Below, in pieces: positions 1 to 64,000 of a stretch of 64,000 bases of DNA. A program made the translations under genes and the position numbers. The first letter of the stretch is position 1, and the number at the start of each line of letters is the position of its first letter. Location: the NCBI RefSeq assembly GCF_000374165.1, contig NZ_KB893716.1, positions 62,001-126,000 of the forward strand, in the 5' to 3' direction. This stretch comes from Parafrankia elaeagni. GTDB lineage: Bacteria; Actinomycetota; Actinomycetes; Frankiales; Frankiaceae. A model generated the notes under the pieces. That model was not told where the DNA came from and ran no database searches. It saw only the letters and a program-made list of their open reading frames with translations.

Positions 1-2
1 TG

Positions 3-1106
3 TCACCTCGGACGGCCCGAGGCGACGGGCGGTGGGCTGCGTACCCGGTTCCACCACAGGGAGAGAGCGAGGGCCGCGGCGACGAGGAGGCCGCCGATGC
101 CGGCGAACCAGGCGGCGATGTCCCGGTGCTCGTGCGTCACGGTGATGGTGCGGGGCAGGGCGGTCAGGGCCTCCTCGAGCTGGCCCGCGTTCTGCGCGCG
201 ATAGTACGTACCGCCGGTGGCTCCCGCGACCTGCCTCAGCGCGTCCTCGTCGATGATCAGCGGGTTGCGGTCGAAGCGGCCGCCGCCCCCGCCACCGAAA
301 CCACCGCCACCGAAACCGCGGCCGCCGAAACCGCCGAAGGCGTCATCGCCCAGCTGGGAGCTGTCGCACACCATCGGCGCCGGCGTCGCCGTGCCGAAAC
401 CGATCGTGTGGACCCGCAGGCGGCGCGCCGCGGCCTCCGCCGCGGCGGTCTGCGGGTCCACGCCCTGGGTGTTGGCACCGTCGGTGAGCACGACGATGAC
501 GTCCGCCGCGTACTCGCCGCCGGCGGCGGCCGGGCCGAGGTTCGTGCCGGTGGGGGCGACCGACGGATCGACGTCGGCGATCGCGTCGATGGACGTCAGG
601 ATCCCCTGGCCGATGGCGGTGCCGCGGGACGTGGTCAGGCTCGTCAGCGCCGCCAGCAGCCGGTCGCTGTCGTCGGTCGGAGGGACGAGCAGGCCGGCGA
701 CGCCGGCGAAGGTGACCAGGCCGATGCGGGAACCGCCCGGCTGGGCCCGGATGAAGTCGGCGGCCGCCTCCTCCGCCGCGGTGAGGCGGTTCGGGGCCAC
801 GTCGGTGGTGCACATCGAGCCCGAGACGTCCAGCGCCAGCAGGATCGTCGTCGCGTTGGCCGCGACCGGAACGCTCGCCTGCGGGCGGGCCGCGCCGACA
901 CCGAGCGTGGCCAGTCCCAGCACGAGCAGCGCGGCGGGAACGCGGCGGCGCCAGCGCGTCCGGCCGGGCAGCGCGACCCGGACCAGCGCGAGTGACGTCA
1001 CCCGGACGGCGGCGCGGCGCCGCCGTCGCCGGCCCCACCAGGCGACGGCGGCCAGCAGCGGGAGGGCCAGCAGCGTCGCCAGCGCCCAGGGCCAGGTGAG
1101 GGACAT
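3..1106 (-). CDS. VWA-domain membrane protein (BatA/BatB-like)
   Basis: A 367-residue protein with hydrophobic segments at about 5-25 and 57-73, then a von Willebrand A domain and a last membrane helix near 328-350. The metal-ion-dependent adhesion site is visible as DVSGS at residue 93, with a later LTDGAN loop. A glycine/phenylalanine-rich insertion at about 255-280 (repeats of GGFGG and GGGG) is unusual. It is the last gene of the MoxR operon; its ATG overlaps the upstream stop by one base (TGATG). In the family such proteins sit in the membrane and work with MoxR ATPases in envelope assembly or stress tolerance. The exact role here is unknown. The stop lies at the very edge of the window, so further operon genes could follow. 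Confidence 0.85.
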   Translation of the reverse strand: MSLTWPWALATLLALPLLAAVAWWGRRRRRRAAVRVTSLALVRVALPGRTRWRRRVPAALLVLGLATLGVGAARPQASVPVAANATTILLALDVSGSMCTTDVAPNRLTAAEEAAADFIRAQPGGSRIGLVTFAGVAGLLVPPTDDSDRLLAALTSLTTSRGTAIGQGILTSIDAIADVDPSVAPTGTNLGPAAAGGEYAADVIVVLTDGANTQGVDPQTAAAEAAARRLRVHTIGFGTATPAPMVCDSSQLGDDAFGGFGGRGFGGGGFGGGGGGRFDRNPLIIDEDALRQVAGATGGTYYRAQNAGQLEEALTALPRTITVTHEHRDIAAWFAGIGGLLVAAALALSLWWNRVRSPPPVASGRPR

Positions 1107-2146
1107 CAGACGACCCTTCCGGTGCGCAGGATCGTGAGGACTCCGCCCGCCGCCAGGAGCAGCAGCGCGAACGCGGTGAACGCACCGGCCAGCGGCAGAT
1201 CCTCGTTGTGCGTGGTCAGCCGCAGGTCGATGGCCGAGGCGACCCCGTCAAGCTCGGAGGCCTGCTCGGCGGGGTGGTAGGAGCCGCCGGTCGTGCGGGC
1301 GATACCGGTGAGGGTCTCCTCGTCCAGCGCGGTGTGCAGCTGGTAGCCGTCGACCTCGACGGTTGCGCCCGCGGCGGTGCCGACACCGACCGTCTCGACG
1401 TGCACCCCGGCGGCCTGGGCAGCGATGGCCGCCGCCTCGGCGGTGCCCCCGGCGGGACCGGCGGCGCCACCGGTGCCACCTCCCCCACCGGCACCCCCGC
1501 TGGCGGTTCCGCCGTTGCCGCTGTCCTCCCCGTCGGAGAACAGCACGATGGTCGCCGAGCTCCAGTACCCGAGGTCGGGCACGGTGCCGTCCGGGCCTGG
1601 CCGGACAGTTCGGCCCGTGATCGCTGACAGCGAGGTGAGGATCGCGTCGGAGAGGGACGTCCCGCCGGCGAGGCTCAGCCGGTTGATCGCCGCCGCGGCG
1701 GCGGCGTGGTCGGCGCTGGGCTGGTGTGTGGTGAGCGCGCCGTCCTCGAAGGCGACCACGCCGACGTCGACGCTGTCAGGCTGCGCCTCGACGAACTCGA
1801 CCGCGGCCCGCTTCGCCGCGTCCAACCGGGTGGGCGTGAGGTCGGTGGCGCCCATGCTGTTCGAGACGTCGATGGCGACGATCACCGTCCCGGCCGCCCG
1901 GGAGACGGGGACGGAGGCCGCGGGCCCCGCCGCCGCGACCGCGAGCACGGCGATGCCCGCGAGGCTGAACCAGACCCCGGCCTGCGGGCGGCGCCGGCCG
2001 GACGAGGCGTTCACACCGGGCGAGGCGTCCACGCCGGCCGCGGCCAACGCCGCCCGTCGTCGGCGGGAGGCCCGCGTCACGGCGACGGCGAGTGCAGCCA
2101 CGACCGCCACACCGACGACGAGCAGCCAGGGAGTGGAGAGGGTCAC
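1106..2146 (-). CDS. VWA-domain membrane protein (BatA/BatB-like)
   Basis: A 346-residue paralogue of the downstream VWA gene. It has an N-terminal membrane helix (about 7-25), a second at 60-75, the adhesion motif DVSNS at residue 93 and a C-terminal helix near 320-345. A glycine/alanine-rich insertion (about 215-240) follows the LFSDGED loop. The start is GTG, chosen because it overlaps the DUF58 stop in a GTGA (4-base) arrangement, which implies translational coupling. The family acts with MoxR chaperone ATPases at the cytoplasmic membrane; the client is unknown. The two consecutive VWA proteins may form a pair. Confidence 0.85.
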   Translation of the reverse strand: MTLSTPWLLVVGVAVVAALAVAVTRASRRRRAALAAAGVDASPGVNASSGRRRPQAGVWFSLAGIAVLAVAAAGPAASVPVSRAAGTVIVAIDVSNSMGATDLTPTRLDAAKRAAVEFVEAQPDSVDVGVVAFEDGALTTHQPSADHAAAAAAINRLSLAGGTSLSDAILTSLSAITGRTVRPGPDGTVPDLGYWSSATIVLFSDGEDSGNGGTASGGAGGGGGTGGAAGPAGGTAEAAAIAAQAAGVHVETVGVGTAAGATVEVDGYQLHTALDEETLTGIARTTGGSYHPAEQASELDGVASAIDLRLTTHNEDLPLAGAFTAFALLLLAAGGVLTILRTGRVV

Positions 2147-3030
2147 ACCTGCCTCCGTCGGGTGCTGGCCACGACCCCGACGAGGGAGGAGAGCAGGTCG
2201 CGCCCGGTGTCGATCCGGTGCAGCGGGACCCCGGCGCGACGCATGCCGGCGGCCAGATCGGCCTCGCGTTCCGCCACGGCGTCGCGCAGGCGGGCGCGCA
2301 GCAGCGGGTCGCTGGAGTCGATGAGGATCTGCTCGCCGGTCTCGGCGTCCTCGACGAGGACGAGCCCCGCGTCGGGCAGGTCGTCGTCAGCCGGGTCCAC
2401 GACGCGTAGCGCCACGACGTCGTGCCGGTGCGCGAGCTGGCGCAGCGGCCTGTCCCACTCGCCGGTGCCGATGAAGTCGGAGATGACGACCACCAGCGAA
2501 CGGCGCCGGGCCAGCCGTGCGGTGCCGGCCAGCATCGCGGCGACGTCGGTGGTGTCCGTAGCCGGTGGTGCCGCGGCCGTGCGCTCGAGTTCGCGGCCGA
2601 TGCGCAGGACCTGCCCGCGGCCGGTACCCGGGGGCACCACCCGAGTCGTGGCACCGTCGTGGAGCAGCGCGCCGACCCGGTTGCCGCCGCGGCCGAACAG
2701 CCGGGCCACGGTCAGCGCCAGCTCGGCGAGGACGTCGTGCTTCGCCCGGCCCGGGGCGCCGACCGTCATGGACGCCGACCGGTCGAGCACCAGCCACAGG
2801 GTGAGCTCACGGTCCTCGTGGAACTGGCGCACCTGCGGCTCGTCCAGCCGGGCGGTGGCGTTCCAGTCGATGCGGCGGGCGTCGTCCGCCTCGTCGTAGG
2901 CTCGCAGGCCGGCGAAGTCGAGGCCCGACCCGCGGTCCGCCGTGCGGAACGCACCGAGCACCCGGCCGTCGAGGCGGCGGACCACCTGCCACTCCAACCG
3001 CAGCAGCAGGCGGTCGGGCGCGCCCGCCAT
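2143..3030 (-). CDS. DUF58 domain-containing protein
   Basis: A 295-residue protein starting MAGAPDR. It carries the DUF58 core near residues 40-62 (GLRAYDEADD then RRIDWNATAR) followed by a VWA-like fold with DRSAS at about 83. The open frame runs much further upstream, but the ATG at 3030 overlaps the MoxR stop by one base (TGATG) and gives the normal family length. It is the usual partner of MoxR and VWA proteins and probably helps recruit clients of the ATPase. No membrane segment is evident, so it is likely peripheral or cytosolic. Confidence 0.88.
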   Translation of the reverse strand: MAGAPDRLLLRLEWQVVRRLDGRVLGAFRTADRGSGLDFAGLRAYDEADDARRIDWNATARLDEPQVRQFHEDRELTLWLVLDRSASMTVGAPGRAKHDVLAELALTVARLFGRGGNRVGALLHDGATTRVVPPGTGRGQVLRIGRELERTAAAPPATDTTDVAAMLAGTARLARRRSLVVVISDFIGTGEWDRPLRQLAHRHDVVALRVVDPADDDLPDAGLVLVEDAETGEQILIDSSDPLLRARLRDAVAEREADLAAGMRRAGVPLHRIDTGRDLLSSLVGVVASTRRRQV

Positions 3031-4154
3031 CAGCGGTCCCGCAGCGGGACCTCGGGCATCGGCACGGCCTGCAGCACCCCGGCGACGACGGTGTCGGGCG
3101 CGACGTCGTCGGCCAGTGCCTCGTACGACAGGGAGACACGGTGCCGCAGCACGTCGGGAGCGAGCTCGCGCAGGTCCTCCGGCACCGCGTAGTCCCGCCC
3201 GCGCAGGAGGGCCAGCGCCCGGGCGCCCAGCACGAGGGCGATGGACGCGCGCGGGCTGGCGCCGTGGGTGACGTACCTGTCGAGGGTGCCCAGCCCGACC
3301 GTTCCCGGCGACCGGGTCGCGGCGACGACCCGTACCGCGTAGTCGACGATCGCCGGGTCGACGTACACGTCCTGGACGCCGGCCCGCAGCCGCACCAGAT
3401 CCTCGGGGGCGAGGATCGCCTGGGTCGCCGCAGGCGGCCGCAACGCCCGGTCGACGATGGCGTGCTCCTCCACCGGGGACGGGTAGCCCACGAGGACCTT
3501 CATCATGAAGCGGTCGACCTGGGCCTCCGGCAGCGGATAGGTGCCTTCGGACTCGATCGGGTTCTGGGTGGCCATGACCAGGAACGGGTCGGGGACGGCG
3601 AAGGTCTCGCGCCCGATGGTCACCTGACGCTCCTGCATGACCTCCAGCAACGCGCTCTGCACCTTCGCCGGGGCACGGTTGATCTCGTCTGCCAGCAGCA
3701 GGTTGGCGAAGACCGGGCCGAGCTTCGTCTCGAACTCGCCGCTGTGCGGGCGGTAGACGCGGGTGCCGACCAGGTCGGCGGGCAGCAGGTCCGGGGTGAA
3801 CTGGATGCGCTGGAAGGTCCCCCCGACGGCGGCCGCCAGGGACTTCACGGCCAGTGTCTTGGCCAGCCCCGGCACGCCCTCGACGAGCAGGTGGCCACCG
3901 GCGAGCAGGCCGACCGCCATCCGCTCCAGCAGCACGTCCTGGCCGACAATCGTGCGTTTGACCTCGAACAGCAGCTGCTCGAGCGGGCTGCCCGGAACGG
4001 AGGCACGGGGTACCTCGGCTGCCGCGGGCGCTGCGGGTGCCATCGGCGATGCGGGAGCCGCGCCGGCTCGCAGGCCGGCGTTGCTCCCCGCCCGTCCGCC
4101 CGCACTGCCACGAGGGCTGCCGCCCGCCCACCCGGCCTGGTTGTTCGGTGTCAT
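3030..4154 (-). CDS. MoxR-family AAA+ ATPase
   Basis: A 374-residue AAA+ ATPase with Walker A GVPGLAKT at 93-100 and Walker B LLLADEINRA at about 155. The first 50 residues are an Ala/Gly/Pro-rich extension not needed for the fold. MoxR proteins are chaperone-like ATPases that insert cofactors or mature complexes together with VWA proteins. It heads the tight cluster MoxR-DUF58-VWA-VWA and lies 54 bases downstream of a membrane protease gene on the same strand, so the protease may share its transcript. ATG is the start given here; the low-complexity N-terminus leaves room for a shorter form. Confidence 0.9.
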   Translation of the reverse strand: MTPNNQAGWAGGSPRGSAGGRAGSNAGLRAGAAPASPMAPAAPAAAEVPRASVPGSPLEQLLFEVKRTIVGQDVLLERMAVGLLAGGHLLVEGVPGLAKTLAVKSLAAAVGGTFQRIQFTPDLLPADLVGTRVYRPHSGEFETKLGPVFANLLLADEINRAPAKVQSALLEVMQERQVTIGRETFAVPDPFLVMATQNPIESEGTYPLPEAQVDRFMMKVLVGYPSPVEEHAIVDRALRPPAATQAILAPEDLVRLRAGVQDVYVDPAIVDYAVRVVAATRSPGTVGLGTLDRYVTHGASPRASIALVLGARALALLRGRDYAVPEDLRELAPDVLRHRVSLSYEALADDVAPDTVVAGVLQAVPMPEVPLRDR

Positions 4155-4208
4155 GATCCTCCCGCTACCTTTCCTCGCCTCTGTTGGCGTCAGGTCCGCG
4201 TGCTGGCG

Positions 4209-5015
4209 TCAGATCTGCGGCCCGCGGCCCTCGCCGGAACCGCCCCCGCCGAGGGCGCTGCCGATGGGCACGGCGAAGGCGATTCCGGCGAAGGCGTCGT
4301 CCTGTCCGGGGTCCGCGATGGAGACGACGATGCCGACGACCAGGCCCTCCGCGTCCAGCAGTGGGCCCCCCGAACTACCGGCGTTCACCGAGGCGTCGAA
4401 CTGGATCAGGCCCGTGAGCGTGCCGCTGTCCGTGGTCGCGGTGCGGCCGACACCGGAGATGACACCGGACGAGACACTGTGGGCCAGCCCCAGCGGGTTG
4501 CCGACCGCGACCACCTCGCCGCCGACCGCCACGCGGCCGCCGAGCGTCGCCGGCACGACCGGCTGCGGCAGGTTCGCCGGGACGAGCGTGGCGATGTCCG
4601 TCTCCCGGTCGGCCGAGGCGACGGTGGCGGTGGAGCGGGTGCCGTCGGCGAACAGGAGGCTGACCGCGCCGCCGTCGGCGATGACGTGGTTGGCGGTGAG
4701 GACCGTGCCGTCGTCCGCCGCGATCACGCCGGAACCCAGCGAGCCGCGGTCGGTCCGCACCATCACCACCGAGGGCCCGATCCGCTGGTAGATCTCCGCG
4801 ACGGCGGGCGCCGCGCTCGGGCCGGGACTCGGCGACGCCGCAGCGGCGGGGCCGGCATCCGGTGCCACCGGGCCGCCCGCGGGCCGCACCGCCAGCACGG
4901 CGACCGCGACGACCAGCGCGACGATGACGACACCGCCGGTGACAGCCAGGATTCGGGCGCCACGCGACCCGAACGCCTGCCCGTCGGCTGTGTGGGGCTC
5001 TGACCCGGATGACAC
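4209..5015 (-). CDS. Membrane-anchored trypsin-like serine protease (S1C/HtrA type, no PDZ)
   Basis: A 268-residue protein with a short cytosolic N-terminus, one membrane helix at about 22-44, an Ala/Pro/Ser linker and a trypsin-like domain. The catalytic triad is readable as His110 in TANHV, Asp140 in RETDIATL and Ser215 in GSSGGP. HtrA/DegP proteins normally carry a C-terminal PDZ domain; here the chain ends about 50 residues after the Ser, so none is present. The protease domain should face outside the membrane. It lies just upstream of moxR on the same strand, suggesting a shared envelope quality-control role. Confidence 0.85.
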   Translation of the reverse strand: MSSGSEPHTADGQAFGSRGARILAVTGGVVIVALVVAVAVLAVRPAGGPVAPDAGPAAAASPSPGPSAAPAVAEIYQRIGPSVVMVRTDRGSLGSGVIAADDGTVLTANHVIADGGAVSLLFADGTRSTATVASADRETDIATLVPANLPQPVVPATLGGRVAVGGEVVAVGNPLGLAHSVSSGVISGVGRTATTDSGTLTGLIQFDASVNAGSSGGPLLDAEGLVVGIVVSIADPGQDDAFAGIAFAVPIGSALGGGGSGEGRGPQI

Positions 5016-5242
5016 ATCCTGAAACTAGGGGCCGCATCTGAACGGAGCCTGAGCAATTGCTGTGTATCCGGCAAGGCCGGGCCTTATGTCCCCGCCGGGT
5101 GCAGCCGGGGGCGGGAAGGGGATACCGCCGTTACCTGGCAGGGCAGGCCCTCCCAGGGACGGCGAGGCTGCGGAAGAGTCGGTGCGGCCACGGCACCGAC
5201 CACCGCACGGCACGGCGCGACACCGGAGAAGGAGAAGCGACC

Positions 5243-6214
<972 letters not shown>

Positions 6215-6269
6215 CCGTGGCGGTCCAGCCGCACCACCTCCCGATCTCGATCACAAAGGAAACCCCATC

Positions 6270-7307
6270 ATGCGAGCAACGTTCATGTACGGAGCCGGTG
6301 ACGTCCGTGTCGAGGACGTCGCCGACGCCAAGCTGCACGAGCCGACGGATGCCGTGGTCCGGGTGGTACTGGCGTGTGTGTGCGGGTCCGACCTGCACCC
6401 CTACCGCTCCATGGCCGCGACCGACGACGGCGTTCCCATGGGGCACGAGTTCCTCGGCGTCGTCGAGGAGGTCGGCAGGGAGGTGACCGGCCTGGCACCG
6501 GGTGACTTCGTCGTGTCCCCGTTCGCGGTCTCCGACAACACCTGCGCGTTCTGTCGCGAGGGGTTCCACACCGCCTGCGTGCACGGCGGCTGGTACGGCG
6601 CCGGCGGGATCGGCGGCGCGCAGGCCGAGGCGGTGCGGGTCCCGCAGGCCGCCGGCACGCTCGTGAAGATCCCCGGCGGCGTCGACGAGGCGCTGTGGCC
6701 CTCACTGCTGACCCTGTCGGACGTCTACCTCACCGGCTACCACGCTGCGCACATGGGCAGAGTGGGTCCGGGCAGCACTGTCACCGTGATCGGCGACGGT
6801 GCGGTCGGCCTGTCCGCGGTCCTCGCCGCCAGGCAGCTCGGCGCCGAGCGGATCATCCTCATGGGCCGGCACACCGCCCGCACCGACCTGGGGCGCGACT
6901 TCGGCGCCACCGACGTGGTCGCCGAACGCGGCGACGAGGGCGTCGCGAAGGTCCTGGAGCTCACCGGCGGCGAGGGCAGCCACATCGTGCTCGAGGCCGT
7001 CGGGCACATGCCCGCCTACGAGCAGGCCTACGGCATCGTGCGACCGGGCGGGATCATCTCCCGGGTCGGCGTGCCCCAGTACGAACAGGCACCGGTCGGG
7101 TTCGGGTCGCTGTTCGGGAAGAACGCCACCCTCACCGGCGGCCCCGCCCCCGTACGCGCCTACATCGAGCAGGCGCTGCCCCTCGTCCTCGACGGCCGCA
7201 TCGACCCCGGGCGGGTCTTCGACCGCACCGTCGACCTCGACCACGTCGCCGACGCCTACCAGGCGATGGACTCCCGCGAGGCGCTGAAGGTCGTCGTCCG
7301 TCCCTGA
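6270..7307 (+). CDS. Zinc-dependent alcohol dehydrogenase (MDR family)
   Basis: A 345-residue medium-chain dehydrogenase. The catalytic zinc site is seen as Cys38 (CVCGSD) and His59-Glu60 (GHE). The structural-zinc lobe is reduced: Cys92, Cys95 and Cys103 are present but the usual fourth cysteine spacing is not. The Rossmann motif GDGAVG lies near residue 173, so NAD(P) is the cofactor. An AAAGGAAA ribosome site precedes the ATG. It is probably cotranscribed with the aldo/keto reductase upstream. Confidence 0.88.
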   Translation: MRATFMYGAGDVRVEDVADAKLHEPTDAVVRVVLACVCGSDLHPYRSMAATDDGVPMGHEFLGVVEEVGREVTGLAPGDFVVSPFAVSDNTCAFCREGFHTACVHGGWYGAGGIGGAQAEAVRVPQAAGTLVKIPGGVDEALWPSLLTLSDVYLTGYHAAHMGRVGPGSTVTVIGDGAVGLSAVLAARQLGAERIILMGRHTARTDLGRDFGATDVVAERGDEGVAKVLELTGGEGSHIVLEAVGHMPAYEQAYGIVRPGGIISRVGVPQYEQAPVGFGSLFGKNATLTGGPAPVRAYIEQALPLVLDGRIDPGRVFDRTVDLDHVADAYQAMDSREALKVVVRP

Positions 7308-7413
7308 CCCGGCACCGCACCGCACCGCAGCACCGTGAGGCGGCACCGCAGCCCAGGTCGTCGACCAGGTTCTGAGCCGCGCGGGAGAGCAGCCCTCCGT
7401 TACGCCCACGAAC

Positions 7414-7447
7414 GCCTGGTGGCCGGGCGGTGCGCTGGCCACCAGGC
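7414..7447. terminator. Hairpin between convergent genes
   Basis: An 11-bp perfect stem (GCCTGGTGGCC and GGCCACCAGGC) with a 12-base loop lies between the ends of the alcohol dehydrogenase and the convergent SDR gene. There is no U-run, as is common in high-GC actinobacteria. It could terminate transcription from both sides. Confidence 0.55.
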
Positions 7448-7461
7448 ATCCGGCCGGCCTG

Positions 7462-8411
7462 TCAGACGGGCAGCAGGGTGTGCCCGGCCTGGGTCGGGTT
7501 GAGCCCGACGCTGAACCGCTCGGCGCGTTCTCGCAGCGTCGCGGCGGCAGCGTCCCGGCCGAGCATCAGGCAGTACTCGCCGGCCTGGATGCCGCGCAGG
7601 ACGTCGTCGGCGAGTTCGTCAAGCGGCTGGATCGGAATCTCGGTGCCGGCCCTGGCCGCCGACTCGACAAGAGTCGCCACCGTCGTCGCCGGTGTCGCCC
7701 GCGGTTTCTCCCGAGCCAGCTCCGCCGGCCGGTTGCGGTCGGAGGTCCACAGCCCGGTGTCGAGCAGGCCCTTGCCGGACGGCAGGAACAGGGACACGCC
7801 GATCGGGTGGCCCTCCTCCCGAGCTGCGCGCCGAGGCACTCGGTCAGGATCGACACCGCCGACTTGCTCGCCGCGTACACTGACGCGCTCGGCATCGGCG
7901 CGACCGCGCCGTCACCGGATGATGTGTTCACCACGTGCCCGGGCTCGCCCGAGGCGATCATCCGCGGCACGAAGGCGCGGATGCCGTTCGCGACACCGTA
8001 GACGTTGACCCCGAAGGTCCACCGCCAGTCGTTCGGCGTCGTCTCCCAGACCTTGGCCGACGGCGGCCCGACCCCGGCATTGTTCACCAGCACGTGTGTC
8101 CGGCCGTGCCGGCGGAACACCTCCTCGGCCAGTGCCTCCACCGAGTCGGCGTCCGACACGTCAGCGACCATGCCGCTGATCTCGGCGCCGGTCCGCGTGC
8201 GCAGCGCCTCGACGGTGGCGTCGAGTGCGTCCTTCTCGATGTCGGAGAGCACGAGTACGGCACCAGCCCAGGCGAAGGCCTCGGCCAGCGACCTGCCGAT
8301 GCCGGCCGCGCCACCGGTGATCACGACGATCTTCCCGGCGAAGTCCGTGATGGTCGGGCGCGGCGCGCGGCCAGTGCCATCGGCCGGGGCCGGAGTGGCT
8401 GCCGCGCTCAC
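7462..8411 (-). pseudogene. Short-chain dehydrogenase/reductase with a frameshift
   Basis: The N-terminal part (from GTG at 8411) has the SDR motifs GGAAGIG, NNAGVG, the Ser of NTSSG and YAASK. The family C-terminus continues in another frame from about 7818 (EEGHPIGVSL onward) to the stop at 7462. One base appears to be missing in the G/C run near 7815-7822: restoring it would join QL to REEGHP. The GTG overlaps the upstream amidohydrolase stop as GTGA. Either the gene is dead or the assembly lacks a base. The enzyme would be NAD(P)-dependent, substrate unknown. Confidence 0.75.
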
Positions 8412-8917
8412 GCTGCCGCCCCCTTGCCGTGGACGCCCTCGACCGTCATCCCGATGCGCTCGACCACCGGCGCGAGCTTCTCGAGGTCGAAGCCGTACAG
8501 CTCGGCGGCGTTCAGTCCGAGGATGCGCCGGGTGTCGGCCTCCGGCACGTCGCCGAACCGGTTCCGAAGCCATTCGCGGGTGTGCGGCCAGGTTCCTTCC
8601 GGGTGGGGGTAGTCGTGACCCCACATCAGCCGGTCGACACCGATCTCGTGGCGCCGCGACACCTTGATGTCGCCCATGACCGACGACGCCATCCACACGT
8701 TGCGCCTGTAGTAGTCGGACGGCTTCATGCTCATGCCGTCGCGGAAGGTCTTCGGCCCGAACTTGCGGATCGAGTGGTCGCCCTCCCACTTCGCGTCCAT
8801 CCGGGACAGGATGTCCGGCACCTCAGAGCCGCACGCCTCCGGTACATCGGACCGTGCTGACGGGTCAGACGGTGCCGGAGAGCCCGCAGGAGCGGCAGCC
8901 CGCTCCGGGGCCGCCAA
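8408..8917 (-). pseudogene. Amidohydrolase C-terminal fragment
   Basis: An open frame of 169 residues whose last 130 match the C-terminal third of amidohydrolase-2 (TIM-barrel) proteins: the WGHDYPHPEGTWP segment with the catalytic Asp region, then the helical tail ILGLNAAELYGFD. The metal-binding N-terminal D-x-H and the middle of the barrel are absent, and the first 30 residues are low complexity. It is coupled (GTGA) to the broken SDR. It is a paralogue of the complete amidohydrolase at 31421-32683. It cannot be active alone. Confidence 0.7.
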
Positions 8918-8934
8918 GGATCGCGGTCAGCGCA

Positions 8935-9266
8935 CTACTGAACTTTAATGCGTGGAGTCACGCTGACCACAGATCCTCCCAGGCCAGGCCGGTTTCGGCG
9001 AGGAATCCCAACAGCAGCGCGGGTCGGTACTGCAGCCGTTTCAGTCCGTTTTTTGGCCGCAGCCGCGAGCATGCTGTCGGAGCTGTCGACGGCGACTACC
9101 TCGGCATCCGGAAATCGTTCGAGAAGAGCCTCGGTGACTCGACCAGAACCACATCCTGCATCGAGCACCCGCGTGATCGGCGTACCGGAAATCCTGTCGA
9201 GAACATCTAGGCCCCACCGATGCTGGGGGGCTCGCAACCGTGCCATAATGCTCACCATTCCACACG
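8935..9266 (-). pseudogene. SAM-dependent methyltransferase remnant
   Basis: Minus-strand reading shows the N-terminal Rossmann part of a class I methyltransferase: QHRWGLDVLDRI, the SAM-binding VLDAGCGSGRVTE and the acidic loop VVAVDSSDSM. After AAAAKKRTE family similarity is lost, and the end (PALLLGFLAETGL) reads better in another frame. The catalytic C-terminal half is missing. The fragment abuts a transposase scrap on its 5' side, which suggests an insertion and deletion event. Confidence 0.6.
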
Positions 9267-9380
9267 TCAGCAACACTCCTTCGCCTGGTTCGCGTTGCTC
9301 GTCGCGAAGGTCCGCAACGGTCCGAACTGGGCCTCGATCGGGTTCACCCACGACGCGTTCGTCGGGGTCGACTGCCTCAG
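9267..9380 (-). mobile_element. IS630-like transposase C-terminal scrap
   Basis: The minus strand encodes TPTNASWVNPIEAQF followed by GPLRTFATSN and a stop at 9267-9269. This is the conserved C-terminal block of IS630/Tc1-type DDE transposases (PTNASW-NxIEAQF, containing the last catalytic Glu). Nothing else of the transposase is visible, so this is a dead fragment beside the methyltransferase remnant. Confidence 0.65.
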
Positions 9381-9703
9381 TTGACGACGAGTGAATTGCT
9401 AGTGGACCCGTTTGCGGCAGGATGCCGGGAGGCATTCAGTATCCGTCAAGTACTCGGCTCCAAACTGATTCCTGGCGACGGCGACGGTCATGAGAAACCG
9501 ATACTGAACGGTACGCCAGGAAGGGCTCACCTCGATGACGTGCTCCTCGGCGATGTGCCGCCGCGACCGCCGCCCGATGCCAGCCGGCCAGCGACCGAGC
9601 GACGTGTGCACGCCGCGGGAGCCGTCCGGCGCCCCGGTACGGCGAGCCGCGGAAGCACCGGCCCAGTCTGCGATCCGGCCACGGCATACTCGAGGAGGTC
9701 GCC
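9381..9703. other. Intergenic stretch without a recognisable gene
   Basis: About 320 bases between the transposase scrap and the transporter gene. An imperfect inverted repeat (CATTCAGTATCCG near 9433 against CCGATACTGAACG near 9498) may be a remnant of an element end. No open frame here shows family features. The promoter of the transporter at 9704 probably lies in the right part but no clear boxes were found. Confidence 0.4.
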
Positions 9704-10642
9704 ATGGTTCCCACATTGATCCTGGAAAGTCTGCCCTTCGCCCTCGGAACCGTCATGCTCGGTCTGGGGCTCGGCCTGACCCTGGAAGACTTCCGGCGGG
9801 TAGGCCGGCATCCCAAGGCGGTCGGGGTCGCGCTGTTCTGCCAGGTCGTGCTGCTGCCGGCGATCTGCTTCGGCCTGGTGCTGGCCTTCCGGCTCCCGCC
9901 GGAGCTGGCGGTCGGCTTGATACTGGTCGCGGCATCGCCGGGTGGCCCAACAGCCAACCTGTACAGCCACCTGTTCGGCGGAAACGTCGCACTGAACATC
10001 ACGCTCACCGCAACCAACTCGCTACTGGTGGTAGTAACCCTGCCGATCGTGGTGAACCTGTCGGCCGGGTACTTCCTGGCCGACGCGGCCGCGATCGGGC
10101 TACAGTTCGACAAGATTCTGCAGGTCTTCGCGATCGTGCTCGTGCCGGTCGCGGTCGGGATGCTTGTGCGCGCGTGGGCACCGGAGGTGGCGCGGTGGCT
10201 CAGCCGCCCCGTCCAGGTGCTGTCCGTCGTGGTCCTCCTCGGGGTCATCTCCGCTGTGCTGTACGGGCAGCGGGACAACCTCGCCGACTATTTCCTTTCG
10301 GTCGGGCTGGCCGTGTTGGTCTTCAGCATCGTGAGCCTGTTGATCGGCTACGGAGTGCCGCGCCTGGCCGACGTCGACCACCGCGCGGCCATCGCGGCCG
10401 GGTTCGAGATCGGCATTCACAACACCGCGCTCGCCATCACCGTCGCGCTGAGCCCAGCTTTGTTGGACAGCGCCGAGATGGCCATCCCGGGTGTGGTGTA
10501 TGGCATTGTCATGTTCTTCACGGCGGCCGGGTTCGGCTGGTTGACCACCCGTCGAACTCAGCCAAGCCTGTCGACGCCGCGTCGGTCGAATGCCAAGCCA
10601 GCCGCCAGGAATACCGGCGGCATTCGGCGTTCTTGGTCCTGA
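9704..10642 (+). CDS. Bile acid:sodium symporter family (BASS) transporter
   Basis: A 312-residue, very hydrophobic protein with roughly nine to ten membrane helices. It carries the family landmarks LILVAASPGGPTANLYSHL in the first half and the FEIGIHNTALAITVAL stretch in the second. BASS members move organic anions with sodium across the cytoplasmic membrane; the substrate of this one is unknown. It runs convergently into the large regulator gene (9 bases between stops). Confidence 0.85.
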   Translation: MVPTLILESLPFALGTVMLGLGLGLTLEDFRRVGRHPKAVGVALFCQVVLLPAICFGLVLAFRLPPELAVGLILVAASPGGPTANLYSHLFGGNVALNITLTATNSLLVVVTLPIVVNLSAGYFLADAAAIGLQFDKILQVFAIVLVPVAVGMLVRAWAPEVARWLSRPVQVLSVVVLLGVISAVLYGQRDNLADYFLSVGLAVLVFSIVSLLIGYGVPRLADVDHRAAIAAGFEIGIHNTALAITVALSPALLDSAEMAIPGVVYGIVMFFTAAGFGWLTTRRTQPSLSTPRRSNAKPAARNTGGIRRSWS

Positions 10643-10651
10643 GCCGCGCGG

Positions 10652-13600
10652 TCAAAGCTCGGCTAGGAACTTCTCGGCGCGGCGGGCGAAGAGGTAGGAC
10701 TCGCGTTCGTCGGACCGCTCGCGGGCCTTTCCAGCGGCGGCTCGGACGTCGTCAGCGGGTTCGCCGCGGGCATGGAGCAGGCGCGCCCGCAGCAGCAGGA
10801 CAAGTCCTTCGGCGTAGCACTGGCCGTAGGCATCGAGGGCCCGATCCGCTCGGCCGAGGGCGTTGCCCGCCTCGTCCGGTCTGCCCGCGACCAACCACAT
10901 TTCGGCGATCAGTGCGTGGTAGTACGCGACGCCCCATCGCGGTGGGTCAACCAGCGTCCCGGCCAGGAGCTGTTCGGTCTCCGCCGCGATACCGGCCGGG
11001 TCGTCGCCCGTGAGGGCACGGGCCCAGTACCAGTTCAGCCGGATGTAGTTCTCCTGCTGGATGGCGGCGCGGCCAGGGCCTACAGCCACCCACCGCTCGA
11101 TCGTGCGCATCACCCAGCCCGCGTCGCCGGCCATCGACGCGATGGTGGTGATGTAGTACGCCCAGGTCGCGACCGCGTACGGGTCTTCGGGGCCGTTCCA
11201 CTTGGCGATCAAGGATCCCGCCGTGTCGACGTCACCGTGGAGCGCGGTCACGACGGCCAGCCAGCCGGGCCACTCACCCGAGACGTCACGCCGGATCGGC
11301 GTCTCGCTATGCGGCGAGACAACCCCGTCGAGAAGGGCGGGGTTGTTCCTCCTGAAGCAGCGGTATGCCTCGCCGATGTTGCCACAGTCCCACTGATGCA
11401 GGCCCCAGGCTTGCCGTCCGTACACCTGGACGACCGGATCGGATGACGCCTCTCCTTGTTCAGACAGCCGGCGGACCAGGCGTTCGCGGTCCCACTCGAG
11501 GAAGGTGTAGGCCCCGAACAGACGAGCGAAGAGAAGGCCGGCGGCCTCGACCTCCCGGCCGAGCTGGCGCGCCAGGAGTTCCGCACGCTCCAGCAGATCG
11601 AACGTCGTGCCGCCGAAGCCGGCTTGCCGACGCGGGGCGATGGCGAGCAGCGAAAGGGCGGACAGCTCGAGCTCCGGCAGCCCCGCGGCTCGTGCGATCT
11701 GCGCGGCCGATTCAAGGTGCCGATCGGCGGCCGCGAACGCGAGCCTGGTCGCGGCGCGGCGGCCGGCGCGCTTCAGCGCCTCCACGGTGCGAACCGGGTT
11801 GGCGAGAGGGCCGGCGGCAGAGAGGTGGTAGGCGAGGCGTTCGGCGATCGACTCGTCGTCGGTTTGGCTTTCCTCGAGCGCATCCGCGACGCGTAGGTGC
11901 AGCCGGACGGCCTGCTGATGCGTCGTCGTCTCGGTGACCGACTCGCGAACTATGTCGTGCGCGAAGCGCCACGAGAACGAGTCCTGCGAGTCCGACACGA
12001 GCAGTCCGAGCGCACGCAGCGGTTCGAGGCGTTCGAGGCAGTCCACGATGTCGACGCCGGCGACACAGGCGAGCAGGCCGAGGTCGACGTCACGGCCGAT
12101 GAGCGCGGCGACTCGCAGCAGGTCGCGACCGTCGTCGTCGAGACCCGCCATCCGATCGCGGACGACATCTCGGACGGTGGACGGTACCCCGGCGCGGGCC
12201 GACGCGTCGCCGCCGAGCGCGCCGCGGCCGAGGAGGAGCCGTGAAAGTTCGCGGACGAAGAAGGGATTGCCGCCGGTGCGCACGTGGATGGTACGGGCGA
12301 CGTCCGCGCCGGGTTCGTGGCCGGTCTCGCGACGGATGAGCTCGGCCACGTCGGTCAGGCCGAGCGGGCCGAGTCGGATCCTGCGGTGGCTGGACAGCCG
12401 GCTGGCGGAGGCCAGTACTCGCGAAAGGTCGGAGCCGGGCACAGGTGCGCGGTCGCGAAGGGCGCCGATGATCGCGGTGCGGGCGGGCAGCCGGCCCGCC
12501 AGATGGCCGAACAACTGGAGCGAGGCGGCATCAGCCCATTGAAGGTCGTCCATGACGAGCAGCATCGGCCGTTCCGCGGAGGCCTGGTCAATGACGGTGA
12601 CAACCTGCTCGAACAGATGGAACTGGGCCCGGCCGCCGGAAACCGGCGGTGCGGCGTCGTCATATCGAGATTCGAGGAGACTACCGACTTCGCTGGTCAG
12701 CCATTTCTCCCGCGTCGGCGCGGGCAGACTGTCGAGGACAACAGTGAGCGCCTGCTCCCACGGCCACATTGATGGGGTTCCGTCGCCTTCCAGGCAGAAG
12801 GCCCAGACGACGAGCGCTCCACGCTGGTCCGCGGCGGCAGCGGCCTGCTCCAGCAGGCGCGTTTTACCCACCCCCGGTTCACCCTCGACAATGGTGAGCC
12901 CGATGCGGCCGGCGAGCGCCTCCTCGACGGTCCGCCGCAGCACGTCGAGTTCCTCGCCCCGGCCGACCAGGCCGGCCGCCCGCCTCGCCGATGCGCGTTC
13001 GTCCTCGCCCTCCCGGCTCGCCACCACGGTCGACCGCGGGGCCGGCGTCAGCACTCGCAGGTGCGCGGTCCGCAGCGCCGGTCCGGGGTCGATGCCGAGC
13101 TCCTCGGCGAGTCGGTCGCGTACCGCGTGAAACACGGACAGCGCCTCCGCCTGCCGTCCCGCGGCGCCGAGGGCGGTGATGAGGCTGGCCTGTACAGGTT
13201 CGTGGAACACGGCCATCGACGCGGCCAGTTGCAAGGGCGGGATAACCCGCATCGGTTGACCCAATGCCACTGCCAGTTCGGCCGCCGCCACGCACGCGGC
13301 CTGGAACTCGTCGTCGAGGGCCGTCAGGACCGGAGGCGCGGCCGATCCGTGAAAAACGCCGTCCCCGGCGGGGCCCTGCCAGAGGCCGAGCGCTTGGACG
13401 TAGTGTTCGAGCGCCACTTCGCGGGATTGCTCGGCGAGAGCCGCCCGGGCCGCCTTGCCGAGTTCCCGGAACGTGACGAGGTCCAGCGTGCCGGGGCCGG
13501 CGGTGAACACGTACCCGTTTCCGCGGCGGTGCAGGTACGTTCCAGCTTCCCGGGCGGGCAGCCCGGGTTCGAGCACCCGCCGCAATCCCCCGATGTATTT

Positions 13601-13972
13601 GTGGATGACGTTGAGCGCGCTGGCGGGGACGTCGTCGGCCCAGATCAGGTCGATCAGTTCACTCGTGCTCACCGGACGGCCCGCGCGCGCCAGAAGCAGC
13701 GTCAACAGTTGCGCCTGCTGACGGGGGCCAACGTCGAACTCGACGCCATCACGCCAAAGCCGCAACGGGCCGAGAATCTGCAGGCGTGACGAGCCGGCGT
13801 CGACCGGCGGATTCCCGCCGTCGGGCCGAACGGGAAAGGCTGGCCCAGCCACGTCCTGTCGACTCCCGGATGGCCTGACGGCTCGGTCTGCTCGCAACCT
13901 GGTCTGCGCGAGACTCGGTGTCTGCGCGAGACTCGGTCCGCTCGCGATCTCGGAAGGACCGCGACGCGTCAA
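10652..13972 (-). CDS. BTAD/AfsR-type transcriptional regulator with ATPase domain
   Basis: Up to 1106 residues. A winged helix-turn-helix (about 64-160, beginning LQILGPLRLW) is followed by a bacterial transcriptional activation domain to about 310. Next comes a STAND-type ATPase with Walker A GEPGVGKT and Walker B LLVMDDLQWAD, then a long helical repeat region. Such proteins activate nearby genes in response to a ligand or ATP state. The start is uncertain: TTG at 13972 gives the longest form, while GTG at 13852 has GGGAG upstream and would give about 1066 residues. A PSLAQT direct repeat lies in the dubious N-terminus. It is a close paralogue of the regulator at 17418-20738. Confidence 0.85.
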   Translation of the reverse strand: MTRRGPSEIASGPSLAQTPSLAQTRLRADRAVRPSGSRQDVAGPAFPVRPDGGNPPVDAGSSRLQILGPLRLWRDGVEFDVGPRQQAQLLTLLLARAGRPVSTSELIDLIWADDVPASALNVIHKYIGGLRRVLEPGLPAREAGTYLHRRGNGYVFTAGPGTLDLVTFRELGKAARAALAEQSREVALEHYVQALGLWQGPAGDGVFHGSAAPPVLTALDDEFQAACVAAAELAVALGQPMRVIPPLQLAASMAVFHEPVQASLITALGAAGRQAEALSVFHAVRDRLAEELGIDPGPALRTAHLRVLTPAPRSTVVASREGEDERASARRAAGLVGRGEELDVLRRTVEEALAGRIGLTIVEGEPGVGKTRLLEQAAAAADQRGALVVWAFCLEGDGTPSMWPWEQALTVVLDSLPAPTREKWLTSEVGSLLESRYDDAAPPVSGGRAQFHLFEQVVTVIDQASAERPMLLVMDDLQWADAASLQLFGHLAGRLPARTAIIGALRDRAPVPGSDLSRVLASASRLSSHRRIRLGPLGLTDVAELIRRETGHEPGADVARTIHVRTGGNPFFVRELSRLLLGRGALGGDASARAGVPSTVRDVVRDRMAGLDDDGRDLLRVAALIGRDVDLGLLACVAGVDIVDCLERLEPLRALGLLVSDSQDSFSWRFAHDIVRESVTETTTHQQAVRLHLRVADALEESQTDDESIAERLAYHLSAAGPLANPVRTVEALKRAGRRAATRLAFAAADRHLESAAQIARAAGLPELELSALSLLAIAPRRQAGFGGTTFDLLERAELLARQLGREVEAAGLLFARLFGAYTFLEWDRERLVRRLSEQGEASSDPVVQVYGRQAWGLHQWDCGNIGEAYRCFRRNNPALLDGVVSPHSETPIRRDVSGEWPGWLAVVTALHGDVDTAGSLIAKWNGPEDPYAVATWAYYITTIASMAGDAGWVMRTIERWVAVGPGRAAIQQENYIRLNWYWARALTGDDPAGIAAETEQLLAGTLVDPPRWGVAYYHALIAEMWLVAGRPDEAGNALGRADRALDAYGQCYAEGLVLLLRARLLHARGEPADDVRAAAGKARERSDERESYLFARRAEKFLAEL

Positions 13973-14051
13973 GCTTATCCGGCCTGTCGCGCGGAGGCGC
14001 GCCGCCTGGTCGTTCCCAGGCGCGCGCGACCGCCCGCGTCGGCGCGTCAGA

Positions 14052-14750
14052 CTACCCGCTGACCGACCTGACGACCGTCCTGATCAGGTCGGTCACCAGC
14101 GCCGGCTGGGAGAACATCACCAGGTGTGACGAGTCCACCTCGACCGTCTCGATCCCCGCGCGCCGGTAGGCGAAACGCTGGACGTCCGGGTTGATGGTGT
14201 GGTCCGCGGCGGCGACGACGCCCCACGCCGGCCTGCTGTGCCACGCGGCCGCGGGCGCCTTCTCGCCGAACACCGCCGCGGACAACGGCCGCTGCGACAC
14301 GGCGAGTACCACGGCGATGGCCGGGTCGACGTCGTGGGCGAAGACCGTCGGGAACTTCTCGACGTCAACCGACAGCTCGACGGTGTCCTGGAAGGGAGTG
14401 GCCTCCAGCGCCTGGCCGAGGTCGGAGTCGGGGAAGTAGCCCTGCAGCTCGCCGAGGGACTCGCCCTCCTCCGGGACGAAGCCGGCGAGATAGACCAGGG
14501 CCACGATGTTCTCGGCGACACCGGCCACGGTGGCCACCGCGCAGCCGTACGAATGGCCCACGAGGACGACGGGGCCGTCGATGGCCGCGAGAACGGCACT
14601 GACGTATTCGGCGTCGCCGACGAGAGAGCGGTTCGGCACCGCCGGCGCCACGACCCGCAGCCCGTCGGCGAGCAGGCCGGGAATCACCGTGGCGAAGCTG
14701 GAAGCGTCAGCGAAGGCACCGTGGACGAGGACGACGGTGGGCTGCGACAT
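14052..14750 (-). CDS. Alpha/beta hydrolase
   Basis: A 232-residue alpha/beta hydrolase starting MSQPTVVLVHG. The oxyanion-hole HG, nucleophile Ser in GHSYG and C-terminal His in SSHLVMF are visible. The ATG at 14750 is chosen over an upstream in-frame start because it gives the normal family N-terminus. It lies 79 bases upstream of the BTAD regulator on the same strand and may be cotranscribed with it. It is a paralogue of the secreted hydrolase at 21161-21955 (shared HGAFADAS and HSYG blocks). Substrate unknown. Confidence 0.85.
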   Translation of the reverse strand: MSQPTVVLVHGAFADASSFATVIPGLLADGLRVVAPAVPNRSLVGDAEYVSAVLAAIDGPVVLVGHSYGCAVATVAGVAENIVALVYLAGFVPEEGESLGELQGYFPDSDLGQALEATPFQDTVELSVDVEKFPTVFAHDVDPAIAVVLAVSQRPLSAAVFGEKAPAAAWHSRPAWGVVAAADHTINPDVQRFAYRRAGIETVEVDSSHLVMFSQPALVTDLIRTVVRSVSG

Positions 14751-15068
14751 GTGTTTCTGTCTCCCTGGTCGAAGTTGTGAGCCCGAGTGCAACACCCGTT
14801 AGTTGACGATCTGTGTAGCACCGCTCCACTTCTCATCAAGAGCGTCGCCCTACGGTGACCGAAAGCAGGTGGACACGGCTGGGCCTGGCTCGCCGCCGTT
14901 GATTCGTGCCGCTGCGGATCTGTCCCGCCATGGGCTCGTCCTGCCATGGCCGCGCGGCGGTGCGGAGAAACGATATCCAGTAGTGCGGCGCCCGTGGGTC
15001 CGTCCGCCCTTCAATTCCTCGTTTCCGCAGCGCGACCCGGGTCGCGCGGAATGCCCGAGGGGGCAGCG
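14751..15068. other. Divergent intergenic region (hydrolase / MMPL)
   Basis: About 320 bases separate the minus-strand hydrolase start from the plus-strand MMPL start. The frame of the MMPL gene stays open upstream but shows no membrane-protein features there. I see no clear promoter boxes or operator palindrome, although both divergent promoters must lie here. Confidence 0.4.
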
Positions 15069-17315
15069 ATGTTCGAACGGCTCGGACGGACCGTTTTCCG
15101 TCGACGGTGGTGGGTGCTAGGTCTGGCCGGAGCGTTCATGGCTTTCGGTGGCGTCTGGGGTACACAGGTGTTCGGCGTGCTCGGCACCGGAGGATTCGAT
15201 GACCCAGCCAGTGAGAGCTTCCGCGCCGTCGAACAGGCCGAGGCGACGCTCGGCCGGACGGGCAACGACCTCGTCGTGCTGTACCGCAGCCCGGACATGA
15301 CGGTCGACGACGCGGCCTATCGGCTGGCCGTGACCAACGCGTTGGAGGTGCTCCCGCGCGACGTGGTGACCAGGACGATCACCTACTGGGGGACGGACAG
15401 CCCGGCGCTGGTCAGCCATGACCGGCGTTCCACCTACGCGGTCCTGACGCTGGCCGGCGACGAGCAGCAGCGGATCGAGAGGCTGGAGGACATCGAGGAC
15501 GAGCTGGCCGCTCCCGGCCTGCAGACCCAGGTCGGTGGCATCACGGCGGTCAGCCGCGACATCCGGGAGCGGGTGGGATCGGACATCGCCCGCGCCGAGA
15601 TCATCTCCACGCCGGTACTCCTCGTCCTGCTGGTGATCGTCTTCGGCGGCGTGGCCGCAGCGAGCCTGCCGCTCGCGATCGGCGGCCTGGCCATCCTCGG
15701 GGCGTTCACCGCGCTACGTGTGCTGAGCTATGCGATGGACGTCTCGGTCTTCTCGATCAACCTGGTGACGATCCTCGGGCTCGGCCTGGCGATCGACTAC
15801 GGCCTGTTCATGGTTGGACGATTCCGGGAGGAGATGTCGCGCGGGCTCGACGTCGAGGACGCGGTCGTACGCACCATGGCCACCGCGGGCCACACCGTCG
15901 CGGTCTCCGGCGTCACGGTCGCGGTGTCACTGGCCGCGCTGTTGATCTTCCCGATGGGCTTTCTGCGCTCGATGGGCTTCGGCGGCCTGTCCGCCGTCGT
16001 GGTCGCGATGCTGGCGGCGCTGACCGTGCTGCCCGCGCTGCTCGGTGTTCTCGGCACGCGGGTGAACGCGCTTTCCGTGCCCGGGCTCCGCCGCGCGCCA
16101 CGGCCGGCTTCGTCAACGGGCGAACCGGAGCACGGGTTCTGGTACAGACTCGCGCACAGCATCATGCGCCGCCCGGCTCTGTACGCGGTGGGCGTGCTCG
16201 CGGTCCTGCTGCTCGCCGGCGCGCCGTTCCTACGCGCCGAGTTCGGCGGCGTCGACCCCAGGGTGCTGCCCGAGGGCACCGAGAGCCGCGTGGTCTCCGA
16301 GGTGACTGACCGGGAGTTCGTCCAGAACAGTCAGCTGCCGATCGAGGCGATCGTGACCTCCCCCGACCCGGCGGGCCTGGAGCGGTATGTCGCCGCGGTC
16401 CAGGGTGTCGACGGGGTGAGCGCGGCCGCGGTCACCAGGCAGTCCGGCGACGTCTCCCGGGTCACCGTCAACTACGAGGGCGACCCGATCTCGGCCCAGG
16501 CGCGGGACCTGGTAAGCCGGATCCGGGACGTTCCGGCGCCGCCCGGCGGCGAGGCACTCGTCGGCGGCTTCACCGCGGAACTGGCCGATCAGCTTCACAC
16601 CACCGCCCGGCTGCTGCCCTGGATGGCGCTGATCATCATCGGCGCCACATTCGTCCTGCTGTTCCTCGCCTTCGGTTCCGTGGTGCTACCGATCAAGGCG
16701 ATCGTCATGAACGTGCTGTCGCTGGGCGCCTCGTTCGGCGCCCTGGTCCTGATCTTCCAGGACGGCCACCTGTCCGGCCTGCTGGACTTCACCTCCACGG
16801 GGACGTTGGAGGCCACCCAGCCGATCCTCGTCCTCGCGATCGTGTTCGGGCTGTCGACGGACTACGAGGTCTTCCTCATGTCCCGGATCCGCGAGGCGTA
16901 CGACCGGACTGGCGACAACACCACCGCGGTCGCGATCGGCCTGCAGCGCAGCGGCCGCGTCATCACCAGCGCCGCAGTCCTCATCCTGGTTGTGATCGGA
17001 CTGTTCTCGACCTCCGGCGTTACCTTCATCAAGCTGATCGGCGTGGCGATGATCATCGCCGTCCTGGTCGACGCGACCATCGTCCGGGCAGTGCTCGTCC
17101 CGGCCACGATGCGACTGCTCGGAAACGCCAACTGGTGGGCACCGGGACCCCTGAAGCGCTTCTACACCCGCCACGGCCTCCACGATGCGGAGGACACGTC
17201 CCCGGCCGCGGCCCCGCCGCGTCCCACTCCGATGCGGACAGCGGGCCTGGCGGAACGGGTAGTCGATACCGCGCAGCCATGCGATGATGCCGTCGGCGAT
17301 GTCGGCAATCTGTAG
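15069..17315 (+). CDS. MMPL/RND-family transporter
   Basis: A 748-residue protein starting MFERLGRTVFRRRWW, with a GAGGGGG ribosome site just upstream. It has the MMPL layout: one N-terminal helix, an external domain, five to six helices, a second external domain and another helix block. The proton-relay type motif LGLAIDYGLF appears in the first block and FGLSTDYEVFLMSR in the second. Family members export lipids or drugs, driven by the proton gradient. It is followed by, and probably controlled by, the BTAD regulator at 17418. Confidence 0.9.
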   Translation: MFERLGRTVFRRRWWVLGLAGAFMAFGGVWGTQVFGVLGTGGFDDPASESFRAVEQAEATLGRTGNDLVVLYRSPDMTVDDAAYRLAVTNALEVLPRDVVTRTITYWGTDSPALVSHDRRSTYAVLTLAGDEQQRIERLEDIEDELAAPGLQTQVGGITAVSRDIRERVGSDIARAEIISTPVLLVLLVIVFGGVAAASLPLAIGGLAILGAFTALRVLSYAMDVSVFSINLVTILGLGLAIDYGLFMVGRFREEMSRGLDVEDAVVRTMATAGHTVAVSGVTVAVSLAALLIFPMGFLRSMGFGGLSAVVVAMLAALTVLPALLGVLGTRVNALSVPGLRRAPRPASSTGEPEHGFWYRLAHSIMRRPALYAVGVLAVLLLAGAPFLRAEFGGVDPRVLPEGTESRVVSEVTDREFVQNSQLPIEAIVTSPDPAGLERYVAAVQGVDGVSAAAVTRQSGDVSRVTVNYEGDPISAQARDLVSRIRDVPAPPGGEALVGGFTAELADQLHTTARLLPWMALIIIGATFVLLFLAFGSVVLPIKAIVMNVLSLGASFGALVLIFQDGHLSGLLDFTSTGTLEATQPILVLAIVFGLSTDYEVFLMSRIREAYDRTGDNTTAVAIGLQRSGRVITSAAVLILVVIGLFSTSGVTFIKLIGVAMIIAVLVDATIVRAVLVPATMRLLGNANWWAPGPLKRFYTRHGLHDAEDTSPAAAPPRPTPMRTAGLAERVVDTAQPCDDAVGDVGNL

Positions 17316-17417
17316 GTGCGGCGATCTTTAGGTGTGCGGCTCGGCACCGGTCCTCCTGACCATCCCGCGCGAGTCGCCGATCGGTCTCGTCACGTCGGGA
17401 GTGGAACAGGGGTGGCG

Positions 17418-20400
17418 ATGTCACCGCCGCCTGTCCGTCCGGGTAGCCATGGACAACCCGCCCTCGGCGGAGATCTGACTGTCCAGATTCTCGGTCCGTT
17501 GCGGCTCTGGCGGGACGGCGTCGAGCTCGATGCCGGACCTCGGCAACAGTCGTACCTGCTTGCTCTGCTCCTCGTTCGCGCGGGACGGCCGATCAGCACG
17601 AGCGAGCTGATCGATCTCATCTGGGGCGACGACGTCCCGGCCTCGGCGCTCAACATTCTCCAGAAGTACATAGGTGCGCTGCGGCGCCTGCTGGAACCCG
17701 CGCTGTCGGCCCGCGAAACCGGCTCCTACCTGCAGCGACGCGGCAGCGGATACCTGTTCGCGGTCGGCGCCGGGACGCTGGACCTCATCACCTTCCGGAA
17801 GCTGGTCGACGCGGCCAGGACGGACCTCGCCCAGCAGCGCCTCAATGCGGCGCTCGACCTCTACGCGCAGGCGCTGGATCTCTGGCACGGCCCCGCCGGC
17901 GACGGGCTGTCCCACGGCTCGACCGCCTTGTCCCTCTTCGCCGCGCTCAACGACGAGTTCTTCGATGCATGTGTGACGGCGGCCGAGCTCGCGGTCACGC
18001 GGCGCCGACCGGAGCGTGTGCTGCAGTCCCTGCGCCTGGCCGCGGGATTGGCGCCGTTGCATGAGACCGTTCAGGCGAGTTTCATCGTGACCCTGGCCGC
18101 CGTCGGTCGGCAGACGGAGGCGCTGGCGGTGTTCGGGGGGGTCCGCGCTCGGCTCGCCGACGAGCTCGGCCTCGATCCCGGACCCGTGCTGCGGGCCGCG
18201 CATCTGCGCGTGCTGAGTCAGCCTCCGCGTTTCACCGAGTCGGCTGGCGCTGACGGTGATGGACCGGACGGGATGGCTCGTGGGCCGCTGCCCGTTCGGC
18301 GGCCGCCCGAGCCACCGACGCTCGTCGGTCGCGCCGAGGCGAGGCCGTTCGAGCGGCAGCAGGCATCCGTCCTCGACGCGCCGCGGGCCGACGGCCTGAT
18401 AGGTCGAGCCGACGAGCTGGCGGTACTGCGGTTCGCGGTGAACTCGGCGTTCACCGGCGGCACGGGATTCGTCGTCGTCGAAGGAGAGCCCGGGGTGGGC
18501 AAGACCCACCTGCTGGAGGAGGCGAGCACCGAGGCGGATCAGCGCGGCGCGCTCGTCGTCTGGGGCCGCTGCCTGGACGGCGACGGGACCCCGTCGATGT
18601 GGCCGTGGGTGCAGGCGGTCGGCGCGGTCCTCGACGGCTTGCCCGCCGCGGAGCGGGAGAAGTGGCACACGGGCGAACTCAGCCGCTTCCTGGCGCCACG
18701 CGGCGACTTCCTCGCCGGACCGGGATCGCCGGACGGCGGCGCCCAGTTCCGCCTGTTCGAGCGGATCGTCGCCCTCCTCGGCCAGATCTCGGCCCGGCGG
18801 CCGGTGGTACTCGTCGTCGACGACCTCCAGTGGGCCGACGTCGCCTCGTTGGAGCTGTGCAGTCACCTGGCGGCCCGGCTGCCTCGCGGCGCCGCCATCA
18901 TCGGTGCCCTTCGCGACCGCGCGCCGGTGCCCGGCTCGGAGCTGGCGCGGATGCTGGCCGCGGCCAGCCGCGTGCCCACGCACCGCCGGATCCGGCTCGG
19001 CCCGCTCGACCCGGCCGAGGTGGCCGAGCTCGTTGGCCGCGAGACCGGTCAGGTCCCATGCGCCCGCGTCGCCCACCGGATCCACATCCGCGCTGCCGGC
19101 AACCCGTTCTTCGTCCGGGAACTGTCCCGGCTCCTCGCCGACGGCGGGGTGCTCACCGAGAAGGCCGCCGCCCGGGCCGGTGTGCCGTCCACCGTCCTGG
19201 ACGTCGTGCGGGATCGGATGGCCGGCCTCGACGACGACAGTCGAGGCCTGGTGCAGATCGCCGCGCTCATCGGCCGGGACGTCGAGGTCGGCCTGCTCGC
19301 GGGCGCGGCCGGCCTTGACGCGCAGACCTGCATCGACCGTCTCGAGCCCCTGGACGCGCTCGGCCTGCTCGCGCCTCCACCGGGGGACCCGTTCTCGTTC
19401 CGCTTCGCGCACGACCTGGTCCGCGAGTCGGTCGTCCGGACGACGCCGCCGCCCCGCGCGACCCGGCTGCACCTGCGCGTCGCGGACGCGCTGGAGCGCT
19501 CCGTCCTGGACGGCGAGGCCGTCGCCGAGCGCCTCGCCCACCACCTGTGGGCCGCCGGCCCGCTCGCGGACCCGGCCAGGACCGCGGCCGCGCTGATCCG
19601 CGCCGGCCGCCGCGCCGCGGCCAGGTCCGCGTTCGAGACCGCCTCGCGGCAGCTGGAGTCGGCCGCGCGAGTGGCGCGGACGGCGGGTCTGGCGGAACTG
19701 GAACTGTCCGCCCTGTCGCTGCTCACCGCGGTCGTCGGAATGCGGTCCGGGTATGTCGGCTCCGCGGCCGACCTGCTGGAGCGCGCCGAGCACCTGGCGC
19801 TGGGTGCTGGCCGGAAACGGGAGGCCGCCGACTTCCTGTTCTCCCGGTGGCTCGCCCACGCCCAGGGCATCCAGCTTGACCAGGGCGGACCGCTGGCGCG
19901 CCGGCTGCTCGAGCAGGGCGAAGCGTCCGCCGACCCGGTCGTATGCGCGTATGGCCGACACGCCTGGGGCATCCATCAGTGGGGTGTCGGCAACATCGGC
20001 GAGGCGTTTCGGTACCTGAACCAGTCCGCCTCGACCATGCGCCTGGCCCAGCGCGAGGAGGAACCGCTCCGGCACGACCTGCAGCTGCTGTCACCCGTGA
20101 TGCTGGCGTTGAACACCGCGTTGCACGGTGATGTCGAGAAGGCGAGGGCACTGCTCGACCGGCTGGAGGCCGCGGCCGGCGGCGACCCCTATGCGGTCAC
20201 GGTCTGGTCCGCTTTCGCCGCCACGGTGGCGGCGCTGGCCGGGGACCCGGCCTGGGCGCGGCGCGCGGCGGAGCGGGGGATCGCGGTGGACCAGGAGTTC
20301 TCCTACGGATTCCTCGGCAGTTACCCACGGCTCGCGCGCTGGTGGGCGCGTGCCATGACCGGCGAGGATCCGGCCGGCGCGGCCATGGCGGCCAAAGAGA

Positions 20401-20738
20401 TCATCGACGCGAGCCTGCTCGACCCTCCCCGCTCGTGCCTGGCCTCCTGGTACGGCCTGCTCGCCGAGATGTGGTTGGCGGCCGGGTTGGTGGCCGAGTC
20501 CGCCGCCACGCTCGACCGCGCAGAGGATTTTCTCGACGCCTACGGCGAACGATATGCCGAAGGCCACATACTCCTGCTGCGCGCGCGGCTCATGCGGGAC
20601 CGCGGCGAGCCCACCGCCGCGGTCCGGGCCAAGGCCGAGCGGGCTCGCGCGCTTTCCACCGAGCGCGAGGCCCATCTGTTCGCCCACCGCGCCGAGGAAC
20701 TGTTGGCTGGCTTGGCGGAGGCGTCGTCCGGCGACTGA
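17418..20738 (+). CDS. BTAD/AfsR-type transcriptional regulator with ATPase domain
   Basis: 1106 residues from ATG at 17418 (GGGG upstream). It has the same architecture as the regulator at 10652-13972: winged helix (VQILGPLRLW), BTAD domain, STAND ATPase with GEPGVGKT and VLVVDDLQWAD, then a helical repeat tail. An insertion of about 50 residues separates BTAD and ATPase. It starts about 100 bases after the MMPL exporter on the same strand. The very high similarity in the DNA-binding helix region suggests that both paralogues read similar DNA sites. Confidence 0.88.
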   Translation: MSPPPVRPGSHGQPALGGDLTVQILGPLRLWRDGVELDAGPRQQSYLLALLLVRAGRPISTSELIDLIWGDDVPASALNILQKYIGALRRLLEPALSARETGSYLQRRGSGYLFAVGAGTLDLITFRKLVDAARTDLAQQRLNAALDLYAQALDLWHGPAGDGLSHGSTALSLFAALNDEFFDACVTAAELAVTRRRPERVLQSLRLAAGLAPLHETVQASFIVTLAAVGRQTEALAVFGGVRARLADELGLDPGPVLRAAHLRVLSQPPRFTESAGADGDGPDGMARGPLPVRRPPEPPTLVGRAEARPFERQQASVLDAPRADGLIGRADELAVLRFAVNSAFTGGTGFVVVEGEPGVGKTHLLEEASTEADQRGALVVWGRCLDGDGTPSMWPWVQAVGAVLDGLPAAEREKWHTGELSRFLAPRGDFLAGPGSPDGGAQFRLFERIVALLGQISARRPVVLVVDDLQWADVASLELCSHLAARLPRGAAIIGALRDRAPVPGSELARMLAAASRVPTHRRIRLGPLDPAEVAELVGRETGQVPCARVAHRIHIRAAGNPFFVRELSRLLADGGVLTEKAAARAGVPSTVLDVVRDRMAGLDDDSRGLVQIAALIGRDVEVGLLAGAAGLDAQTCIDRLEPLDALGLLAPPPGDPFSFRFAHDLVRESVVRTTPPPRATRLHLRVADALERSVLDGEAVAERLAHHLWAAGPLADPARTAAALIRAGRRAAARSAFETASRQLESAARVARTAGLAELELSALSLLTAVVGMRSGYVGSAADLLERAEHLALGAGRKREAADFLFSRWLAHAQGIQLDQGGPLARRLLEQGEASADPVVCAYGRHAWGIHQWGVGNIGEAFRYLNQSASTMRLAQREEEPLRHDLQLLSPVMLALNTALHGDVEKARALLDRLEAAAGGDPYAVTVWSAFAATVAALAGDPAWARRAAERGIAVDQEFSYGFLGSYPRLARWWARAMTGEDPAGAAMAAKEIIDASLLDPPRSCLASWYGLLAEMWLAAGLVAESAATLDRAEDFLDAYGERYAEGHILLLRARLMRDRGEPTAAVRAKAERARALSTEREAHLFAHRAEELLAGLAEASSGD

Positions 20739-20787
20739 TCGCCGCGACAGGACAGGACATCGCCGTCTCGCCAGAGCGTGATGTGCG

Positions 20788-21003
20788 TCAGTGTCTGGCC
20801 TTCATTCTGGATGACGAGTAGAAGGCCCAGACGTGGAACGCCAGCCCGATGCCCCAGGCCAGTATTGACCAGAGCGGCCAGAAGAAATGGTCCCGCGTGA
20901 GGGTCGCCCACAGCGCGACCTGGGCGAGGTTTGCCAGGGCATACCAGAGAACGTGGACCCGCAGGCCCCACTTCCTGGCGTTTTCGCTTTTTTCGTGCGT
21001 CAT
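20788..21003 (-). CDS. Small 2TM-domain membrane protein
   Basis: A 71-residue protein beginning MTHEKSENARKWG with two hydrophobic helices (about 15-35 and 40-62) and a basic C-terminus (SSSRMKARH). It matches the 2TM-domain small proteins often seen near regulators in actinobacteria; their function is unknown. An upstream TTG would add six residues. It lies convergent to the BTAD regulator. Confidence 0.65.
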   Translation of the reverse strand: MTHEKSENARKWGLRVHVLWYALANLAQVALWATLTRDHFFWPLWSILAWGIGLAFHVWAFYSSSRMKARH

Positions 21004-21160
21004 GATCGCAGCGTAGGCCAACGCACTTTACGTGGAGTGGACTGCCTGTTTATCGGCCGCCGAGGCGCGTACCAGCCTGGTTCAGTGCTCGTCAAGAATC
21101 CGGCTCTACATTGAGCCCTGATCGCCGCCGACAACAACGGACATTGAAGGGTCTACATCG

Positions 21161-21955
21161 ATGACGACAACTCGCCGGACCGTGCTGGTCGGATCCGCCA
21201 CGGTCGCGACCGGCGCCCTGGCCGGAGTGCCCGCCGCGCAGGCACTCACCCAGCCCGCGCCCCGGCAGCGTCCCACCGTGGTACTCACGCACGGCGCGTT
21301 CGCCGACGCCTCCGGCTGGAACGGCGTCGCCGCCCGGCTCATCCGCGACGGCTACCCGGTCATCGCCCCGCCGAACCCGCTGCGCGGCGTGGCCGCCGAC
21401 TCCGCCTATCTGGCGAGCATCCTCGCCACGCTCAGCGGTCCGCTCGTCCTCGCCGCGCACTCCTACGGCGGAATCGTCGTCACGAACGCCGCGACCGGCA
21501 ACGCGAATGTGAAGGCGCTGGTCTACGTGGCCGCATTCGTTCCCGATCAGGGGGAGACGCTGCTGGGGCTGCAGACGAAATACCCCGGAAGCAAACTCGA
21601 CGAGACGGCGCTGGACATCCGTCCCTACGGCGGGGGCGTCGACGGATACATCAAGAAGGATGTCTTCCGCGACGTGTTCGCCGGAGACCTGCCGCGGGCG
21701 GCCACCGACCTGATGTGGGCAAGCCAGCGGCCGAGCGACGTGCGCACGCTGCAGGAGCCGTCCGGCGCTCCGGCCTGGAGATCCATTCCGTCCTGGTACC
21801 TCGTCGCCCGCAACGACAACGTGCTTCCCGCCGCGGCGCAGCGGTTCATGGCGCAGCGGGCCGGCGCGCGCACCGTCGAGGCCAGCGCCTCGCACGTGGC
21901 GATGATCGCGCAGCCCGTCGCGACAGCGGAGCTCATCAAGCGCGCCGCGGGCTGA
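21161..21955 (+). CDS. Exported alpha/beta hydrolase
   Basis: 264 residues with a twin-arginine-like signal (TTTRRTVLVG, hydrophobic stretch, AAQA cleavage region), then an alpha/beta hydrolase fold. Motifs are THGAFADAS, nucleophile Ser in AAHSYGG and His in ASHVAMI. It is a secreted relative of the cytosolic hydrolase at 14052-14750. The MFS gene follows after 50 bases, so the two form a small operon. Probably an esterase or lactonase-like enzyme; substrate unknown. Confidence 0.85.
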   Translation: MTTTRRTVLVGSATVATGALAGVPAAQALTQPAPRQRPTVVLTHGAFADASGWNGVAARLIRDGYPVIAPPNPLRGVAADSAYLASILATLSGPLVLAAHSYGGIVVTNAATGNANVKALVYVAAFVPDQGETLLGLQTKYPGSKLDETALDIRPYGGGVDGYIKKDVFRDVFAGDLPRAATDLMWASQRPSDVRTLQEPSGAPAWRSIPSWYLVARNDNVLPAAAQRFMAQRAGARTVEASASHVAMIAQPVATAELIKRAAG

Positions 21956-22005
21956 CGAAGCCCCGTAGCGGGAGCGAGGCCGCGCAGAGTCCATGAGGAG
22001 GGACG

Positions 22006-23247
22006 ATGCATCAACGCGCATATGAAGGCCAGTGCGCCGCCGAGGAGAAGCGGCACACCTCCGCCAGATCACTGGTCCGCAGGCCGCTGCTGACGTTGTT
22101 CGCGCTGGGGCTGGGCACCTTCGCGATCGGCACCGGCGAGTTCGGTAGCAATGGCATCATCCAGCTGTTCGCGTCCGATCTGGACGTGTCGATCCCGGTC
22201 GCGACGTACGCGGTCACCGGATACGCCTTCGGAGTAGCGATGGGCTCTCCGGTGATCGCCCTGCTTGCCGCCCGGGCCAACCGGCGCACGCTGCTGCTTG
22301 GCCTGGTGGTGCTGTTCCTGGTCGGTAATGGGCTCTCCGCGCTGGCACCGAACATCACGCTGCTCGTCCTCTTCCGGTTCGTCGCCGGCAGCGTGCAGGG
22401 CGCGTTCTTCGGCGCCGGCGCCGTCGTCGCCGCGTACGTCTACGGCCCGGGTAAGGGCGGCAGGGCGTTCGCCACCGTGATGGGGGGACTCACCATCGCC
22501 ACCGTCGCCGGTTCGCCGCTGGCCACCTTCGTCGGCCAGAACGCCGGCTGGCGGGTCATGTACTGGGCCGTGGTCGCCGTCGGGCTGCTCGCTGGCGCGG
22601 CCCTGGTGACCTGGCTACCCCACTCCGACGAGTTGCGCGGCACCTCCGTCACGAACGAGCTGGGCGCTCTCCGCCGGCTCAACGTCTGGCTGATGGTCAC
22701 CGTCGCGGCCCTCGGTATCTCCAGCATCTTCGCCGTCTACACGTTCATCGGTCCGTTCATCACCGACGCGGCGCGGCGGGACGCCTCGCTCATCCCGATC
22801 GCGCTCGCCATCTTCGGCCTCGGCATGGCGGCCGGCAACCTTCTCGGCGGGCGTCTCGCCGACCGGTACGAGAACCGCGGACTGGTCTGGGGTTACGGCG
22901 GCGTACTGGCGCTCCTCGTGCTGATCGGAGTGGCCGGCAGCAACCTGGTGGTCCTGCTGCCCTGCCTGTTCGGCGTCGGCGCGACCATGATGGCCGCGAT
23001 CCCCACCATCCAGGTCCGGCTGACCGGCCTCGCGCCGGACGCCCCGACTCTGATGGGCGCGCTCAACCTGGCCGCCCTCAACCTGGCCAACTCACTCGGC
23101 GCGATCGGCGGCGCCATCGCCCTCGACGCCGGCTGGGGAACTCTGTCCACCGTCTGGGCCGGCTTCGTTCTCACTACCGCCGGTCTGCTCCTTTACGTCG
23201 CGACCGTCGCCCGGGTAAAGCCGTCACCCGTCCCGGTGCCCGCCTGA
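22006..23247 (+). CDS. MFS transporter (drug:H+ antiporter type)
   Basis: 413 residues with 12 predicted helices. The N-terminal signature LGTFAIGTGEFGSNGI resembles the sugar/drug efflux (AraJ/Cmr-like) branch, and the loop-2 motif is degenerate (ARANRRTLL). A strong GAGGAGG precedes the ATG. It likely exports a small molecule and sits directly behind an exported hydrolase. Confidence 0.88.
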   Translation: MHQRAYEGQCAAEEKRHTSARSLVRRPLLTLFALGLGTFAIGTGEFGSNGIIQLFASDLDVSIPVATYAVTGYAFGVAMGSPVIALLAARANRRTLLLGLVVLFLVGNGLSALAPNITLLVLFRFVAGSVQGAFFGAGAVVAAYVYGPGKGGRAFATVMGGLTIATVAGSPLATFVGQNAGWRVMYWAVVAVGLLAGAALVTWLPHSDELRGTSVTNELGALRRLNVWLMVTVAALGISSIFAVYTFIGPFITDAARRDASLIPIALAIFGLGMAAGNLLGGRLADRYENRGLVWGYGGVLALLVLIGVAGSNLVVLLPCLFGVGATMMAAIPTIQVRLTGLAPDAPTLMGALNLAALNLANSLGAIGGAIALDAGWGTLSTVWAGFVLTTAGLLLYVATVARVKPSPVPVPA

Positions 23248-23352
23248 TCGTTTCAGCCCAACCGATACTCCGGCAGGAGATCCGCCCCAAGGGCCCGGCA
23301 TCGCCGAGGACCGCATCAGCGACCCCTCTGGGCACCGGGCCGGGCGCGGGTC

Positions 23353-25227
23353 CTACCCGCGTACGACGAGGGCGTCGACCGCGACAACACCCAGGCCCTG
23401 CGGGCGGACCATGATCGGGTTGATGTCCAGCTCCGCGATCCGGTCGCCGAGGTCCACCGCCAACGCCTGAAGCCGCATGACGACGACGACGCCGTCGACC
23501 CGGGCCTGCGGGGCCGCAGCCGCCGCCGTCACGGTGAGCCGCTTCCAGGTGTCGCGGACGGCGTCCGCGTCCGCGACACCGACGGCCACCAGGCCCAGGT
23601 CGGACTTGTGCGCGATGTCCGCGGAGGCGATCTTCAGCACGACCGGGAAGCCCAGTTCGGCGGCGGCCGCGACCGCCTCCTCGGGCGAGGTGATGAGCCG
23701 TTCGGCCACCGTGGGAATGCCGTACCCGGCGAGCAGCCGCTTGGAGTCGACCTCGTTGAGGGTGCCGGTACGGGCTTCGGCGAGCAGGGACTCGGCCGCG
23801 GCCCGCGCGGTCTCCGACGCCAGCGGTCCGGCGCCAGCGGCAGGTACGGCGCCCTCGGCAGGTACGGCGCCTCCGGCGGGTGCGGCGTTCACGGCGAACG
23901 GGCTGCGGTACTCGCGGACGAACGTCGAGTACCTGCCGAGCTCGCCGAGGCCGCGCACGGCGGCGCCGAACGAGTGGAACAGCGGCATGCCGGCCGCGCA
24001 CAACGCCCGGTAGGCGTCGTCGTCGCGGATCGGCGAGGTCCACGCCGCCACCACCGGCTTGCCCTCCCCCGCGACCGCCCGCTGGTGCAGCGCGATCAGG
24101 TCCCGGGCGAGCGCGGCGCTCATTCCCGGGAACACCCCGGTGATCGGCGCGAACAGCACGTCCACGTTCGGGTCGTCGAGCATGATCTCGAGGACCCGCC
24201 GGTTCTCCGGGCGGGCGGTGATGACACCCCCGGCGTCGACCGGGTTGTCCCGCTTCAGGTACCAGGGCACGAACTCGCCGAGTGCCTCGACCGTCTCGGG
24301 GGCGAACGTCGGCACGGGCACGCCGGTCGTACCGCACAGGTCGGCGACGTGCGACGCCGTGCCGCCGGACATCGCGTAGACGGCCACCCCGCCGGGCCCG
24401 TCGAGCAGCCCGATGTGGCAGAACATCCCGGAGATCTCGATGACCTCGTCGATGTCGTCCACCCGGATCACCCCGTACCGGTCGAACACGGCGTCGTGGA
24501 CCGCGTCCGGCCCGGTCAGGTGGCCGGTGTGGGCGGCGGCCATCACGCGCCCCTGTTCGCTGCGCCCGACCTTGATGGCCACGATCGGAACGCCCGCCCG
24601 CGCGCACGCGTCGGCGGCGAGCATGAACGACCGGCCATTCTGGAAGCCCTCGACGTACGTCGCGATCGCGCCGACGCCCGGCCGGCCGGCGAGGTGGCCG
24701 GCGACGTCCGCCCATTCGATGTCGGTCTCGTTGCCCAGGGTCGCCCACAGTTCGATCCCGATGCCCAGCACCTGGCCCTGGGTGATCGGCCGCCCCTGGT
24801 AGCCGGACTGGCTGATGATCGCGAGCCTGCGGCCGGGCAGGCCCTGCTGCCAGGGCTCGAAGATGTTCAGGTTGGTGTTCGGGCCGATGATCCGGGTCGC
24901 GCCCGCGGCGAGCTCGCGCAGGCGCACCTCGGCCGCGTGGCCCTCGGCGGTGCCCAGCTCGGCGAAGCCGGCGGAGAACACGATCACGAAGCCGGCGCCG
25001 CGCGCGACCGCCTGCTCGACGACCGGCAGCGGGTCGCGGACCAGGACCACCACCACGTCCGGATCCTCCGGCAGCTCCGCGACACTCGGGTACGCCTTCA
25101 CCCCCTGGATCTCGGCCTTCTTCGGATGCACCGGCACCACGTCCGCGCCCAGCGCGCCCAGCCGCTCCCGCACCTGCATCCACTGGGCCCGCTGCGGGCT
25201 CCTCTCGCTGTCGGTCGCGCCGACCAC
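23353..25227 (-). CDS. ADP-forming acyl-CoA ligase (CoA-binding plus ATP-grasp), probably damaged
   Basis: 624 residues from GTG at 25227. It has a CoA-binding Rossmann domain (VVGATDS at the start), a ligase-CoA domain with an AAHTG motif where the phospho-His is expected, and a C-terminal ATP-grasp part (LLAGYGIPTV, VVLKIAS, IAHKSD). Two lesions are visible. An ideal GAGGAGG plus ATG start (25309) lies upstream in a different frame. In the ATP-grasp domain VVVVMR is joined directly to LAVDLGDRIAELD, missing roughly 80-90 residues of the usual core. It is likely inactive or a pseudogene. Confidence 0.7.
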   Translation of the reverse strand: MVGATDSERSPQRAQWMQVRERLGALGADVVPVHPKKAEIQGVKAYPSVAELPEDPDVVVVLVRDPLPVVEQAVARGAGFVIVFSAGFAELGTAEGHAAEVRLRELAAGATRIIGPNTNLNIFEPWQQGLPGRRLAIISQSGYQGRPITQGQVLGIGIELWATLGNETDIEWADVAGHLAGRPGVGAIATYVEGFQNGRSFMLAADACARAGVPIVAIKVGRSEQGRVMAAAHTGHLTGPDAVHDAVFDRYGVIRVDDIDEVIEISGMFCHIGLLDGPGGVAVYAMSGGTASHVADLCGTTGVPVPTFAPETVEALGEFVPWYLKRDNPVDAGGVITARPENRRVLEIMLDDPNVDVLFAPITGVFPGMSAALARDLIALHQRAVAGEGKPVVAAWTSPIRDDDAYRALCAAGMPLFHSFGAAVRGLGELGRYSTFVREYRSPFAVNAAPAGGAVPAEGAVPAAGAGPLASETARAAAESLLAEARTGTLNEVDSKRLLAGYGIPTVAERLITSPEEAVAAAAELGFPVVLKIASADIAHKSDLGLVAVGVADADAVRDTWKRLTVTAAAAAPQARVDGVVVVMRLQALAVDLGDRIAELDINPIMVRPQGLGVVAVDALVVRG

Positions 25228-25417
25228 GGCGACGACCCGCGGCGAGAACAGGCGACCAGTCGATCGGTCGAAGTGTCGGCTCGGTCGGGCCGGGGTCGGA
25301 TCCGGACATCGCTAACCTCCTCAAAGAGCTGCGCGGGCGCCGGATGAACCACGGTGTGCCCACGGCGGTGACGGTGTGCGTGGCGGCCGGGCCGGTCTGC
25401 CCCGCCGGCCGGCCGGC

Positions 25418-25441
25418 CCGGCTGACCGGCAGGTCAGCCGG
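25418..25441 (-). terminator. Hairpin after the enoyl-CoA hydratase remnant
   Basis: A 10-bp perfect stem (CCGGCTGACC and GGTCAGCCGG) with a 4-base loop, directly beyond the stop of the hydratase remnant. It fits a factor-independent terminator without a U-run. Confidence 0.5.
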
Positions 25442-25570
25442 TCAGAAGCCGCGGAACCGGGTCGGGCGGCGCTCGACGAAGCTGGCGACGCCCTCGGTGG
25501 AGTCCACCGTGTTCGACAGGACCTCGACGATCCACGCCTCCGCCTGGGCGAGCTGGTCCCAAGACCGGGA
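25442..25570 (-). pseudogene. Enoyl-CoA hydratase C-terminal remnant
   Basis: The last 40 residues of the frame (QLAQAEAWIVEVLS, then EGVASFVERRPTRFRGF) match the C-terminus of crotonase-fold enoyl-CoA hydratases, where FVERRPTRF is characteristic. Upstream of about 25570 the similarity stops abruptly and a transposase tail begins. The catalytic part is lost. Confidence 0.65.
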
Positions 25571-25592
25571 AGTTAGATGGGGCTGGTCGGTG

Positions 25593-25886
25593 TCAAGTCC
25601 CCACTGGGATGATCTCGATGGCGAGGGTCGCTTGGTAGCTGGGGCCGTGGATGCGGCCTTTGCGGGTGTTGGCGGCGTAGTTGGAGATCGCGCGTTTGAC
25701 GACGCGTGGGCTGACGCGCAGCCGCCGGTCGGGCATGGGCCGGGCCAGGACAGCCCTGCCGATCGTTCCGACAAGGTCGATGACACTGTCTGCGATCACG
25801 CCGGCTGCCTGGATGAGCTGGTCTCGGGCAGTTTCCAGCGCGATGGTGAAGCTGGCATGGTCGGGATCGAGGTCTGGTGTGGACAC
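25593..25886 (-). mobile_element. IS4-like transposase C-terminal remnant
   Basis: A 97-residue frame with the pattern SFTIALETARDQLIQAAG, VIDLVGTIGR and RRLRVSPRVVKRAISNY, ending YQATLAIEI. This is the C-terminal tail typical of actinobacterial IS4-family transposases. The DDE catalytic core is absent. It lies against the truncated enoyl-CoA hydratase, so the element probably inserted there and then decayed. Confidence 0.65.
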
Positions 25887-25904
25887 GGCTGATGACAGAC
25901 TCGG

Positions 25905-25976
25905 CAGACAGCGGAGCTCCCGGGAACAAGGGATCGGTCTTGGCGGACTGCCCTCCTACCGGAGCTCCGCTGTCTG
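25905..25976. repeat. 16-bp perfect inverted repeat beside the transposase remnant
   Basis: CAGACAGCGGAGCTCC (25905-25920) and its exact complement (25961-25976) flank 40 bases. It lies just upstream of the transposase tail. It may be a terminator-like stem or part of the former element's end region. Confidence 0.6.
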
Positions 25977-26061
25977 TTTCAGCCCGACACGCCGGGCACC
26001 ACCAGCCCTTGACAGACCATTGCTCCCACTAACTGCCCGGTCTTGGATCTAGCGTGGGTCC

Positions 26062-26751
26062 ATGCGGGTACTGGTGGTCGAGGACGAGACGCGGACCGCA
26101 GCCCTGCTACGCCGCGGTCTGGTGGAGGAAGGGTTCGCCGTCGACGTCGTCGCGGACGGCCTCGAGGCGGTGTGGCAGGCCAGCGAGGTCGCCTACGACG
26201 TGATCGTCCTCGACCTCATGCTGCCGGGCATCGACGGGTTCGAGGTCTGCCGGCGGCTCCGCGCGGCCCGGCGCTGGGCGCCGGTGCTGATGCTCTCCGC
26301 CCGGGGCGAGGTCACCGACCGGGTCCGCGGGCTCGACGTCGGTGCGGACGACTACCTCGCCAAGCCGTTCAGCTTCGACGAGCTCTCCGCCCGGATTCGA
26401 GCGCTCATCCGCCGTGGGTCCCACGAACGTCCGGTCGTTCTGGACGTCGACGGGTTGCGGCTCGACCCCGCCGGCCGCACCGCGAGCCGCGACGGCACCG
26501 ACCTCGACCTCTCCCCGAAGGAGTTCGCGCTCCTCGAGTACCTGATGCGCCACCCCGGCGAGGTACTCAGCCGCACCGCGATTCTCGAACACGTCTGGGA
26601 CTTCGCGTACGACGGAACCTCGAACGTGGTTGACCAGTACATCGCCTACCTCCGCCGGAAGATCGACAGGCCGTTCGGGACGTCCCAGCTGGAAACGGTC
26701 CGCGGCGCCGGGTACCGGCTGCGCGTCGCCGCCAGCGCGCAGCCGGGCTGA
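26062..26751 (+). CDS. OmpR/PhoB-family response regulator
   Basis: 229 residues: a receiver domain with acidic pocket Glu7-Asp8, phospho-acceptor Asp51 (VLDLMLPG) and Lys near 101 (YLAKPF), then a winged-helix DNA-binding domain (FALLEYLMRHPGEVLSR, ending VRGAGYRL). It is followed after 7 bases by its histidine kinase. A possible promoter TTGACA (26009-26014) with TAACTG (26030-26035) has a short 15-base spacer. Confidence 0.92.
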   Translation: MRVLVVEDETRTAALLRRGLVEEGFAVDVVADGLEAVWQASEVAYDVIVLDLMLPGIDGFEVCRRLRAARRWAPVLMLSARGEVTDRVRGLDVGADDYLAKPFSFDELSARIRALIRRGSHERPVVLDVDGLRLDPAGRTASRDGTDLDLSPKEFALLEYLMRHPGEVLSRTAILEHVWDFAYDGTSNVVDQYIAYLRRKIDRPFGTSQLETVRGAGYRLRVAASAQPG

Positions 26752-26758
26752 CCGGCCG

Positions 26759-28252
26759 ATGCCGCTACGCATCCGCCTCGCCGCCGTCTTCGCGCTCGGA
26801 ACGCTGTTCGTCCTCGCCGGGCTGGGAGTCCTGTTCTACGTCCTGCTGCTGACCAGCCTCCGGAGTTCGCTGGACGAGGGGCTCTCCGCACGCGCCGAGG
26901 CCCTGCGTACCCGGCTGACCGGGACAGGCCCTCCCTTCGCCCGGGAGCTGGCGTCGGCGAGCCCGTTCACGCAGCTGATCGGCGCCGACGGCCGCGTCCT
27001 CGCCTCGTCGCCGCCCGCTCTGACCGATCCGCTGGCCGACAGCGCGCTCCTCACGGCCGGCCGCGCCGGTGAGACCTTCGGCACCGGGCTGCTCAGGACG
27101 GACGACGAGGACGACGACGAGGCGGATGAGGAGAGGGAGGAGGAGAGCGACGAGGAGCGGGTGCGCCTGGTCGCCGGGCCGGTTCTCCTCGCCTCCGGCG
27201 AGCGGGCGGTGCTCGTGGTCGCCTCCCCCACCGACATCACCGATCTCGCCGAGGACCGCGTCCGCGACGTGATCGTGCTGGCCGGCACCCCCATGGTGCT
27301 GTTGTCCGCGCTCGCCGCCTGGGTGCTGTCCGGCTCGGCCCTGCGCCCGGTCGAACGCATGCGCCGCCAGGCGGCAGCCATGGAGGCCGCCGACATCGGT
27401 GGCCGTCTGGAGGTCCCGCGGACCCGGGACGAGATCGCCGCTCTCGCCGCCACCATGAACGGTCTGCTCGACCGCCTGCAGGCGGCGCGTGCCCGGGACC
27501 GCGCCTTCGTCGCCGACGCGGGTCACGAGCTGCGCACCCCGTTGACCAACCTGAAGGCCGAGCTCGAGTTGGCGCTGCGGCCCGGCCGCTCCCACGGGGA
27601 CCTCACCGAGGCGGTGTCCGCGGCCGCGTTCGAGACCGAACGGCTGATCCGGCTGGCGGAGGCGCTGCTGGCCCTCGCCCGCTTCGACGCGGACCCCGTG
27701 CAGTTCGCGAGCCGCGAGACCGTCTCGGTGCGGGATCTTCTGGACCGCGCTGTCCGCGCGGCCACGCCGGCCGCCCAGGCGCGCGAGACGCGGCTGCGGC
27801 TGCACACCGACGGGCCGCTGCTGGTCGACGTGGATCCCGACCGTGTTCGCCAGGCCGTCGACAACCTGCTCGGCAATGCGATCCGGCACGCACCACCCGC
27901 CACCTGCATCGACGTCGACGCGGGCCTCACGCCGGACCCGCCTGCTCCCATGGACGGATCCGAGAGGGAGGACGAGTCGGCGGCCGGGCAGGAAAGACGG
28001 GCCACTGTACGGATCACCGTCCGCGACCGGGGCCCGGGCTTCCCCGCGGACTTCCTGCCACGGGCCTTCGAACGGTTCACCCGAGCCGACACCGCCCGCA
28101 GCCGCGCCCAGGGCGGAACCGGCCTCGGCCTCGCGATCGTCGCCGCGATCGCCACCGCCCACGGAGGCCAGGCCAGCGCTGCCAACCATCCCGAGGGTGG
28201 AGCTGTCGTCTCGGTGTCCCTGCGGGTGCGCCACCCGCGGGACGAAGCCTGA
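26759..28252 (+). CDS. Sensor histidine kinase
   Basis: 497 residues from ATG at 26759. Membrane helices lie at about 8-30 and 172-192, enclosing an external sensor domain, followed by HAMP, HisKA with His256 (GHELRTPL) and HATPase (N-box NLLGNAIRH, G-boxes GPGFP and GTGLGLAI). The sensor has a striking acidic run at residues 115-134 (mostly Asp and Glu), which could bind cations or cationic peptides. It pairs with the response regulator upstream, and a PAP2 phosphatase gene follows. The frame is open upstream, but this start follows the regulator directly and opens with the membrane helix. Confidence 0.92.
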   Translation: MPLRIRLAAVFALGTLFVLAGLGVLFYVLLLTSLRSSLDEGLSARAEALRTRLTGTGPPFARELASASPFTQLIGADGRVLASSPPALTDPLADSALLTAGRAGETFGTGLLRTDDEDDDEADEEREEESDEERVRLVAGPVLLASGERAVLVVASPTDITDLAEDRVRDVIVLAGTPMVLLSALAAWVLSGSALRPVERMRRQAAAMEAADIGGRLEVPRTRDEIAALAATMNGLLDRLQAARARDRAFVADAGHELRTPLTNLKAELELALRPGRSHGDLTEAVSAAAFETERLIRLAEALLALARFDADPVQFASRETVSVRDLLDRAVRAATPAAQARETRLRLHTDGPLLVDVDPDRVRQAVDNLLGNAIRHAPPATCIDVDAGLTPDPPAPMDGSEREDESAAGQERRATVRITVRDRGPGFPADFLPRAFERFTRADTARSRAQGGTGLGLAIVAAIATAHGGQASAANHPEGGAVVSVSLRVRHPRDEA

Positions 28253-28386
28253 CCAGCGATCGCCGACGCGGCGACGCGGCGACGTCACATCGTTCTCACA
28301 CGAACCGGGTTCTAGCCTGCACTCCGGTGACCTGCACGACCTGCGTGGCAGTGTCCGCGCCCGGGCCGGACGGAGAGGGAGTTCGC

Positions 28387-29142
28387 GTGAGCGGCGGGGT
28401 TGAACGGGTGACAAGTCTTCGGCCCGGACGGTGGGTGAAGGACCCGGCAACCGTCCGTCTTCTTGTCGCCGTGCTCGCGGGCGGGCTGCTGACGGCGCTG
28501 CTGTGCGCCGTCGCCCTCAGGAACGCGGCACCGTTCGCCCTCGACCTCCACGGGCATCGCTGGGCTCTGGGGCAACGCAGCCACGCGCTGTCCGACATCG
28601 CCGTGGCGGTCACGAACACCGGGGTCGGTATCTGCGCCTACGCTCTCGCCGCGGTCAGCGGGGCCGTCGCGGTGGCACGGCGCGCGCTGTGGTGGCTGGG
28701 CGCCGTCGTCGGGATCGCGGCGCTGATGACAGGCCAGCTGCTTCGCACCGGTCTGGCGACGGTGATGGGCAGGGCACGGCCGCCGACAGTCGACTGGATC
28801 ACCCACCCGTCGGGCTTCGCCTTCCCCTCCGGGCACACCACCACCTCAGCCCTGGTTGCCCTGGGGGTTGCCGCGGTGCTCTACCGCCGCGCCCGCCGGC
28901 CCGCCGCTCGGGCCGCGGCCGTCGCCGTACCGGGCCTGTGGGCGTTCGCCGTGGGCGTCAGCCGGATCTATCTCGGCGTCCACTGGCCGTCGGATGTCCT
29001 CGCCGGATGGTTGTTCGCGCTCCTGCTGGCCTGCGTCTGCCTGCCGCCGCTGGCAGTCCTGCTCGGAAGGGTCGGGCAGGACGGGTCAGGCCCGCCCAGA
29101 CCAGTCCTGGCCCGGGACCAGCATGGCACCCCCCCGGCCTGA
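28387..29142 (+). CDS. PAP2-family membrane phosphatase
   Basis: 251 residues from GTG at 28387, chosen because GGAGAGGGAG lies just upstream. Several membrane helices carry the three acid-phosphatase signatures: GRARPP, PSGHT and SRIYLGVHWPSD with the catalytic His. Family members dephosphorylate lipid phosphates such as undecaprenyl pyrophosphate or phosphatidic acid. Its place behind a two-component system suggests envelope-stress control. Confidence 0.87.
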   Translation: MSGGVERVTSLRPGRWVKDPATVRLLVAVLAGGLLTALLCAVALRNAAPFALDLHGHRWALGQRSHALSDIAVAVTNTGVGICAYALAAVSGAVAVARRALWWLGAVVGIAALMTGQLLRTGLATVMGRARPPTVDWITHPSGFAFPSGHTTTSALVALGVAAVLYRRARRPAARAAAVAVPGLWAFAVGVSRIYLGVHWPSDVLAGWLFALLLACVCLPPLAVLLGRVGQDGSGPPRPVLARDQHGTPPA

Positions 29143-29166
29143 GCTTGTCCGCCTCGTCGGTGTCGG

Positions 29167-30216
29167 CTACGCCGAGACGCGCGATGTCCGGCGGCGGGCG
29201 GCGGGCTGGAGGGACGGGTACTGGGTGAAGTGGTCGACCCCGGGCAGGTCGGTGCCAGGTGGCACCACCTCGTCGACGGCGTCGAGCACGTCCTCGCCGA
29301 GGTCGACGTCCGCCGCGTTCAGGGCGTCCTCGAGGTGTTTCATCGTGCGGGGCCCGATGATCGTCGAGGTGATCGCGGGATGGCTGGCGACGAAGGCCAT
29401 GGCCAGCTCGGTGAGGGTGATGCCCGCCTTGTCGGCGATGTCGCGCAGGGCATCCACGGCGTCGAACCGGACGGGCGCGGCGCGCTCGGCGGCCGAGGTG
29501 ACGGTTCCCTGCATGAAGGGGCTGTCCGGGTCGTACCGCGATCCCGCCTGCGGCTCCTGGCCACGCTGGTACTTGCCGGTCAACCAACCGCCGGCGAGGG
29601 GGCTCCAGGGGATGACCGCCATCCGGTGCCGCTGGCAGGCCGGCAGCACCGCCTGTTCCACCGACCGCGCGAAGATCGAGTACTGCGGTTGTTCGCAGAC
29701 GAACCGCTCGCCGTTCCGCCGGGCCGCCGCCCACTGGGCCTCGACGATCCAGTCCGCGGGGAACGACGACGAGCCCAGGTAGAGGACCTTGCCCTGACGG
29801 ACGAGGTCGGTCAGGGCGCCGAGCGTTTCCTCCAGATCGGTGTTCCAGTCGAGCTTGTGGATCTGGTAGAGGTCGATGCGGTCGGTGCCCAGCCGGCGCA
29901 GACTGCCCTCGACGGCCTGGGTGATCCAGCGTCGGGAGGATCCCCGCTGGAGCTGGCCGCCCATGGGGAAGAAGCACTTGGTCGCGAGCACCACCTCGTC
30001 CCGGCGTGGGCCCACCGCCTGCCCGACGATCTCCTCGGCCTGGCCGCCGGAGTAGACGTCGGCGGTGTCGACGAAGTTGATTCCGCCGTCCAGCGCCCGG
30101 CGGATGACCCGCACGCTCTCGTCGGCATCGACGTTGCCCAGCCGGCCGAAGTTCATCGTGCCCAGACACTGGGTGCTGACCTCGACACCGGTCGTGCCGA
30201 ACCTGCGATATCTCAT
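29167..30216 (-). CDS. Aldo/keto reductase
   Basis: 349 residues. Catalytic tetrad: Asp50 and Tyr55 (DTADVYSGG), Lys in LATKC and His in YQIHKLD. It is a different subgroup from the reductase at 5243. It is the last gene of the six-gene minus-strand operon, 20 bases after the P450 stop. It probably reduces a carbonyl made in that pathway. Confidence 0.9.
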   Translation of the reverse strand: MRYRRFGTTGVEVSTQCLGTMNFGRLGNVDADESVRVIRRALDGGINFVDTADVYSGGQAEEIVGQAVGPRRDEVVLATKCFFPMGGQLQRGSSRRWITQAVEGSLRRLGTDRIDLYQIHKLDWNTDLEETLGALTDLVRQGKVLYLGSSSFPADWIVEAQWAAARRNGERFVCEQPQYSIFARSVEQAVLPACQRHRMAVIPWSPLAGGWLTGKYQRGQEPQAGSRYDPDSPFMQGTVTSAAERAAPVRFDAVDALRDIADKAGITLTELAMAFVASHPAITSTIIGPRTMKHLEDALNAADVDLGEDVLDAVDEVVPPGTDLPGVDHFTQYPSLQPAARRRTSRVSA

Positions 30217-30236
30217 GAGTCTCCCTCAACCCCGAG

Positions 30237-31424
30237 CTACCCGGAAATGGGCAGCCTCTGGTAGCCGCGGACGGTGCTGGTGTGCAGGCGTACCGCGTTG
30301 TCCCGATCGACCTCCCAGGTCGGGAAGCGGCGCAGGGTCTCCTCCAGCGCGATACGCCCCTCCATCCGGGCGAGTGCCGCCCCCAGGCAGAAGTGCGCCC
30401 CGCGGCCGAAGGCGACGTGGCTGTCGACCCGCCGCCGGATGTCGAAGCGGTCGGGGTCGTCGTACCTGCGCCCGTCACGCCCGGCGGACGCGGTCAGGAG
30501 GATGATCTTCGACCGTGCCGGGATGGTGGTGCCGTGGAGTTCGACATCCCGGGTGGTGACACGGCCCTGCACCGGGGACGGCGATTCGTACCGCAGGGTC
30601 TCCTCGACCGCGTTCCCCAGCAGCGACGGGTCCGCGGCCAGCTCCGCCCGCTGGTCGGGGTGCGTCTCGAGCACGTCACACGCCCAGCCGAGCAGCCGTG
30701 CCACGGTCTCGGTGCCGGCGGCCACGAGCAGCGCGGTGAAGTCGGCGGCTTCGGAGGTGGTGAGCCGGCGGGTGCTCCCGTCGGTGTCGATCTCCGCCTG
30801 CACGAGGGCCGTCATCATGTCGTCCCTGGGCGCGGCCCGCCGCGCCTCCAGCTGGTCGGACAGGTAGGCGTGGAACCTGGCGCTGGCCGCCATCGCGATG
30901 TCGTTGACCATCCCCTTCTCCGGATCGTGGTGAAAGGTCTCGTCGATCGTGTGGCGGATCTCCTCGCGGTCGGCCGGGTCCACGCCGATCAGCTCGGAGA
31001 TCACCATGGACGGGAGCAGCGCGGCGAAGTCCTGGATGTAGTCGAACCCGCCACCGCCGACCTGCCGGTCCAGCAGTTCCGCGCAGATCTGCCGGATGTG
31101 GCCCTCGAGCCCGCCGACCCGACGCGGCGTGAACGCCCTCGAGACCAGCACCCGCAGCATCGTGTGCGTCGGCGGATCCATGAAGATGATCTGCCCGGTC
31201 TTCATCGGCTCGGGCGACATGAGCTCGAGGACCGTGCCGTACGCCGAACTGTACGTCGTGGTGTCCAGATGGGCCGCGTCGACGTCCGCGAACCGGGACA
31301 GCGCGTAGAAGTCCAGCTTCTCGTTGCGGTACACGGGCGCCTCGTCGCGCAGGCGTCGCCATACCGGATGCGGGTCGACGTGGAAATCCCGATCGAACGG
31401 GTCCCAGTAAAGATTCTCCGTCAT
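30237..31424 (-). CDS. Cytochrome P450
   Basis: 395 residues from ATG at 31424. The I-helix oxygen motif AGTET, the EETLRYE (ExxR) motif and the heme ligand Cys346 in AFGRGAHFCLG are all present. It is a soluble bacterial monooxygenase needing ferredoxin partners, which are not encoded nearby. The ATG overlaps the amidohydrolase stop as ATGA, so the two are translationally coupled, suggesting they act on the same compound. Substrate unknown. Confidence 0.93.
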   Translation of the reverse strand: MTENLYWDPFDRDFHVDPHPVWRRLRDEAPVYRNEKLDFYALSRFADVDAAHLDTTTYSSAYGTVLELMSPEPMKTGQIIFMDPPTHTMLRVLVSRAFTPRRVGGLEGHIRQICAELLDRQVGGGGFDYIQDFAALLPSMVISELIGVDPADREEIRHTIDETFHHDPEKGMVNDIAMAASARFHAYLSDQLEARRAAPRDDMMTALVQAEIDTDGSTRRLTTSEAADFTALLVAAGTETVARLLGWACDVLETHPDQRAELAADPSLLGNAVEETLRYESPSPVQGRVTTRDVELHGTTIPARSKIILLTASAGRDGRRYDDPDRFDIRRRVDSHVAFGRGAHFCLGAALARMEGRIALEETLRRFPTWEVDRDNAVRLHTSTVRGYQRLPISG

Positions 31425-32683
31425 GCGGTCTGGCCCTGCTTCTCCGCGTAGAGGCGGGCCCATTCCCGGCGGGAGCGAATGGTCGTGTCGACGTCGGTCG
31501 CGATCGCACGGCGGGCACCTACGGTCGCCCGCTCCCTGGGGATCTCGGAGAACGGGTCCCAGTTGAAGAACCGGCAGGCGTTCCGCCAGGTGATCTTGTC
31601 GATTTCCTCGTCGGTCGCACCCACGTTGTTCAGCTCGTTGAGCACGAACTCCGGTGCCTCGGGCCAGATCGAGTCGGCGTGGGGGTAGTCGCACTCCCAC
31701 GCGATGATGTCGATGCCGATCTCGCGGCGCAGCTTCAGCGAGGTGGGGTCGGTGACGTAGCAGGCCAGCGAGTGGTCGCGGAACACGTCGCTGGGCAGCT
31801 TCCCGCCGAAGTCACGGCGCAGCCACTTCTGGTTGGTGTAGTGCCGGTCGCAGCGGTCCAGGTAGAACGGGATCCAGCCGATGCCGCCCTCGGAGAACGC
31901 GAACTTCAGGTCGGGGTAGCTGCGCATCGCCGGGCCCCACAGCAGGTCCTGCACGGCGAGCGAGGAGATCTGGCAGGCCAGGATGATCAGGTTGTCGATC
32001 GGGGCGTCCGGGGCCAGCTTGAGCGCGCCGAAGCCGGTGCCGATGTGCAGGCACATCACCATGCCGGTGTCGGACAGGGCCTCGAACACCGGCGCCCAGT
32101 AGGTGATGTCGTGGTAGCTGGGCAGGCCCTCCAGATGCGGCAGCTCGGGCATCGTGACCGCCCGACAGCCCTTCGCCGCCACCCGGCGGATCTCGTTCAC
32201 CATCAGCTGCGGGTCCCACGTCGGAAGCAGCGCCAGCGGGATGAACCGGCCCGGGTACGTCCCGGCCCACTCGTCGATGTGCCAGTCGTTGTACGCCTGG
32301 ATCATGATGACGGTGAGCGGATCCTTGAAATGGTTGAGATGCCCGGCGCTGAACCCGGCGAACGTCGGGAAGCACATCGAGGCCAGGATGCCGTTACGGT
32401 CCATGTCCCGCACCCGGTCATGGATGTCGTAGACGGCGGGGCGCATCTCCGCGAAGCCAGCCGGGTCCTTGGCCCACTCCTCCGGCGGCCAGGTGACCAC
32501 CGCGTTGAGACCGCTGACGCCGGTGACCCGGCCCTGGTAGATCCACCGGTCCACCCCGGACTCGTCGGTCTCGACGTGCGGGGCCTGGTCGGCCAGGTTC
32601 GCCGGAAGATGGTTCCTGAACATGTCCGGCGGCTCGACCACGTGGTCGTCGATGCTCACCAGCACCATGTCGTCGACGTTCAT
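31421..32683 (-). CDS. Amidohydrolase family (metal-dependent TIM barrel)
   Basis: 420 residues. The N-terminal metal motif SIDDHVVEPP, His in CLHIGTG and the WECDYPHADS segment place it in the amidohydrolase-2/decarboxylase group. Members hydrolyse or decarboxylate ring compounds. It lies between the PNPOx-like gene (82 bases upstream) and the coupled P450. An isolated C-terminal relative lies at 8408-8917. Confidence 0.9.
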   Translation of the reverse strand: MNVDDMVLVSIDDHVVEPPDMFRNHLPANLADQAPHVETDESGVDRWIYQGRVTGVSGLNAVVTWPPEEWAKDPAGFAEMRPAVYDIHDRVRDMDRNGILASMCFPTFAGFSAGHLNHFKDPLTVIMIQAYNDWHIDEWAGTYPGRFIPLALLPTWDPQLMVNEIRRVAAKGCRAVTMPELPHLEGLPSYHDITYWAPVFEALSDTGMVMCLHIGTGFGALKLAPDAPIDNLIILACQISSLAVQDLLWGPAMRSYPDLKFAFSEGGIGWIPFYLDRCDRHYTNQKWLRRDFGGKLPSDVFRDHSLACYVTDPTSLKLRREIGIDIIAWECDYPHADSIWPEAPEFVLNELNNVGATDEEIDKITWRNACRFFNWDPFSEIPRERATVGARRAIATDVDTTIRSRREWARLYAEKQGQTA

Positions 32684-32765
32684 GACCCTCCTTGAAGGGT
32701 GGGGTGGCCCGACAGCCGTCCGGCCCGGGCATCTGTGGTCCGTTCCCCGGCTGCACCGGCAGTTC

Positions 32766-33218
32766 TCACATCTTGCGGAAATCCCAGCTTGTGACTTTCT
32801 CCGGGGTCAGCCGAAGCCAGGCGTGCCGCCCGTCGTAATGCATCTCGTCGCGGCCGGTGTACTTCCGGGCGAAAAGAAGCTCGGGGGTTTCGAGCTCGGG
32901 GTTCGGAGTACTGGTACGGGGGGCCTCCCCCACGCTTTCGAGCTTCCCGCGGAGCTCCACCCCGTGCAGCTCGTTGAAAGCATGCCCGCCGTCCACCAGG
33001 ACGGCCACCCGCGGGTCGCGGGCGATGTCCGTCCAGCGCTGGCTCTTCACGACCGAGTTGAGCCACAGCGCGGCACCGTCCCACACGAACCACAGGGGGG
33101 TCAGATGCGGCCCCTCCAGGCTGGACGTCGCCACCCGGCAGGTCCGCTCCTCGGCGAGGAAAGCATCGATCTCGGTCGGACTCATGGCGATCCGGCGGCC
33201 CCGGCGCTGCTCTTTCAT
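32766..33218 (-). CDS. PNPOx-like flavin/F420-binding protein
   Basis: 150 residues from ATG at 33218, with AAGGA upstream; a longer start at 33248 lacks a ribosome site. The split beta-barrel pattern is visible: CRVATSSLEGPHLTPLWF, then DPRVAVLVDGG. Family members bind FMN, F420 or heme and act as small reductases. In this operon it could reduce an intermediate of the CoA-transferase/SDR/P450 pathway. Confidence 0.8.
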   Translation of the reverse strand: MKEQRRGRRIAMSPTEIDAFLAEERTCRVATSSLEGPHLTPLWFVWDGAALWLNSVVKSQRWTDIARDPRVAVLVDGGHAFNELHGVELRGKLESVGEAPRTSTPNPELETPELLFARKYTGRDEMHYDGRHAWLRLTPEKVTSWDFRKM

Positions 33219-33303
33219 CGTCTTTTTCGTCCTTCGTAAATGTCGCATCGCTACTGAACGGTGGGCCCGCGCAGCCAGGGCAGCGGGCAGCGCTTCGGTC
33301 AGG

Positions 33304-34128
33304 TCACCGGCCGAGAAGGAACTTCACGACGGGTGTGGCCGGTGGGAAGGACTCGGCGATGCCGGCGCTGAAGTAGCCCGAGTCGGCCGTGAGGGTGATG
33401 CCGTTGACGGCGGAGGCGGCGTCGCTGCAGAGGAACAGCAGCGGGTAGGCCTGCTCCAGCGGTGTCGCCGGCTCGGTGCCCACCTCGGCGCGGTAGTCGG
33501 TGCCGAAGCCGAGCCATCGGTCCTCGTTGGCCCGGGCCAGGGGGGTGTCGGTCGGGCCGGGGCAGATCGCGTTGATGCGCACACCCTGCTTCAGCAGCGG
33601 CATCGCCTGGGACGCGACATAGGCGCAGACGGCCCGCTTGCTCCACATGTAGTCGGCCTTGCCGTGGTCCACCGCCCACTTCGTGGCCTCGTCGAAGTCG
33701 GTGATGGCCAGGTACTCCTTGAGCAGCGGCAGGTCCGACTCCCAGCCCAGGCCGGCGGCGGAGGAGATGAAGCCGATGGCCGAGCCGCGGGGCAGCAGCC
33801 CACCTGCGAGAAGGCGGTCGATGAGGTAGCGGTGGCCGATGAAGTTGATGCGTTCGATACCGGGAGTTCCGTCGGCGACGCCGGCGGCGAGCAGCAGGGC
33901 GTGGACGGGGCCGCCGAGCTGGTCGACGGTGGTGTCGATGGAGGCGGCGTCGGCGAGATTGACGTGGATGGCCCTGGCACCCGAAAGCGTGACCTCGGCG
34001 TGGTCGGCGACGACGACCTCTGCGCCGGCGCTCTGCGCGAGTTCCGCGGCGGCGGCGCCCATGCCGGTGGCACCGCCCACCACGAGAACCCGCTTCCCGT
34101 CGAACCGGAAGGCGTCGAACAGCGTCAT
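33304..34128 (-). CDS. Short-chain dehydrogenase/reductase
   Basis: 274 residues from MTLFDAFRF. Nucleotide motif GGATGMG, catalytic Ser in ISSAAG and Tyr/Lys in YMWSK. It resembles 3-alpha-hydroxysteroid dehydrogenase-like SDRs with a long loop before the Tyr. It starts 34 bases after the CoA-transferase stop, in the same operon. The cofactor should be NAD(P). Confidence 0.88.
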   Translation of the reverse strand: MTLFDAFRFDGKRVLVVGGATGMGAAAAELAQSAGAEVVVADHAEVTLSGARAIHVNLADAASIDTTVDQLGGPVHALLLAAGVADGTPGIERINFIGHRYLIDRLLAGGLLPRGSAIGFISSAAGLGWESDLPLLKEYLAITDFDEATKWAVDHGKADYMWSKRAVCAYVASQAMPLLKQGVRINAICPGPTDTPLARANEDRWLGFGTDYRAEVGTEPATPLEQAYPLLFLCSDAASAVNGITLTADSGYFSAGIAESFPPATPVVKFLLGR

Positions 34129-34162
34129 GTCAGGATCTCCAGGCTCTTCGTCGGCAGCGGTG

Positions 34163-35380
34163 TCACGCGACCACACCGCGGATCTTCAGGTCGAGGACGG
34201 CGTCGGTGTCGAGACCGAGCTCGGCGAGGATCTCGTCGCCGTGCTCGTTGAACAGCGGCGCCCGGCCCGCCGGCGAGGGCCGCCCGCCGTACTGGACGGG
34301 GGCGGCGGCGAGACGGAACGGGATGCCGGCGGCGGTGGTGCAGTCCTGGACGTACCCGTTGGCGACGGCCTGCGGGTCCGCGGCGGCCTCCAGGGTGTCC
34401 TGCACGACGGTCCACTGGCCGACGAAGCTCGCCAGCCGCTCGCGCCACTCGGCCAGCGGGTGCTGGGCGAAGGTGGTCTCGAGGATGGCGATGGCCTCGC
34501 GACTGTTCGCCATCAGGGCGGCGTGGTCGGCGAACCGGGGATCGGTCGCGAGTTCGGGGCGGCCGATGACCTCGCACAGGGGTGGCCAGTACCTGCCGGC
34601 CTGCAGGCAGGTGAAGGACAGCCAGCGGCCGTCGCTGGTCCGGTAGTTGCCGGTGAGCGGGTTGGAACGCGGCGCGTCGACGGGCGGCGGGGTCCACGGG
34701 ATGTCGAGCAGCAGGGAGAGGGCGAGGGCCTGGCCCATCGCCCACATCCCGGTCGCCATGAGGGAGACGTCGACCTCGGTGGCCTCGCCGGTGCGCTCGC
34801 GGTGGAACAGCGCGCCCATGATCCCTCCGGCGATGGTCATGGCGCCGATGGAGTCCCCGAACCCGGGCGCGGGCGGAACCGGGACATGGCCGTACTCGGG
34901 GCGCATGACACCCACCGCGACGCCGGCGCGGGCCCAGAAGGCCAGGGAGTCGTAGGAGCCCCGGTCGGCCTCCGGCCCGCGCTCACCCTGACCCGTCCCT
35001 CGGACGTAGATGATGTTCGGATTGTGTGCGCGGATGTCCTCGACGTCGATGCGCAGTTTGGTGCGTACTCCGGGCAGCTTGTTGGTCAGGAAGACATCGC
35101 AGGTCGCCGCGAGCCTGTAGAGGACGTCGCGGCCCGCCTCCGAGGTGAGGTCGAGACCGAGGCTGCGCTTGCCGCGGTTGGAGTGCTCCAGCAGCACGTG
35201 CACGTCCTTGGGAACGACCGCGACACCCGAGGACGCCAGCGCGCGCATGGCATCCCCGCGCTCGACGTGCTCGATCTTGATCACGTCGGCGCCCCAGTCG
35301 GACAGCAGCGCGGACGCGGCGGGTACGAACGTGTGCTCAGCGACCTCGAGAATCCGGACACCCTGCATCACCGCGGTCAT
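34163..35380 (-). CDS. CaiB/BaiF-type (class III) CoA-transferase
   Basis: 405 residues from ATG at 35380, with GGGGAGAG upstream. N-terminal GVRILEVAEH and ADVIKIEH blocks are family typical, and the catalytic Asp is in GSYDSLAFW. It moves CoA between organic acids and is the first gene of the six-gene operon, so the pathway substrate is probably activated as a CoA ester. The divergent TetR gene and two palindromes lie directly upstream. Confidence 0.9.
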   Translation of the reverse strand: MTAVMQGVRILEVAEHTFVPAASALLSDWGADVIKIEHVERGDAMRALASSGVAVVPKDVHVLLEHSNRGKRSLGLDLTSEAGRDVLYRLAATCDVFLTNKLPGVRTKLRIDVEDIRAHNPNIIYVRGTGQGERGPEADRGSYDSLAFWARAGVAVGVMRPEYGHVPVPPAPGFGDSIGAMTIAGGIMGALFHRERTGEATEVDVSLMATGMWAMGQALALSLLLDIPWTPPPVDAPRSNPLTGNYRTSDGRWLSFTCLQAGRYWPPLCEVIGRPELATDPRFADHAALMANSREAIAILETTFAQHPLAEWRERLASFVGQWTVVQDTLEAAADPQAVANGYVQDCTTAAGIPFRLAAAPVQYGGRPSPAGRAPLFNEHGDEILAELGLDTDAVLDLKIRGVVA

Positions 35381-35461
35381 GACCACTCTCCCCAGACGAA
35401 GACACGATGGCGGTGGACAGGAGACGGTCCGCGCTGTAATCGTGGCCGCACTCCCACTCCT

Positions 35462-35482
35462 TATGCGACCGACGGTCGCTTA
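35462..35482. promoter_or_regulatory. TetR operator candidate, site 1
   Basis: A 21-bp near-palindrome with arms TATGCGACC and GGTCGCTTA around GAC, in the gap between the CoA-transferase and the TetR genes. It matches site 2 (35495-35515) at 17 of 21 positions. Two such sites between divergent genes indicate autoregulation and control of the operon. Confidence 0.7.
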
Positions 35483-35494
35483 CCAGTGGATGAG

Positions 35495-35515
35495 TATGCG
35501 GGCGATGGTCGCATA
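35495..35515. promoter_or_regulatory. TetR operator candidate, site 2
   Basis: A second 21-bp near-palindrome (TATGCG at 35495, CGCATA at 35510) lying 27 bases before the TetR start. The outer arms are fully complementary. Confidence 0.7.
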
Positions 35516-35541
35516 TCGTCAAGACGGAACCGGAGGGCAGC

Positions 35542-36384
35542 GTGACACCTTCACCACCCGTGGTGACCGATGGTCTCCAGTCGCCTGAGCACGACGACAG
35601 GGCCGTGTCGGCCGTGGAGACGGTGTCGGCCGTGGGGACGGTGTCAGCCGAGGAGACGGCGGTTCCCGCCGATCCCGGATCCGCCCGCTGGTGGGCCGAG
35701 CGCTCCCTGGCCGACCGCCGGCGCCGGCCGCGCGCCGGTGGCCTGTCCACCGAACGCATCGTCGAGACGTCCCTGGAGGTCCTCCGTGAGGAAGGACTGG
35801 ACGCCATGACGGTACGTTCGGTCGCCGAGCGGCTCGGCACCAGCAACGCCTCGCTCTACCGGCACATCGCCAGCCGCGACGAGCTGATCGCCCTCATCGC
35901 CGACCACGTCATGGGCGACATCCGACTCAAGCGCACCGGCCGCGGCTGGCGTGCCGACGTCGAGGCGCTGATGCTCGAGATGCGCAGGGTCATCCTCAGC
36001 CAGCCGCTGCCTCCGTCGGCCGGGCGGAGCCAGTCGGGCTCCGGGCCGAACATGCTGCGCCTCGTCGAGTTCGCCCTCACCCTGTTCCGCGAGGCTGGAC
36101 TGACCGACAGGCAGGCCGTCTACACGACCATAACGATGATCGAGTTCGTCGGTGGCTCCGCCAGCATCCGACGCAGCCCCGCCGGCCGCGGCTCGAACGG
36201 AGTGGCCGGAGCGGCTGGAGCGGCCGGCCTGCGCCAACTCCTCGACGGACTACCCGCTGACGACTTCCCGGCGCTACGTGCGGCCGGGAATCTTTACACC
36301 ACCGCGTCCGCCGACGACGTCTTCACCCACGGCATGGCCCTCTTCCTCGACGGCGTCACCAGCCAGCTCCCCGGCAGTCACTGA
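35542..36384 (+). CDS. TetR/AcrR-family regulator
   Basis: 280 residues from GTG at 35542 (GGAGGGCAGC upstream). The first 70 residues are low complexity, including a threefold TVSA-type repeat. The helix-turn-helix follows (MTVRSVAERLGTSNASLYRHI), then an all-helical ligand domain. Being divergent from the CoA-transferase operon and facing two palindromes, it is the likely repressor of that operon. A shorter start inside the repeat (GTG codons) is possible. Confidence 0.88.
   Translation: MTPSPPVVTDGLQSPEHDDRAVSAVETVSAVGTVSAEETAVPADPGSARWWAERSLADRRRRPRAGGLSTERIVETSLEVLREEGLDAMTVRSVAERLGTSNASLYRHIASRDELIALIADHVMGDIRLKRTGRGWRADVEALMLEMRRVILSQPLPPSAGRSQSGSGPNMLRLVEFALTLFREAGLTDRQAVYTTITMIEFVGGSASIRRSPAGRGSNGVAGAAGAAGLRQLLDGLPADDFPALRAAGNLYTTASADDVFTHGMALFLDGVTSQLPGSH
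35605..35658 (+). repeat. Three 18-bp in-frame tandem repeats in the TetR gene
   Basis: Units at 35605-35622, 35623-35640 and 35641-35658 all begin GTGTC and encode VSAVET-like hexapeptides. Copy number could vary between strains. Each copy begins with a potential GTG start codon. Confidence 0.7.
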
Positions 36385-36391
36385 GTGCTCG

Positions 36392-37111
36392 TCAGGCGGC
36401 GGCGACCTCGTGGAGCGCGTCAGCGACCGCCCGCGGCTCGGTGATCATGAGGTCGTGGCCGGTGTCGATCTCCCACAGGCGGCCGGCCGCGTGCGCCTTC
36501 TCCATCAGCTCCGCGTCGCGGGTGGCCAGCGTGGAGGTGCACACGATGTGGTATTGCGGGATCACCCAGAGCGCCTCCTCGTTGGTGAGCGTCAGCGGCT
36601 GCTCGAAGCACCGCCACGGGTGGCCGGTCAGGCGATCGTCCATCCAGGCGAGGTCGGCGGGATCGGTCACGCCGTAGAAGGCCCCCGCGCCCGGGGCCGG
36701 CAGGAGGACCAGCTCGACACCGTCGACCACCTGGCCGTGTGGCCGGGTCGCCTCGATGATCGGCCCGGCGACATCGAGGAGCGACTGGCCGTTCACGGGG
36801 TTCGCCGCGTCGAGGTAGACGAGGCGGCCCACCCGGTCGGCGGCCCGGTCGGCGACACCGGTGATGACCATGCCGCCGTAACTGTGCCCGACCAGGATCA
36901 CGTCCCGCAGGTCCTCGTAGTGCAGCACCGCCACGACGTCCTGGATGTGTAACTCGAGGTCGACCGTCGGGCTCGCCAGGTGTGACCGCTCCCCCACTCC
37001 GGTGAGTGTGGGCGCGTGCACCTCGTGCCCGGCAGCCCGCAGCAGACGAGCGACCGGCTGGTAGCACCAGCCGCCATGCCCGCCGCCATGCACCAGGACG
37101 TATGTGGCCAT
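36392..37111 (-). CDS. Alpha/beta hydrolase
   Basis: 239 residues: oxyanion-hole HGGGHGGW, nucleophile Ser in GHSYGGM and C-terminal His in DTGHDLM. It resembles the salicylate esterase/hydroxynitrile-lyase-like branch. It is divergent from the TetR gene at 37275, with a strong operator palindrome between them, so it is probably repressed by that regulator. Substrate unknown. Confidence 0.87.
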   Translation of the reverse strand: MATYVLVHGGGHGGWCYQPVARLLRAAGHEVHAPTLTGVGERSHLASPTVDLELHIQDVVAVLHYEDLRDVILVGHSYGGMVITGVADRAADRVGRLVYLDAANPVNGQSLLDVAGPIIEATRPHGQVVDGVELVLLPAPGAGAFYGVTDPADLAWMDDRLTGHPWRCFEQPLTLTNEEALWVIPQYHIVCTSTLATRDAELMEKAHAAGRLWEIDTGHDLMITEPRAVADALHEVAAA

Positions 37112-37194
37112 GCAGGTCCTCCTTCACCGTGACGGCAGTGCCGGCCCGTCCTCCAGGCCAGCCAGCCGCCCCTGAGCGTGCAGAACACGCGGAT

Positions 37195-37229
37195 ATCCCA
37201 GATATCCGGATAACCAGGATATCTGGGAT
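37195..37229. promoter_or_regulatory. Operator palindrome between hydrolase and TetR
   Basis: A perfect 13-bp inverted repeat, ATCCCAGATATCC (37195-37207) and GGATATCTGGGAT (37217-37229), with a 9-base spacer. An additional GGATATCC overlaps its left edge (37191). It lies 46 bases before the TetR start in the divergent gap, typical of a TetR operator. Confidence 0.75.
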
Positions 37230-37274
37230 GATGTCCTGAGCAAGGCCTGTCGGCGAACACGAGAGAGGAGCCGG

Positions 37275-37928
37275 GTGCCCGGATCCCCGTCAGGCGATGC
37301 CGTCCTCCGCGTGGTTCTCGAGCTGCTGGAGTCCGGCGGCCATGACGCCGTCCAGATCCGTGAGGTGGTCCGCCGCGCACACGTCTCGCCGCTGACGATC
37401 TACAAGCTGTTTCCCAGTCGGGACGAGCTCGTCGTGGCCGCGCTCCAGCAGTGGCTGACGGTCAACAGCTGCGCACCGCTGGCACCGCCAGCTCCCGGCG
37501 AATCCCTCTACGACGGCCTGATGCGGGTGTTCCGGCACGTCTTCGAACCGTGGGAACGCAACCCGCGCATCCTCGAGGCCTATCACCGGGCGCGGAACGG
37601 GCCGGGCGGACGAAAGCTCGACCAGCAGGCCATGGGCGCCATCGAACCGGTCGCGCGCGCCATCCTGGTCGGCGGCGACCCCACCTACATCGACGACATC
37701 GGGCTGATCCTCACCAACATGGCCTACGCCGTGGTCGGTCAGTTCGCGAACGGCGAGCTCGACATCACCGCCATCCTCCCCGCACTCGAGCGGGCCGTCT
37801 TCCGCCTCACCACCAACAACGAGCCCGCCGCGACGCAGGCGCGACGGGCGCGGCACAGCCTGTACCCCACCTCGCCCGCGCAGCTCGACCGGCAGGACCC
37901 GACCGACCCGGGCGAATCACGGCGTTGA
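37275..37928 (+). CDS. TetR/AcrR-family regulator
   Basis: 217 residues from GTG. The helix-turn-helix is visible (VQIREVVRRAHVSPLTIYKLF), followed by a ligand domain with FEPWERNPRILEAYHRA. It is divergent from the hydrolase gene and has a perfect palindrome in its own upstream region, which supports autoregulation and control of the hydrolase. Confidence 0.87.
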   Translation: MPGSPSGDAVLRVVLELLESGGHDAVQIREVVRRAHVSPLTIYKLFPSRDELVVAALQQWLTVNSCAPLAPPAPGESLYDGLMRVFRHVFEPWERNPRILEAYHRARNGPGGRKLDQQAMGAIEPVARAILVGGDPTYIDDIGLILTNMAYAVVGQFANGELDITAILPALERAVFRLTTNNEPAATQARRARHSLYPTSPAQLDRQDPTDPGESRR

Positions 37929-38094
37929 TGCTCTTCGAGCGGAGCGGGACCGGGCGCAGCAACCCACCCCCAGCGGATACCTCATCCGAGACCGACAGGG
38001 AGAGCCGCCAGACGGCCGGGCGGCGGCTGCCGCACCGATGAGACGCGTCCGGAACCGAGGTCTACCGAGGACATCGAGGAAGGGCGGGGACGAG

Positions 38095-38805
38095 ATGATC
38101 GAGCTGGACGAGCGGGCACCGGGAAGGCCGCGCGTCTTCGCGCTGATCCCTGGCGCCGGTGGTGCGGGGGTCTACTGGCATCGGCTGGCACCATTGCTGC
38201 GGGCCGCCGGCCACGAAGCGGTCGCCATCGACCTGCCCGGAGACGACCCGAGCGCAGGCCTGTCCGAGTACGCCGCCCTGGTCGGCGCCGCGGTGGGCGG
38301 ACGACGCGAGGTGGTACTGGTCGCGCAGTCGCTCGGCGGGTTCACCGCGCCCCTGGTCGCCGAGTCGGTCCCGGTCAGCGCGATCGTGTTCGTGAACGCG
38401 ATGATTCCCGTTCCGGGCGAGACGCCGGGCGCCTGGTGGGACAACACCAGGCAGTCCCAGGCCTGCGCCGCCGCGGCCGAGCACGGCGGCTACAGCACCG
38501 AGTTCGACCCTGACACGTACTTTCTGCACGACGTGTCCCCCGAGGATGCGGAAGCGATCCTGAAGGATCCCCGTTCCGAGGACGATGCCGTGTTCGGCTC
38601 CGTCTGTTCGTTCGGCTGCTGGCCGCGTATTCCGATTCACGTGGTGGCCGGCGCCGACGACCGGCTCTTCCCCGTGGAGTTCCAGCGCCGGGTGGCCCGG
38701 GAGCGGCTGGGTGTCGAGGCCGACATCCTGCCGGGAGGTCATCTGATCGCCCTGTCGGAGCCCCACGCGCTCGCGCGCCACCTCCTCGGAACATGCGGAA
38801 CGTAG
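38095..38805 (+). CDS. Alpha/beta hydrolase
   Basis: 236 residues from ATG at 38095, with GAGGAAGGG upstream. PGAGGAGVYW is the oxyanion region; the nucleophile motif is VAQSLGG, Asp is in AGADDRLF and His in PGGHLIAL. It follows the TetR gene on the same strand after about 165 bases. Its function is not deducible beyond hydrolysis. Confidence 0.85.
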   Translation: MIELDERAPGRPRVFALIPGAGGAGVYWHRLAPLLRAAGHEAVAIDLPGDDPSAGLSEYAALVGAAVGGRREVVLVAQSLGGFTAPLVAESVPVSAIVFVNAMIPVPGETPGAWWDNTRQSQACAAAAEHGGYSTEFDPDTYFLHDVSPEDAEAILKDPRSEDDAVFGSVCSFGCWPRIPIHVVAGADDRLFPVEFQRRVARERLGVEADILPGGHLIALSEPHALARHLLGTCGT

Positions 38806-38890
38806 CTGTGGATGCTTCGCGGCGCCGACCCGGCGGGCACCGGGCAGGCGTCAACCGGGCCCAGACCGCCCGCCTCTCCGGACCACCGTG

Positions 38891-39244
38891 TCAGCTCCAG
38901 CCCGCGGCCCGTGCCGCCGCAGGCCGGTACTGCGCGGGTATCGGCTGTTGCCCATCCGCGGGCCACGTTCCAGGCGCGAGCGGTGACGGCAGTACTGCCG
39001 TTGGCGGCACCGGCGCCAGGGCGGGCCATGATGGCGGCAGCGATGCCGGTGCCGACAGCACCGTCTCACCCGCGGTCCGCCCGGCACCGGTGACTGCACG
39101 CCTCGCCCGCGATGCCCCCGCGAGCCCCGTCGGCACCGTCGGCACCGTCGGCACCCGACGTGAGCTCAGCCAGTCCTCGACTGCGTCCATGACCACCGTC
39201 ATTGCCATGTACGCGAGCGGAAACAGCAGAACGATAAAGATCAC
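38891..39244 (-). CDS. Hypothetical small membrane protein
   Basis: 117 residues from GTG. One strong N-terminal helix (IFIVLLFPLAYMAMTVVM) is followed by DAVEDWL and a disordered Pro/Ala/Ser tail with a VPT triplet repeat. GAGG lies upstream. I do not recognise a family. The helix followed by an acidic amphipathic piece looks genuine, while the tail could be read-through. Confidence 0.4.
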   Translation of the reverse strand: MIFIVLLFPLAYMAMTVVMDAVEDWLSSRRVPTVPTVPTGLAGASRARRAVTGAGRTAGETVLSAPASLPPSWPALAPVPPTAVLPSPLAPGTWPADGQQPIPAQYRPAAARAAGWS

Positions 39245-39596
39245 CTTGCGGATACCTCACAGTACGGACGAAATCCTGGGATCGTGAAGGGATAGCCCAG
39301 ATGTGCTAGCCCGTTCGGGTGGCCCTATTTCCGCAGCGGCAGGTTACGAGCTCTGACCGATCGAAGGGACAACCTGGCATAGGCGCAGGTGTCAAGCCCA
39401 CCGGCGGCTACGGGGACGGTGCGCCGACGCGCCCGACGGCAAGATCTCTATCCGGTTGTGGTGGTCGAGCCGGAAACATTCCCGCTGCCCACGTTTCCGG
39501 AATCCTTGAGGAGCGCTGCTACACGGCGGATTCCAGCGCCTTGCCAGCGACCACCTGGATGCGCCGGCCGGGGCCAACCCCTGCCGGTCACAGCAC
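39245..39596. other. Intergenic region downstream of the ROK gene
   Basis: 350 bases without a recognisable gene. A stem CCGGAAAC (39470-39477) with GTTTCCGG (39493-39500) and a 15-base loop may terminate the minus-strand ROK transcript. Confidence 0.4.
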
Positions 39597-40853
39597 TTAC
39601 CCGCCGGGCGGCCGGCCGGTCCAACGCGCCGGATCGGCGATCACCGCTGCCAGCTCGGCGAAGGCCGCACCGGTGGCACCGGGGGCGGAGCCGGGCTCGG
39701 CCGCGACGATCGTCGGCGCGACCCAGCGGGCCGAGAGCACGCGGGCCCGCAGTGCCTGTTCCAGGTCCGCACGCAGCAGGCCGGCGATCTGGCCCAGATA
39801 CCCGCCGAGGACGACGGTCGGAACGTCGAACATGTTGACGACGCTGGCCAGCGCGATACCGAGCGCCCACGCGGCCACGCCGACGGCCTGACCCGCTTCC
39901 CGGTCGCCGGCCGCCACCCGCTCGGCCAGGAGTTCGGGCGGGGCCGTGGGGTCCAGCCCGGCCGCGGCGAGGATCACGTGCCGCCCGGCGTAGCGCTCCA
40001 GGCAGCCGGTCGACCCACACGGGCAGCCCGGGCCGTCGGGGTCGACACAGACGTGCCCGATCTCGCCGGCCCAGCCGTGGGAGCCGGTGATGACCGCGCC
40101 GTCCCGGACCACGGCGCCGCCGATGCCGATCCCGCCCGACAGGTAGACGAAGTCCGGCACCGGGCCCGGCCGGCCCGGCGCGTTCTCGGCGACGGTCCGC
40201 GCGGCCAGGTCGGCCTCGTTGCCGATCGTCAACGGCAGGCCGGCGAGCGTCCCGGAGGCCAGCAGGCCGGCCGGCCGGATGTCCGACCAGCCGAGGGTCG
40301 GTGCCCGCAGCAGCAGCCCGTCCTCCACCGCGACGATGCCGGGCAGCGCGAGCCTGGCTCCGATGAGGGCGGCACCGCCGGGCACCCGGGACAGGACGTC
40401 GCGGCCGGCGGCGTCGAGGCGACGCAGCACCTCTCCCGGCGGGCTCGCGACGAGATCTCCGCTTTCGACCCACTCGGCGAGAACCTGGCCGCGCAGGTTG
40501 ATCACCCGGGCGGCCAGGAAACCGGCGTCGACCTGGAGACCCAGAGCTGCGATCCGCGAGCCGGGGGCCAGTGGTGTCGCGGGGCGCCCCCGGCGGGGCG
40601 CGGGCCGGTCCAGCTCCCCCGGGCCCCGCTCGGCCGGGCCCAGTTCGTCCACGATGCCGCCGGCGACGAGCGCGTCGACGAGGCGTGAGGCGGTGGCGCG
40701 GGTCATCGAGGTCGCCCCGGCGATATCCGCCCGCGAAAGGTACGCGGGCGCCGACGCGGCGACGGTGCGGGCGACCAGCGCGAGGTTGCTCTCTCGCAGG
40801 GTCGCCTGCCGGGCCCCGCTCGTCGGTTGCGGACCGGACAGCTCCAGGGGCAC
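39597..40853 (-). CDS. ROK-family transcriptional regulator (probable xylose repressor)
   Basis: 418 residues: an N-terminal winged helix (SRADIAGATSMTRATASRLV), then a ROK sugar-kinase fold with EIGHVCVDP and the zinc motif CPCGSTGCLE. It is divergent from xylA-xylB, which fits the XylR role: repressing xylose genes until sugar binds. The kinase ATP motif is not obvious, as expected for a regulator. Confidence 0.88.
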   Translation of the reverse strand: MPLELSGPQPTSGARQATLRESNLALVARTVAASAPAYLSRADIAGATSMTRATASRLVDALVAGGIVDELGPAERGPGELDRPAPRRGRPATPLAPGSRIAALGLQVDAGFLAARVINLRGQVLAEWVESGDLVASPPGEVLRRLDAAGRDVLSRVPGGAALIGARLALPGIVAVEDGLLLRAPTLGWSDIRPAGLLASGTLAGLPLTIGNEADLAARTVAENAPGRPGPVPDFVYLSGGIGIGGAVVRDGAVITGSHGWAGEIGHVCVDPDGPGCPCGSTGCLERYAGRHVILAAAGLDPTAPPELLAERVAAGDREAGQAVGVAAWALGIALASVVNMFDVPTVVLGGYLGQIAGLLRADLEQALRARVLSARWVAPTIVAAEPGSAPGATGAAFAELAAVIADPARWTGRPPGG

Positions 40854-40856
40854 GGG

Positions 40857-40885
40857 TTGACGCTACCGCGGCCGCGAATTATGTT
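40857..40885 (+). promoter_or_regulatory. Probable sigma-70-type promoter of xylA
   Basis: TTGACG (40857-40862), a 17-base spacer and TATGTT (40880-40885), 35 bases before the xylA ATG. The spacer holds the palindrome CGCGGCCGCG, a possible repressor contact. Confidence 0.55.
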
Positions 40886-40920
40886 TCACCGCGATACTAA
40901 AGACGCGGATCGGAGCAGCG

Positions 40921-42165
40921 ATGCCACGACAGCCCATCCCCGCGGACAGGTTCTCCTTCGGCCTGTGGACGGTCGGCTGGACCGGCACCGACCCGTTCGG
41001 CCTGCCGACCCGGACAGCCCTCGACCCGTGGGAGTACGCCGACCGGCTCGCCGAGATCGGCGCCTGGGGCATCACCCTGCACGACAACGACGTCTTCGCG
41101 TTCGACGCCGACGAGGCCACCACCCAGCGGGCGTGCCGCCGGCTGAAGGACGCCACCGACGCGTCCGGCCTGGTCATCGAGATGGTGACCACGAACACCT
41201 TCACCCATCCCGTCTTCAAGGACGGCGGGCTGACGTCGAACGACCGCGGCGTGCGCCGGTTCGGCCTGCGCAAGGTGCTGCGCGCGGTGGATCTCGCGGC
41301 GCAGCTCGGCGCGACCACGTTCGTGATGTGGGGCGGCCGGGAGGGCAGCGAGTACGACGGGTCGAAGGATGTCTTCGCCGCCCTGGAGCGCTACCGGGAG
41401 GGCCTGGACACCGTCGCCGGCTACATCAGGAGCCAGGGCTACGACCTGCGGATCGCGCTCGAACCCAAGCCGAACGAGCCACGCGGCGACATCTTCCTGC
41501 CCACCGCCGGGCACGCCCTGGCGCTGATCGCCGAGCTGGAACACGGCGACATCGTCGGGCTCAACCCGGAGACCGGGCACGAGCAGATGGCCAACCTCAA
41601 CTACACCCACGCGCTCGGCCAGGCACTGTGGAGCGGGAAATTGTTCCACATCGACCTCAACGGGCAGCGGGGCCTGAAGTACGACCAGGACCTGCTCTTC
41701 GGGCACGGCGACCTCGTCTCCGCGTTCTTCACCGTCGACCTCCTCGAGAACGGCTTCCCCGGCTACCCGGACGGCCCTCGCTACACCGGCCCCCGCCACT
41801 TCGACTACAAGCCGTCGCGGACGGAGGGCATGACCGGCGTCTGGGAGTCGGCACGCGCCTGCATGTCCACCTACCTGCTGCTCGCAGAGAGGGCGGCGGC
41901 GTTCCGCGCCGATCCCGCCGTCCAGGAGGCGATGGCCTACGCCGGGGTGTTCGAGCTGGCCAAGCCCACCCTCTCCCCCGGCGAGACCGCGGCCGACCTG
42001 CTCACCGCCGACGACGACGACTTTGACCCGGCCAGGGCGGCCGAGCGGGACTTCGGTTTCGTCCGGCTCCAGCAACTGGCGATCGAGCACCTCGTCGGCT
42101 CGCCGGCCCCGGCCCCGGCCCCGACCGCGGCCGGTGCCAGGGCCGCCGCCCGCTCAGCTGGCTGA
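40921..42165 (+). CDS. xylA: Xylose isomerase
   Basis: 414 residues. It converts D-xylose to D-xylulose with two divalent metals. Active-site residues sit at the classical numbers: His54, Asp57 (LHDND), Trp137 (MWGGREG), Glu181 and Lys183 (EPKPNEP), Glu217, His220 (PETGHEQ), Asp245, Asp255 and Asp257. It is the shorter actinobacterial class I type, here with an extra Ala/Pro tail of about 20 residues. The kinase gene follows after 14 bases. Confidence 0.96.
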
Positions 42166-42179
42166 GCCGGCCCGGCGGC

Positions 42180-43637
42180 ATGGTGCTCGTCGCGGGGATC
42201 GACTCCTCCACCCAGTCGTGCAAGGTGGTCATCCGGGACGCCGCCTCCGGCGTTCTCGTCCGCCAGGGAACGGCTCCGCATCCCCCCGGGACGGAGATCG
42301 ACCCCGAATGCTGGTGGACGGCCCTGCTCACCGCGGTCGAGCGGGCCGGCGGCCTCGGCGACGTCGCAGCCGTCTCGGTCGCCGCCCAGCAACACGGGAT
42401 GATCGCGCTCGACCGCGGCGGACGGGTCATCCGGCCCGCGCTGCTGTGGAACGACACCCGATCCGCCCGCGCCGCGGACGACCTCGTCGCCGAGCTCGGC
42501 GCCGAGCGGTGGGCGGCCGCGGTCGGCCTGGTCCCGGTCGCCTCGTTCACCGTCACCAAGCTGCGCTGGCTCGCCGACCACGAACCCGACGCGGCGGGCC
42601 GGATCGCCGCCGTCGCGCTCCCCCACGACTGGCTGACCTGGCGCCTGTCCGGCGCCCGGTCGCTGGACGCCCTGCGCACCGACCGCTCCGACGCCTCCGG
42701 CACCGGCTACTTCGACGCCTCCGGCGGCGCCATCGGCGCCTACCGGCGGGACCTGCTGGCCCTGGCGCTGCGCCGCGAGCCCGGTGACGTCGGACGGATC
42801 GTCCTCCCGACCGTCGCCGGCCCCGAGGACACGGCGGGACGGGGCGACACCGCCAACGGCTGGGGCCGCCTGCTCCTGGGGCCGGGATGCGGCGACAACG
42901 CCGGGGCGGCCCTCGGGCTGGACCTGCGGCCGGGCGAGGCGATGATGTCCCTGGGGACCTCGGGCGTCGTCGCCGCGGTCGCCACCGCCGCCACCCGGGA
43001 CGCCACCGGCTCGGTGGCCGGCTTCGCCGACGCGACCGGCCGCCACCTGCCGCTCGCCTGCACCCTCAACGCCAGCCGCGTCCTCGACGCGACGGCAGCC
43101 CTGCTCGGCGTCGACCACGACGAACTCAGCCGGCTCGCCCTCAGCGCCCGACCGGGTGCCGCGGGCCTGGTGTTCGTGCCCTACCTCGAGGGCGAACGCA
43201 CCCCGAACCTCCCCACCGCCACCGGCTCCCTGCACGGCCTCACGCCAGCATCGATGACCCCGGCCAATCTCGCCCGCGCCGCTGTGGAAGGCGTGCTCTG
43301 CCTGATGGCGGGCTGCCTCGACGCTCTGCGCGCCCAAGGCGTGTGCGTCGACCGGGTGACACTCGTCGGCGGCGGCGCCCGGTCATCTGCCGTCCAGGAG
43401 ATCGCTCCCGCGATCCTCGGGGTGCCGGTAGCCGTGGCCGCGCCCGGCGAATACGTCGCCGACGGCGCCGCCCGGCAGGCCGCGACGGTCCTGGCCCGCG
43501 CGAACGGCGCCGCGCCGCCGTCCTGGCCCCGCGCCGCCGCCGTCACCCGCACGGCCGAGCCGCTCCCCTCCGTCCTCGACCGGTACCGGGAGGTGGCGGC
43601 GATCGTCGCTGCCACCATCGAGAGCAGACGTGGGTAG
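42180..43637 (+). CDS. xylB: Xylulokinase
   Basis: 485 residues of the FGGY kinase family. The phosphate-1 motif is [12 protein letters not shown], the catalytic region AAQQHGM, then SLGTSGV and the C-terminal adenosine motif GGGARSS. It phosphorylates xylulose to xylulose 5-phosphate for the pentose phosphate pathway. It is cotranscribed with xylA. Confidence 0.95.
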
Positions 43638-43848
43638 GGATCTACCGGCACCGGCTAATTACGCGGATGTGGGCGACGCCCTCGGTGGCGAGACGTTCGT
43701 CCAGGCCCCCCGCCCAGACCGCGCGCTGCCGCGCTGCCAGGGTCCGAACCAGAGGGTAATATCGAACTCGAGCAACAGCCACCCGGGTCATGACCCGCGA
43801 GCCACGCCCATCCCGGGCGTGCCTGTGGCCCTTTTACGGAGCGACCTG

Positions 43849-44079
43849 ATGGACTCCGACCACTCGCTCACCGCGATCCAACCTGAACCGGCCGCGCTCG
43901 GCCGGTACTACGGCTCCTGCGACGGCAAGGCCGCCCTCGCCCGCGAGACCAGCCCCGGCAGCTGGCAGGTCAAGGTCCGCGACCCGATCAACCGCCTGGC
44001 CGGCCACGACGGCTGGATGATGCTCGGCACCGGCTGGAGCACACTCGCCGAGGCACGCGCGGCCACCGGGCTGTCCTAA
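43849..44079 (+). CDS. Conserved-looking small hypothetical protein
   Basis: 76 residues starting MDSDHSLTAIQ, with GGAG upstream. The frame continues upstream without family features, so the inner ATG is preferred. The sequence (GRYYGSCDGK, WMMLGTGWSTLAEA) looks like a compact soluble protein of aromatic-rich type. No known family was recognised and there are no operon partners. Confidence 0.5.
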   Translation: MDSDHSLTAIQPEPAALGRYYGSCDGKAALARETSPGSWQVKVRDPINRLAGHDGWMMLGTGWSTLAEARAATGLS

Positions 44080-44107
44080 CCCCAAACCATGTGGCCCGTC
44101 GCTCCCC

Positions 44108-44290
44108 TCACGGGCGGCGCGGCCGCCGCGCGGGCCTCGGGATCCGGGCCATCATTGCCGGCTGGAGCAGGGTCTCCGGCGTGTCGACGAGATTCGCCAG
44201 GCGCATGAACGCCCGGGCGACCGCCGGGTCCACGCTGGCGGCCACGTGCGCGCGCCGCACGTAGGCGTTGACGCAGCGAGCCACGACCAC
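44108..44290 (-). pseudogene. FAD-dependent monooxygenase C-terminal remnant
   Basis: 60 residues (CVNAYVRRAHVAASVDP, FMRLANLVDTPETLLQP) resembling the C-terminal tail of FAD-dependent oxidoreductases of the hydroxylase/halogenase type. No FAD-binding part is present upstream. It is a leftover of a deleted gene. Confidence 0.45.
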
Positions 44291-44311
44291 CGACCGCCGC
44301 TGCGCGCCGAG

Positions 44312-44836
44312 TCAGCGCCCCTCCAGAGGCGTCGCCGAGCGCATCGCCGATCCCTCCCCGAGAGCCGCCGTGAGCCCGTTCAGGTGGAGTCCCGTGCCCC
44401 CCCGCAGGTGCGCGACGTCGTCCGCGCCGTCCCCGGTCATCACCAGCAGAACGTACTGCTCGGTCCACGTCAGCTTCGTGCCTGCCGCCCGCTCCCGGCT
44501 GTCCCGCAGCCCAACGCTGACCAACGACACCCACCGCACCTGGTCGTTGACGACCGCCTCGTAGGTGAAGACAACCAGCCGCCCGGGAACCAACTGGAGG
44601 GTGTGCGTACGACGCTCGATCCGCTCGACCGAATCCCCGATCCGCATGGTGCTGCGCAGAAGCTCGGTACCACCGAGGCTGACGTCATACCGGTTACCCG
44701 GGTCGGCCTTTCCCGGCAGACGCACCCACCGGGCACGCCGGTCCGATTCCGCGAAAGCGGCATAGACCGCCACCGGCGGCGAACCCAGCTCGCGGTCGAG
44801 GACGAATGTGCCATGGAGGGGCTCGTCTGCAGTCAC
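44312..44836 (-). CDS. SRPBCC/AHSA1-like protein
   Basis: 174 residues from GTG at 44836. The START-like helix-grip pattern is visible (PPVAVYAAFAESDRRARWVR, then YDVSLGG and TWTEQYVL). Such proteins bind small hydrophobic ligands; the role here is unknown. The extension upstream of the chosen start is low complexity and was excluded. Confidence 0.7.
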   Translation of the reverse strand: MTADEPLHGTFVLDRELGSPPVAVYAAFAESDRRARWVRLPGKADPGNRYDVSLGGTELLRSTMRIGDSVERIERRTHTLQLVPGRLVVFTYEAVVNDQVRWVSLVSVGLRDSRERAAGTKLTWTEQYVLLVMTGDGADDVAHLRGGTGLHLNGLTAALGEGSAMRSATPLEGR

Positions 44837-44932
44837 AGCCGAAAGCCTATTCCCGCAGCTGCGGGCCACCGCCGCCCCTGATGGCCCTCGCGATGCGGCC
44901 GTGGTGGTGACATGCCCGGGCGCGTGCCTGGC

Positions 44933-45002
44933 GGCGGCACACCTCGAACCGGCGGCACACCTCGAACCGGCGCCAGCACTGAACCGGCGCCAGCACTGAA
45001 CC
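44933..45002. repeat. Two adjacent tandem duplications
   Basis: An 18-bp unit (GGCGGCACACCTCGAACC) occurs twice at 44933-44968. A 17-bp unit (GGCGCCAGCACTGAACC) occurs twice at 44969-45002. Both lie in the 520-base gap between the SRPBCC and TetR genes. Confidence 0.75.
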
Positions 45003-45128
45003 GGCCTCCGGCGGTCGGGCCTGAGCACCAGGTGGCGTCTATCCGAGGCGGGTCTCACCCGTGGCAGGCATCACACCCGCGGCATCGTCACACCGGGAAC
45101 CTCGATGTCAAGGTCGACGTCGAGCTAA

Positions 45129-45143
45129 ATGTTGGTGCAACAT
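45129..45143. promoter_or_regulatory. Palindrome upstream of TetR, possible operator
   Basis: ATGTTG-GTG-CAACAT, a perfect 6-bp arm palindrome 215 bases before the TetR start, in the only AT-richer part of this gap. Confidence 0.35.
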
Positions 45144-45357
45144 GACACGGACATCGTGAGAGGTGGAGCGAGCGTGGCCCGGAAGCGCAGGCGTGTCGGA
45201 CCTGCCGTCCGACCTGCACGGCTGGGGCAGGAGCGGCGGGATCTGGGCCTGGCCGCGTCGCCACGAGGTGGCAGCAGCACCCACCAGACCCGCCACCGCT
45301 CGCCGGGTTCCGGCGCGAGCCGGCAGAGCCGGTTGACATGCGCCGAGAGGACCGACC

Positions 45358-46044
45358 GTGCCTGAACGTACCCAACAGGGGACCGCGCTTCCCAACGCCC
45401 CCCGCGCACGCCGCGACGAGGTCGAAATCGGGAAGCGTCGTGGTACCGGGCGTACCCGCCGGGGTCGGCAGAGCCGGAGCCAGCTCGTCGACGCGGCCCG
45501 CATCGTGTTCGAGCGTGACGGCTTCCTCCACGCCAGGGTGGCCGACATCTGCGATCTGGCGGGTTTCTCCCACGGGTCGTTCTACACGTACTTCGTCTCC
45601 AAGGAAGAGATCTTCCGGGAGGTTGTCGACTCGGTCGAGCTTGATCTTCTCACTCCCGAACCGACCGGCTCCGTCACCGATCCGGTCGAACGCATCCGCG
45701 CGGCCAACCGGCACTATTTCGAGACCTATGCCGCGAACGCCAAGATAATGCAGGTCATTCAGCAGGTCGCCACCTTCGACAACGACGTTCTCAAGATCCG
45801 CCTGCAACGCCACGAGGTCTTCGCTCACGCCATCGAGCAGCGCGTGCGGGCACTCCAGGACGCCGATCTCGCCGACCGCAACGTCGATCCCGCGTACGCC
45901 GCGCAGGCGCTCGGCGGCATGGTCGCCTACTTCGCGGACCTTCTGTTCAACACCGAGAACAGCTCGAACTTCGATCTCGACACCGCGGTGCAGCAGCTCA
46001 CCGTCCTCTGGACGAACGCGCTGGGAATTCGCCCGGAGCTCTGA
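45358..46044 (+). CDS. TetR/AcrR-family regulator
   Basis: 228 residues from GTG. A basic N-terminus (GKRRGTGRTRRGRQSR) precedes the helix-turn-helix (VADICDLAGFSHGSFYTYF). The ligand domain has FNTENSSNFDLDTA near the end. There is no divergent partner gene nearby, so its targets are unclear. A strong hairpin follows the stop. Confidence 0.87.
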   Translation: MPERTQQGTALPNAPRARRDEVEIGKRRGTGRTRRGRQSRSQLVDAARIVFERDGFLHARVADICDLAGFSHGSFYTYFVSKEEIFREVVDSVELDLLTPEPTGSVTDPVERIRAANRHYFETYAANAKIMQVIQQVATFDNDVLKIRLQRHEVFAHAIEQRVRALQDADLADRNVDPAYAAQALGGMVAYFADLLFNTENSSNFDLDTAVQQLTVLWTNALGIRPEL

Positions 46045-46104
46045 CCCTCGACCAGCAGGAGCATCCGGTGAGCGGATGCCTTGTTGACAGCCGAGGGCCG
46101 CCGC

Positions 46105-46159
46105 GGCCGGTCCGAACGAGGCCCGGGCAGGCGCAGCTCGGGCCTCGTTCGGACCGGCC
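46105..46159 (+). terminator. 21-bp perfect hairpin after TetR
   Basis: The left arm 46105-46125 (GGCCGGTCCGAACGAGGCCC and one more base) pairs perfectly with 46139-46159 across a 13-base loop. It starts 60 bases after the TetR stop and is a very stable terminator candidate without a U-run. Confidence 0.65.
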
Positions 46160-46325
46160 GGGGCGACCTCCTGGAGGCAGCGCCAACGGCGCCTCGCCCA
46201 CCGCCCGGCCACCCCCTCGGACCCGTTTCCAGGGGCCACGCCCGCCGCTGGGAATGGTGACGAGTGCGCGATGCCGCCGCGCCGATCAGCCTCCCGCCCC
46301 GGCCTCTCGGGTACCGACAGACCCC

Positions 46326-46354
46326 TTGACCAACGGCTGCCCGTATCTTAATTT
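46326..46354 (+). promoter_or_regulatory. Probable promoter of the ABC ATPase gene
   Basis: TTGACC (46326-46331), a 17-base spacer and TAATTT (46349-46354), about 100 bases before the ATPase GTG. This is one of the few AT-rich stretches of the window. Confidence 0.5.
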
Positions 46355-46457
46355 CTCCCGGCAGGGAAAAACTGGAGAGACCGCCGTCTGCCCACTGGTG
46401 CCGCAGGCGAGAGAAGCCTGGCACGCCGTAGAATCCACGCTTCCGAAAGGCCGAGAT

Positions 46458-47372
46458 GTGAGCACGCTGCTCGATGTCGAGGACCTCGTGGTCGACTATC
46501 CGGTCAGAGGTTTTCACAGGAACCCGGTCCGAGCACTACGGGGCGTCTCGGTCGACGTCCGTCCCGGCGAGTGCTTGGGCATCGTGGGCGAGTCCGGATC
46601 CGGCAAGACCACGCTGCGCCGCGCGGTGCTGGGGCTCGCACCGGTGGCCTCAGGTTCCATCCAGCTCAAGGGGCAGAACATCGTCCGGCTGTCCCGGGGC
46701 GGGCGGCGCCGCCTCGCGGACAAGATCCAGGTTGTTCTCCGCGACTCCGACAGGTCGCTGAACCCGACGCTGACGGTCGAGACGGCGCTCGCCGAACCGC
46801 TGCGCGCTCAGCGGGTCCCGGCCGCCGCGGCTGCCAGACGGGTGCGCGAGCTGTTGGACCAGATCGGTCTCCCGGCCAGTGCGGGACGGAGGCTGCCGCG
46901 TGAGTTCACGGATGGGCAGCGTCAGCGCCTCGCCGTCGCCCGGGCCATGGCACTGTCTCCGGAGCTGATCATCTGCGACGAACCGGTCGCGGCTCTCGAC
47001 CCGTCCTCCCAGGCGACGGTTCTCGACCTGCTCGTGGAGCTCCAGAACACCACCGGCGTCGCCTACGTGTTCATCTCCCACGACCTCGCGTTGGTACGGC
47101 AGGCGTCGCATCGCGTCGCCGTGATGGAGCATGGAGAGATCGTCGAGCAGATCGAGGGCGACAGGGTTCCCGGCCCGCGGCACGGGTGCCCACCACGGCA
47201 GTTCCCGACCGCGTCCGTTCCGGAGCCGACGCCGCGGGGATGCCGTTCCGGACCTCTGGGGCAGGACCGGTGCTGCGCCCGGGCCCGCGGGCGCGGGCCC
47301 GACCGGCCCACGACACCGCGGTCAGGCTCGCGGCGAGGAGGCCGCCCGGCCCGTCGCCCCCGCTGGAGCTGA
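46458..47372 (+). CDS. Orphan ABC transporter ATP-binding protein (oligopeptide type), degenerate motifs
   Basis: 304 residues from GTG at 46458. Walker A GESGSGKTT, Walker B LIICDEPVAALD and H-loop FISHD are intact. The signature LSGGQ is FTDGQ, and the Q-loop glutamine (normally VFQDP) reads VLRDS. The C-terminal oligopeptide-binding tail is recognisable but drifted (HGCPPRQFPTASVPEPTP) and then runs into arginine-rich read-through. No permease or binding-protein partners are adjacent. Probably a decaying gene, though the frame is open. Confidence 0.7.
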   Translation: MSTLLDVEDLVVDYPVRGFHRNPVRALRGVSVDVRPGECLGIVGESGSGKTTLRRAVLGLAPVASGSIQLKGQNIVRLSRGGRRRLADKIQVVLRDSDRSLNPTLTVETALAEPLRAQRVPAAAAARRVRELLDQIGLPASAGRRLPREFTDGQRQRLAVARAMALSPELIICDEPVAALDPSSQATVLDLLVELQNTTGVAYVFISHDLALVRQASHRVAVMEHGEIVEQIEGDRVPGPRHGCPPRQFPTASVPEPTPRGCRSGPLGQDRCCARARGRGPDRPTTPRSGSRRGGRPARRPRWS

Positions 47373-47390
47373 CACCCGTACCGGGGCCCC

Positions 47391-47432
47391 GCGTCCGGGG
47401 CTCCGCGTCCGGGGCTCCGCGTCCGGGGCTCC
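47391..47432. repeat. Three tandem 14-bp repeats
   Basis: GCGTCCGGGGCTCC occurs three times at 47391-47404, 47405-47418 and 47419-47432, with a partial copy before them. They fill the gap between the convergent ATPase and TetR genes and may act in termination. Confidence 0.75.
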
Positions 47433-47436
47433 GCGC

Positions 47437-48222
47437 TCAGTTCGCCGGACGGCGGGCCGTGGAGTTCGCCGCACCGGTGCTTCTGGCCCGCAGGCGCTCC
47501 AGGCCGGCCACGATGAACTCGAGCTCGAGCTCGAAGGTCGACTCCTGGGCGTCCCCCGGAGACGGTGTGTCGCTCGGGGGCCTGGTCTCGTCCAGGGACC
47601 ACTGCCGGGCGGAGACCCGCCGCAGGTGCGGAAGCCGGTCGGCGGGAAGCTCGGCGAGAATGCGCTGTACCTCGGTGACCGTCGGGTGCCGGGCGAAGCG
47701 CGCGGCGAAGAGGATGTCCTTGGCGTTGCTGAACACCACCCGGGTGATGAGGGTGAGGGCGTGGCTGGCGCGGTCCTCGTCGAAGCCCGCGTCGAGCAGC
47801 CTGGCGAGGAGCGCGTCGGCCGGGACCAGGACGCCCGCTCCGGGAAGCCTGTCGATCAGGAGCGACAGCGAGGCCTCGCGCAGCAGCACCCGACGCACAC
47901 CGCGCGCGTAGACGCGGACGGCCTCCTGCCAGCTGCCCTCGGGGATGTGCAGGTGCTCCAGCTCCGCTGCCAGGGCCTGCGCGGTGACGAGCTCGAGGAG
48001 CTCCTCCCGACCGGACACGTAGTAGCTGACCGCCTTGCGGTCCGCTCCGAGGCGGTCGGCGACCGCCTGGAGCGTCAGAGTGCCGGGATCCAGGGCGATC
48101 GCGGCGTCGATGACCATCTGCCGGCTCAGGCGCGGTGGCCGGCCGGGGCGGCGGCGGGGCGGCTCGTGTCCGGGCGTCTGGCCGACGCCCCGCGTCGCGG
48201 GGTGGGTGCTGTCCACTACCAC
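47437..48222 (-). CDS. TetR-family regulator (TetR_C-like ligand domain)
   Basis: 261 residues from GTG. An Arg/Pro-rich arm (RRRPGRPPRLSR) precedes the helix-turn-helix (LQAVADRLGADRKAVSYYVS). That HTH resembles the class with a tetracycline-repressor-type C-domain. The gene follows the binding-protein gene at 48415-49713 on the same strand, about 190 bases downstream, but no operator-like palindrome was noticed next to its start. Confidence 0.85.
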   Translation of the reverse strand: MVVDSTHPATRGVGQTPGHEPPRRRPGRPPRLSRQMVIDAAIALDPGTLTLQAVADRLGADRKAVSYYVSGREELLELVTAQALAAELEHLHIPEGSWQEAVRVYARGVRRVLLREASLSLLIDRLPGAGVLVPADALLARLLDAGFDEDRASHALTLITRVVFSNAKDILFAARFARHPTVTEVQRILAELPADRLPHLRRVSARQWSLDETRPPSDTPSPGDAQESTFELELEFIVAGLERLRARSTGAANSTARRPAN

Positions 48223-48385
48223 CTTCTACAGGTTCCGGGGCGCCTGAGCCGGCGCAGTGCGTACTCCCCGCGGGTGACGGCCCCGGGCCAGGTCGCCGGC
48301 CCGGCTGCCGGTGGGGCCGTCAGGGCACGGCTGCGCTGCCCAGCCGGGCAGCCGGGCCACGCCGTGCAGCCGTGTAACCATCGGG

Positions 48386-48399
48386 CACGGGCGCCCGTG
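48386..48399 (-). terminator. Perfect 14-bp palindrome after the binding-protein gene
   Basis: CACGGGCGCCCGTG, lying 16 bases beyond the stop of the minus-strand binding-protein gene; it could form a compact stem. Confidence 0.4.
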
Positions 48400-48414
48400 T
48401 GCTCCGCGGCCCGG

Positions 48415-49713
48415 TCAGTCCGGGATGGGCGAGCTCGCGACCACCCTGAAGTCGGTGGACTGACCCTCGTTGTCGAGGACCGTCGTCAGCCCGCCTCGCA
48501 CGCAGACCGCGGGCGTCTCGGGGAAGGCCTTGCCGTTGCAGCGGAATCGCAGGCCCCCGGCGCCCGGCAGCTCCTTCTCCGGCATCGCGCTGATGGCGGC
48601 GGCGGCTGTCGCCGGGGTGACGTCGCCCGTGATCCCCTCGAGCGCCACCGCGAGTCCCGCGAAGGTCACGAACATGCCTCGACCGGTGGACGAGCTCGGG
48701 TCGATGTCCTTGCCGTAGGTCTCGAGCACGGCGTTGTAGAGGATAGTGGACGGGTCGTCCCCACCGGTCGGCATCGAGGCGGCGACGGTCATGCCGTCCA
48801 GCACGTCGCCCGGTACCGCATCACGGGTCGCGTCGGTGATGCACTGCGAGATCGCGCTGATGGGGCCGTCGAAACCGACGGCCTTCAGACCGTTGAAGGC
48901 GCTGATGCAGAAGGAGTCGTTGCCGACGACGAACGCCATGCTCGGGTCGTCGCCGACGACGCCTTGCAGCAGCGGCGTCATGTCAGCCGTGCCGGGCGGG
49001 ACCCGGACGAGCTGGTAGTCGAGCCCGGCCTCCTCCATCAGTCTCGGCGCGACCTCCTCCACGTTGTGGAGCAGGGCGGGCACGTCGATCACCACCGACG
49101 TCACCTTGTCGAGCTTCTCAGCCTTCGCGATGGCGATCGGCAGCTGCTGGATCCCGAAGTTCGGATCGCTCACCGTGAAGGTCGTCGGGTCGGAGAGGAC
49201 GGCCGGGTTGGTCGCGCCGTACAGCATCACCGGCACATCGGCGGCAGCCAGGGGCTCCCAGACGCTGTCGCCGACCCCCGACTCGCCGACCGCGACCGCG
49301 ACCACGTCGTTCTCGATCATCTGGTTGCCGCAGTCGGTGGCCTTCGCCGGGTCTGCCTGCGTCTCACATGTCACCAGCTCGACGGGTCGCCCGCCGATCC
49401 CCCCGCGGTGCTCGTTCAGGTACTTCGCGGTCGCCTCCGCCACGTCGAACTGGACCGAGTTGTCGATCGCGGCGGACCTGCCGTCGGAGACGATACCGAT
49501 CTTGACGGGCGCTCCCGCCGCCGCCCTGGCCGGGCCGAGCGCGCTGGCGGCCGCGGCCGAGTCCACCGGGCCGGGCTCACTCCCGTCGTCGTCCGAACCG
49601 CACGCGGCGGCGGACACGAGCAGTGTCAGGGACCCCGCTAAGAGCATGCTCGCCGAACGTCGACGGTGTCTCCTCGCCGCGGAACGGCCGTCCAGGACTA
49701 CCGTGTCGTCCAT
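48415..49713 (-). CDS. Branched-chain amino acid-type ABC substrate-binding lipoprotein
   Basis: 432 residues from ATG at 49713 (GGGAGAG upstream). The signal peptide with SAAAC implies a lipid-anchored Cys. The mature part is a type I periplasmic-binding fold (VKIGIVSDG, later VAVAVGESGVGD, MLYGATNP), as in LivJ/Peripla_BP_6 proteins. No permease or ATPase gene follows, so the transporter must be elsewhere or the gene is an orphan sensor-type binding protein. Confidence 0.87.
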   Translation of the reverse strand: MDDTVVLDGRSAARRHRRRSASMLLAGSLTLLVSAAACGSDDDGSEPGPVDSAAAASALGPARAAAGAPVKIGIVSDGRSAAIDNSVQFDVAEATAKYLNEHRGGIGGRPVELVTCETQADPAKATDCGNQMIENDVVAVAVGESGVGDSVWEPLAAADVPVMLYGATNPAVLSDPTTFTVSDPNFGIQQLPIAIAKAEKLDKVTSVVIDVPALLHNVEEVAPRLMEEAGLDYQLVRVPPGTADMTPLLQGVVGDDPSMAFVVGNDSFCISAFNGLKAVGFDGPISAISQCITDATRDAVPGDVLDGMTVAASMPTGGDDPSTILYNAVLETYGKDIDPSSSTGRGMFVTFAGLAVALEGITGDVTPATAAAAISAMPEKELPGAGGLRFRCNGKAFPETPAVCVRGGLTTVLDNEGQSTDFRVVASSPIPD

Positions 49714-50015
49714 ATCTCTCCCTATCTCACCGTTCGTCTGCCCGCAGAACTCTTCGCCACGGCGGGCCGCCCGGGCCGACGACGGCCACCATCCCGGCTG
49801 GCAGTCACCCCTGGCGGCCGTCACCCCTGCCGAGCAGCGCACCGTTCCGCCGGGGCGGAGCCTCGGCTGGTGCCACCGTCGACGGACTACGGCGTTGCCC
49901 GCAGATCTGGGTCGTCGCTGACCGACGAGCACGATCGCGCCACTGTGACCTCCGTACGGCGCGCCACCCCGCGCCAGAGAAACTCTGTCACCCGGAGAAA
50001 CTCTGCCACGTTTCC

Positions 50016-50033
50016 AAACTCGATGTCGAGTTT
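50016..50033. promoter_or_regulatory. Palindrome in the 445-base gap upstream of the binding-protein gene
   Basis: AAACTCGATGTCGAGTTT is a perfect 8-bp-arm palindrome. A direct repeat GAGAAACTCTG occurs twice just beside it (near 49979 and 49995). No gene is seen in 49714-50158. The sites may control the binding-protein gene 300 bases downstream. Confidence 0.45.
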
Positions 50034-50158
50034 GAGTATAGCGTGACGCGCTGACGGGACATCATCACCCATATGACCACATGGGCGCCTTCAGCCCTTC
50101 AGTCCCGACGATCTCGGCGCGGAGGTTCCGCGCGGCACGGCATGCCGGCGGGAGCCGG

Positions 50159-50740
50159 TCAGCGCGCGTTCACGATGCGGAGGGCGAACTGGCTGTACTG
50201 CCAGACCACGGCGTCCTCGGTCAGCTCGCCGTCGGCGCGGAACCACACGGCGACGCCCATTCCCAGGTCGAGAATGGCGTACGAGGCCAGCCTCGAGGAC
50301 GCCACCTCGAACCGCCCCGCGCGGATACCGGCCTCGATCAGGTCACGGAAGCACCGCTCGTACTCCGCACGCAGCTCCAGTACACGTCCGCGGTGCGGCT
50401 GCACGAGGCTACGGATCTCACGGTTGCCGACGAACGCCTCCTGGTGGTGCCGCGCGTGGTACCGCACGTGCGCCTCGGTCGCCCGGCGCAGCCGTTCCAC
50501 CGGTTCCTCGGTGGTGGCGACGGCTGCCCGGTGGGCGGCCAGGAGCGCCTCCATCGTGCCGGTCATGATCTGCGCGAGCACGTCCTGTTTCGATGCCACG
50601 TGCTTGTACAGACTGGGGCCGCGCATGCCGACGGCGGCGCCGATGTCAGCCATCGTGGTGGCCTCGTAACCGAGGCGCGTGAACAGGTCGAGGGCCGCGG
50701 CACGGATCTGCGCGGACCGTGCCGAGCCGGTCAGGACCAC
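50159..50740 (-). CDS. TetR/AcrR-family regulator
   Basis: 193 residues. Helix-turn-helix TTMADIGAAVGMRGPSLYKHV; the ligand domain includes HARHHQEAFVGNREIRSL, as in KstR2/fatty-acid-type actinobacterial TetR proteins. It is divergent from the acyl-CoA dehydrogenase/kinase/SDR operon, with two similar 16-bp palindromes between them. It is the likely repressor of that operon and of itself. Confidence 0.9.
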   Translation of the reverse strand: MVLTGSARSAQIRAAALDLFTRLGYEATTMADIGAAVGMRGPSLYKHVASKQDVLAQIMTGTMEALLAAHRAAVATTEEPVERLRRATEAHVRYHARHHQEAFVGNREIRSLVQPHRGRVLELRAEYERCFRDLIEAGIRAGRFEVASSRLASYAILDLGMGVAVWFRADGELTEDAVVWQYSQFALRIVNAR

Positions 50741-50754
50741 CTGTCTCCCCGAGC

Positions 50755-50770
50755 GCTAACGGACGATAGC
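50755..50770. promoter_or_regulatory. TetR operator candidate, site 1
   Basis: GCTAACGGACGATAGC, a pseudo-palindrome 15 bases before the TetR start; 13 of 16 positions match site 2 at 50845. Confidence 0.65.
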
Positions 50771-50844
50771 GACGCCGCGTGTGCGCCGACGCGGCATTCT
50801 AGCCGAACCCCTTGCAGGCAACACGAAGCCATGACTAGCATCCG

Positions 50845-50860
50845 GCTAATGGTCGTTAGC
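50845..50860. promoter_or_regulatory. TetR operator candidate, site 2
   Basis: GCTAATGGTCGTTAGC, a pseudo-palindrome with GCTAA/TTAGC arms 26 bases before the acyl-CoA dehydrogenase ATG. Confidence 0.65.
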
Positions 50861-50885
50861 CCAGACGGTCGCCGCAGGAGATCCG

Positions 50886-52078
50886 ATGACTGTTGACCTC
50901 TCCCCCGAGCCCGCCGTCGCCGATCTTGCCCGGCGCACGGCGCAGTTCGTTCGTGAGGTGGTGCTCCCACTCGAGAAGCGGCAGCGCAGCGCCGCCCCCT
51001 CCGAGGCGGTACGCCGCGAACTGCAGGACGCCGCCCGGGCCGCGGGCCTCTTCGCCCCGCACGTCAGTACCGAGTACGGCGGCCACGGGCTGGACATGCG
51101 CGGCCGTGCCGCCGTCTTCGAGGAGGCCGGTACTCCCTGCTCGGCCCGCTCGCTCTGAACGTCGCCGCGCCCGACGAGGGCAACATGCACCTGCTGGAGG
51201 CCGTCGCGACCGACCGGCAGAAGGAGCGTTACCTTCGCCCGCTCGCCGCCGGCGACCTCAGGTCCTGTTTCGCGATGACGGAGCCCGCGCCCGGCGCCGG
51301 GTCCGACCCCCGGGCGCTGGTCACCCGCGCGGAGCGGACCAGCGGCGGCTGGCGCATCGACGGGCGCAAGTGGTTCATCACGGGCGCCGGCGGCGCGGGC
51401 TTCACGATCTGCATGGCCCGCACCTCCGGCAGCCCCGGGGACGCGGGTGGCGCGACGATGTTCCTGGTCGACACGGACAACCCCGGCATGAAGGTGGCCC
51501 GCCACATCGAGACGCTCGACGAGAGCATGTTCGGTGGCCATGCCGAGCTGGTCTTCGACACCTGCGAGGTACCCGACGACGCCGTTCTCGGCGAGGTCGA
51601 CGAGGGCTTCCGGCACGCGCAGGTCCGCCTCGGTCCGGCCCGGATGACGCACTGCATGCGCTGGCTGGGCATCGCCCGTCATGCGCAGGACATCGCGACG
51701 AGGCGCGCCGGCGAGCGCGAGCTGTTCGGCTCGCGGCTGGGCGAGCTGGGCATGGTGCAGCAGATGATCGCCGACAGCGAGATCGACATCGCCGCCGCGC
51801 GGGGCCTCATCCTGCGTGCCTGCTGGGAGCTCGACCAGGGCGACCCGGCCGCCCAGTCCACCGCGATCGGCAAGACGTTCTGTGCCGAGGCGGTGTGGCG
51901 GGTGGTGGACCGGTCGCTGCAGATCTGCGGTGCCCTGGGCGTGTCCGGGGACGTCCCGCTGGGCAGGTTCCTGCGCGAGGTGCGGCCGTTCCGGATCTAC
52001 GACGGCCCGTCCGAGACGCACCGCTGGGCGATCGCGCGGCGGGCACTCCGGCGGCAGGCGTCGGAGCTGGCCCGATGA
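50886..52078 (+). pseudogene. Acyl-CoA dehydrogenase with a frameshift (LvaC/ACAD10-11-like context)
   Basis: The first part from ATG at 50886 (AGGAG upstream) encodes the N-terminal helical domain to VFEEAG. The rest of the family sequence (YSLLGPLALNVAAPDEGN onward) lies in another frame from about 51131 to the stop at 52078. One base seems missing near 51131; restoring it would give an enzyme of about 397 residues. FAD/substrate blocks CFAMTEPAPGAGS and KWFITGA are present. It is coupled by ATGA to a kinase-like gene. Either a pseudogene or an assembly error; a separate start at 51185 could give a truncated protein. Confidence 0.8.
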
Positions 52079-53106
52079 GCACGGCCGTCGAGGGGCTGGA
52101 CCTGCCCGCCCTGGAACGGTTCCTCGCCGAGCGGGTGCCGGGCCTTCGGGGCGGGCTGACCGCGACGCTGCTGCCGGGCGGCCGCTCGAACCTGACCTAC
52201 CTGCTCACCGACGGGCGGACCCGCTGGGTGCTGCGACGTCCACCGCTGGGCGGGCTCACCCCGTCGGCGCATGACGTTCTCCGTGAGTACCACGTGGTGG
52301 CCGCGCTGTTCGGCAGCGGTGTGCCGGTCCCCCGCCCGGTCGTCGCCAGCGAGAACGGTCCGCTGGATGTGGCCTTCGCCGTGGTCGAACACGTTCCGGG
52401 GACGGTCATCCGTACCGAGGAGGAGCTCCACGCCCTCCCCCAGGCCGACATCGACCGGTGCGCCCACGCACTGATCGACGTGCTGGCCCGGCTGCATGCC
52501 GTCGACCCCGAGGCCGTCGGGCTGAGCACCTTCGGCCGCCCGCAGGGCTATCTGAGCCGCCAGATCCGGCGGTGGAACGACCAGTGGCAGCGTGTGCACA
52601 CCCGCGACCTGCCCGACATCGACGCCCTGCACGCCAGGCTCGCCCAGGCCCACCCGACCGAAAGCGGCGCGTCGATCGTGCACGGCGACTTCCGCATCGA
52701 CAACGTCATCCTGAGCCCGGACGACCCGGCCGCGGTGCGGGCGGTCATCGACTGGGAGATGGCCACCCTGGGCGACCCGCTCGCCGACCTGGGCCTGCAC
52801 ATCGCGTACTCGGATCCGGCCTTCGCCCCCGTGCTGGCCGGCTCGGCGGCGTCCACCAGCCAGCGCCTGCCGGATGCGGCCGCTCTCATCGAACGCTACG
52901 CCGCGGTCACCGCCCGGGACCTGAGCGCCTTCCCGTTCTACCTCGCGCTCGGCTACTTCAAGGTGGCGGTGATCGCGGAGGGCATCCACGCCCGGTACCG
53001 ACAGGGCGCAACCCGCGGCGCCGGTTTCGAGTCCGTCGGCGAAGCCACCGCCCCGCTCGCCGCCGCCGGGCTGCGGGCCCTGCGCGCGGACCTGGAGAAG
53101 CGGTGA
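52075..53106 (+). CDS. Aminoglycoside-phosphotransferase-fold kinase (LvaA/ACAD10-11 kinase-like)
   Basis: 343 residues from ATG overlapping the dehydrogenase stop (ATGA). Kinase landmarks: the Gly-rich LPGGRSNLTY, VLRRPP with the lysine position replaced by Arg, the catalytic HGDFRIDN and the metal site VIDWEMATLGDPLADL. In this gene context the fold is known to phosphorylate the hydroxyl of 4-hydroxyacyl-CoA before elimination by the dehydrogenase partner. It is not expected to be an antibiotic resistance gene. An SDR is coupled downstream (GTGA). Confidence 0.85.
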   Translation: MSTAVEGLDLPALERFLAERVPGLRGGLTATLLPGGRSNLTYLLTDGRTRWVLRRPPLGGLTPSAHDVLREYHVVAALFGSGVPVPRPVVASENGPLDVAFAVVEHVPGTVIRTEEELHALPQADIDRCAHALIDVLARLHAVDPEAVGLSTFGRPQGYLSRQIRRWNDQWQRVHTRDLPDIDALHARLAQAHPTESGASIVHGDFRIDNVILSPDDPAAVRAVIDWEMATLGDPLADLGLHIAYSDPAFAPVLAGSAASTSQRLPDAAALIERYAAVTARDLSAFPFYLALGYFKVAVIAEGIHARYRQGATRGAGFESVGEATAPLAAAGLRALRADLEKR

Positions 53107-53876
53107 GCACCAGCAACGTGCTGGACCTGTTCCGGCTGGACGGCAGGGTCGCCGTGGTCACGGGGGCCAGCTCCGGTCTCGGCGCCGGGTTCGCCCGAGC
53201 CCTCGGCCAGGCCGGCGCGGATGTCGTCCTGGCCGCCCGCCGCGCCGACCGCCTCCAGGAGGTCGCGCGCAGTGTGCGGGAGACGGGCCGGCGGGCCCTC
53301 CCCGTCGCCACCGACATCAGCACACCGGACGAGTGCACCGCCCTGGTGGAGAAGGCGGTCGCCGAGTTCGGCCGGATCGACATCCTGGTCAACAACGCCG
53401 GCGTCGGCAGCGCGGTACCGGCCCTCCGCGAGCAGCCGGAGGAGTTCCGCCGAGTGATCGACATCAATCTCAACGGCGCCTACTGGGCGGCCCAGGCCTG
53501 CGCCCGGGTCATGGCACCCGGGTCGAGCATCGTCAACATCGCCAGCGTTCTCGGGCTCATCAAGTCCTACGCCCCGCAGGCGGCTTATGCCGCCAGCAAG
53601 GCCGGCCTGATCGGCCTTACCCGTGACCTGGCCCAGCAGTGGTCCGGCCGCCGGGGTATCCGGGTGAACGCCGTCGCCCCCGGCTACTTCGCCAGCGAGA
53701 TGACCGCGGAGATCCCAAGGGACGCGCTGATGACCTTCATCGCCAGCACCAGTCCCCTGGGGCGTCTCGGCGAACAGCACGAGCTGGATGCCGCCGTGGT
53801 GTTCCTCGCCGGGCCGGGTGCCTCCTACATCACCGGCGCGACCCTCGCGGTGGACGGCGGAATGTCCGGCCACTGA
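53103..53876 (+). CDS. Short-chain dehydrogenase/reductase
   Basis: 257 residues from GTG overlapping the kinase stop (GTGA). Classical SDR: TGASSGLG, NNAGVGS, Ser in NIASVLG, YAASK and a C-terminal ITGATLAVDGG. By analogy with LvaD it could reduce a 4-oxoacyl-CoA to the 4-hydroxyacyl-CoA used by the kinase. It is the last gene of the operon, and a strong palindrome follows. Confidence 0.9.
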   Translation: MSTSNVLDLFRLDGRVAVVTGASSGLGAGFARALGQAGADVVLAARRADRLQEVARSVRETGRRALPVATDISTPDECTALVEKAVAEFGRIDILVNNAGVGSAVPALREQPEEFRRVIDINLNGAYWAAQACARVMAPGSSIVNIASVLGLIKSYAPQAAYAASKAGLIGLTRDLAQQWSGRRGIRVNAVAPGYFASEMTAEIPRDALMTFIASTSPLGRLGEQHELDAAVVFLAGPGASYITGATLAVDGGMSGH

Positions 53877-53962
53877 GCACCCTGCGCGCAGCAGGGTCCG
53901 CGGTCCAGCGTGGCGACGTAGCGAGCCCACAGAGCGGCTCCCCGCCGAACCAGCAGCTCCAG

Positions 53963-53986
53963 CGCCCCGTGCCGCGGCACGGGGCG
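53963..53986. terminator. 24-bp perfect palindrome between convergent genes
   Basis: The left half CGCCCCGTGCCG pairs completely with the right half CGGCACGGGGCG. It lies between the SDR and SGNH hydrolase stops and is probably a two-way terminator. A smaller stem ACCCTG/CAGGGT precedes it near 53879. Confidence 0.65.
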
Positions 53987-54022
53987 GGCCTGTCGAGCGG
54001 CGGGCGTCGGCGGGTCCGCCCG

Positions 54023-55189
54023 TCAACGGGTGGTGGCGCGTCCCGGCGGGCCGGGTTTCCCGGTCATGTTCCCCTTGACCGGGATGACCCGGTACTCGGT
54101 GATCGTCCCGGCGGGCAGCGGGTCCGTCGTCCACGTGTTCGTCCCGGGTGTGCCGGTCAGTGTGCCCGGAAGACGCTGGAACACCTGTTCCCCCCGGGAC
54201 AGCACTCGTTGCTCGACGAGATACTCGGTCGCACCCGGGGTGGCGGGCCAGGTCAGTACATTGCGCCCCGGCTGGCTGGTGGCGGTGACCGCCCCGCCGC
54301 TGTACGGCCACGGGAAGTCGCCGTACAGCGGGCCGAAGTCGGCACCGATCCCGAGCTGCGCGAGCCCGTTCGCCACAGCCCGGGCGATCACGAAGTCGCC
54401 GGCAGGGTTCGGATGCGAGCCGTCCCAGGTGTACCGGTACGGGTCCCAGTCGGCATAGCCACGGGCGACGACCACCCGGGATCGCTCCGTCTGCCACCTT
54501 CCGACCTGCTGGTCGAGCAGCGTGTTGTAGGCGGTTGCCTGCTGTTGGAGATCCCGCCCACCGTCATATCTGGAGCGGTCCAGGACCTGCGAGACCACGA
54601 CGTCGATGTCGGGATTCAGCAGCCGGGCATTGTTGATCAGAGCGATCATGTCGTCGACGGCGGTCTGCGGCGCCGACCAGTAGGTGAGATCGTTCGCACC
54701 CAGGGACACGATCAGCACGTCGGCAGGCGTCGCGCGCAGCACGTTCGCGATCGCATCCCGCTCGTCCCTGATGGACGCCCCCCAGACCGCATGGTGGTCC
54801 CGGTCGAACCAGGCATCGACGTAGTCGTTCGAGCCGGGCGCGTTCGCGACGTTGTCCCAGACGTCGATGCGGTCACCGACGAAGTCCGCCCTGCCCGGCG
54901 CGGTGAGGTTCAGGTGCTGGGCAAGCCGGTAGCGCCAGGTGTAGTCACCGGCTGTCTGCACGGCGACCGAGTCGCCGAGGATCAGCACCCTGGTCGGCGT
55001 GTCGGGCTGGTCGCCGCCCCCGCCCGCCACGGCCACAGCCAGACCTGTGCAGCCGGCCAGCAGAACCGCGGCCACCAGCGCAGCCGCCAGGCGCGCCCGC
55101 CTGCCCAGCCACGCGCCCGCCGCGGGCTCGAACAGTCGCCGGAAGACACGGCGCTGCCCACTTGTACGCAGTCCGCCCATGCTCCCCAT
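54023..55189 (-). CDS. Secreted SGNH-family hydrolase with C-terminal Fn3-like domain
   Basis: 388 residues from ATG at 55189. A membrane anchor or lipobox-type signal (AAVLLAGC) is followed by SGNH blocks: GDSVAV (Ser), GANDLTYW (Asn) and DGSHPNP (Asp/His). The last 85 residues (VLTWPATPGATEYLV) resemble a fibronectin III-type module. Likely an esterase/lipase acting outside the cell. The frame is open far upstream but belongs there to other genes. Confidence 0.85.
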   Translation of the reverse strand: MGSMGGLRTSGQRRVFRRLFEPAAGAWLGRRARLAAALVAAVLLAGCTGLAVAVAGGGGDQPDTPTRVLILGDSVAVQTAGDYTWRYRLAQHLNLTAPGRADFVGDRIDVWDNVANAPGSNDYVDAWFDRDHHAVWGASIRDERDAIANVLRATPADVLIVSLGANDLTYWSAPQTAVDDMIALINNARLLNPDIDVVVSQVLDRSRYDGGRDLQQQATAYNTLLDQQVGRWQTERSRVVVARGYADWDPYRYTWDGSHPNPAGDFVIARAVANGLAQLGIGADFGPLYGDFPWPYSGGAVTATSQPGRNVLTWPATPGATEYLVEQRVLSRGEQVFQRLPGTLTGTPGTNTWTTDPLPAGTITEYRVIPVKGNMTGKPGPPGRATTR

Positions 55190-55508
55190 GCCGCCTCTCG
55201 CCTGCCGCCCGCCACCGAGTCGGTCCAGACAACGCATTCTGGCAGTTGGGAGCGGAAACTGCGCAATCCAGCGGCAGGATTCAACCGGTGCACGCCGAGC
55301 GCACAGAAAGCACGCCGCGGTGATATCCTCCCGGCCGTATCCCGCAGGCGGCGCAGCCGGCCGGGTGCGCGGTGGGCGGGCACAGAGCTTCCCAGGGGTT
55401 TCCAGGGGTTTCCACCTACATGCCAGGCGAGAATCAGCTTGAGGAATTTCTGACGTTCCAGCAGGGATCATCGACGAGTTCCGCGCCAACGCAGGGAAAG
55501 TCGGCGGG

Positions 55509-56153
55509 ATGTTCGAGGGTTCCGCGCTCTGTCTTCTCACCACGACGGGGGCGCGCACCGGGCAGCCCCGCACCCAGCCGCTCGGCCTGATGCAGATCGA
55601 CGGACAGGACCTGGTCGTCGCCTCGGCGGCCGGCGCACCGACCCATCCGGCGTGGTACCACAACATCCGCAAGGACGCGATCATGATGGTCGAGACAGGC
55701 GATCGCACGTACCGGGCAATCGCCTCGATCCCCCCACCCGAGGAGCGCGACCGGCTCTTCTCGGAGATCGCCGCGCAGGAGCCGGGGTACGGCGAATACC
55801 AGGCGAAAACCGATCGGATAATTCCGGTCATCGCACTCCATCCGATCGACCTCGACCCCGACCGGGTCAAGCACCTCGGTGACACGCTGGTCGAACTGCA
55901 CGAATGGCTGCGCGGCGATCTGGCGGAGCTGCGCAGGCGGATTGATGACGTGGTCGAGGGCAGGGCGGGCAGCCACAGCGCGATCACCAGCACGGTGGCG
56001 GCCTGCCCGATCCCGCAAACGATCATGACTCGTCCGAGGTCGAAACGATCGCTGACAACGCCGGTGAAGGAGCCGAGCAGCGACGGTGCGAAGTCCCCGA
56101 CGAGCAGGAGCAACGCGATCGCGAGTCCCTGGCCCGTGCCGTCCGCGACGTAG
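55509..56153 (+). CDS. Deazaflavin (F420)-dependent nitroreductase-family protein, truncated C-terminus
   Basis: 214 residues from ATG at 55509. The DDN fold is clear: LLTTTGARTGQPRTQPL, HPAWYHNI and AKTDRIIPVIAL. Similarity extends upstream in frame (IIDEFRANAGKVGG) to ISDVPAG, where a normal start would be, but that codon is ATT. After the linker HLGDTLVELHEWLRGDLAEL the usual hemerythrin-like domain is missing. From about 55965 the frame runs through antisense MFS sequence. It is a fused or truncated protein at a recombination junction. Confidence 0.65.
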   Translation: MFEGSALCLLTTTGARTGQPRTQPLGLMQIDGQDLVVASAAGAPTHPAWYHNIRKDAIMMVETGDRTYRAIASIPPPEERDRLFSEIAAQEPGYGEYQAKTDRIIPVIALHPIDLDPDRVKHLGDTLVELHEWLRGDLAELRRRIDDVVEGRAGSHSAITSTVAACPIPQTIMTRPRSKRSLTTPVKEPSSDGAKSPTSRSNAIASPWPVPSAT

Positions 56154-56380
56154 AGCATCAGCGCGACCAGGCTGAGGGAGTCGCCGGTGCAGGACACCGT
56201 GCGAGCCGCCAACAACGCCCGCAACGGCTGGTTCGTGCGCAGCAGTCGCCAGGAGCCGCCGGTGTCCTGGTGGTCGGCGACCTGGTGATCGGTGACCAGG
56301 AGACCGGCGTCCGGCGGCGGCTCGGTACCGGTACCGGCGGGGAGGGTTCTGGCGACAGCCTGACGGCCCGTACGTCTCAT
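55970..56380 (-). pseudogene. MFS transporter N-terminal fragment
   Basis: The minus strand from ATG at 56380 encodes an N-terminal arm, then MFS helices 1-3 (LLAARTVSCTGDSLSLVALM, LLLVGDFAPSLLGSF, SDRFDLGRVMIV). Similarity ends at about 55970 (LWLPALP), where the oppositely oriented nitroreductase gene begins. More than two thirds of the transporter is absent. Confidence 0.65.
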
Positions 56381-56398
56381 GCCCTGGTGCAGCCTGGA

Positions 56399-57664
56399 TC
56401 AGGGCCGCTGCGCCTTCTCGAGGAAATCGACGGCACGTCCGGCCGCGTCCTCCGACTTGAGCTGGGCGGCCAGCCGGGCCGCTCGTTCCCTCGGTTCGCG
56501 GTCCAGCAGCGGTTCCACGGCGCGGACGAGGGTCCGCTCGTTCATCTCGGGGAAGCGCAGGGTGGCGCCGATCCCGAGGCGTTCGAGCTGAGCGCCCCAG
56601 AAGGGCTGGTCTCCAATGACCGAGCACACGACGGTCGGCAGTCCGGCTCCGACGGAGGCTGCCGTGGTGCCGGCACCGCCATGGTGGACGGCGATGCGGC
56701 AACGCGGCAGCACCGTGTCGTGGTCGAGGTTGCCGACGACACGGACCCGCTGGTCGGCGCTGGTGCCGGGCGGGATGTCGGACCAGCCCGCGCTCACCAG
56801 CGCGCGCAGCCCCAGCCTGCGGGCGACCGTGCTGATCAGATCGAGCACCCGGGATGGATCCTGGACCGGCATGCTTCCGAATCCGAAGTACGCGGGCGGT
56901 TCACCGTCGTCCAGCCACTGGTCCACGGCCGGGTCGAGCTGGTGCTCCCCGAGCAGCTTGCGCTGCTCGGCCGACAGCGTGAGGAAGCCGACCAGCGGGC
57001 GGCGCGGACCCCAGGCGGCGAGTTCCGGCACCAGGACCCGGCTGTAGGCCTGCAGCTCCGTCGCGCCGGCCCGCGCGAGCCGGCGCGGAGTCGGTACCCG
57101 CGTCGGTCGCAGGCCCAGCCGCGCCCGCAGCCTGTTGACGTCGGCGGCGAGGACCCGCCAGCCGGCGGACTGGACGGCGTGATACATGAAGTGGTTGACG
57201 ACACGCGGAAACCGGCGGGTGCTGGCGAGGAAGAACGGGAAGGCCCCGTTCGCCCGCATCGGCGTGTGGTGCAGGGATGCCATCGGCACTCCTCGCCATT
57301 CCGCTATGCATGCCGCCTCGTCCTCGATGGTCACCCCGGACACGATGAGATCGGCGCCGTCGGAGATCTCCGCCATGGCGTCGGCGATGCGGGTCGCCTG
57401 TTGACGCTTGTAGCGGCTGAACCCGAGCATGAGTTTTCCCAGATCGCCCGAGGCCAGCCAGGCCCGCACATCCTCGGATCCCATGAAGTCATGCGCACCG
57501 ACGCCGATCGACGCGGTGTCCACCCCCATGCTGAGCCCGAAGTGAGCAAGATCCTCAGGGAGGCCGAGGACCACCTCGTGACCGCGCCGGACCAGTTCGG
57601 CACCGAGTATCGCCGCGGGTTGTGCATCGCCTCGGGTACCCATCACAAAAAGTGCGACACGCAC
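56399..57664 (-). CDS. UGT/macrolide-type glycosyltransferase
   Basis: 421 residues of GT-B fold (GT1). The N-terminal MRVALFVMGTRGDAQP is the acceptor-domain start; the donor-binding block HHGGAGTTAASVGAGLP with GDQPFWG is intact. Such enzymes glycosylate lipids, sterols or natural products. No biosynthetic partners are adjacent. It starts upstream of the MFS fragment on the same strand (18 bases), so a glycosylation/export pair may once have existed. Confidence 0.88.
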   Translation of the reverse strand: MRVALFVMGTRGDAQPAAILGAELVRRGHEVVLGLPEDLAHFGLSMGVDTASIGVGAHDFMGSEDVRAWLASGDLGKLMLGFSRYKRQQATRIADAMAEISDGADLIVSGVTIEDEAACIAEWRGVPMASLHHTPMRANGAFPFFLASTRRFPRVVNHFMYHAVQSAGWRVLAADVNRLRARLGLRPTRVPTPRRLARAGATELQAYSRVLVPELAAWGPRRPLVGFLTLSAEQRKLLGEHQLDPAVDQWLDDGEPPAYFGFGSMPVQDPSRVLDLISTVARRLGLRALVSAGWSDIPPGTSADQRVRVVGNLDHDTVLPRCRIAVHHGGAGTTAASVGAGLPTVVCSVIGDQPFWGAQLERLGIGATLRFPEMNERTLVRAVEPLLDREPRERAARLAAQLKSEDAAGRAVDFLEKAQRP

Positions 57665-57743
57665 GGAGCCAACCTTCCTCCTGAAGTCCGACCATGACGA
57701 AGGAGCCCGAGCCGCTCATGGGAGTACCTAGCGCGGCGTGCGC

Positions 57744-57805
57744 CCGGCGCCCGGCGTCCGGCGCCCGGCGTCCGGCGCCCGGCGCGCCCGGGGCCCGGGC
57801 GCGCC
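57744..57805. repeat. Tandem 14-bp repeats plus GC palindrome
   Basis: Three copies of CCGGCGCCCGGCGT, the last with one change, at 57744-57785. They run into the palindrome GGCGCGCCCGG/CCGGGCGCGCC (57781-57805). This lies upstream of the glycosyltransferase start. Confidence 0.65.
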
Positions 57806-57850
57806 GGACGACCACGGACCGATTCGGGTCAGGCCGAGGAAGGTGGCTGA

Positions 57851-58045
57851 TCAATTCGATCGCAGGAGCACCCTGGCGGCGCCGTCCCGCCGGGTGACGA
57901 TGCCGATGCTGGCCGCGATCCGGCCGGACCGCCGGGCCCGAGCCGTCACCGTCAGCTTCCCGAACACCGTATGCAAGATGTTGATCGACGGTCTTCTCGC
58001 TGCGGACGACATCCCGGGCGTCCTGACGGCTGGCGAGACCAGCGG
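57851..58045 (-). pseudogene. LuxR-type HTH remnant
   Basis: In one minus-strand frame SEKTVDQHL, and in the next HTVFGKLTVTARA with RIAASIGIV, together form the LuxR C-terminal helix-turn-helix interrupted by a frameshift. No regulator body is present. The rest of 57665-58367 holds no gene I can support; a 12-bp palindrome GACAGCGCTGTC lies at 58233. Confidence 0.5.
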
Positions 58046-58367
58046 CGGCCCGCCTGCCGACGGCAAGCTCCGGATGGCCCGGCGAATCGGGCATCTCATC
58101 ACATTCCAGGAACCAGCGATAGCTCGCACCGTACCGGACGGCCGGGAGCGGTGAGGAAGGCACCTCCCGCCTGCGCCCACCGGGCGCAGCACCTCGCGGT
58201 GGCACCGGACGTCGGCCCCGTCAGGCGGCGGCGACAGCGCTGTCACAGTCCGACGCACGCCGGACGGCTGGCACGCCGCCCGGCTTTCGGGCCGGATGAC
58301 GCACGCTCAGGACGAGCTGTGCCCTGTCACATGCACGAATGACCACACGGGATCGCAGCGCCCGGGT

Positions 58368-59255
58368 TCAGACCGGTCGGATCGCACCGATCCTCGCCAG
58401 GAGGCTCTCGGATTCGGTCCAGAGGTGAGCGGCGGCGGCGTCGTCCTGCGCAGCTTCGGAAGGTGCTTCCTCCGCCTTGTCGTGAAAGTAGCGTCCGGCC
58501 GGGTGGCCGCCTTCGGGTGAGGTGGTGAGCCAGAGCAGTGTTTCGGCGGCTTCGTCGGGTGGTGCCGTGTCTGCCGCGGCCATGTGGGCCCGCATCGCCG
58601 CGTCCCCGTGCGCGGCGAAGTTGCTGGCGATCACACCGGGATGCATGGTCTGGGCGACGATCCCGTCCGGCCCGAATCGCCGTGCCAGCTCGCGGGTGAA
58701 GAGGATGTTCGCGAGCTTGGCCCGGCAGTAGGCGACAGCCGGCTGGAAGTCACCGAGGCTCTGCAGGTCGTCCCAGTCGAGTCCCGCGACCGTGCGGTGG
58801 CCGCTTGACGACACGGCGATCACCCGCGTGGAGCCGGGCGGCCGGCTGGCTGCGCTCACCTTGAGCAGGGGCATCAGCTCCCGGGTGAGCAGGAAGGGCG
58901 CGAGATGATTGGCCGCGAAGGTCGCCTCGGTACCCTCAGCAGTGATGATCTTCCTGTCTCGCACGCCGCCGGCGTTGTTGATGAGGACGTCGAGACGATC
59001 GGTGAGGCTTCGGAGTTCGGCGGCGACCCGTGTGACCTCCGCCATCAGAGCGAGGTCGCCGCGGATCATGGTGAAGGCGCCGTTCCCGCGCACCGCCGCG
59101 GCGATCTCCGCTTCGGCGGCGGCGCTGCGTTGCGGATCGCGGCCGACGCCGATCACCTGCCAGCCGCGTTCCGCGAGCCTGCGGGCGGTCGCCCGACCGA
59201 TTCCCGAGCTGGCGCCGGTGACGGCCGCGACGGGGCGGTGTGCGTCGAGTTTCAG
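58368..59255 (-). CDS. Short-chain dehydrogenase/reductase with probable CTG start
   Basis: 295 residues if translation starts at CTG (59255). The Rossmann motif VTGASSGIG lies in frame upstream of the first GTG (59156), so a GTG start would delete the NADP site. The CTG overlaps the TetR stop as CTGA and has GGAGG about eight bases upstream, like the ATGA/GTGA couplings elsewhere in the window. Other motifs: NNAGG, Ser in AVSSSGH, YCRAK. It resembles WWOX/retinol dehydrogenase-like SDRs. It is cotranscribed with the TetR gene. Confidence 0.8.
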   Translation of the reverse strand: MKLDAHRPVAAVTGASSGIGRATARRLAERGWQVIGVGRDPQRSAAAEAEIAAAVRGNGAFTMIRGDLALMAEVTRVAAELRSLTDRLDVLINNAGGVRDRKIITAEGTEATFAANHLAPFLLTRELMPLLKVSAASRPPGSTRVIAVSSSGHRTVAGLDWDDLQSLGDFQPAVAYCRAKLANILFTRELARRFGPDGIVAQTMHPGVIASNFAAHGDAAMRAHMAAADTAPPDEAAETLLWLTTSPEGGHPAGRYFHDKAEEAPSEAAQDDAAAAHLWTESESLLARIGAIRPV

Positions 59256-59992
59256 GGGGATCCCTCCATGGTCTCTGGCGTGACCGACGGCCGCGAACCG
59301 TCCTGGCGTGGCAGGAGGCCGTCGAGCAGCAGGCGAACGGAGAACCGGATCCTCTCGTCCAGTTCGTAGTCCGTCGGCGTGTGGCCGCTGACGATCGTTC
59401 TCACCGGGCCGCTGACCAGCATGCTCATGAAGACGGATGCGGCGAGTGCGGGGTTGGTGGGGGCGATCGTACCGGCGGCGACGGCGCGCTCGAGCACACC
59501 GGCGACGAACTCGATCACCGGCCGGCCACTCTGCTCGAAGCTGGCGGTGAAGATCTCGGGGAAGCGGTAGCTCTCGGTGTTGATGATGCGCTGCAGGCGC
59601 AGGCCGTTGGGTGTCGCGACCTGAGCGATCCGTAGCCGGGCGATCGCCTCGAGGGTCTCGGCCAGGTCGCCGTTGTCCAGGCTCTCGAGCAGGGCCCGCG
59701 GGGCGATCTGGCGCTCGATGGCGCGTTGGACCGCCGCGCGGAACAGCGCGGCCTTCTCGGGGTAGCGGGCGTAGACCGTGCGTTTGGTCATGTTGACCCG
59801 ACCGGCGATCATCTCGATCGTCGCGAGCTCGAAGCCACGCTCGAGGAACAGGTCGAGTGCGGCGTCGAGCAGCTCCTCGTGGCGCGCCTCGGCCTGCTCG
59901 CGGGTGGGACGCCCCGCCCCGCGTCGGGGTGTGGCCGCTCCGTCGTACACGTCGCCTCGCTCCGGAGTCCCTCTTGCGCTGGGCCGGTGCAT
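59252..59992 (-). CDS. TetR/AcrR-family regulator
   Basis: 246 residues. Arm RRGAGRPTREQ; helix-turn-helix TIEMIAGRVNMTKRTVYARYP, of the AcrR type with a TetR_C_7-like tail. It is divergent from the luxE/luxC-like pair, 68 bases away, and upstream-coupled to an SDR. It probably controls both directions. A weak AT-rich dyad (ATCGATTAATGAT, 59991-60003) overlaps its start. Confidence 0.88.
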   Translation of the reverse strand: MHRPSARGTPERGDVYDGAATPRRGAGRPTREQAEARHEELLDAALDLFLERGFELATIEMIAGRVNMTKRTVYARYPEKAALFRAAVQRAIERQIAPRALLESLDNGDLAETLEAIARLRIAQVATPNGLRLQRIINTESYRFPEIFTASFEQSGRPVIEFVAGVLERAVAAGTIAPTNPALAASVFMSMLVSGPVRTIVSGHTPTDYELDERIRFSVRLLLDGLLPRQDGSRPSVTPETMEGSP

Positions 59993-60060
59993 CGATTAAT
60001 GATACACGCCAGGTGCCGTTCTTCGGGCTCGGCCACCCCTACCAGCAGTAAGGATGCCCT

Positions 60061-61413
60061 GTGAGCTCAGCCATCGAGACGCTGACCCAGCTGGTCGATG
60101 CCGAGGATCGGTTCGACCACTCCCACACCGAGTTGCGCGAGACGCAGTTAGCCGCCCTGAACGAGCGGTTCCAGGAACGCCGGGACCGCATCCGGCTGCT
60201 GGCCCACCGGGCCCGCGAGGCCGGCACCACCGAGATCCGCAGCCGCGAGGACATGGTGGGACTGCTGTTCCCGCACAGCGTCTACAAGAGCTACCCGGAG
60301 AGCTTCCTGATCGAGGAGAGGTGGGACCGGCTCGGCAAGTGGCTGGGTACCGTCTCGCCCTACCCGATCAGCCCGATCGAGACCGCCGGCATCGACGGCA
60401 TCGACGACTGGATCGAACGTCTGGCGGCCGCGGGTCACTACGTCTCCTGCTCCAGCGGCACGACGGGCAAGTCGGCGATGCTGCTCGCGTCGGAGCAGGA
60501 CATGGCCTGGTCCCGCATCGACACGGTCAACGTGTTCTCCTGGGGCTCGGGGGTGAAGCCGGCCCGGGATCGACGGATGATCGGCGTGGGAGCGACCGCC
60601 GCCGTCCCGAAGAACCTGGTCATCGCCCAGGCCCAGCAGGCGGCGTTCAGCGATCCCACCAGAGAGCGTTTCAGCCTGCCGATCCCACCGATCACGGTCG
60701 GGTCGCTGACCAGGATGGTCGTGCTCCGCAGGAAGATCGCGGACGGCACGGCGCTGCCCGGCGAGCTGGCCGGCTTCGAGGAGACCTCCAGGCAGCGGCA
60801 GGAGGCCCTCGACAAGGCGATGATCACGGCGGCCGAGGCGCTCGTCAGGTACCGCGACGAGAAGCTCTACATCGCCGGCATGTGGAACTCGCTGTACCAG
60901 GCAGCCAGGATCGTGCGGGACCTGGGCTACTCGGCGAAGGACTTCCACCCCGACAACTGCCTCTACGTCGGCGGCGGGCTCAAGCGCGCACAGCTGCCGC
61001 CGGACTACCAGGAGTTCGTCCACGAGACGTTCAATATTCCGGCCAGCCGGAACTTCCAGAACTACTCGATGCAGGAGCTCAACTCCGGTATGCCCAAGTG
61101 CCAGCAGGGCAACCGCTACCACCTGCCGCCGTGGATCGTGCCGTTCGTCCTTGACGAGGCGGGCGAGACACTGCTCCCGCACGAGAGCGGCGAGACAGAA
61201 GGCCGGGCCGCCTTCTTCGACCTCTCGCTCGACGGGCGCTGGGGCGGCATCATCACCGGCGACAGGATCTCGCTCGATCTGGATCCCTGCGGGTGCGGCC
61301 AGAAAGGGCCCACGGTGCGCGACAACATCGCCCGCTACGCCGACCTCAAAGGCGGCGACGACAAGATCGGGTGTGCCGGCACCGTCGACGCGTATGTGCG
61401 GGGCCTGTCATGA
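60061..61413 (+). CDS. LuxE-like acyl-protein synthetase
   Basis: 450 residues from GTG (AAGGA upstream). The adenylate-forming motif SSGTTGK is at 131-137. The C-terminus has a PCGCGQ pair and Cys438, only 12 residues from the end. LuxE enzymes carry their acyl-accepting Cys close to the C-terminus. Known role: activate a carboxylic acid with ATP and pass it as a thioester to the reductase LuxC. The partner gene overlaps by ATGA. No luxAB or luxD is nearby, so a non-luminescent acid-to-aldehyde role is likely. Confidence 0.85.
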   Translation: MSSAIETLTQLVDAEDRFDHSHTELRETQLAALNERFQERRDRIRLLAHRAREAGTTEIRSREDMVGLLFPHSVYKSYPESFLIEERWDRLGKWLGTVSPYPISPIETAGIDGIDDWIERLAAAGHYVSCSSGTTGKSAMLLASEQDMAWSRIDTVNVFSWGSGVKPARDRRMIGVGATAAVPKNLVIAQAQQAAFSDPTRERFSLPIPPITVGSLTRMVVLRRKIADGTALPGELAGFEETSRQRQEALDKAMITAAEALVRYRDEKLYIAGMWNSLYQAARIVRDLGYSAKDFHPDNCLYVGGGLKRAQLPPDYQEFVHETFNIPASRNFQNYSMQELNSGMPKCQQGNRYHLPPWIVPFVLDEAGETLLPHESGETEGRAAFFDLSLDGRWGGIITGDRISLDLDPCGCGQKGPTVRDNIARYADLKGGDDKIGCAGTVDAYVRGLS

Positions 61414-62852
61414 GCATCACCGACACCCGATCCCAGCCCGCCGACGCGATCGTTGCCGCGCCGTTCTTCCTGCGCGGTGAGCTTTTCGAGGGCCGGGACG
61501 TCACGCACCGTTCACGCGACCTGGGCGTCACTTTCGCCACGCCGCGGATCGCCATGGACCGCGCGGTGCACCCGCGCACCGAGGTACCCCCGCTGCTGAA
61601 CGTCCCGCTCAGCGAGATCATCGATTTCCTCGTCGAGACGGGCGAGCGGATCCGTGATCCCCGGAACTCCTTCGTGCAGGACTGCATCGATCGCATGGCC
61701 GGCACCCACGTGCTTCCCCGTGCGGTCCTGGAAGGGCAGGTCAAGGGCGCCGCCGCGTATCTCGACAAGCGCCTGCTCGAGACCGTGGTGGAGCAGAACT
61801 TCCCCGACCCCAGGGCCCTGGACGAATGGGTGCCCAAGCAGGACTTCACCGGCCGGAGAAGCTACGTCCGCGCCTTCGCGCCCCGGCTGATCCACGTGTT
61901 GCCAGGCAACTCGCCGGGCGTCGCGGTGAAATCCATCGCCCAGGGCGCGTTGGTGAAGGCAGTCAACCTGTTCAAGATGTCCTCCAGCGACCCCTTCACC
62001 ACGGTGGCGGTCCTGCGGACGATGGCGGACATCGATCCCGACCACCCCATCGTGAGATCGATGTCGGCGGTCTACTGGCGGGGCGGAGACGACGCGGTGG
62101 AGCAGGTGCTCTACCGCCCCCAGTACTTCGACAAGATCGTGGCCTGGGGTGGCGGCGACGCGATCAACAACGTGATCAAGTACCTGGGGCCAGGCTTCCA
62201 GCTGGTGTCCTTCGACCCCAAGACATCGATCTCGATGGTCGGCAGGGAGGCCTTCGCCTCCGAGGAGGCGCTCGGCGTCGCCACCGAGCTCGCCGCCGCC
62301 GACGTCATGGTCCTCAACCAGGAGGCCTGCGTCGCCAGCCGTTTCGTCTTCGTCGAGGCGGACCAGGCCGACGCGGACCGCTTCAGCGAGCGGCTCCACG
62401 CCCGCATCGTCGAGAAGGCGGCCGCCTCGGGTGACGCCCGCCCGCTCGACGCCGACCTGCGCGAGCAGATCGACGTGCTGATGATGCTTGACGACGAGTT
62501 CGGAGTCTGGGGCAGGACCGACGGCCACGGGCTGGTGATCCGTTCGGACGAGCCCGTGGACTTCCACCCGATCAACAAGACCGCGAACGTCGTCCGGGTC
62601 GACTCGCTCGACGAGGCGATGAAGTACGTCAACGTGGCGACCCAGACGGTCGGCTTCTATCCCTTCGGGCGGATGGCCGACTACCGCGACCGGCTCGCCA
62701 GCGGCGGCGCGCAGCGCATCGTCCGGCTGGGCGAGGCCGGGCCGAGCACCATCGGCAACCCGCACGACGCCATGTATCCGCTGCACCGTTTCGTGCACTG
62801 GATGGCCCACGAGGACGGCACCCTGACCGGCAACGACGGCAGCGACGGCTGA
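61410..62852 (+). CDS. LuxC-like acyl-CoA/acyl-protein reductase
   Basis: 480 residues from ATG overlapping the LuxE stop (ATGA). It is an aldehyde-dehydrogenase-like fold with VLPGNSPGVAVKS near 163 and probable catalytic Cys307 in LNQEACVASRF. LuxC reduces the enzyme-bound acyl group with NADPH to the aldehyde. Together with the preceding synthetase it forms a fatty or aromatic acid reductase. The aldehyde could then go to the divergently encoded SDR. Confidence 0.85.
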   Translation: MSITDTRSQPADAIVAAPFFLRGELFEGRDVTHRSRDLGVTFATPRIAMDRAVHPRTEVPPLLNVPLSEIIDFLVETGERIRDPRNSFVQDCIDRMAGTHVLPRAVLEGQVKGAAAYLDKRLLETVVEQNFPDPRALDEWVPKQDFTGRRSYVRAFAPRLIHVLPGNSPGVAVKSIAQGALVKAVNLFKMSSSDPFTTVAVLRTMADIDPDHPIVRSMSAVYWRGGDDAVEQVLYRPQYFDKIVAWGGGDAINNVIKYLGPGFQLVSFDPKTSISMVGREAFASEEALGVATELAAADVMVLNQEACVASRFVFVEADQADADRFSERLHARIVEKAAASGDARPLDADLREQIDVLMMLDDEFGVWGRTDGHGLVIRSDEPVDFHPINKTANVVRVDSLDEAMKYVNVATQTVGFYPFGRMADYRDRLASGGAQRIVRLGEAGPSTIGNPHDAMYPLHRFVHWMAHEDGTLTGNDGSDG

Positions 62853-63045
62853 TCCTTCCCTGCGGTGGCGGATCACGCCTGCCTGAGCGCGGAGATCGCG
62901 GCGGTGAGCGCCGCCGAACGCGAAACAGCGCAGGGCGATGAAGCGCGCCTCGAACTGGTTCTTCCACGAGCTGTCGCCAGGTTCTTCCCAGCCGCGGCGA
63001 CACGTTCCCGGCGGACACACTCCGTCCCATAGAAACGGAAGGTCG

Positions 63046-64000
63046 ATGATGTTTCGTAGGACCCGATTAACGGTTGGCGCGGCCGTGTGCGCGATAGCCC
63101 TCGCCCTCGGGGCGTGTGGGGGTGGCGGCGACTCCGGTCCGGGTCCGTCCGCAGGCGCGACCGGGGAGCCGGTCGCCGGCGGCGAAGGGCGCCTGCTGCT
63201 GCTGGCTGAACCGCGCACACTCGACCCGGCCATTCTGGGTAATGGCTACGCCACCCTCGCCGTGCTGGGGAACGCCCTCTACGGCAGCCTGATGATCAGC
63301 AACGATGACGGCGCCGTCGAGTACAAGATGGCCGAGTCGTTCGAGACCACTGACAAGGGCAGGACCTTCACCCTCACACTTCGTGACGGGCTGGTCTTCT
63401 CCGACGGAACCCCACTCAATGCCGAGGCCGTCAAGTTCAACTGGGACCGGCTGAAGGACCCGGCGACCCGGGCCGTCAACCTCGCCGAGGCGTCCGACAT
63501 CGACTCCACCGAGGTCGTGGACGCCGTGACCCTCAAGGTCACCCTCGTGAACCCGGTGCCCGCCTTCGCCCAGTCCATCGTCACCTCCACGCTGAACTGG
63601 ATCGGCTCGCCCGCCGCCCTGCAGAAGGGGGCGCAGTCCTTCGACGCCGCGCCCATCGGCGCCGGGCCGTTCATCCTGGAGAGCTGGACCCGCCAAGCCG
63701 ACCTCAAGCTGGTCAAAAACCCGCGCTACTGGGACGCTCCCAAGCCCTACCTCGAGCGGTTGACGATGCGCACCGCGACGGAAACGAACCAGCGGTACAA
63801 CACGGTGCTCACCGGCGGTGCCGATCTGGCCATCGAGTCCAGCCCGGTCAACCTCGACAAAGCCGAGCAGGCGGGCCTGGCCACCGACGTCATGGATCTC
63901 AGTGGCGGGCTCTTCCTGGCGATGAACACCCGCCGGGCGCCGTTCGACGACATCCGCGCCCGCCGGGCCGTCGCTGCCGCGCTGGACCTGGAAGCGGTGA
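63046..64000 (+). CDS. Family 5 extracellular solute-binding lipoprotein (3' end outside window)
   Basis: At least 318 residues are visible. The signal peptide with LALGAC gives a lipoprotein Cys near residue 24. Then RTLDPAILG, SFETTDKGRTFTLTLRDG and the DGTPLNAEAVKFNWDR block identify a peptide/nickel (DppA/OppA-type) binding protein. GGAAGG precedes the ATG pair at 63046/63049. Permease and ATPase genes would be expected beyond the window. It follows the LuxEC pair by about 190 bases. Confidence 0.9.
   Translation, partial: MMFRRTRLTVGAAVCAIALALGACGGGGDSGPGPSAGATGEPVAGGEGRLLLLAEPRTLDPAILGNGYATLAVLGNALYGSLMISNDDGAVEYKMAESFETTDKGRTFTLTLRDGLVFSDGTPLNAEAVKFNWDRLKDPATRAVNLAEASDIDSTEVVDAVTLKVTLVNPVPAFAQSIVTSTLNWIGSPAALQKGAQSFDAAPIGAGPFILESWTRQADLKLVKNPRYWDAPKPYLERLTMRTATETNQRYNTVLTGGADLAIESSPVNLDKAEQAGLATDVMDLSGGLFLAMNTRRAPFDDIRARRAVAAALDLEAV

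Follow-up and report, generated by a model that had tools for sequence, protein, structure and literature searches.

What does a bacterium do with an operon that sets an acyl-CoA dehydrogenase beside a kinase of a fold best known from aminoglycoside phosphotransferases (APH)? The question is raised by a locus in the soil bacterium Parafrankia elaeagni, found within a stretch of 64,000 nucleotides (the window, meaning the whole stretch of DNA analysed here) that is part of a 7.59 Mb draft genome. The original prediction was of a translationally coupled dehydrogenase, kinase and short-chain dehydrogenase/reductase (SDR) under a divergent TetR, acting on 4-hydroxyacyl-CoA in the manner of the LvaC, LvaA and LvaD proteins. 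The open frames, the gene overlaps and the family matches confirm the predicted arrangement:

50159..50740, minus strand: TetR-family regulator (TetR_N + TetR_C_24), divergent to the operon; open frame with Pfam domains
50886..51158, plus strand: acyl-CoA dehydrogenase piece 1, the N-terminal domain; residues 1-82 match relatives and the remainder is out of frame
51131..52078, plus strand: acyl-CoA dehydrogenase piece 2, the rest of the protein in another frame, with R-x7-HCMR and the catalytic Asp in YDGPSETH; LvaC clade
52075..53106, plus strand: APH-fold kinase of the ACAD10/11 (LvaB-free) class, with D205, N210, D226, Arg70 before alpha-C Glu71, and Arg162
53103..53876, plus strand: SDR with a GTG start that overlaps the kinase stop

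The dehydrogenase stop codon (TGA, 52076-52078) overlaps the kinase ATG at 52075 (ATGA), and there is a second overlap (GTGA) between the stop of the kinase gene and the start codon of the SDR gene (GTG at 53103). The ACAD N, M and C domains were matched in the dehydrogenase, the kinase matched APH (E 1.4e-47), and the product of the SDR gene matched the SDR family (E 5.8e-64).

This gene arrangement is not due to chance, because the dehydrogenase, SDR and TetR recur beside the 80 kinase relatives that were retained, the best 80 of at least 543 stretches encoding a relative in a scan of named genomes. A dehydrogenase piece at least 60% identical lies directly upstream of the kinase in 68 of these best 80, so that the predicted pairing of dehydrogenase and APH-fold kinase is conserved. 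Both pieces are in one frame at 65 of the 68 loci; the other three are L058, which has only a C-terminal dehydrogenase remnant in two frames, L086, which meets a contig end, and L095, where the frame is the same with a gap in the match. Directly downstream of the kinase there is an SDR at least 60% identical in 18 of the 80 loci and another SDR in 24, a TetR at least 50% identical is present in 26, and dehydrogenase, SDR and TetR are all present in 10. The closest named relative among the matches listed, from which entries very close to that of the window may be missing, is Parafrankia colletiae, with a kinase 98% identical.

No dehydrogenase is found directly upstream of the kinase at the remaining 12 of the 80 loci. 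Seven of these are from Pseudonocardia (L045-L049, L052, L057), with a TetR adjoining the kinase and without the dehydrogenase, and another (L109) has a 41% identical dehydrogenase further up. The Pseudonocardia loci and the L058 remnant indicate that the kinase/dehydrogenase pair is not obligatory in cis. A dehydrogenase with R-x7-HxMR is encoded elsewhere in all 12 genomes searched, and its catalytic Asp was seen in 11; the 12 genomes comprise 11 of the 12 loci without an upstream dehydrogenase (L051 omitted) and L058, and include two near-copies.

The window dehydrogenase had been described as in need of repair, and it is indeed divided between two frames (50886-51158 and 51131-52078); an intact reading frame for it was not found in the window genome. 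The block 50141-53817 aligns to P. colletiae with 97.5% identity over 3678 bases and two single-base gaps, one at approximately 51128, inside the dehydrogenase, and the other at approximately 50150, outside genes. In all six congener copies (L007-L012) the dehydrogenase is in one frame. Relative to P. colletiae, dN/dS is 0.12 and 0.16 for dehydrogenase pieces 1 and 2, 0.30 for the kinase, and 0.08 for the SDR (first 238 residues). There is no sign of long decay of the dehydrogenase because dN/dS is low on both sides of the break, and this, together with the single frame in six of six congeners, leads us to judge the break to be either a single-base mutation of very recent date or an error in the sequence. 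The alternative is a decaying operon, in which the dehydrogenase would be a true pseudogene here and the kinase would work with another dehydrogenase in trans or be in the process of being lost. Such a scenario would accommodate the frame break near 51128 in the assembly, the other dehydrogenases of the same signature in the window genome, and the disappearance of the dehydrogenase from beside the kinase in Pseudonocardia with a motif-bearing dehydrogenase still encoded elsewhere in 12 of 12 searched genomes. It is at odds with the uninterrupted congener copies and with the low dN/dS on either side of the break, and we consider it possible but doubtful.

The nature of the dehydrogenase is indicated by its residues and by its phylogenetic position. 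In mouse ACAD11, residues R626, H634, R637 and the catalytic D753 are tied to 4-phosphoacyl-CoA, according to the available text of PMC12440821. All four equivalents (R, H, R and catalytic D) are carried by the window dehydrogenase: RLGPARMTHCMRW ... YDGPSETH. The quartet is present in 130 of 152 ACAD rows, window included; 21 rows are without it and one is cut before the Asp. The dehydrogenase tree comprises 66 of the 152 rows after 80% dereplication, matches under score/length limits having been excluded earlier. An ACAD11 clade of 14 rows including 4hr3 has support of 100/98, as does an LvaC clade of 36 rows including the window dehydrogenase (SH-aLRT 98 against all rows in the quick tree); the careful trees, of kinase and dehydrogenase alike, test named groups against other named groups only, and the quick trees count all rows. 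Nearly all quartet rows fall in one of the two clades, L173 and L181 being outside both, and the quartet has been lost in two rows of the LvaC clade. Identity of the window dehydrogenase is 53% to LvaC of L115, a Pseudomonas plasmid lva operon with annotated lvaB that was the stand-in sequence for comparison with the lva system, and 37% to mouse ACAD11. When the proteins of the window genome are ranked by their match to L115 LvaC, the window piece comes first (E 1.9e-99), closely followed by a paralog that lacks the quartet (E 6.6e-97), and five dehydrogenases of that genome have the R-x7-HxMR + Asp signature (window, C48, C61, C2 and C52). The proposal that the dehydrogenase is of the LvaC/ACAD10/11 kind is borne out by the quartet and by the tree, and 4-phosphoacyl-CoA activity is predicted for it.

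It is the kinase for which the original prediction has to be amended, since an LvaA-like protein had been expected and the tree places the window kinase with the ACAD10/11 class. The window kinase matches the ACAD11 kinase (phmmer E 5e-48), 3dxp and 9o56, and is 29% identical over 216 residues to LvaA of L115 (blastp). One very deep split (SH-aLRT 100) runs through the kinase tree, which comprises 79 of 157 rows after 75% dereplication, matches under score/length limits having been excluded earlier; LvaA and the window kinase are on opposite sides of this fully supported branch. A phylogeny with both proteins outside the Lva and ACAD10/11 clades had been named as grounds for abandoning the prediction, and the trees leave it standing.

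The split corresponds to the presence or absence of LvaB, which in L115 is a DUF6285 protein (PF19802, E 4.8e-24). Class 1, the LvaA side, has 18 rows, 17 of them with DUF6285 within 1.5 kb and the other (L194) with it approximately 2.7 kb away, in a sample that is not neutral, 12 of the 17 having been fetched for DUF6285 and five for the dehydrogenase. Class 2 has 61 rows, including the window and mouse ACAD11 kinases; in 55 of the 61, the flanks are free of DUF6285 for at least 1.3 kb in either direction, and the other six (three PDB sequences and three near contig ends) are unlabelled for DUF6285. A class-1 profile made from ten DUF6285-adjacent kinases was run against 296 genomes of the taxonomic class, with 7 or 16 candidates scored per genome, and gave 39 strong matches (E <= 3e-81); five of the ten came from those 296 genomes and the test is not fully independent. 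A separately found DUF6285 is within 500 bp of 32 of the 39 and within 4 kb of 38, the lone exception beginning 154 bases from a contig end. None of the 22 weak matches (E >= 4.9e-57) is near DUF6285, and there are five DUF6285 rows, short or low-scoring and from four genomes, without a strong class-1 kinase nearby. Four further annotated plasmid class-1 regions comprise two with an annotated DUF6285 adjoining and two with an unannotated one detected by Pfam, of which one is a partial match only; a fifth plasmid region had no annotation. When all 113 candidates in the window genome were scored with the class-1 profile, the best reached E 8e-38, and the six matches are the six known kinases of that genome, the window's own included. 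DUF6285 was not found in the window genome among the 41 candidates, all of which were scored. The predicted absence of LvaB is therefore upheld, but the operon need not be a minimal variant: the absence follows the kinase class, and no loss of LvaB has to be assumed because the window kinase is of the LvaB-free class.

The residues of the kinase offer a possible basis for the difference between classes. The equivalents of ACAD11 D220, N225, the Asp of DWE and R176 are D205, N210, D226 and R162 of the window kinase, with D205, N210 and R162 conserved; R176 was set at CoA by modelling, according to the accessible portion of PMC12440821. In the R162 column, which falls in a variable region of the alignment between the classes, Arg is present in 61 of 61 class-2 and 0 of 18 class-1 kinases. 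In the R70 column (the Arg before the alpha-C Glu) it is present in 61 of 61 and 6 of 18, respectively; R86, as numbered in the same portion of PMC12440821, misses an Arg by PDB chain count, and the Arg beside the alpha-C Glu was used instead. R162 is a candidate CoA-binding arginine, and the distribution suggests that in the class without the R162/R70 arginines acyl-CoA recognition may come from LvaB. P. putida requires LvaB for growth on levulinate (PMC6692424, available text).

The kinase classes and dehydrogenase clades are not strictly coupled. Among 122 motif-bearing dehydrogenases, a sample biased to the window type, each kinase class is seen with each dehydrogenase clade: LvaC clade with ACAD11-class kinase (84), LvaC clade with LvaB-class kinase (5), ACAD11 clade with ACAD11-class kinase (16), and ACAD11 clade with LvaB-class kinase (3). 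A further 14 of the 122 are LvaC-clade dehydrogenases without a kinase within 3 kb. As assigned by the trees, the window operon pairs an LvaC-clade dehydrogenase with an ACAD10/11-class kinase, and kinases and dehydrogenases seem to have changed partners in the course of evolution. We tentatively propose, as an idea with somewhat less than an even chance of being right, that 4-hydroxyacyl-CoA kinases form two ancient classes, swapped between the two dehydrogenase clades, and that one kinase class, lacking the CoA-gripping R162/R70, would need LvaB as a substrate-recognition subunit.

The best explanation of the locus, and one that we consider probable, is a TetR-controlled operon that would feed 4-hydroxy (or 4-keto) acyl-CoAs into beta-oxidation. 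The SDR would interconvert 4-keto and 4-hydroxy forms and so set the oxidation state at C4. The kinase would phosphorylate the 4-OH of the acyl-CoA thioester to 4-phosphoacyl-CoA, using its own CoA-contact residues and without LvaB; membership of the type known from animals would explain why an LvaB-type helper is missing. By analogy with LvaC and ACAD10/11, whose dehydrogenases eliminate phosphate to give 2-enoyl-CoA (PMC11342911, text available in part), the LvaC-type dehydrogenase would employ its Asp as base and FAD only transiently, and would expel the phosphate gripped by the Arg/His/Arg cluster to yield 2-enoyl-CoA. Judged from sequence, it is very likely that the hydroxyl of 4-hydroxy fatty acids is removed by way of a phosphate that is added and then expelled.

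The identity of the substrate is a separate matter. AMP-binding-enzyme frames at 7 of 31 close loci (L056 and six matches) and thiolase frames at 5 of 31 (L038 and four matches), among the matches listed, fit fatty-acid-type catabolism, and P450 frames were seen at five Pseudonocardia loci in the same set. When the substrate was sought in conserved neighbours, no common one was found to follow at the 31 close loci, the four cassette genes aside, among the matches listed. The three nearby window genes scanned by Pfam encode a periplasmic binding protein, a second TetR and a GDSL lipase, and none of them names a substrate. It is conceivable, although unlikely, that the same chemical logic is applied to another hydroxylated acyl-CoA, of branched, terpenoid or steroid-side-chain type: five signature dehydrogenases and six kinases in one genome suggest several substrates, and the neighbours of related cassettes are varied, but in the assayed enzymes, as far as the available parts of PMC12440821 and PMC11342911 describe them, this set of residues goes with 4-phosphoacyl-CoA.

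More improbable still is a true levulinate operon, with the same chemistry, levulinate/4-hydroxyvalerate as natural substrate and the SDR as LvaD. The three functions are those of lvaA, lvaC and lvaD, the dehydrogenase is 53% identical to L115 LvaC, and the SDR is 40-42% identical to two LvaD proteins. Yet there is no LvaB in the genome, the regulator is a TetR and not PrpR-like, the neighbours scanned are the binding protein, TetR and lipase genes, in contrast to the synthetase and symporter genes of L115, and related cassettes have other neighbours, such as the AtuA-family and carboxylase genes in Rhodococcus WAY2. Another SDR of the same genome matches L115 LvaD better: the window SDR comes second, at 40%, of 33 SDR matches with E <= 1e-20, and identity is not decisive for an LvaD assignment when 33 SDRs of one genome match at that level. 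LvaE, LvaF, LvaG and a PrpR-like LvaR were not seen alongside when the operon's TetR and the three nearby genes were scanned by Pfam.

A phosphotransferase of antibiotic or sugar type, with no relation to acyl-CoA, might be suspected from the APH fold of the kinase and from its weak NCBIfam matches, far under the cut-offs, to thiamine kinase, APH(3') and Mph. Such an identity is scarcely credible: the antibiotic reading is ruled out by the tree and residues that group the kinase with the ACAD11 kinase, and the gene is directly downstream of a quartet-bearing dehydrogenase. Many genes annotated as "phosphotransferase family protein", given the at least 543 stretches with a relative of the window kinase, probably encode acyl-CoA kinases and not resistance proteins.

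The pathway itself is known, and the window operon represents a variant of it that is widespread in actinobacteria. With the lva system, as represented by L115, it shares the set of kinase, dehydrogenase and SDR and the LvaC-clade motif, but differs in having a kinase of the other class, no LvaB, a TetR instead of a PrpR-like regulator, the order dehydrogenase-kinase-SDR, and scanned neighbours that include neither a CoA ligase nor a transporter. With mammalian ACAD10/ACAD11 (the ACAD11 sequence was compared) it shares the kinase class, the catalytic and CoA-contact residues and the dehydrogenase quartet; here, in contrast, these are two separate proteins, and the dehydrogenase belongs to the LvaC clade, 37% identical to ACAD11. 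Mammalian ACAD10/11 have no LvaB-like part, unlike the P. putida pathway, and the window operon is a sign that an LvaB-free kinase serves this pathway in bacteria as well. An LvaC-clade dehydrogenase with an LvaB-free kinase is also found in a Cupriavidus oxalaticus plasmid operon (L114) and in Nocardia, Rhodococcus and Mycolicibacter cassettes (e.g., L063, L087, L101), which differ from the window in their regulators and, in many cases, in having another SDR or none. The candidate additions to the known pathway are the two-class kinase rule and R162 as a putative CoA-binding residue; with so clean a split between the classes, both the need for LvaB and the residues that stand in for it can be predicted from sequence. 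In the literature searched, no paper was found for DUF6285 by name, none by title on 4-phosphoacyl-CoA in Actinobacteria among the papers listed (the ACAD10/11 and P. citronellolis papers apart), and none joining three of 4-hydroxyvaleryl-CoA, 4-hydroxy acid, levulinate, Frankia and Rhodococcus.

The gap between the TetR gene and the operon contains two candidate operators:

50756..50769, no strand assigned: operator-like imperfect palindrome CTAACGGACGATAG, 1 mismatch of 12 to CTAACGNNCGTTAG
50846..50859, no strand assigned: second operator-like palindrome CTAATGGTCGTTAG, from the same motif search

The motif was picked after inspecting the window, and these are the only two sites in the 64 kb with two or fewer mismatches to it; there are eight with three or fewer. 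A palindrome-type site (three or fewer mismatches) is present in 22 of 25 TetR-operon gaps of relatives, locus L037 being left out of the count.

The window dehydrogenase is not the only enzyme in its genome to carry the residues tied to 4-phosphoacyl-CoA. Four additional dehydrogenases possess the R-x7-HxMR motif, which holds the Arg, His and Arg of the quartet, together with the Asp:

C48, additional signature dehydrogenase
C61, additional signature dehydrogenase
C2:374794, additional signature dehydrogenase
C52:4242, additional signature dehydrogenase

Two of the four adjoin an LvaB-free kinase, and the genome seems to contain several 4-phosphoacyl-CoA modules.

The phosphate-handling set is absent from another Frankiaceae dehydrogenase, with further cases at loci L169, L170, L187 and L188:

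G000:C50:18086-19006 (L163 7844-9019), dehydrogenase without the quartet

This enzyme is 57% identical to the window dehydrogenase and is placed by the tree within the LvaC clade. The alignment gives R, F, S/A/N and E in this type instead of R, H, R and D, and no kinase lies beside it within the stretch fetched. It has apparently reverted to ordinary dehydrogenase chemistry.

The kinase can also persist where the adjacent dehydrogenase has been lost. One Pseudonocardia group (L045-L049, L052, L057) retains TetR and kinase without the adjacent LvaC-type dehydrogenase; at L058, of the same group, the kinase accompanies a two-frame dehydrogenase remnant, and TetR was not found at that locus. In the actinobacterial loci L122, L128, L197 and L200, kinase and DUF6285 adjoin a quartet-free dehydrogenase reading ENRIRQAASS ... 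RITEG, and it is possible that the LvaB-class kinase additionally serves another chemistry.

A histidine-phosphatase gene follows DUF6285 in several LvaB-class operons (L245 2586-6694, L113, L118, L249); at L203 such a gene adjoins an LvaB-free kinase. The P. citronellolis cluster is described as lacking lvaB (PMC6692424); it includes this histidine phosphatase, ahead of which the ORF numbering has a gap. Because of that phosphatase and the gap before it, LvaB may have been overlooked there.
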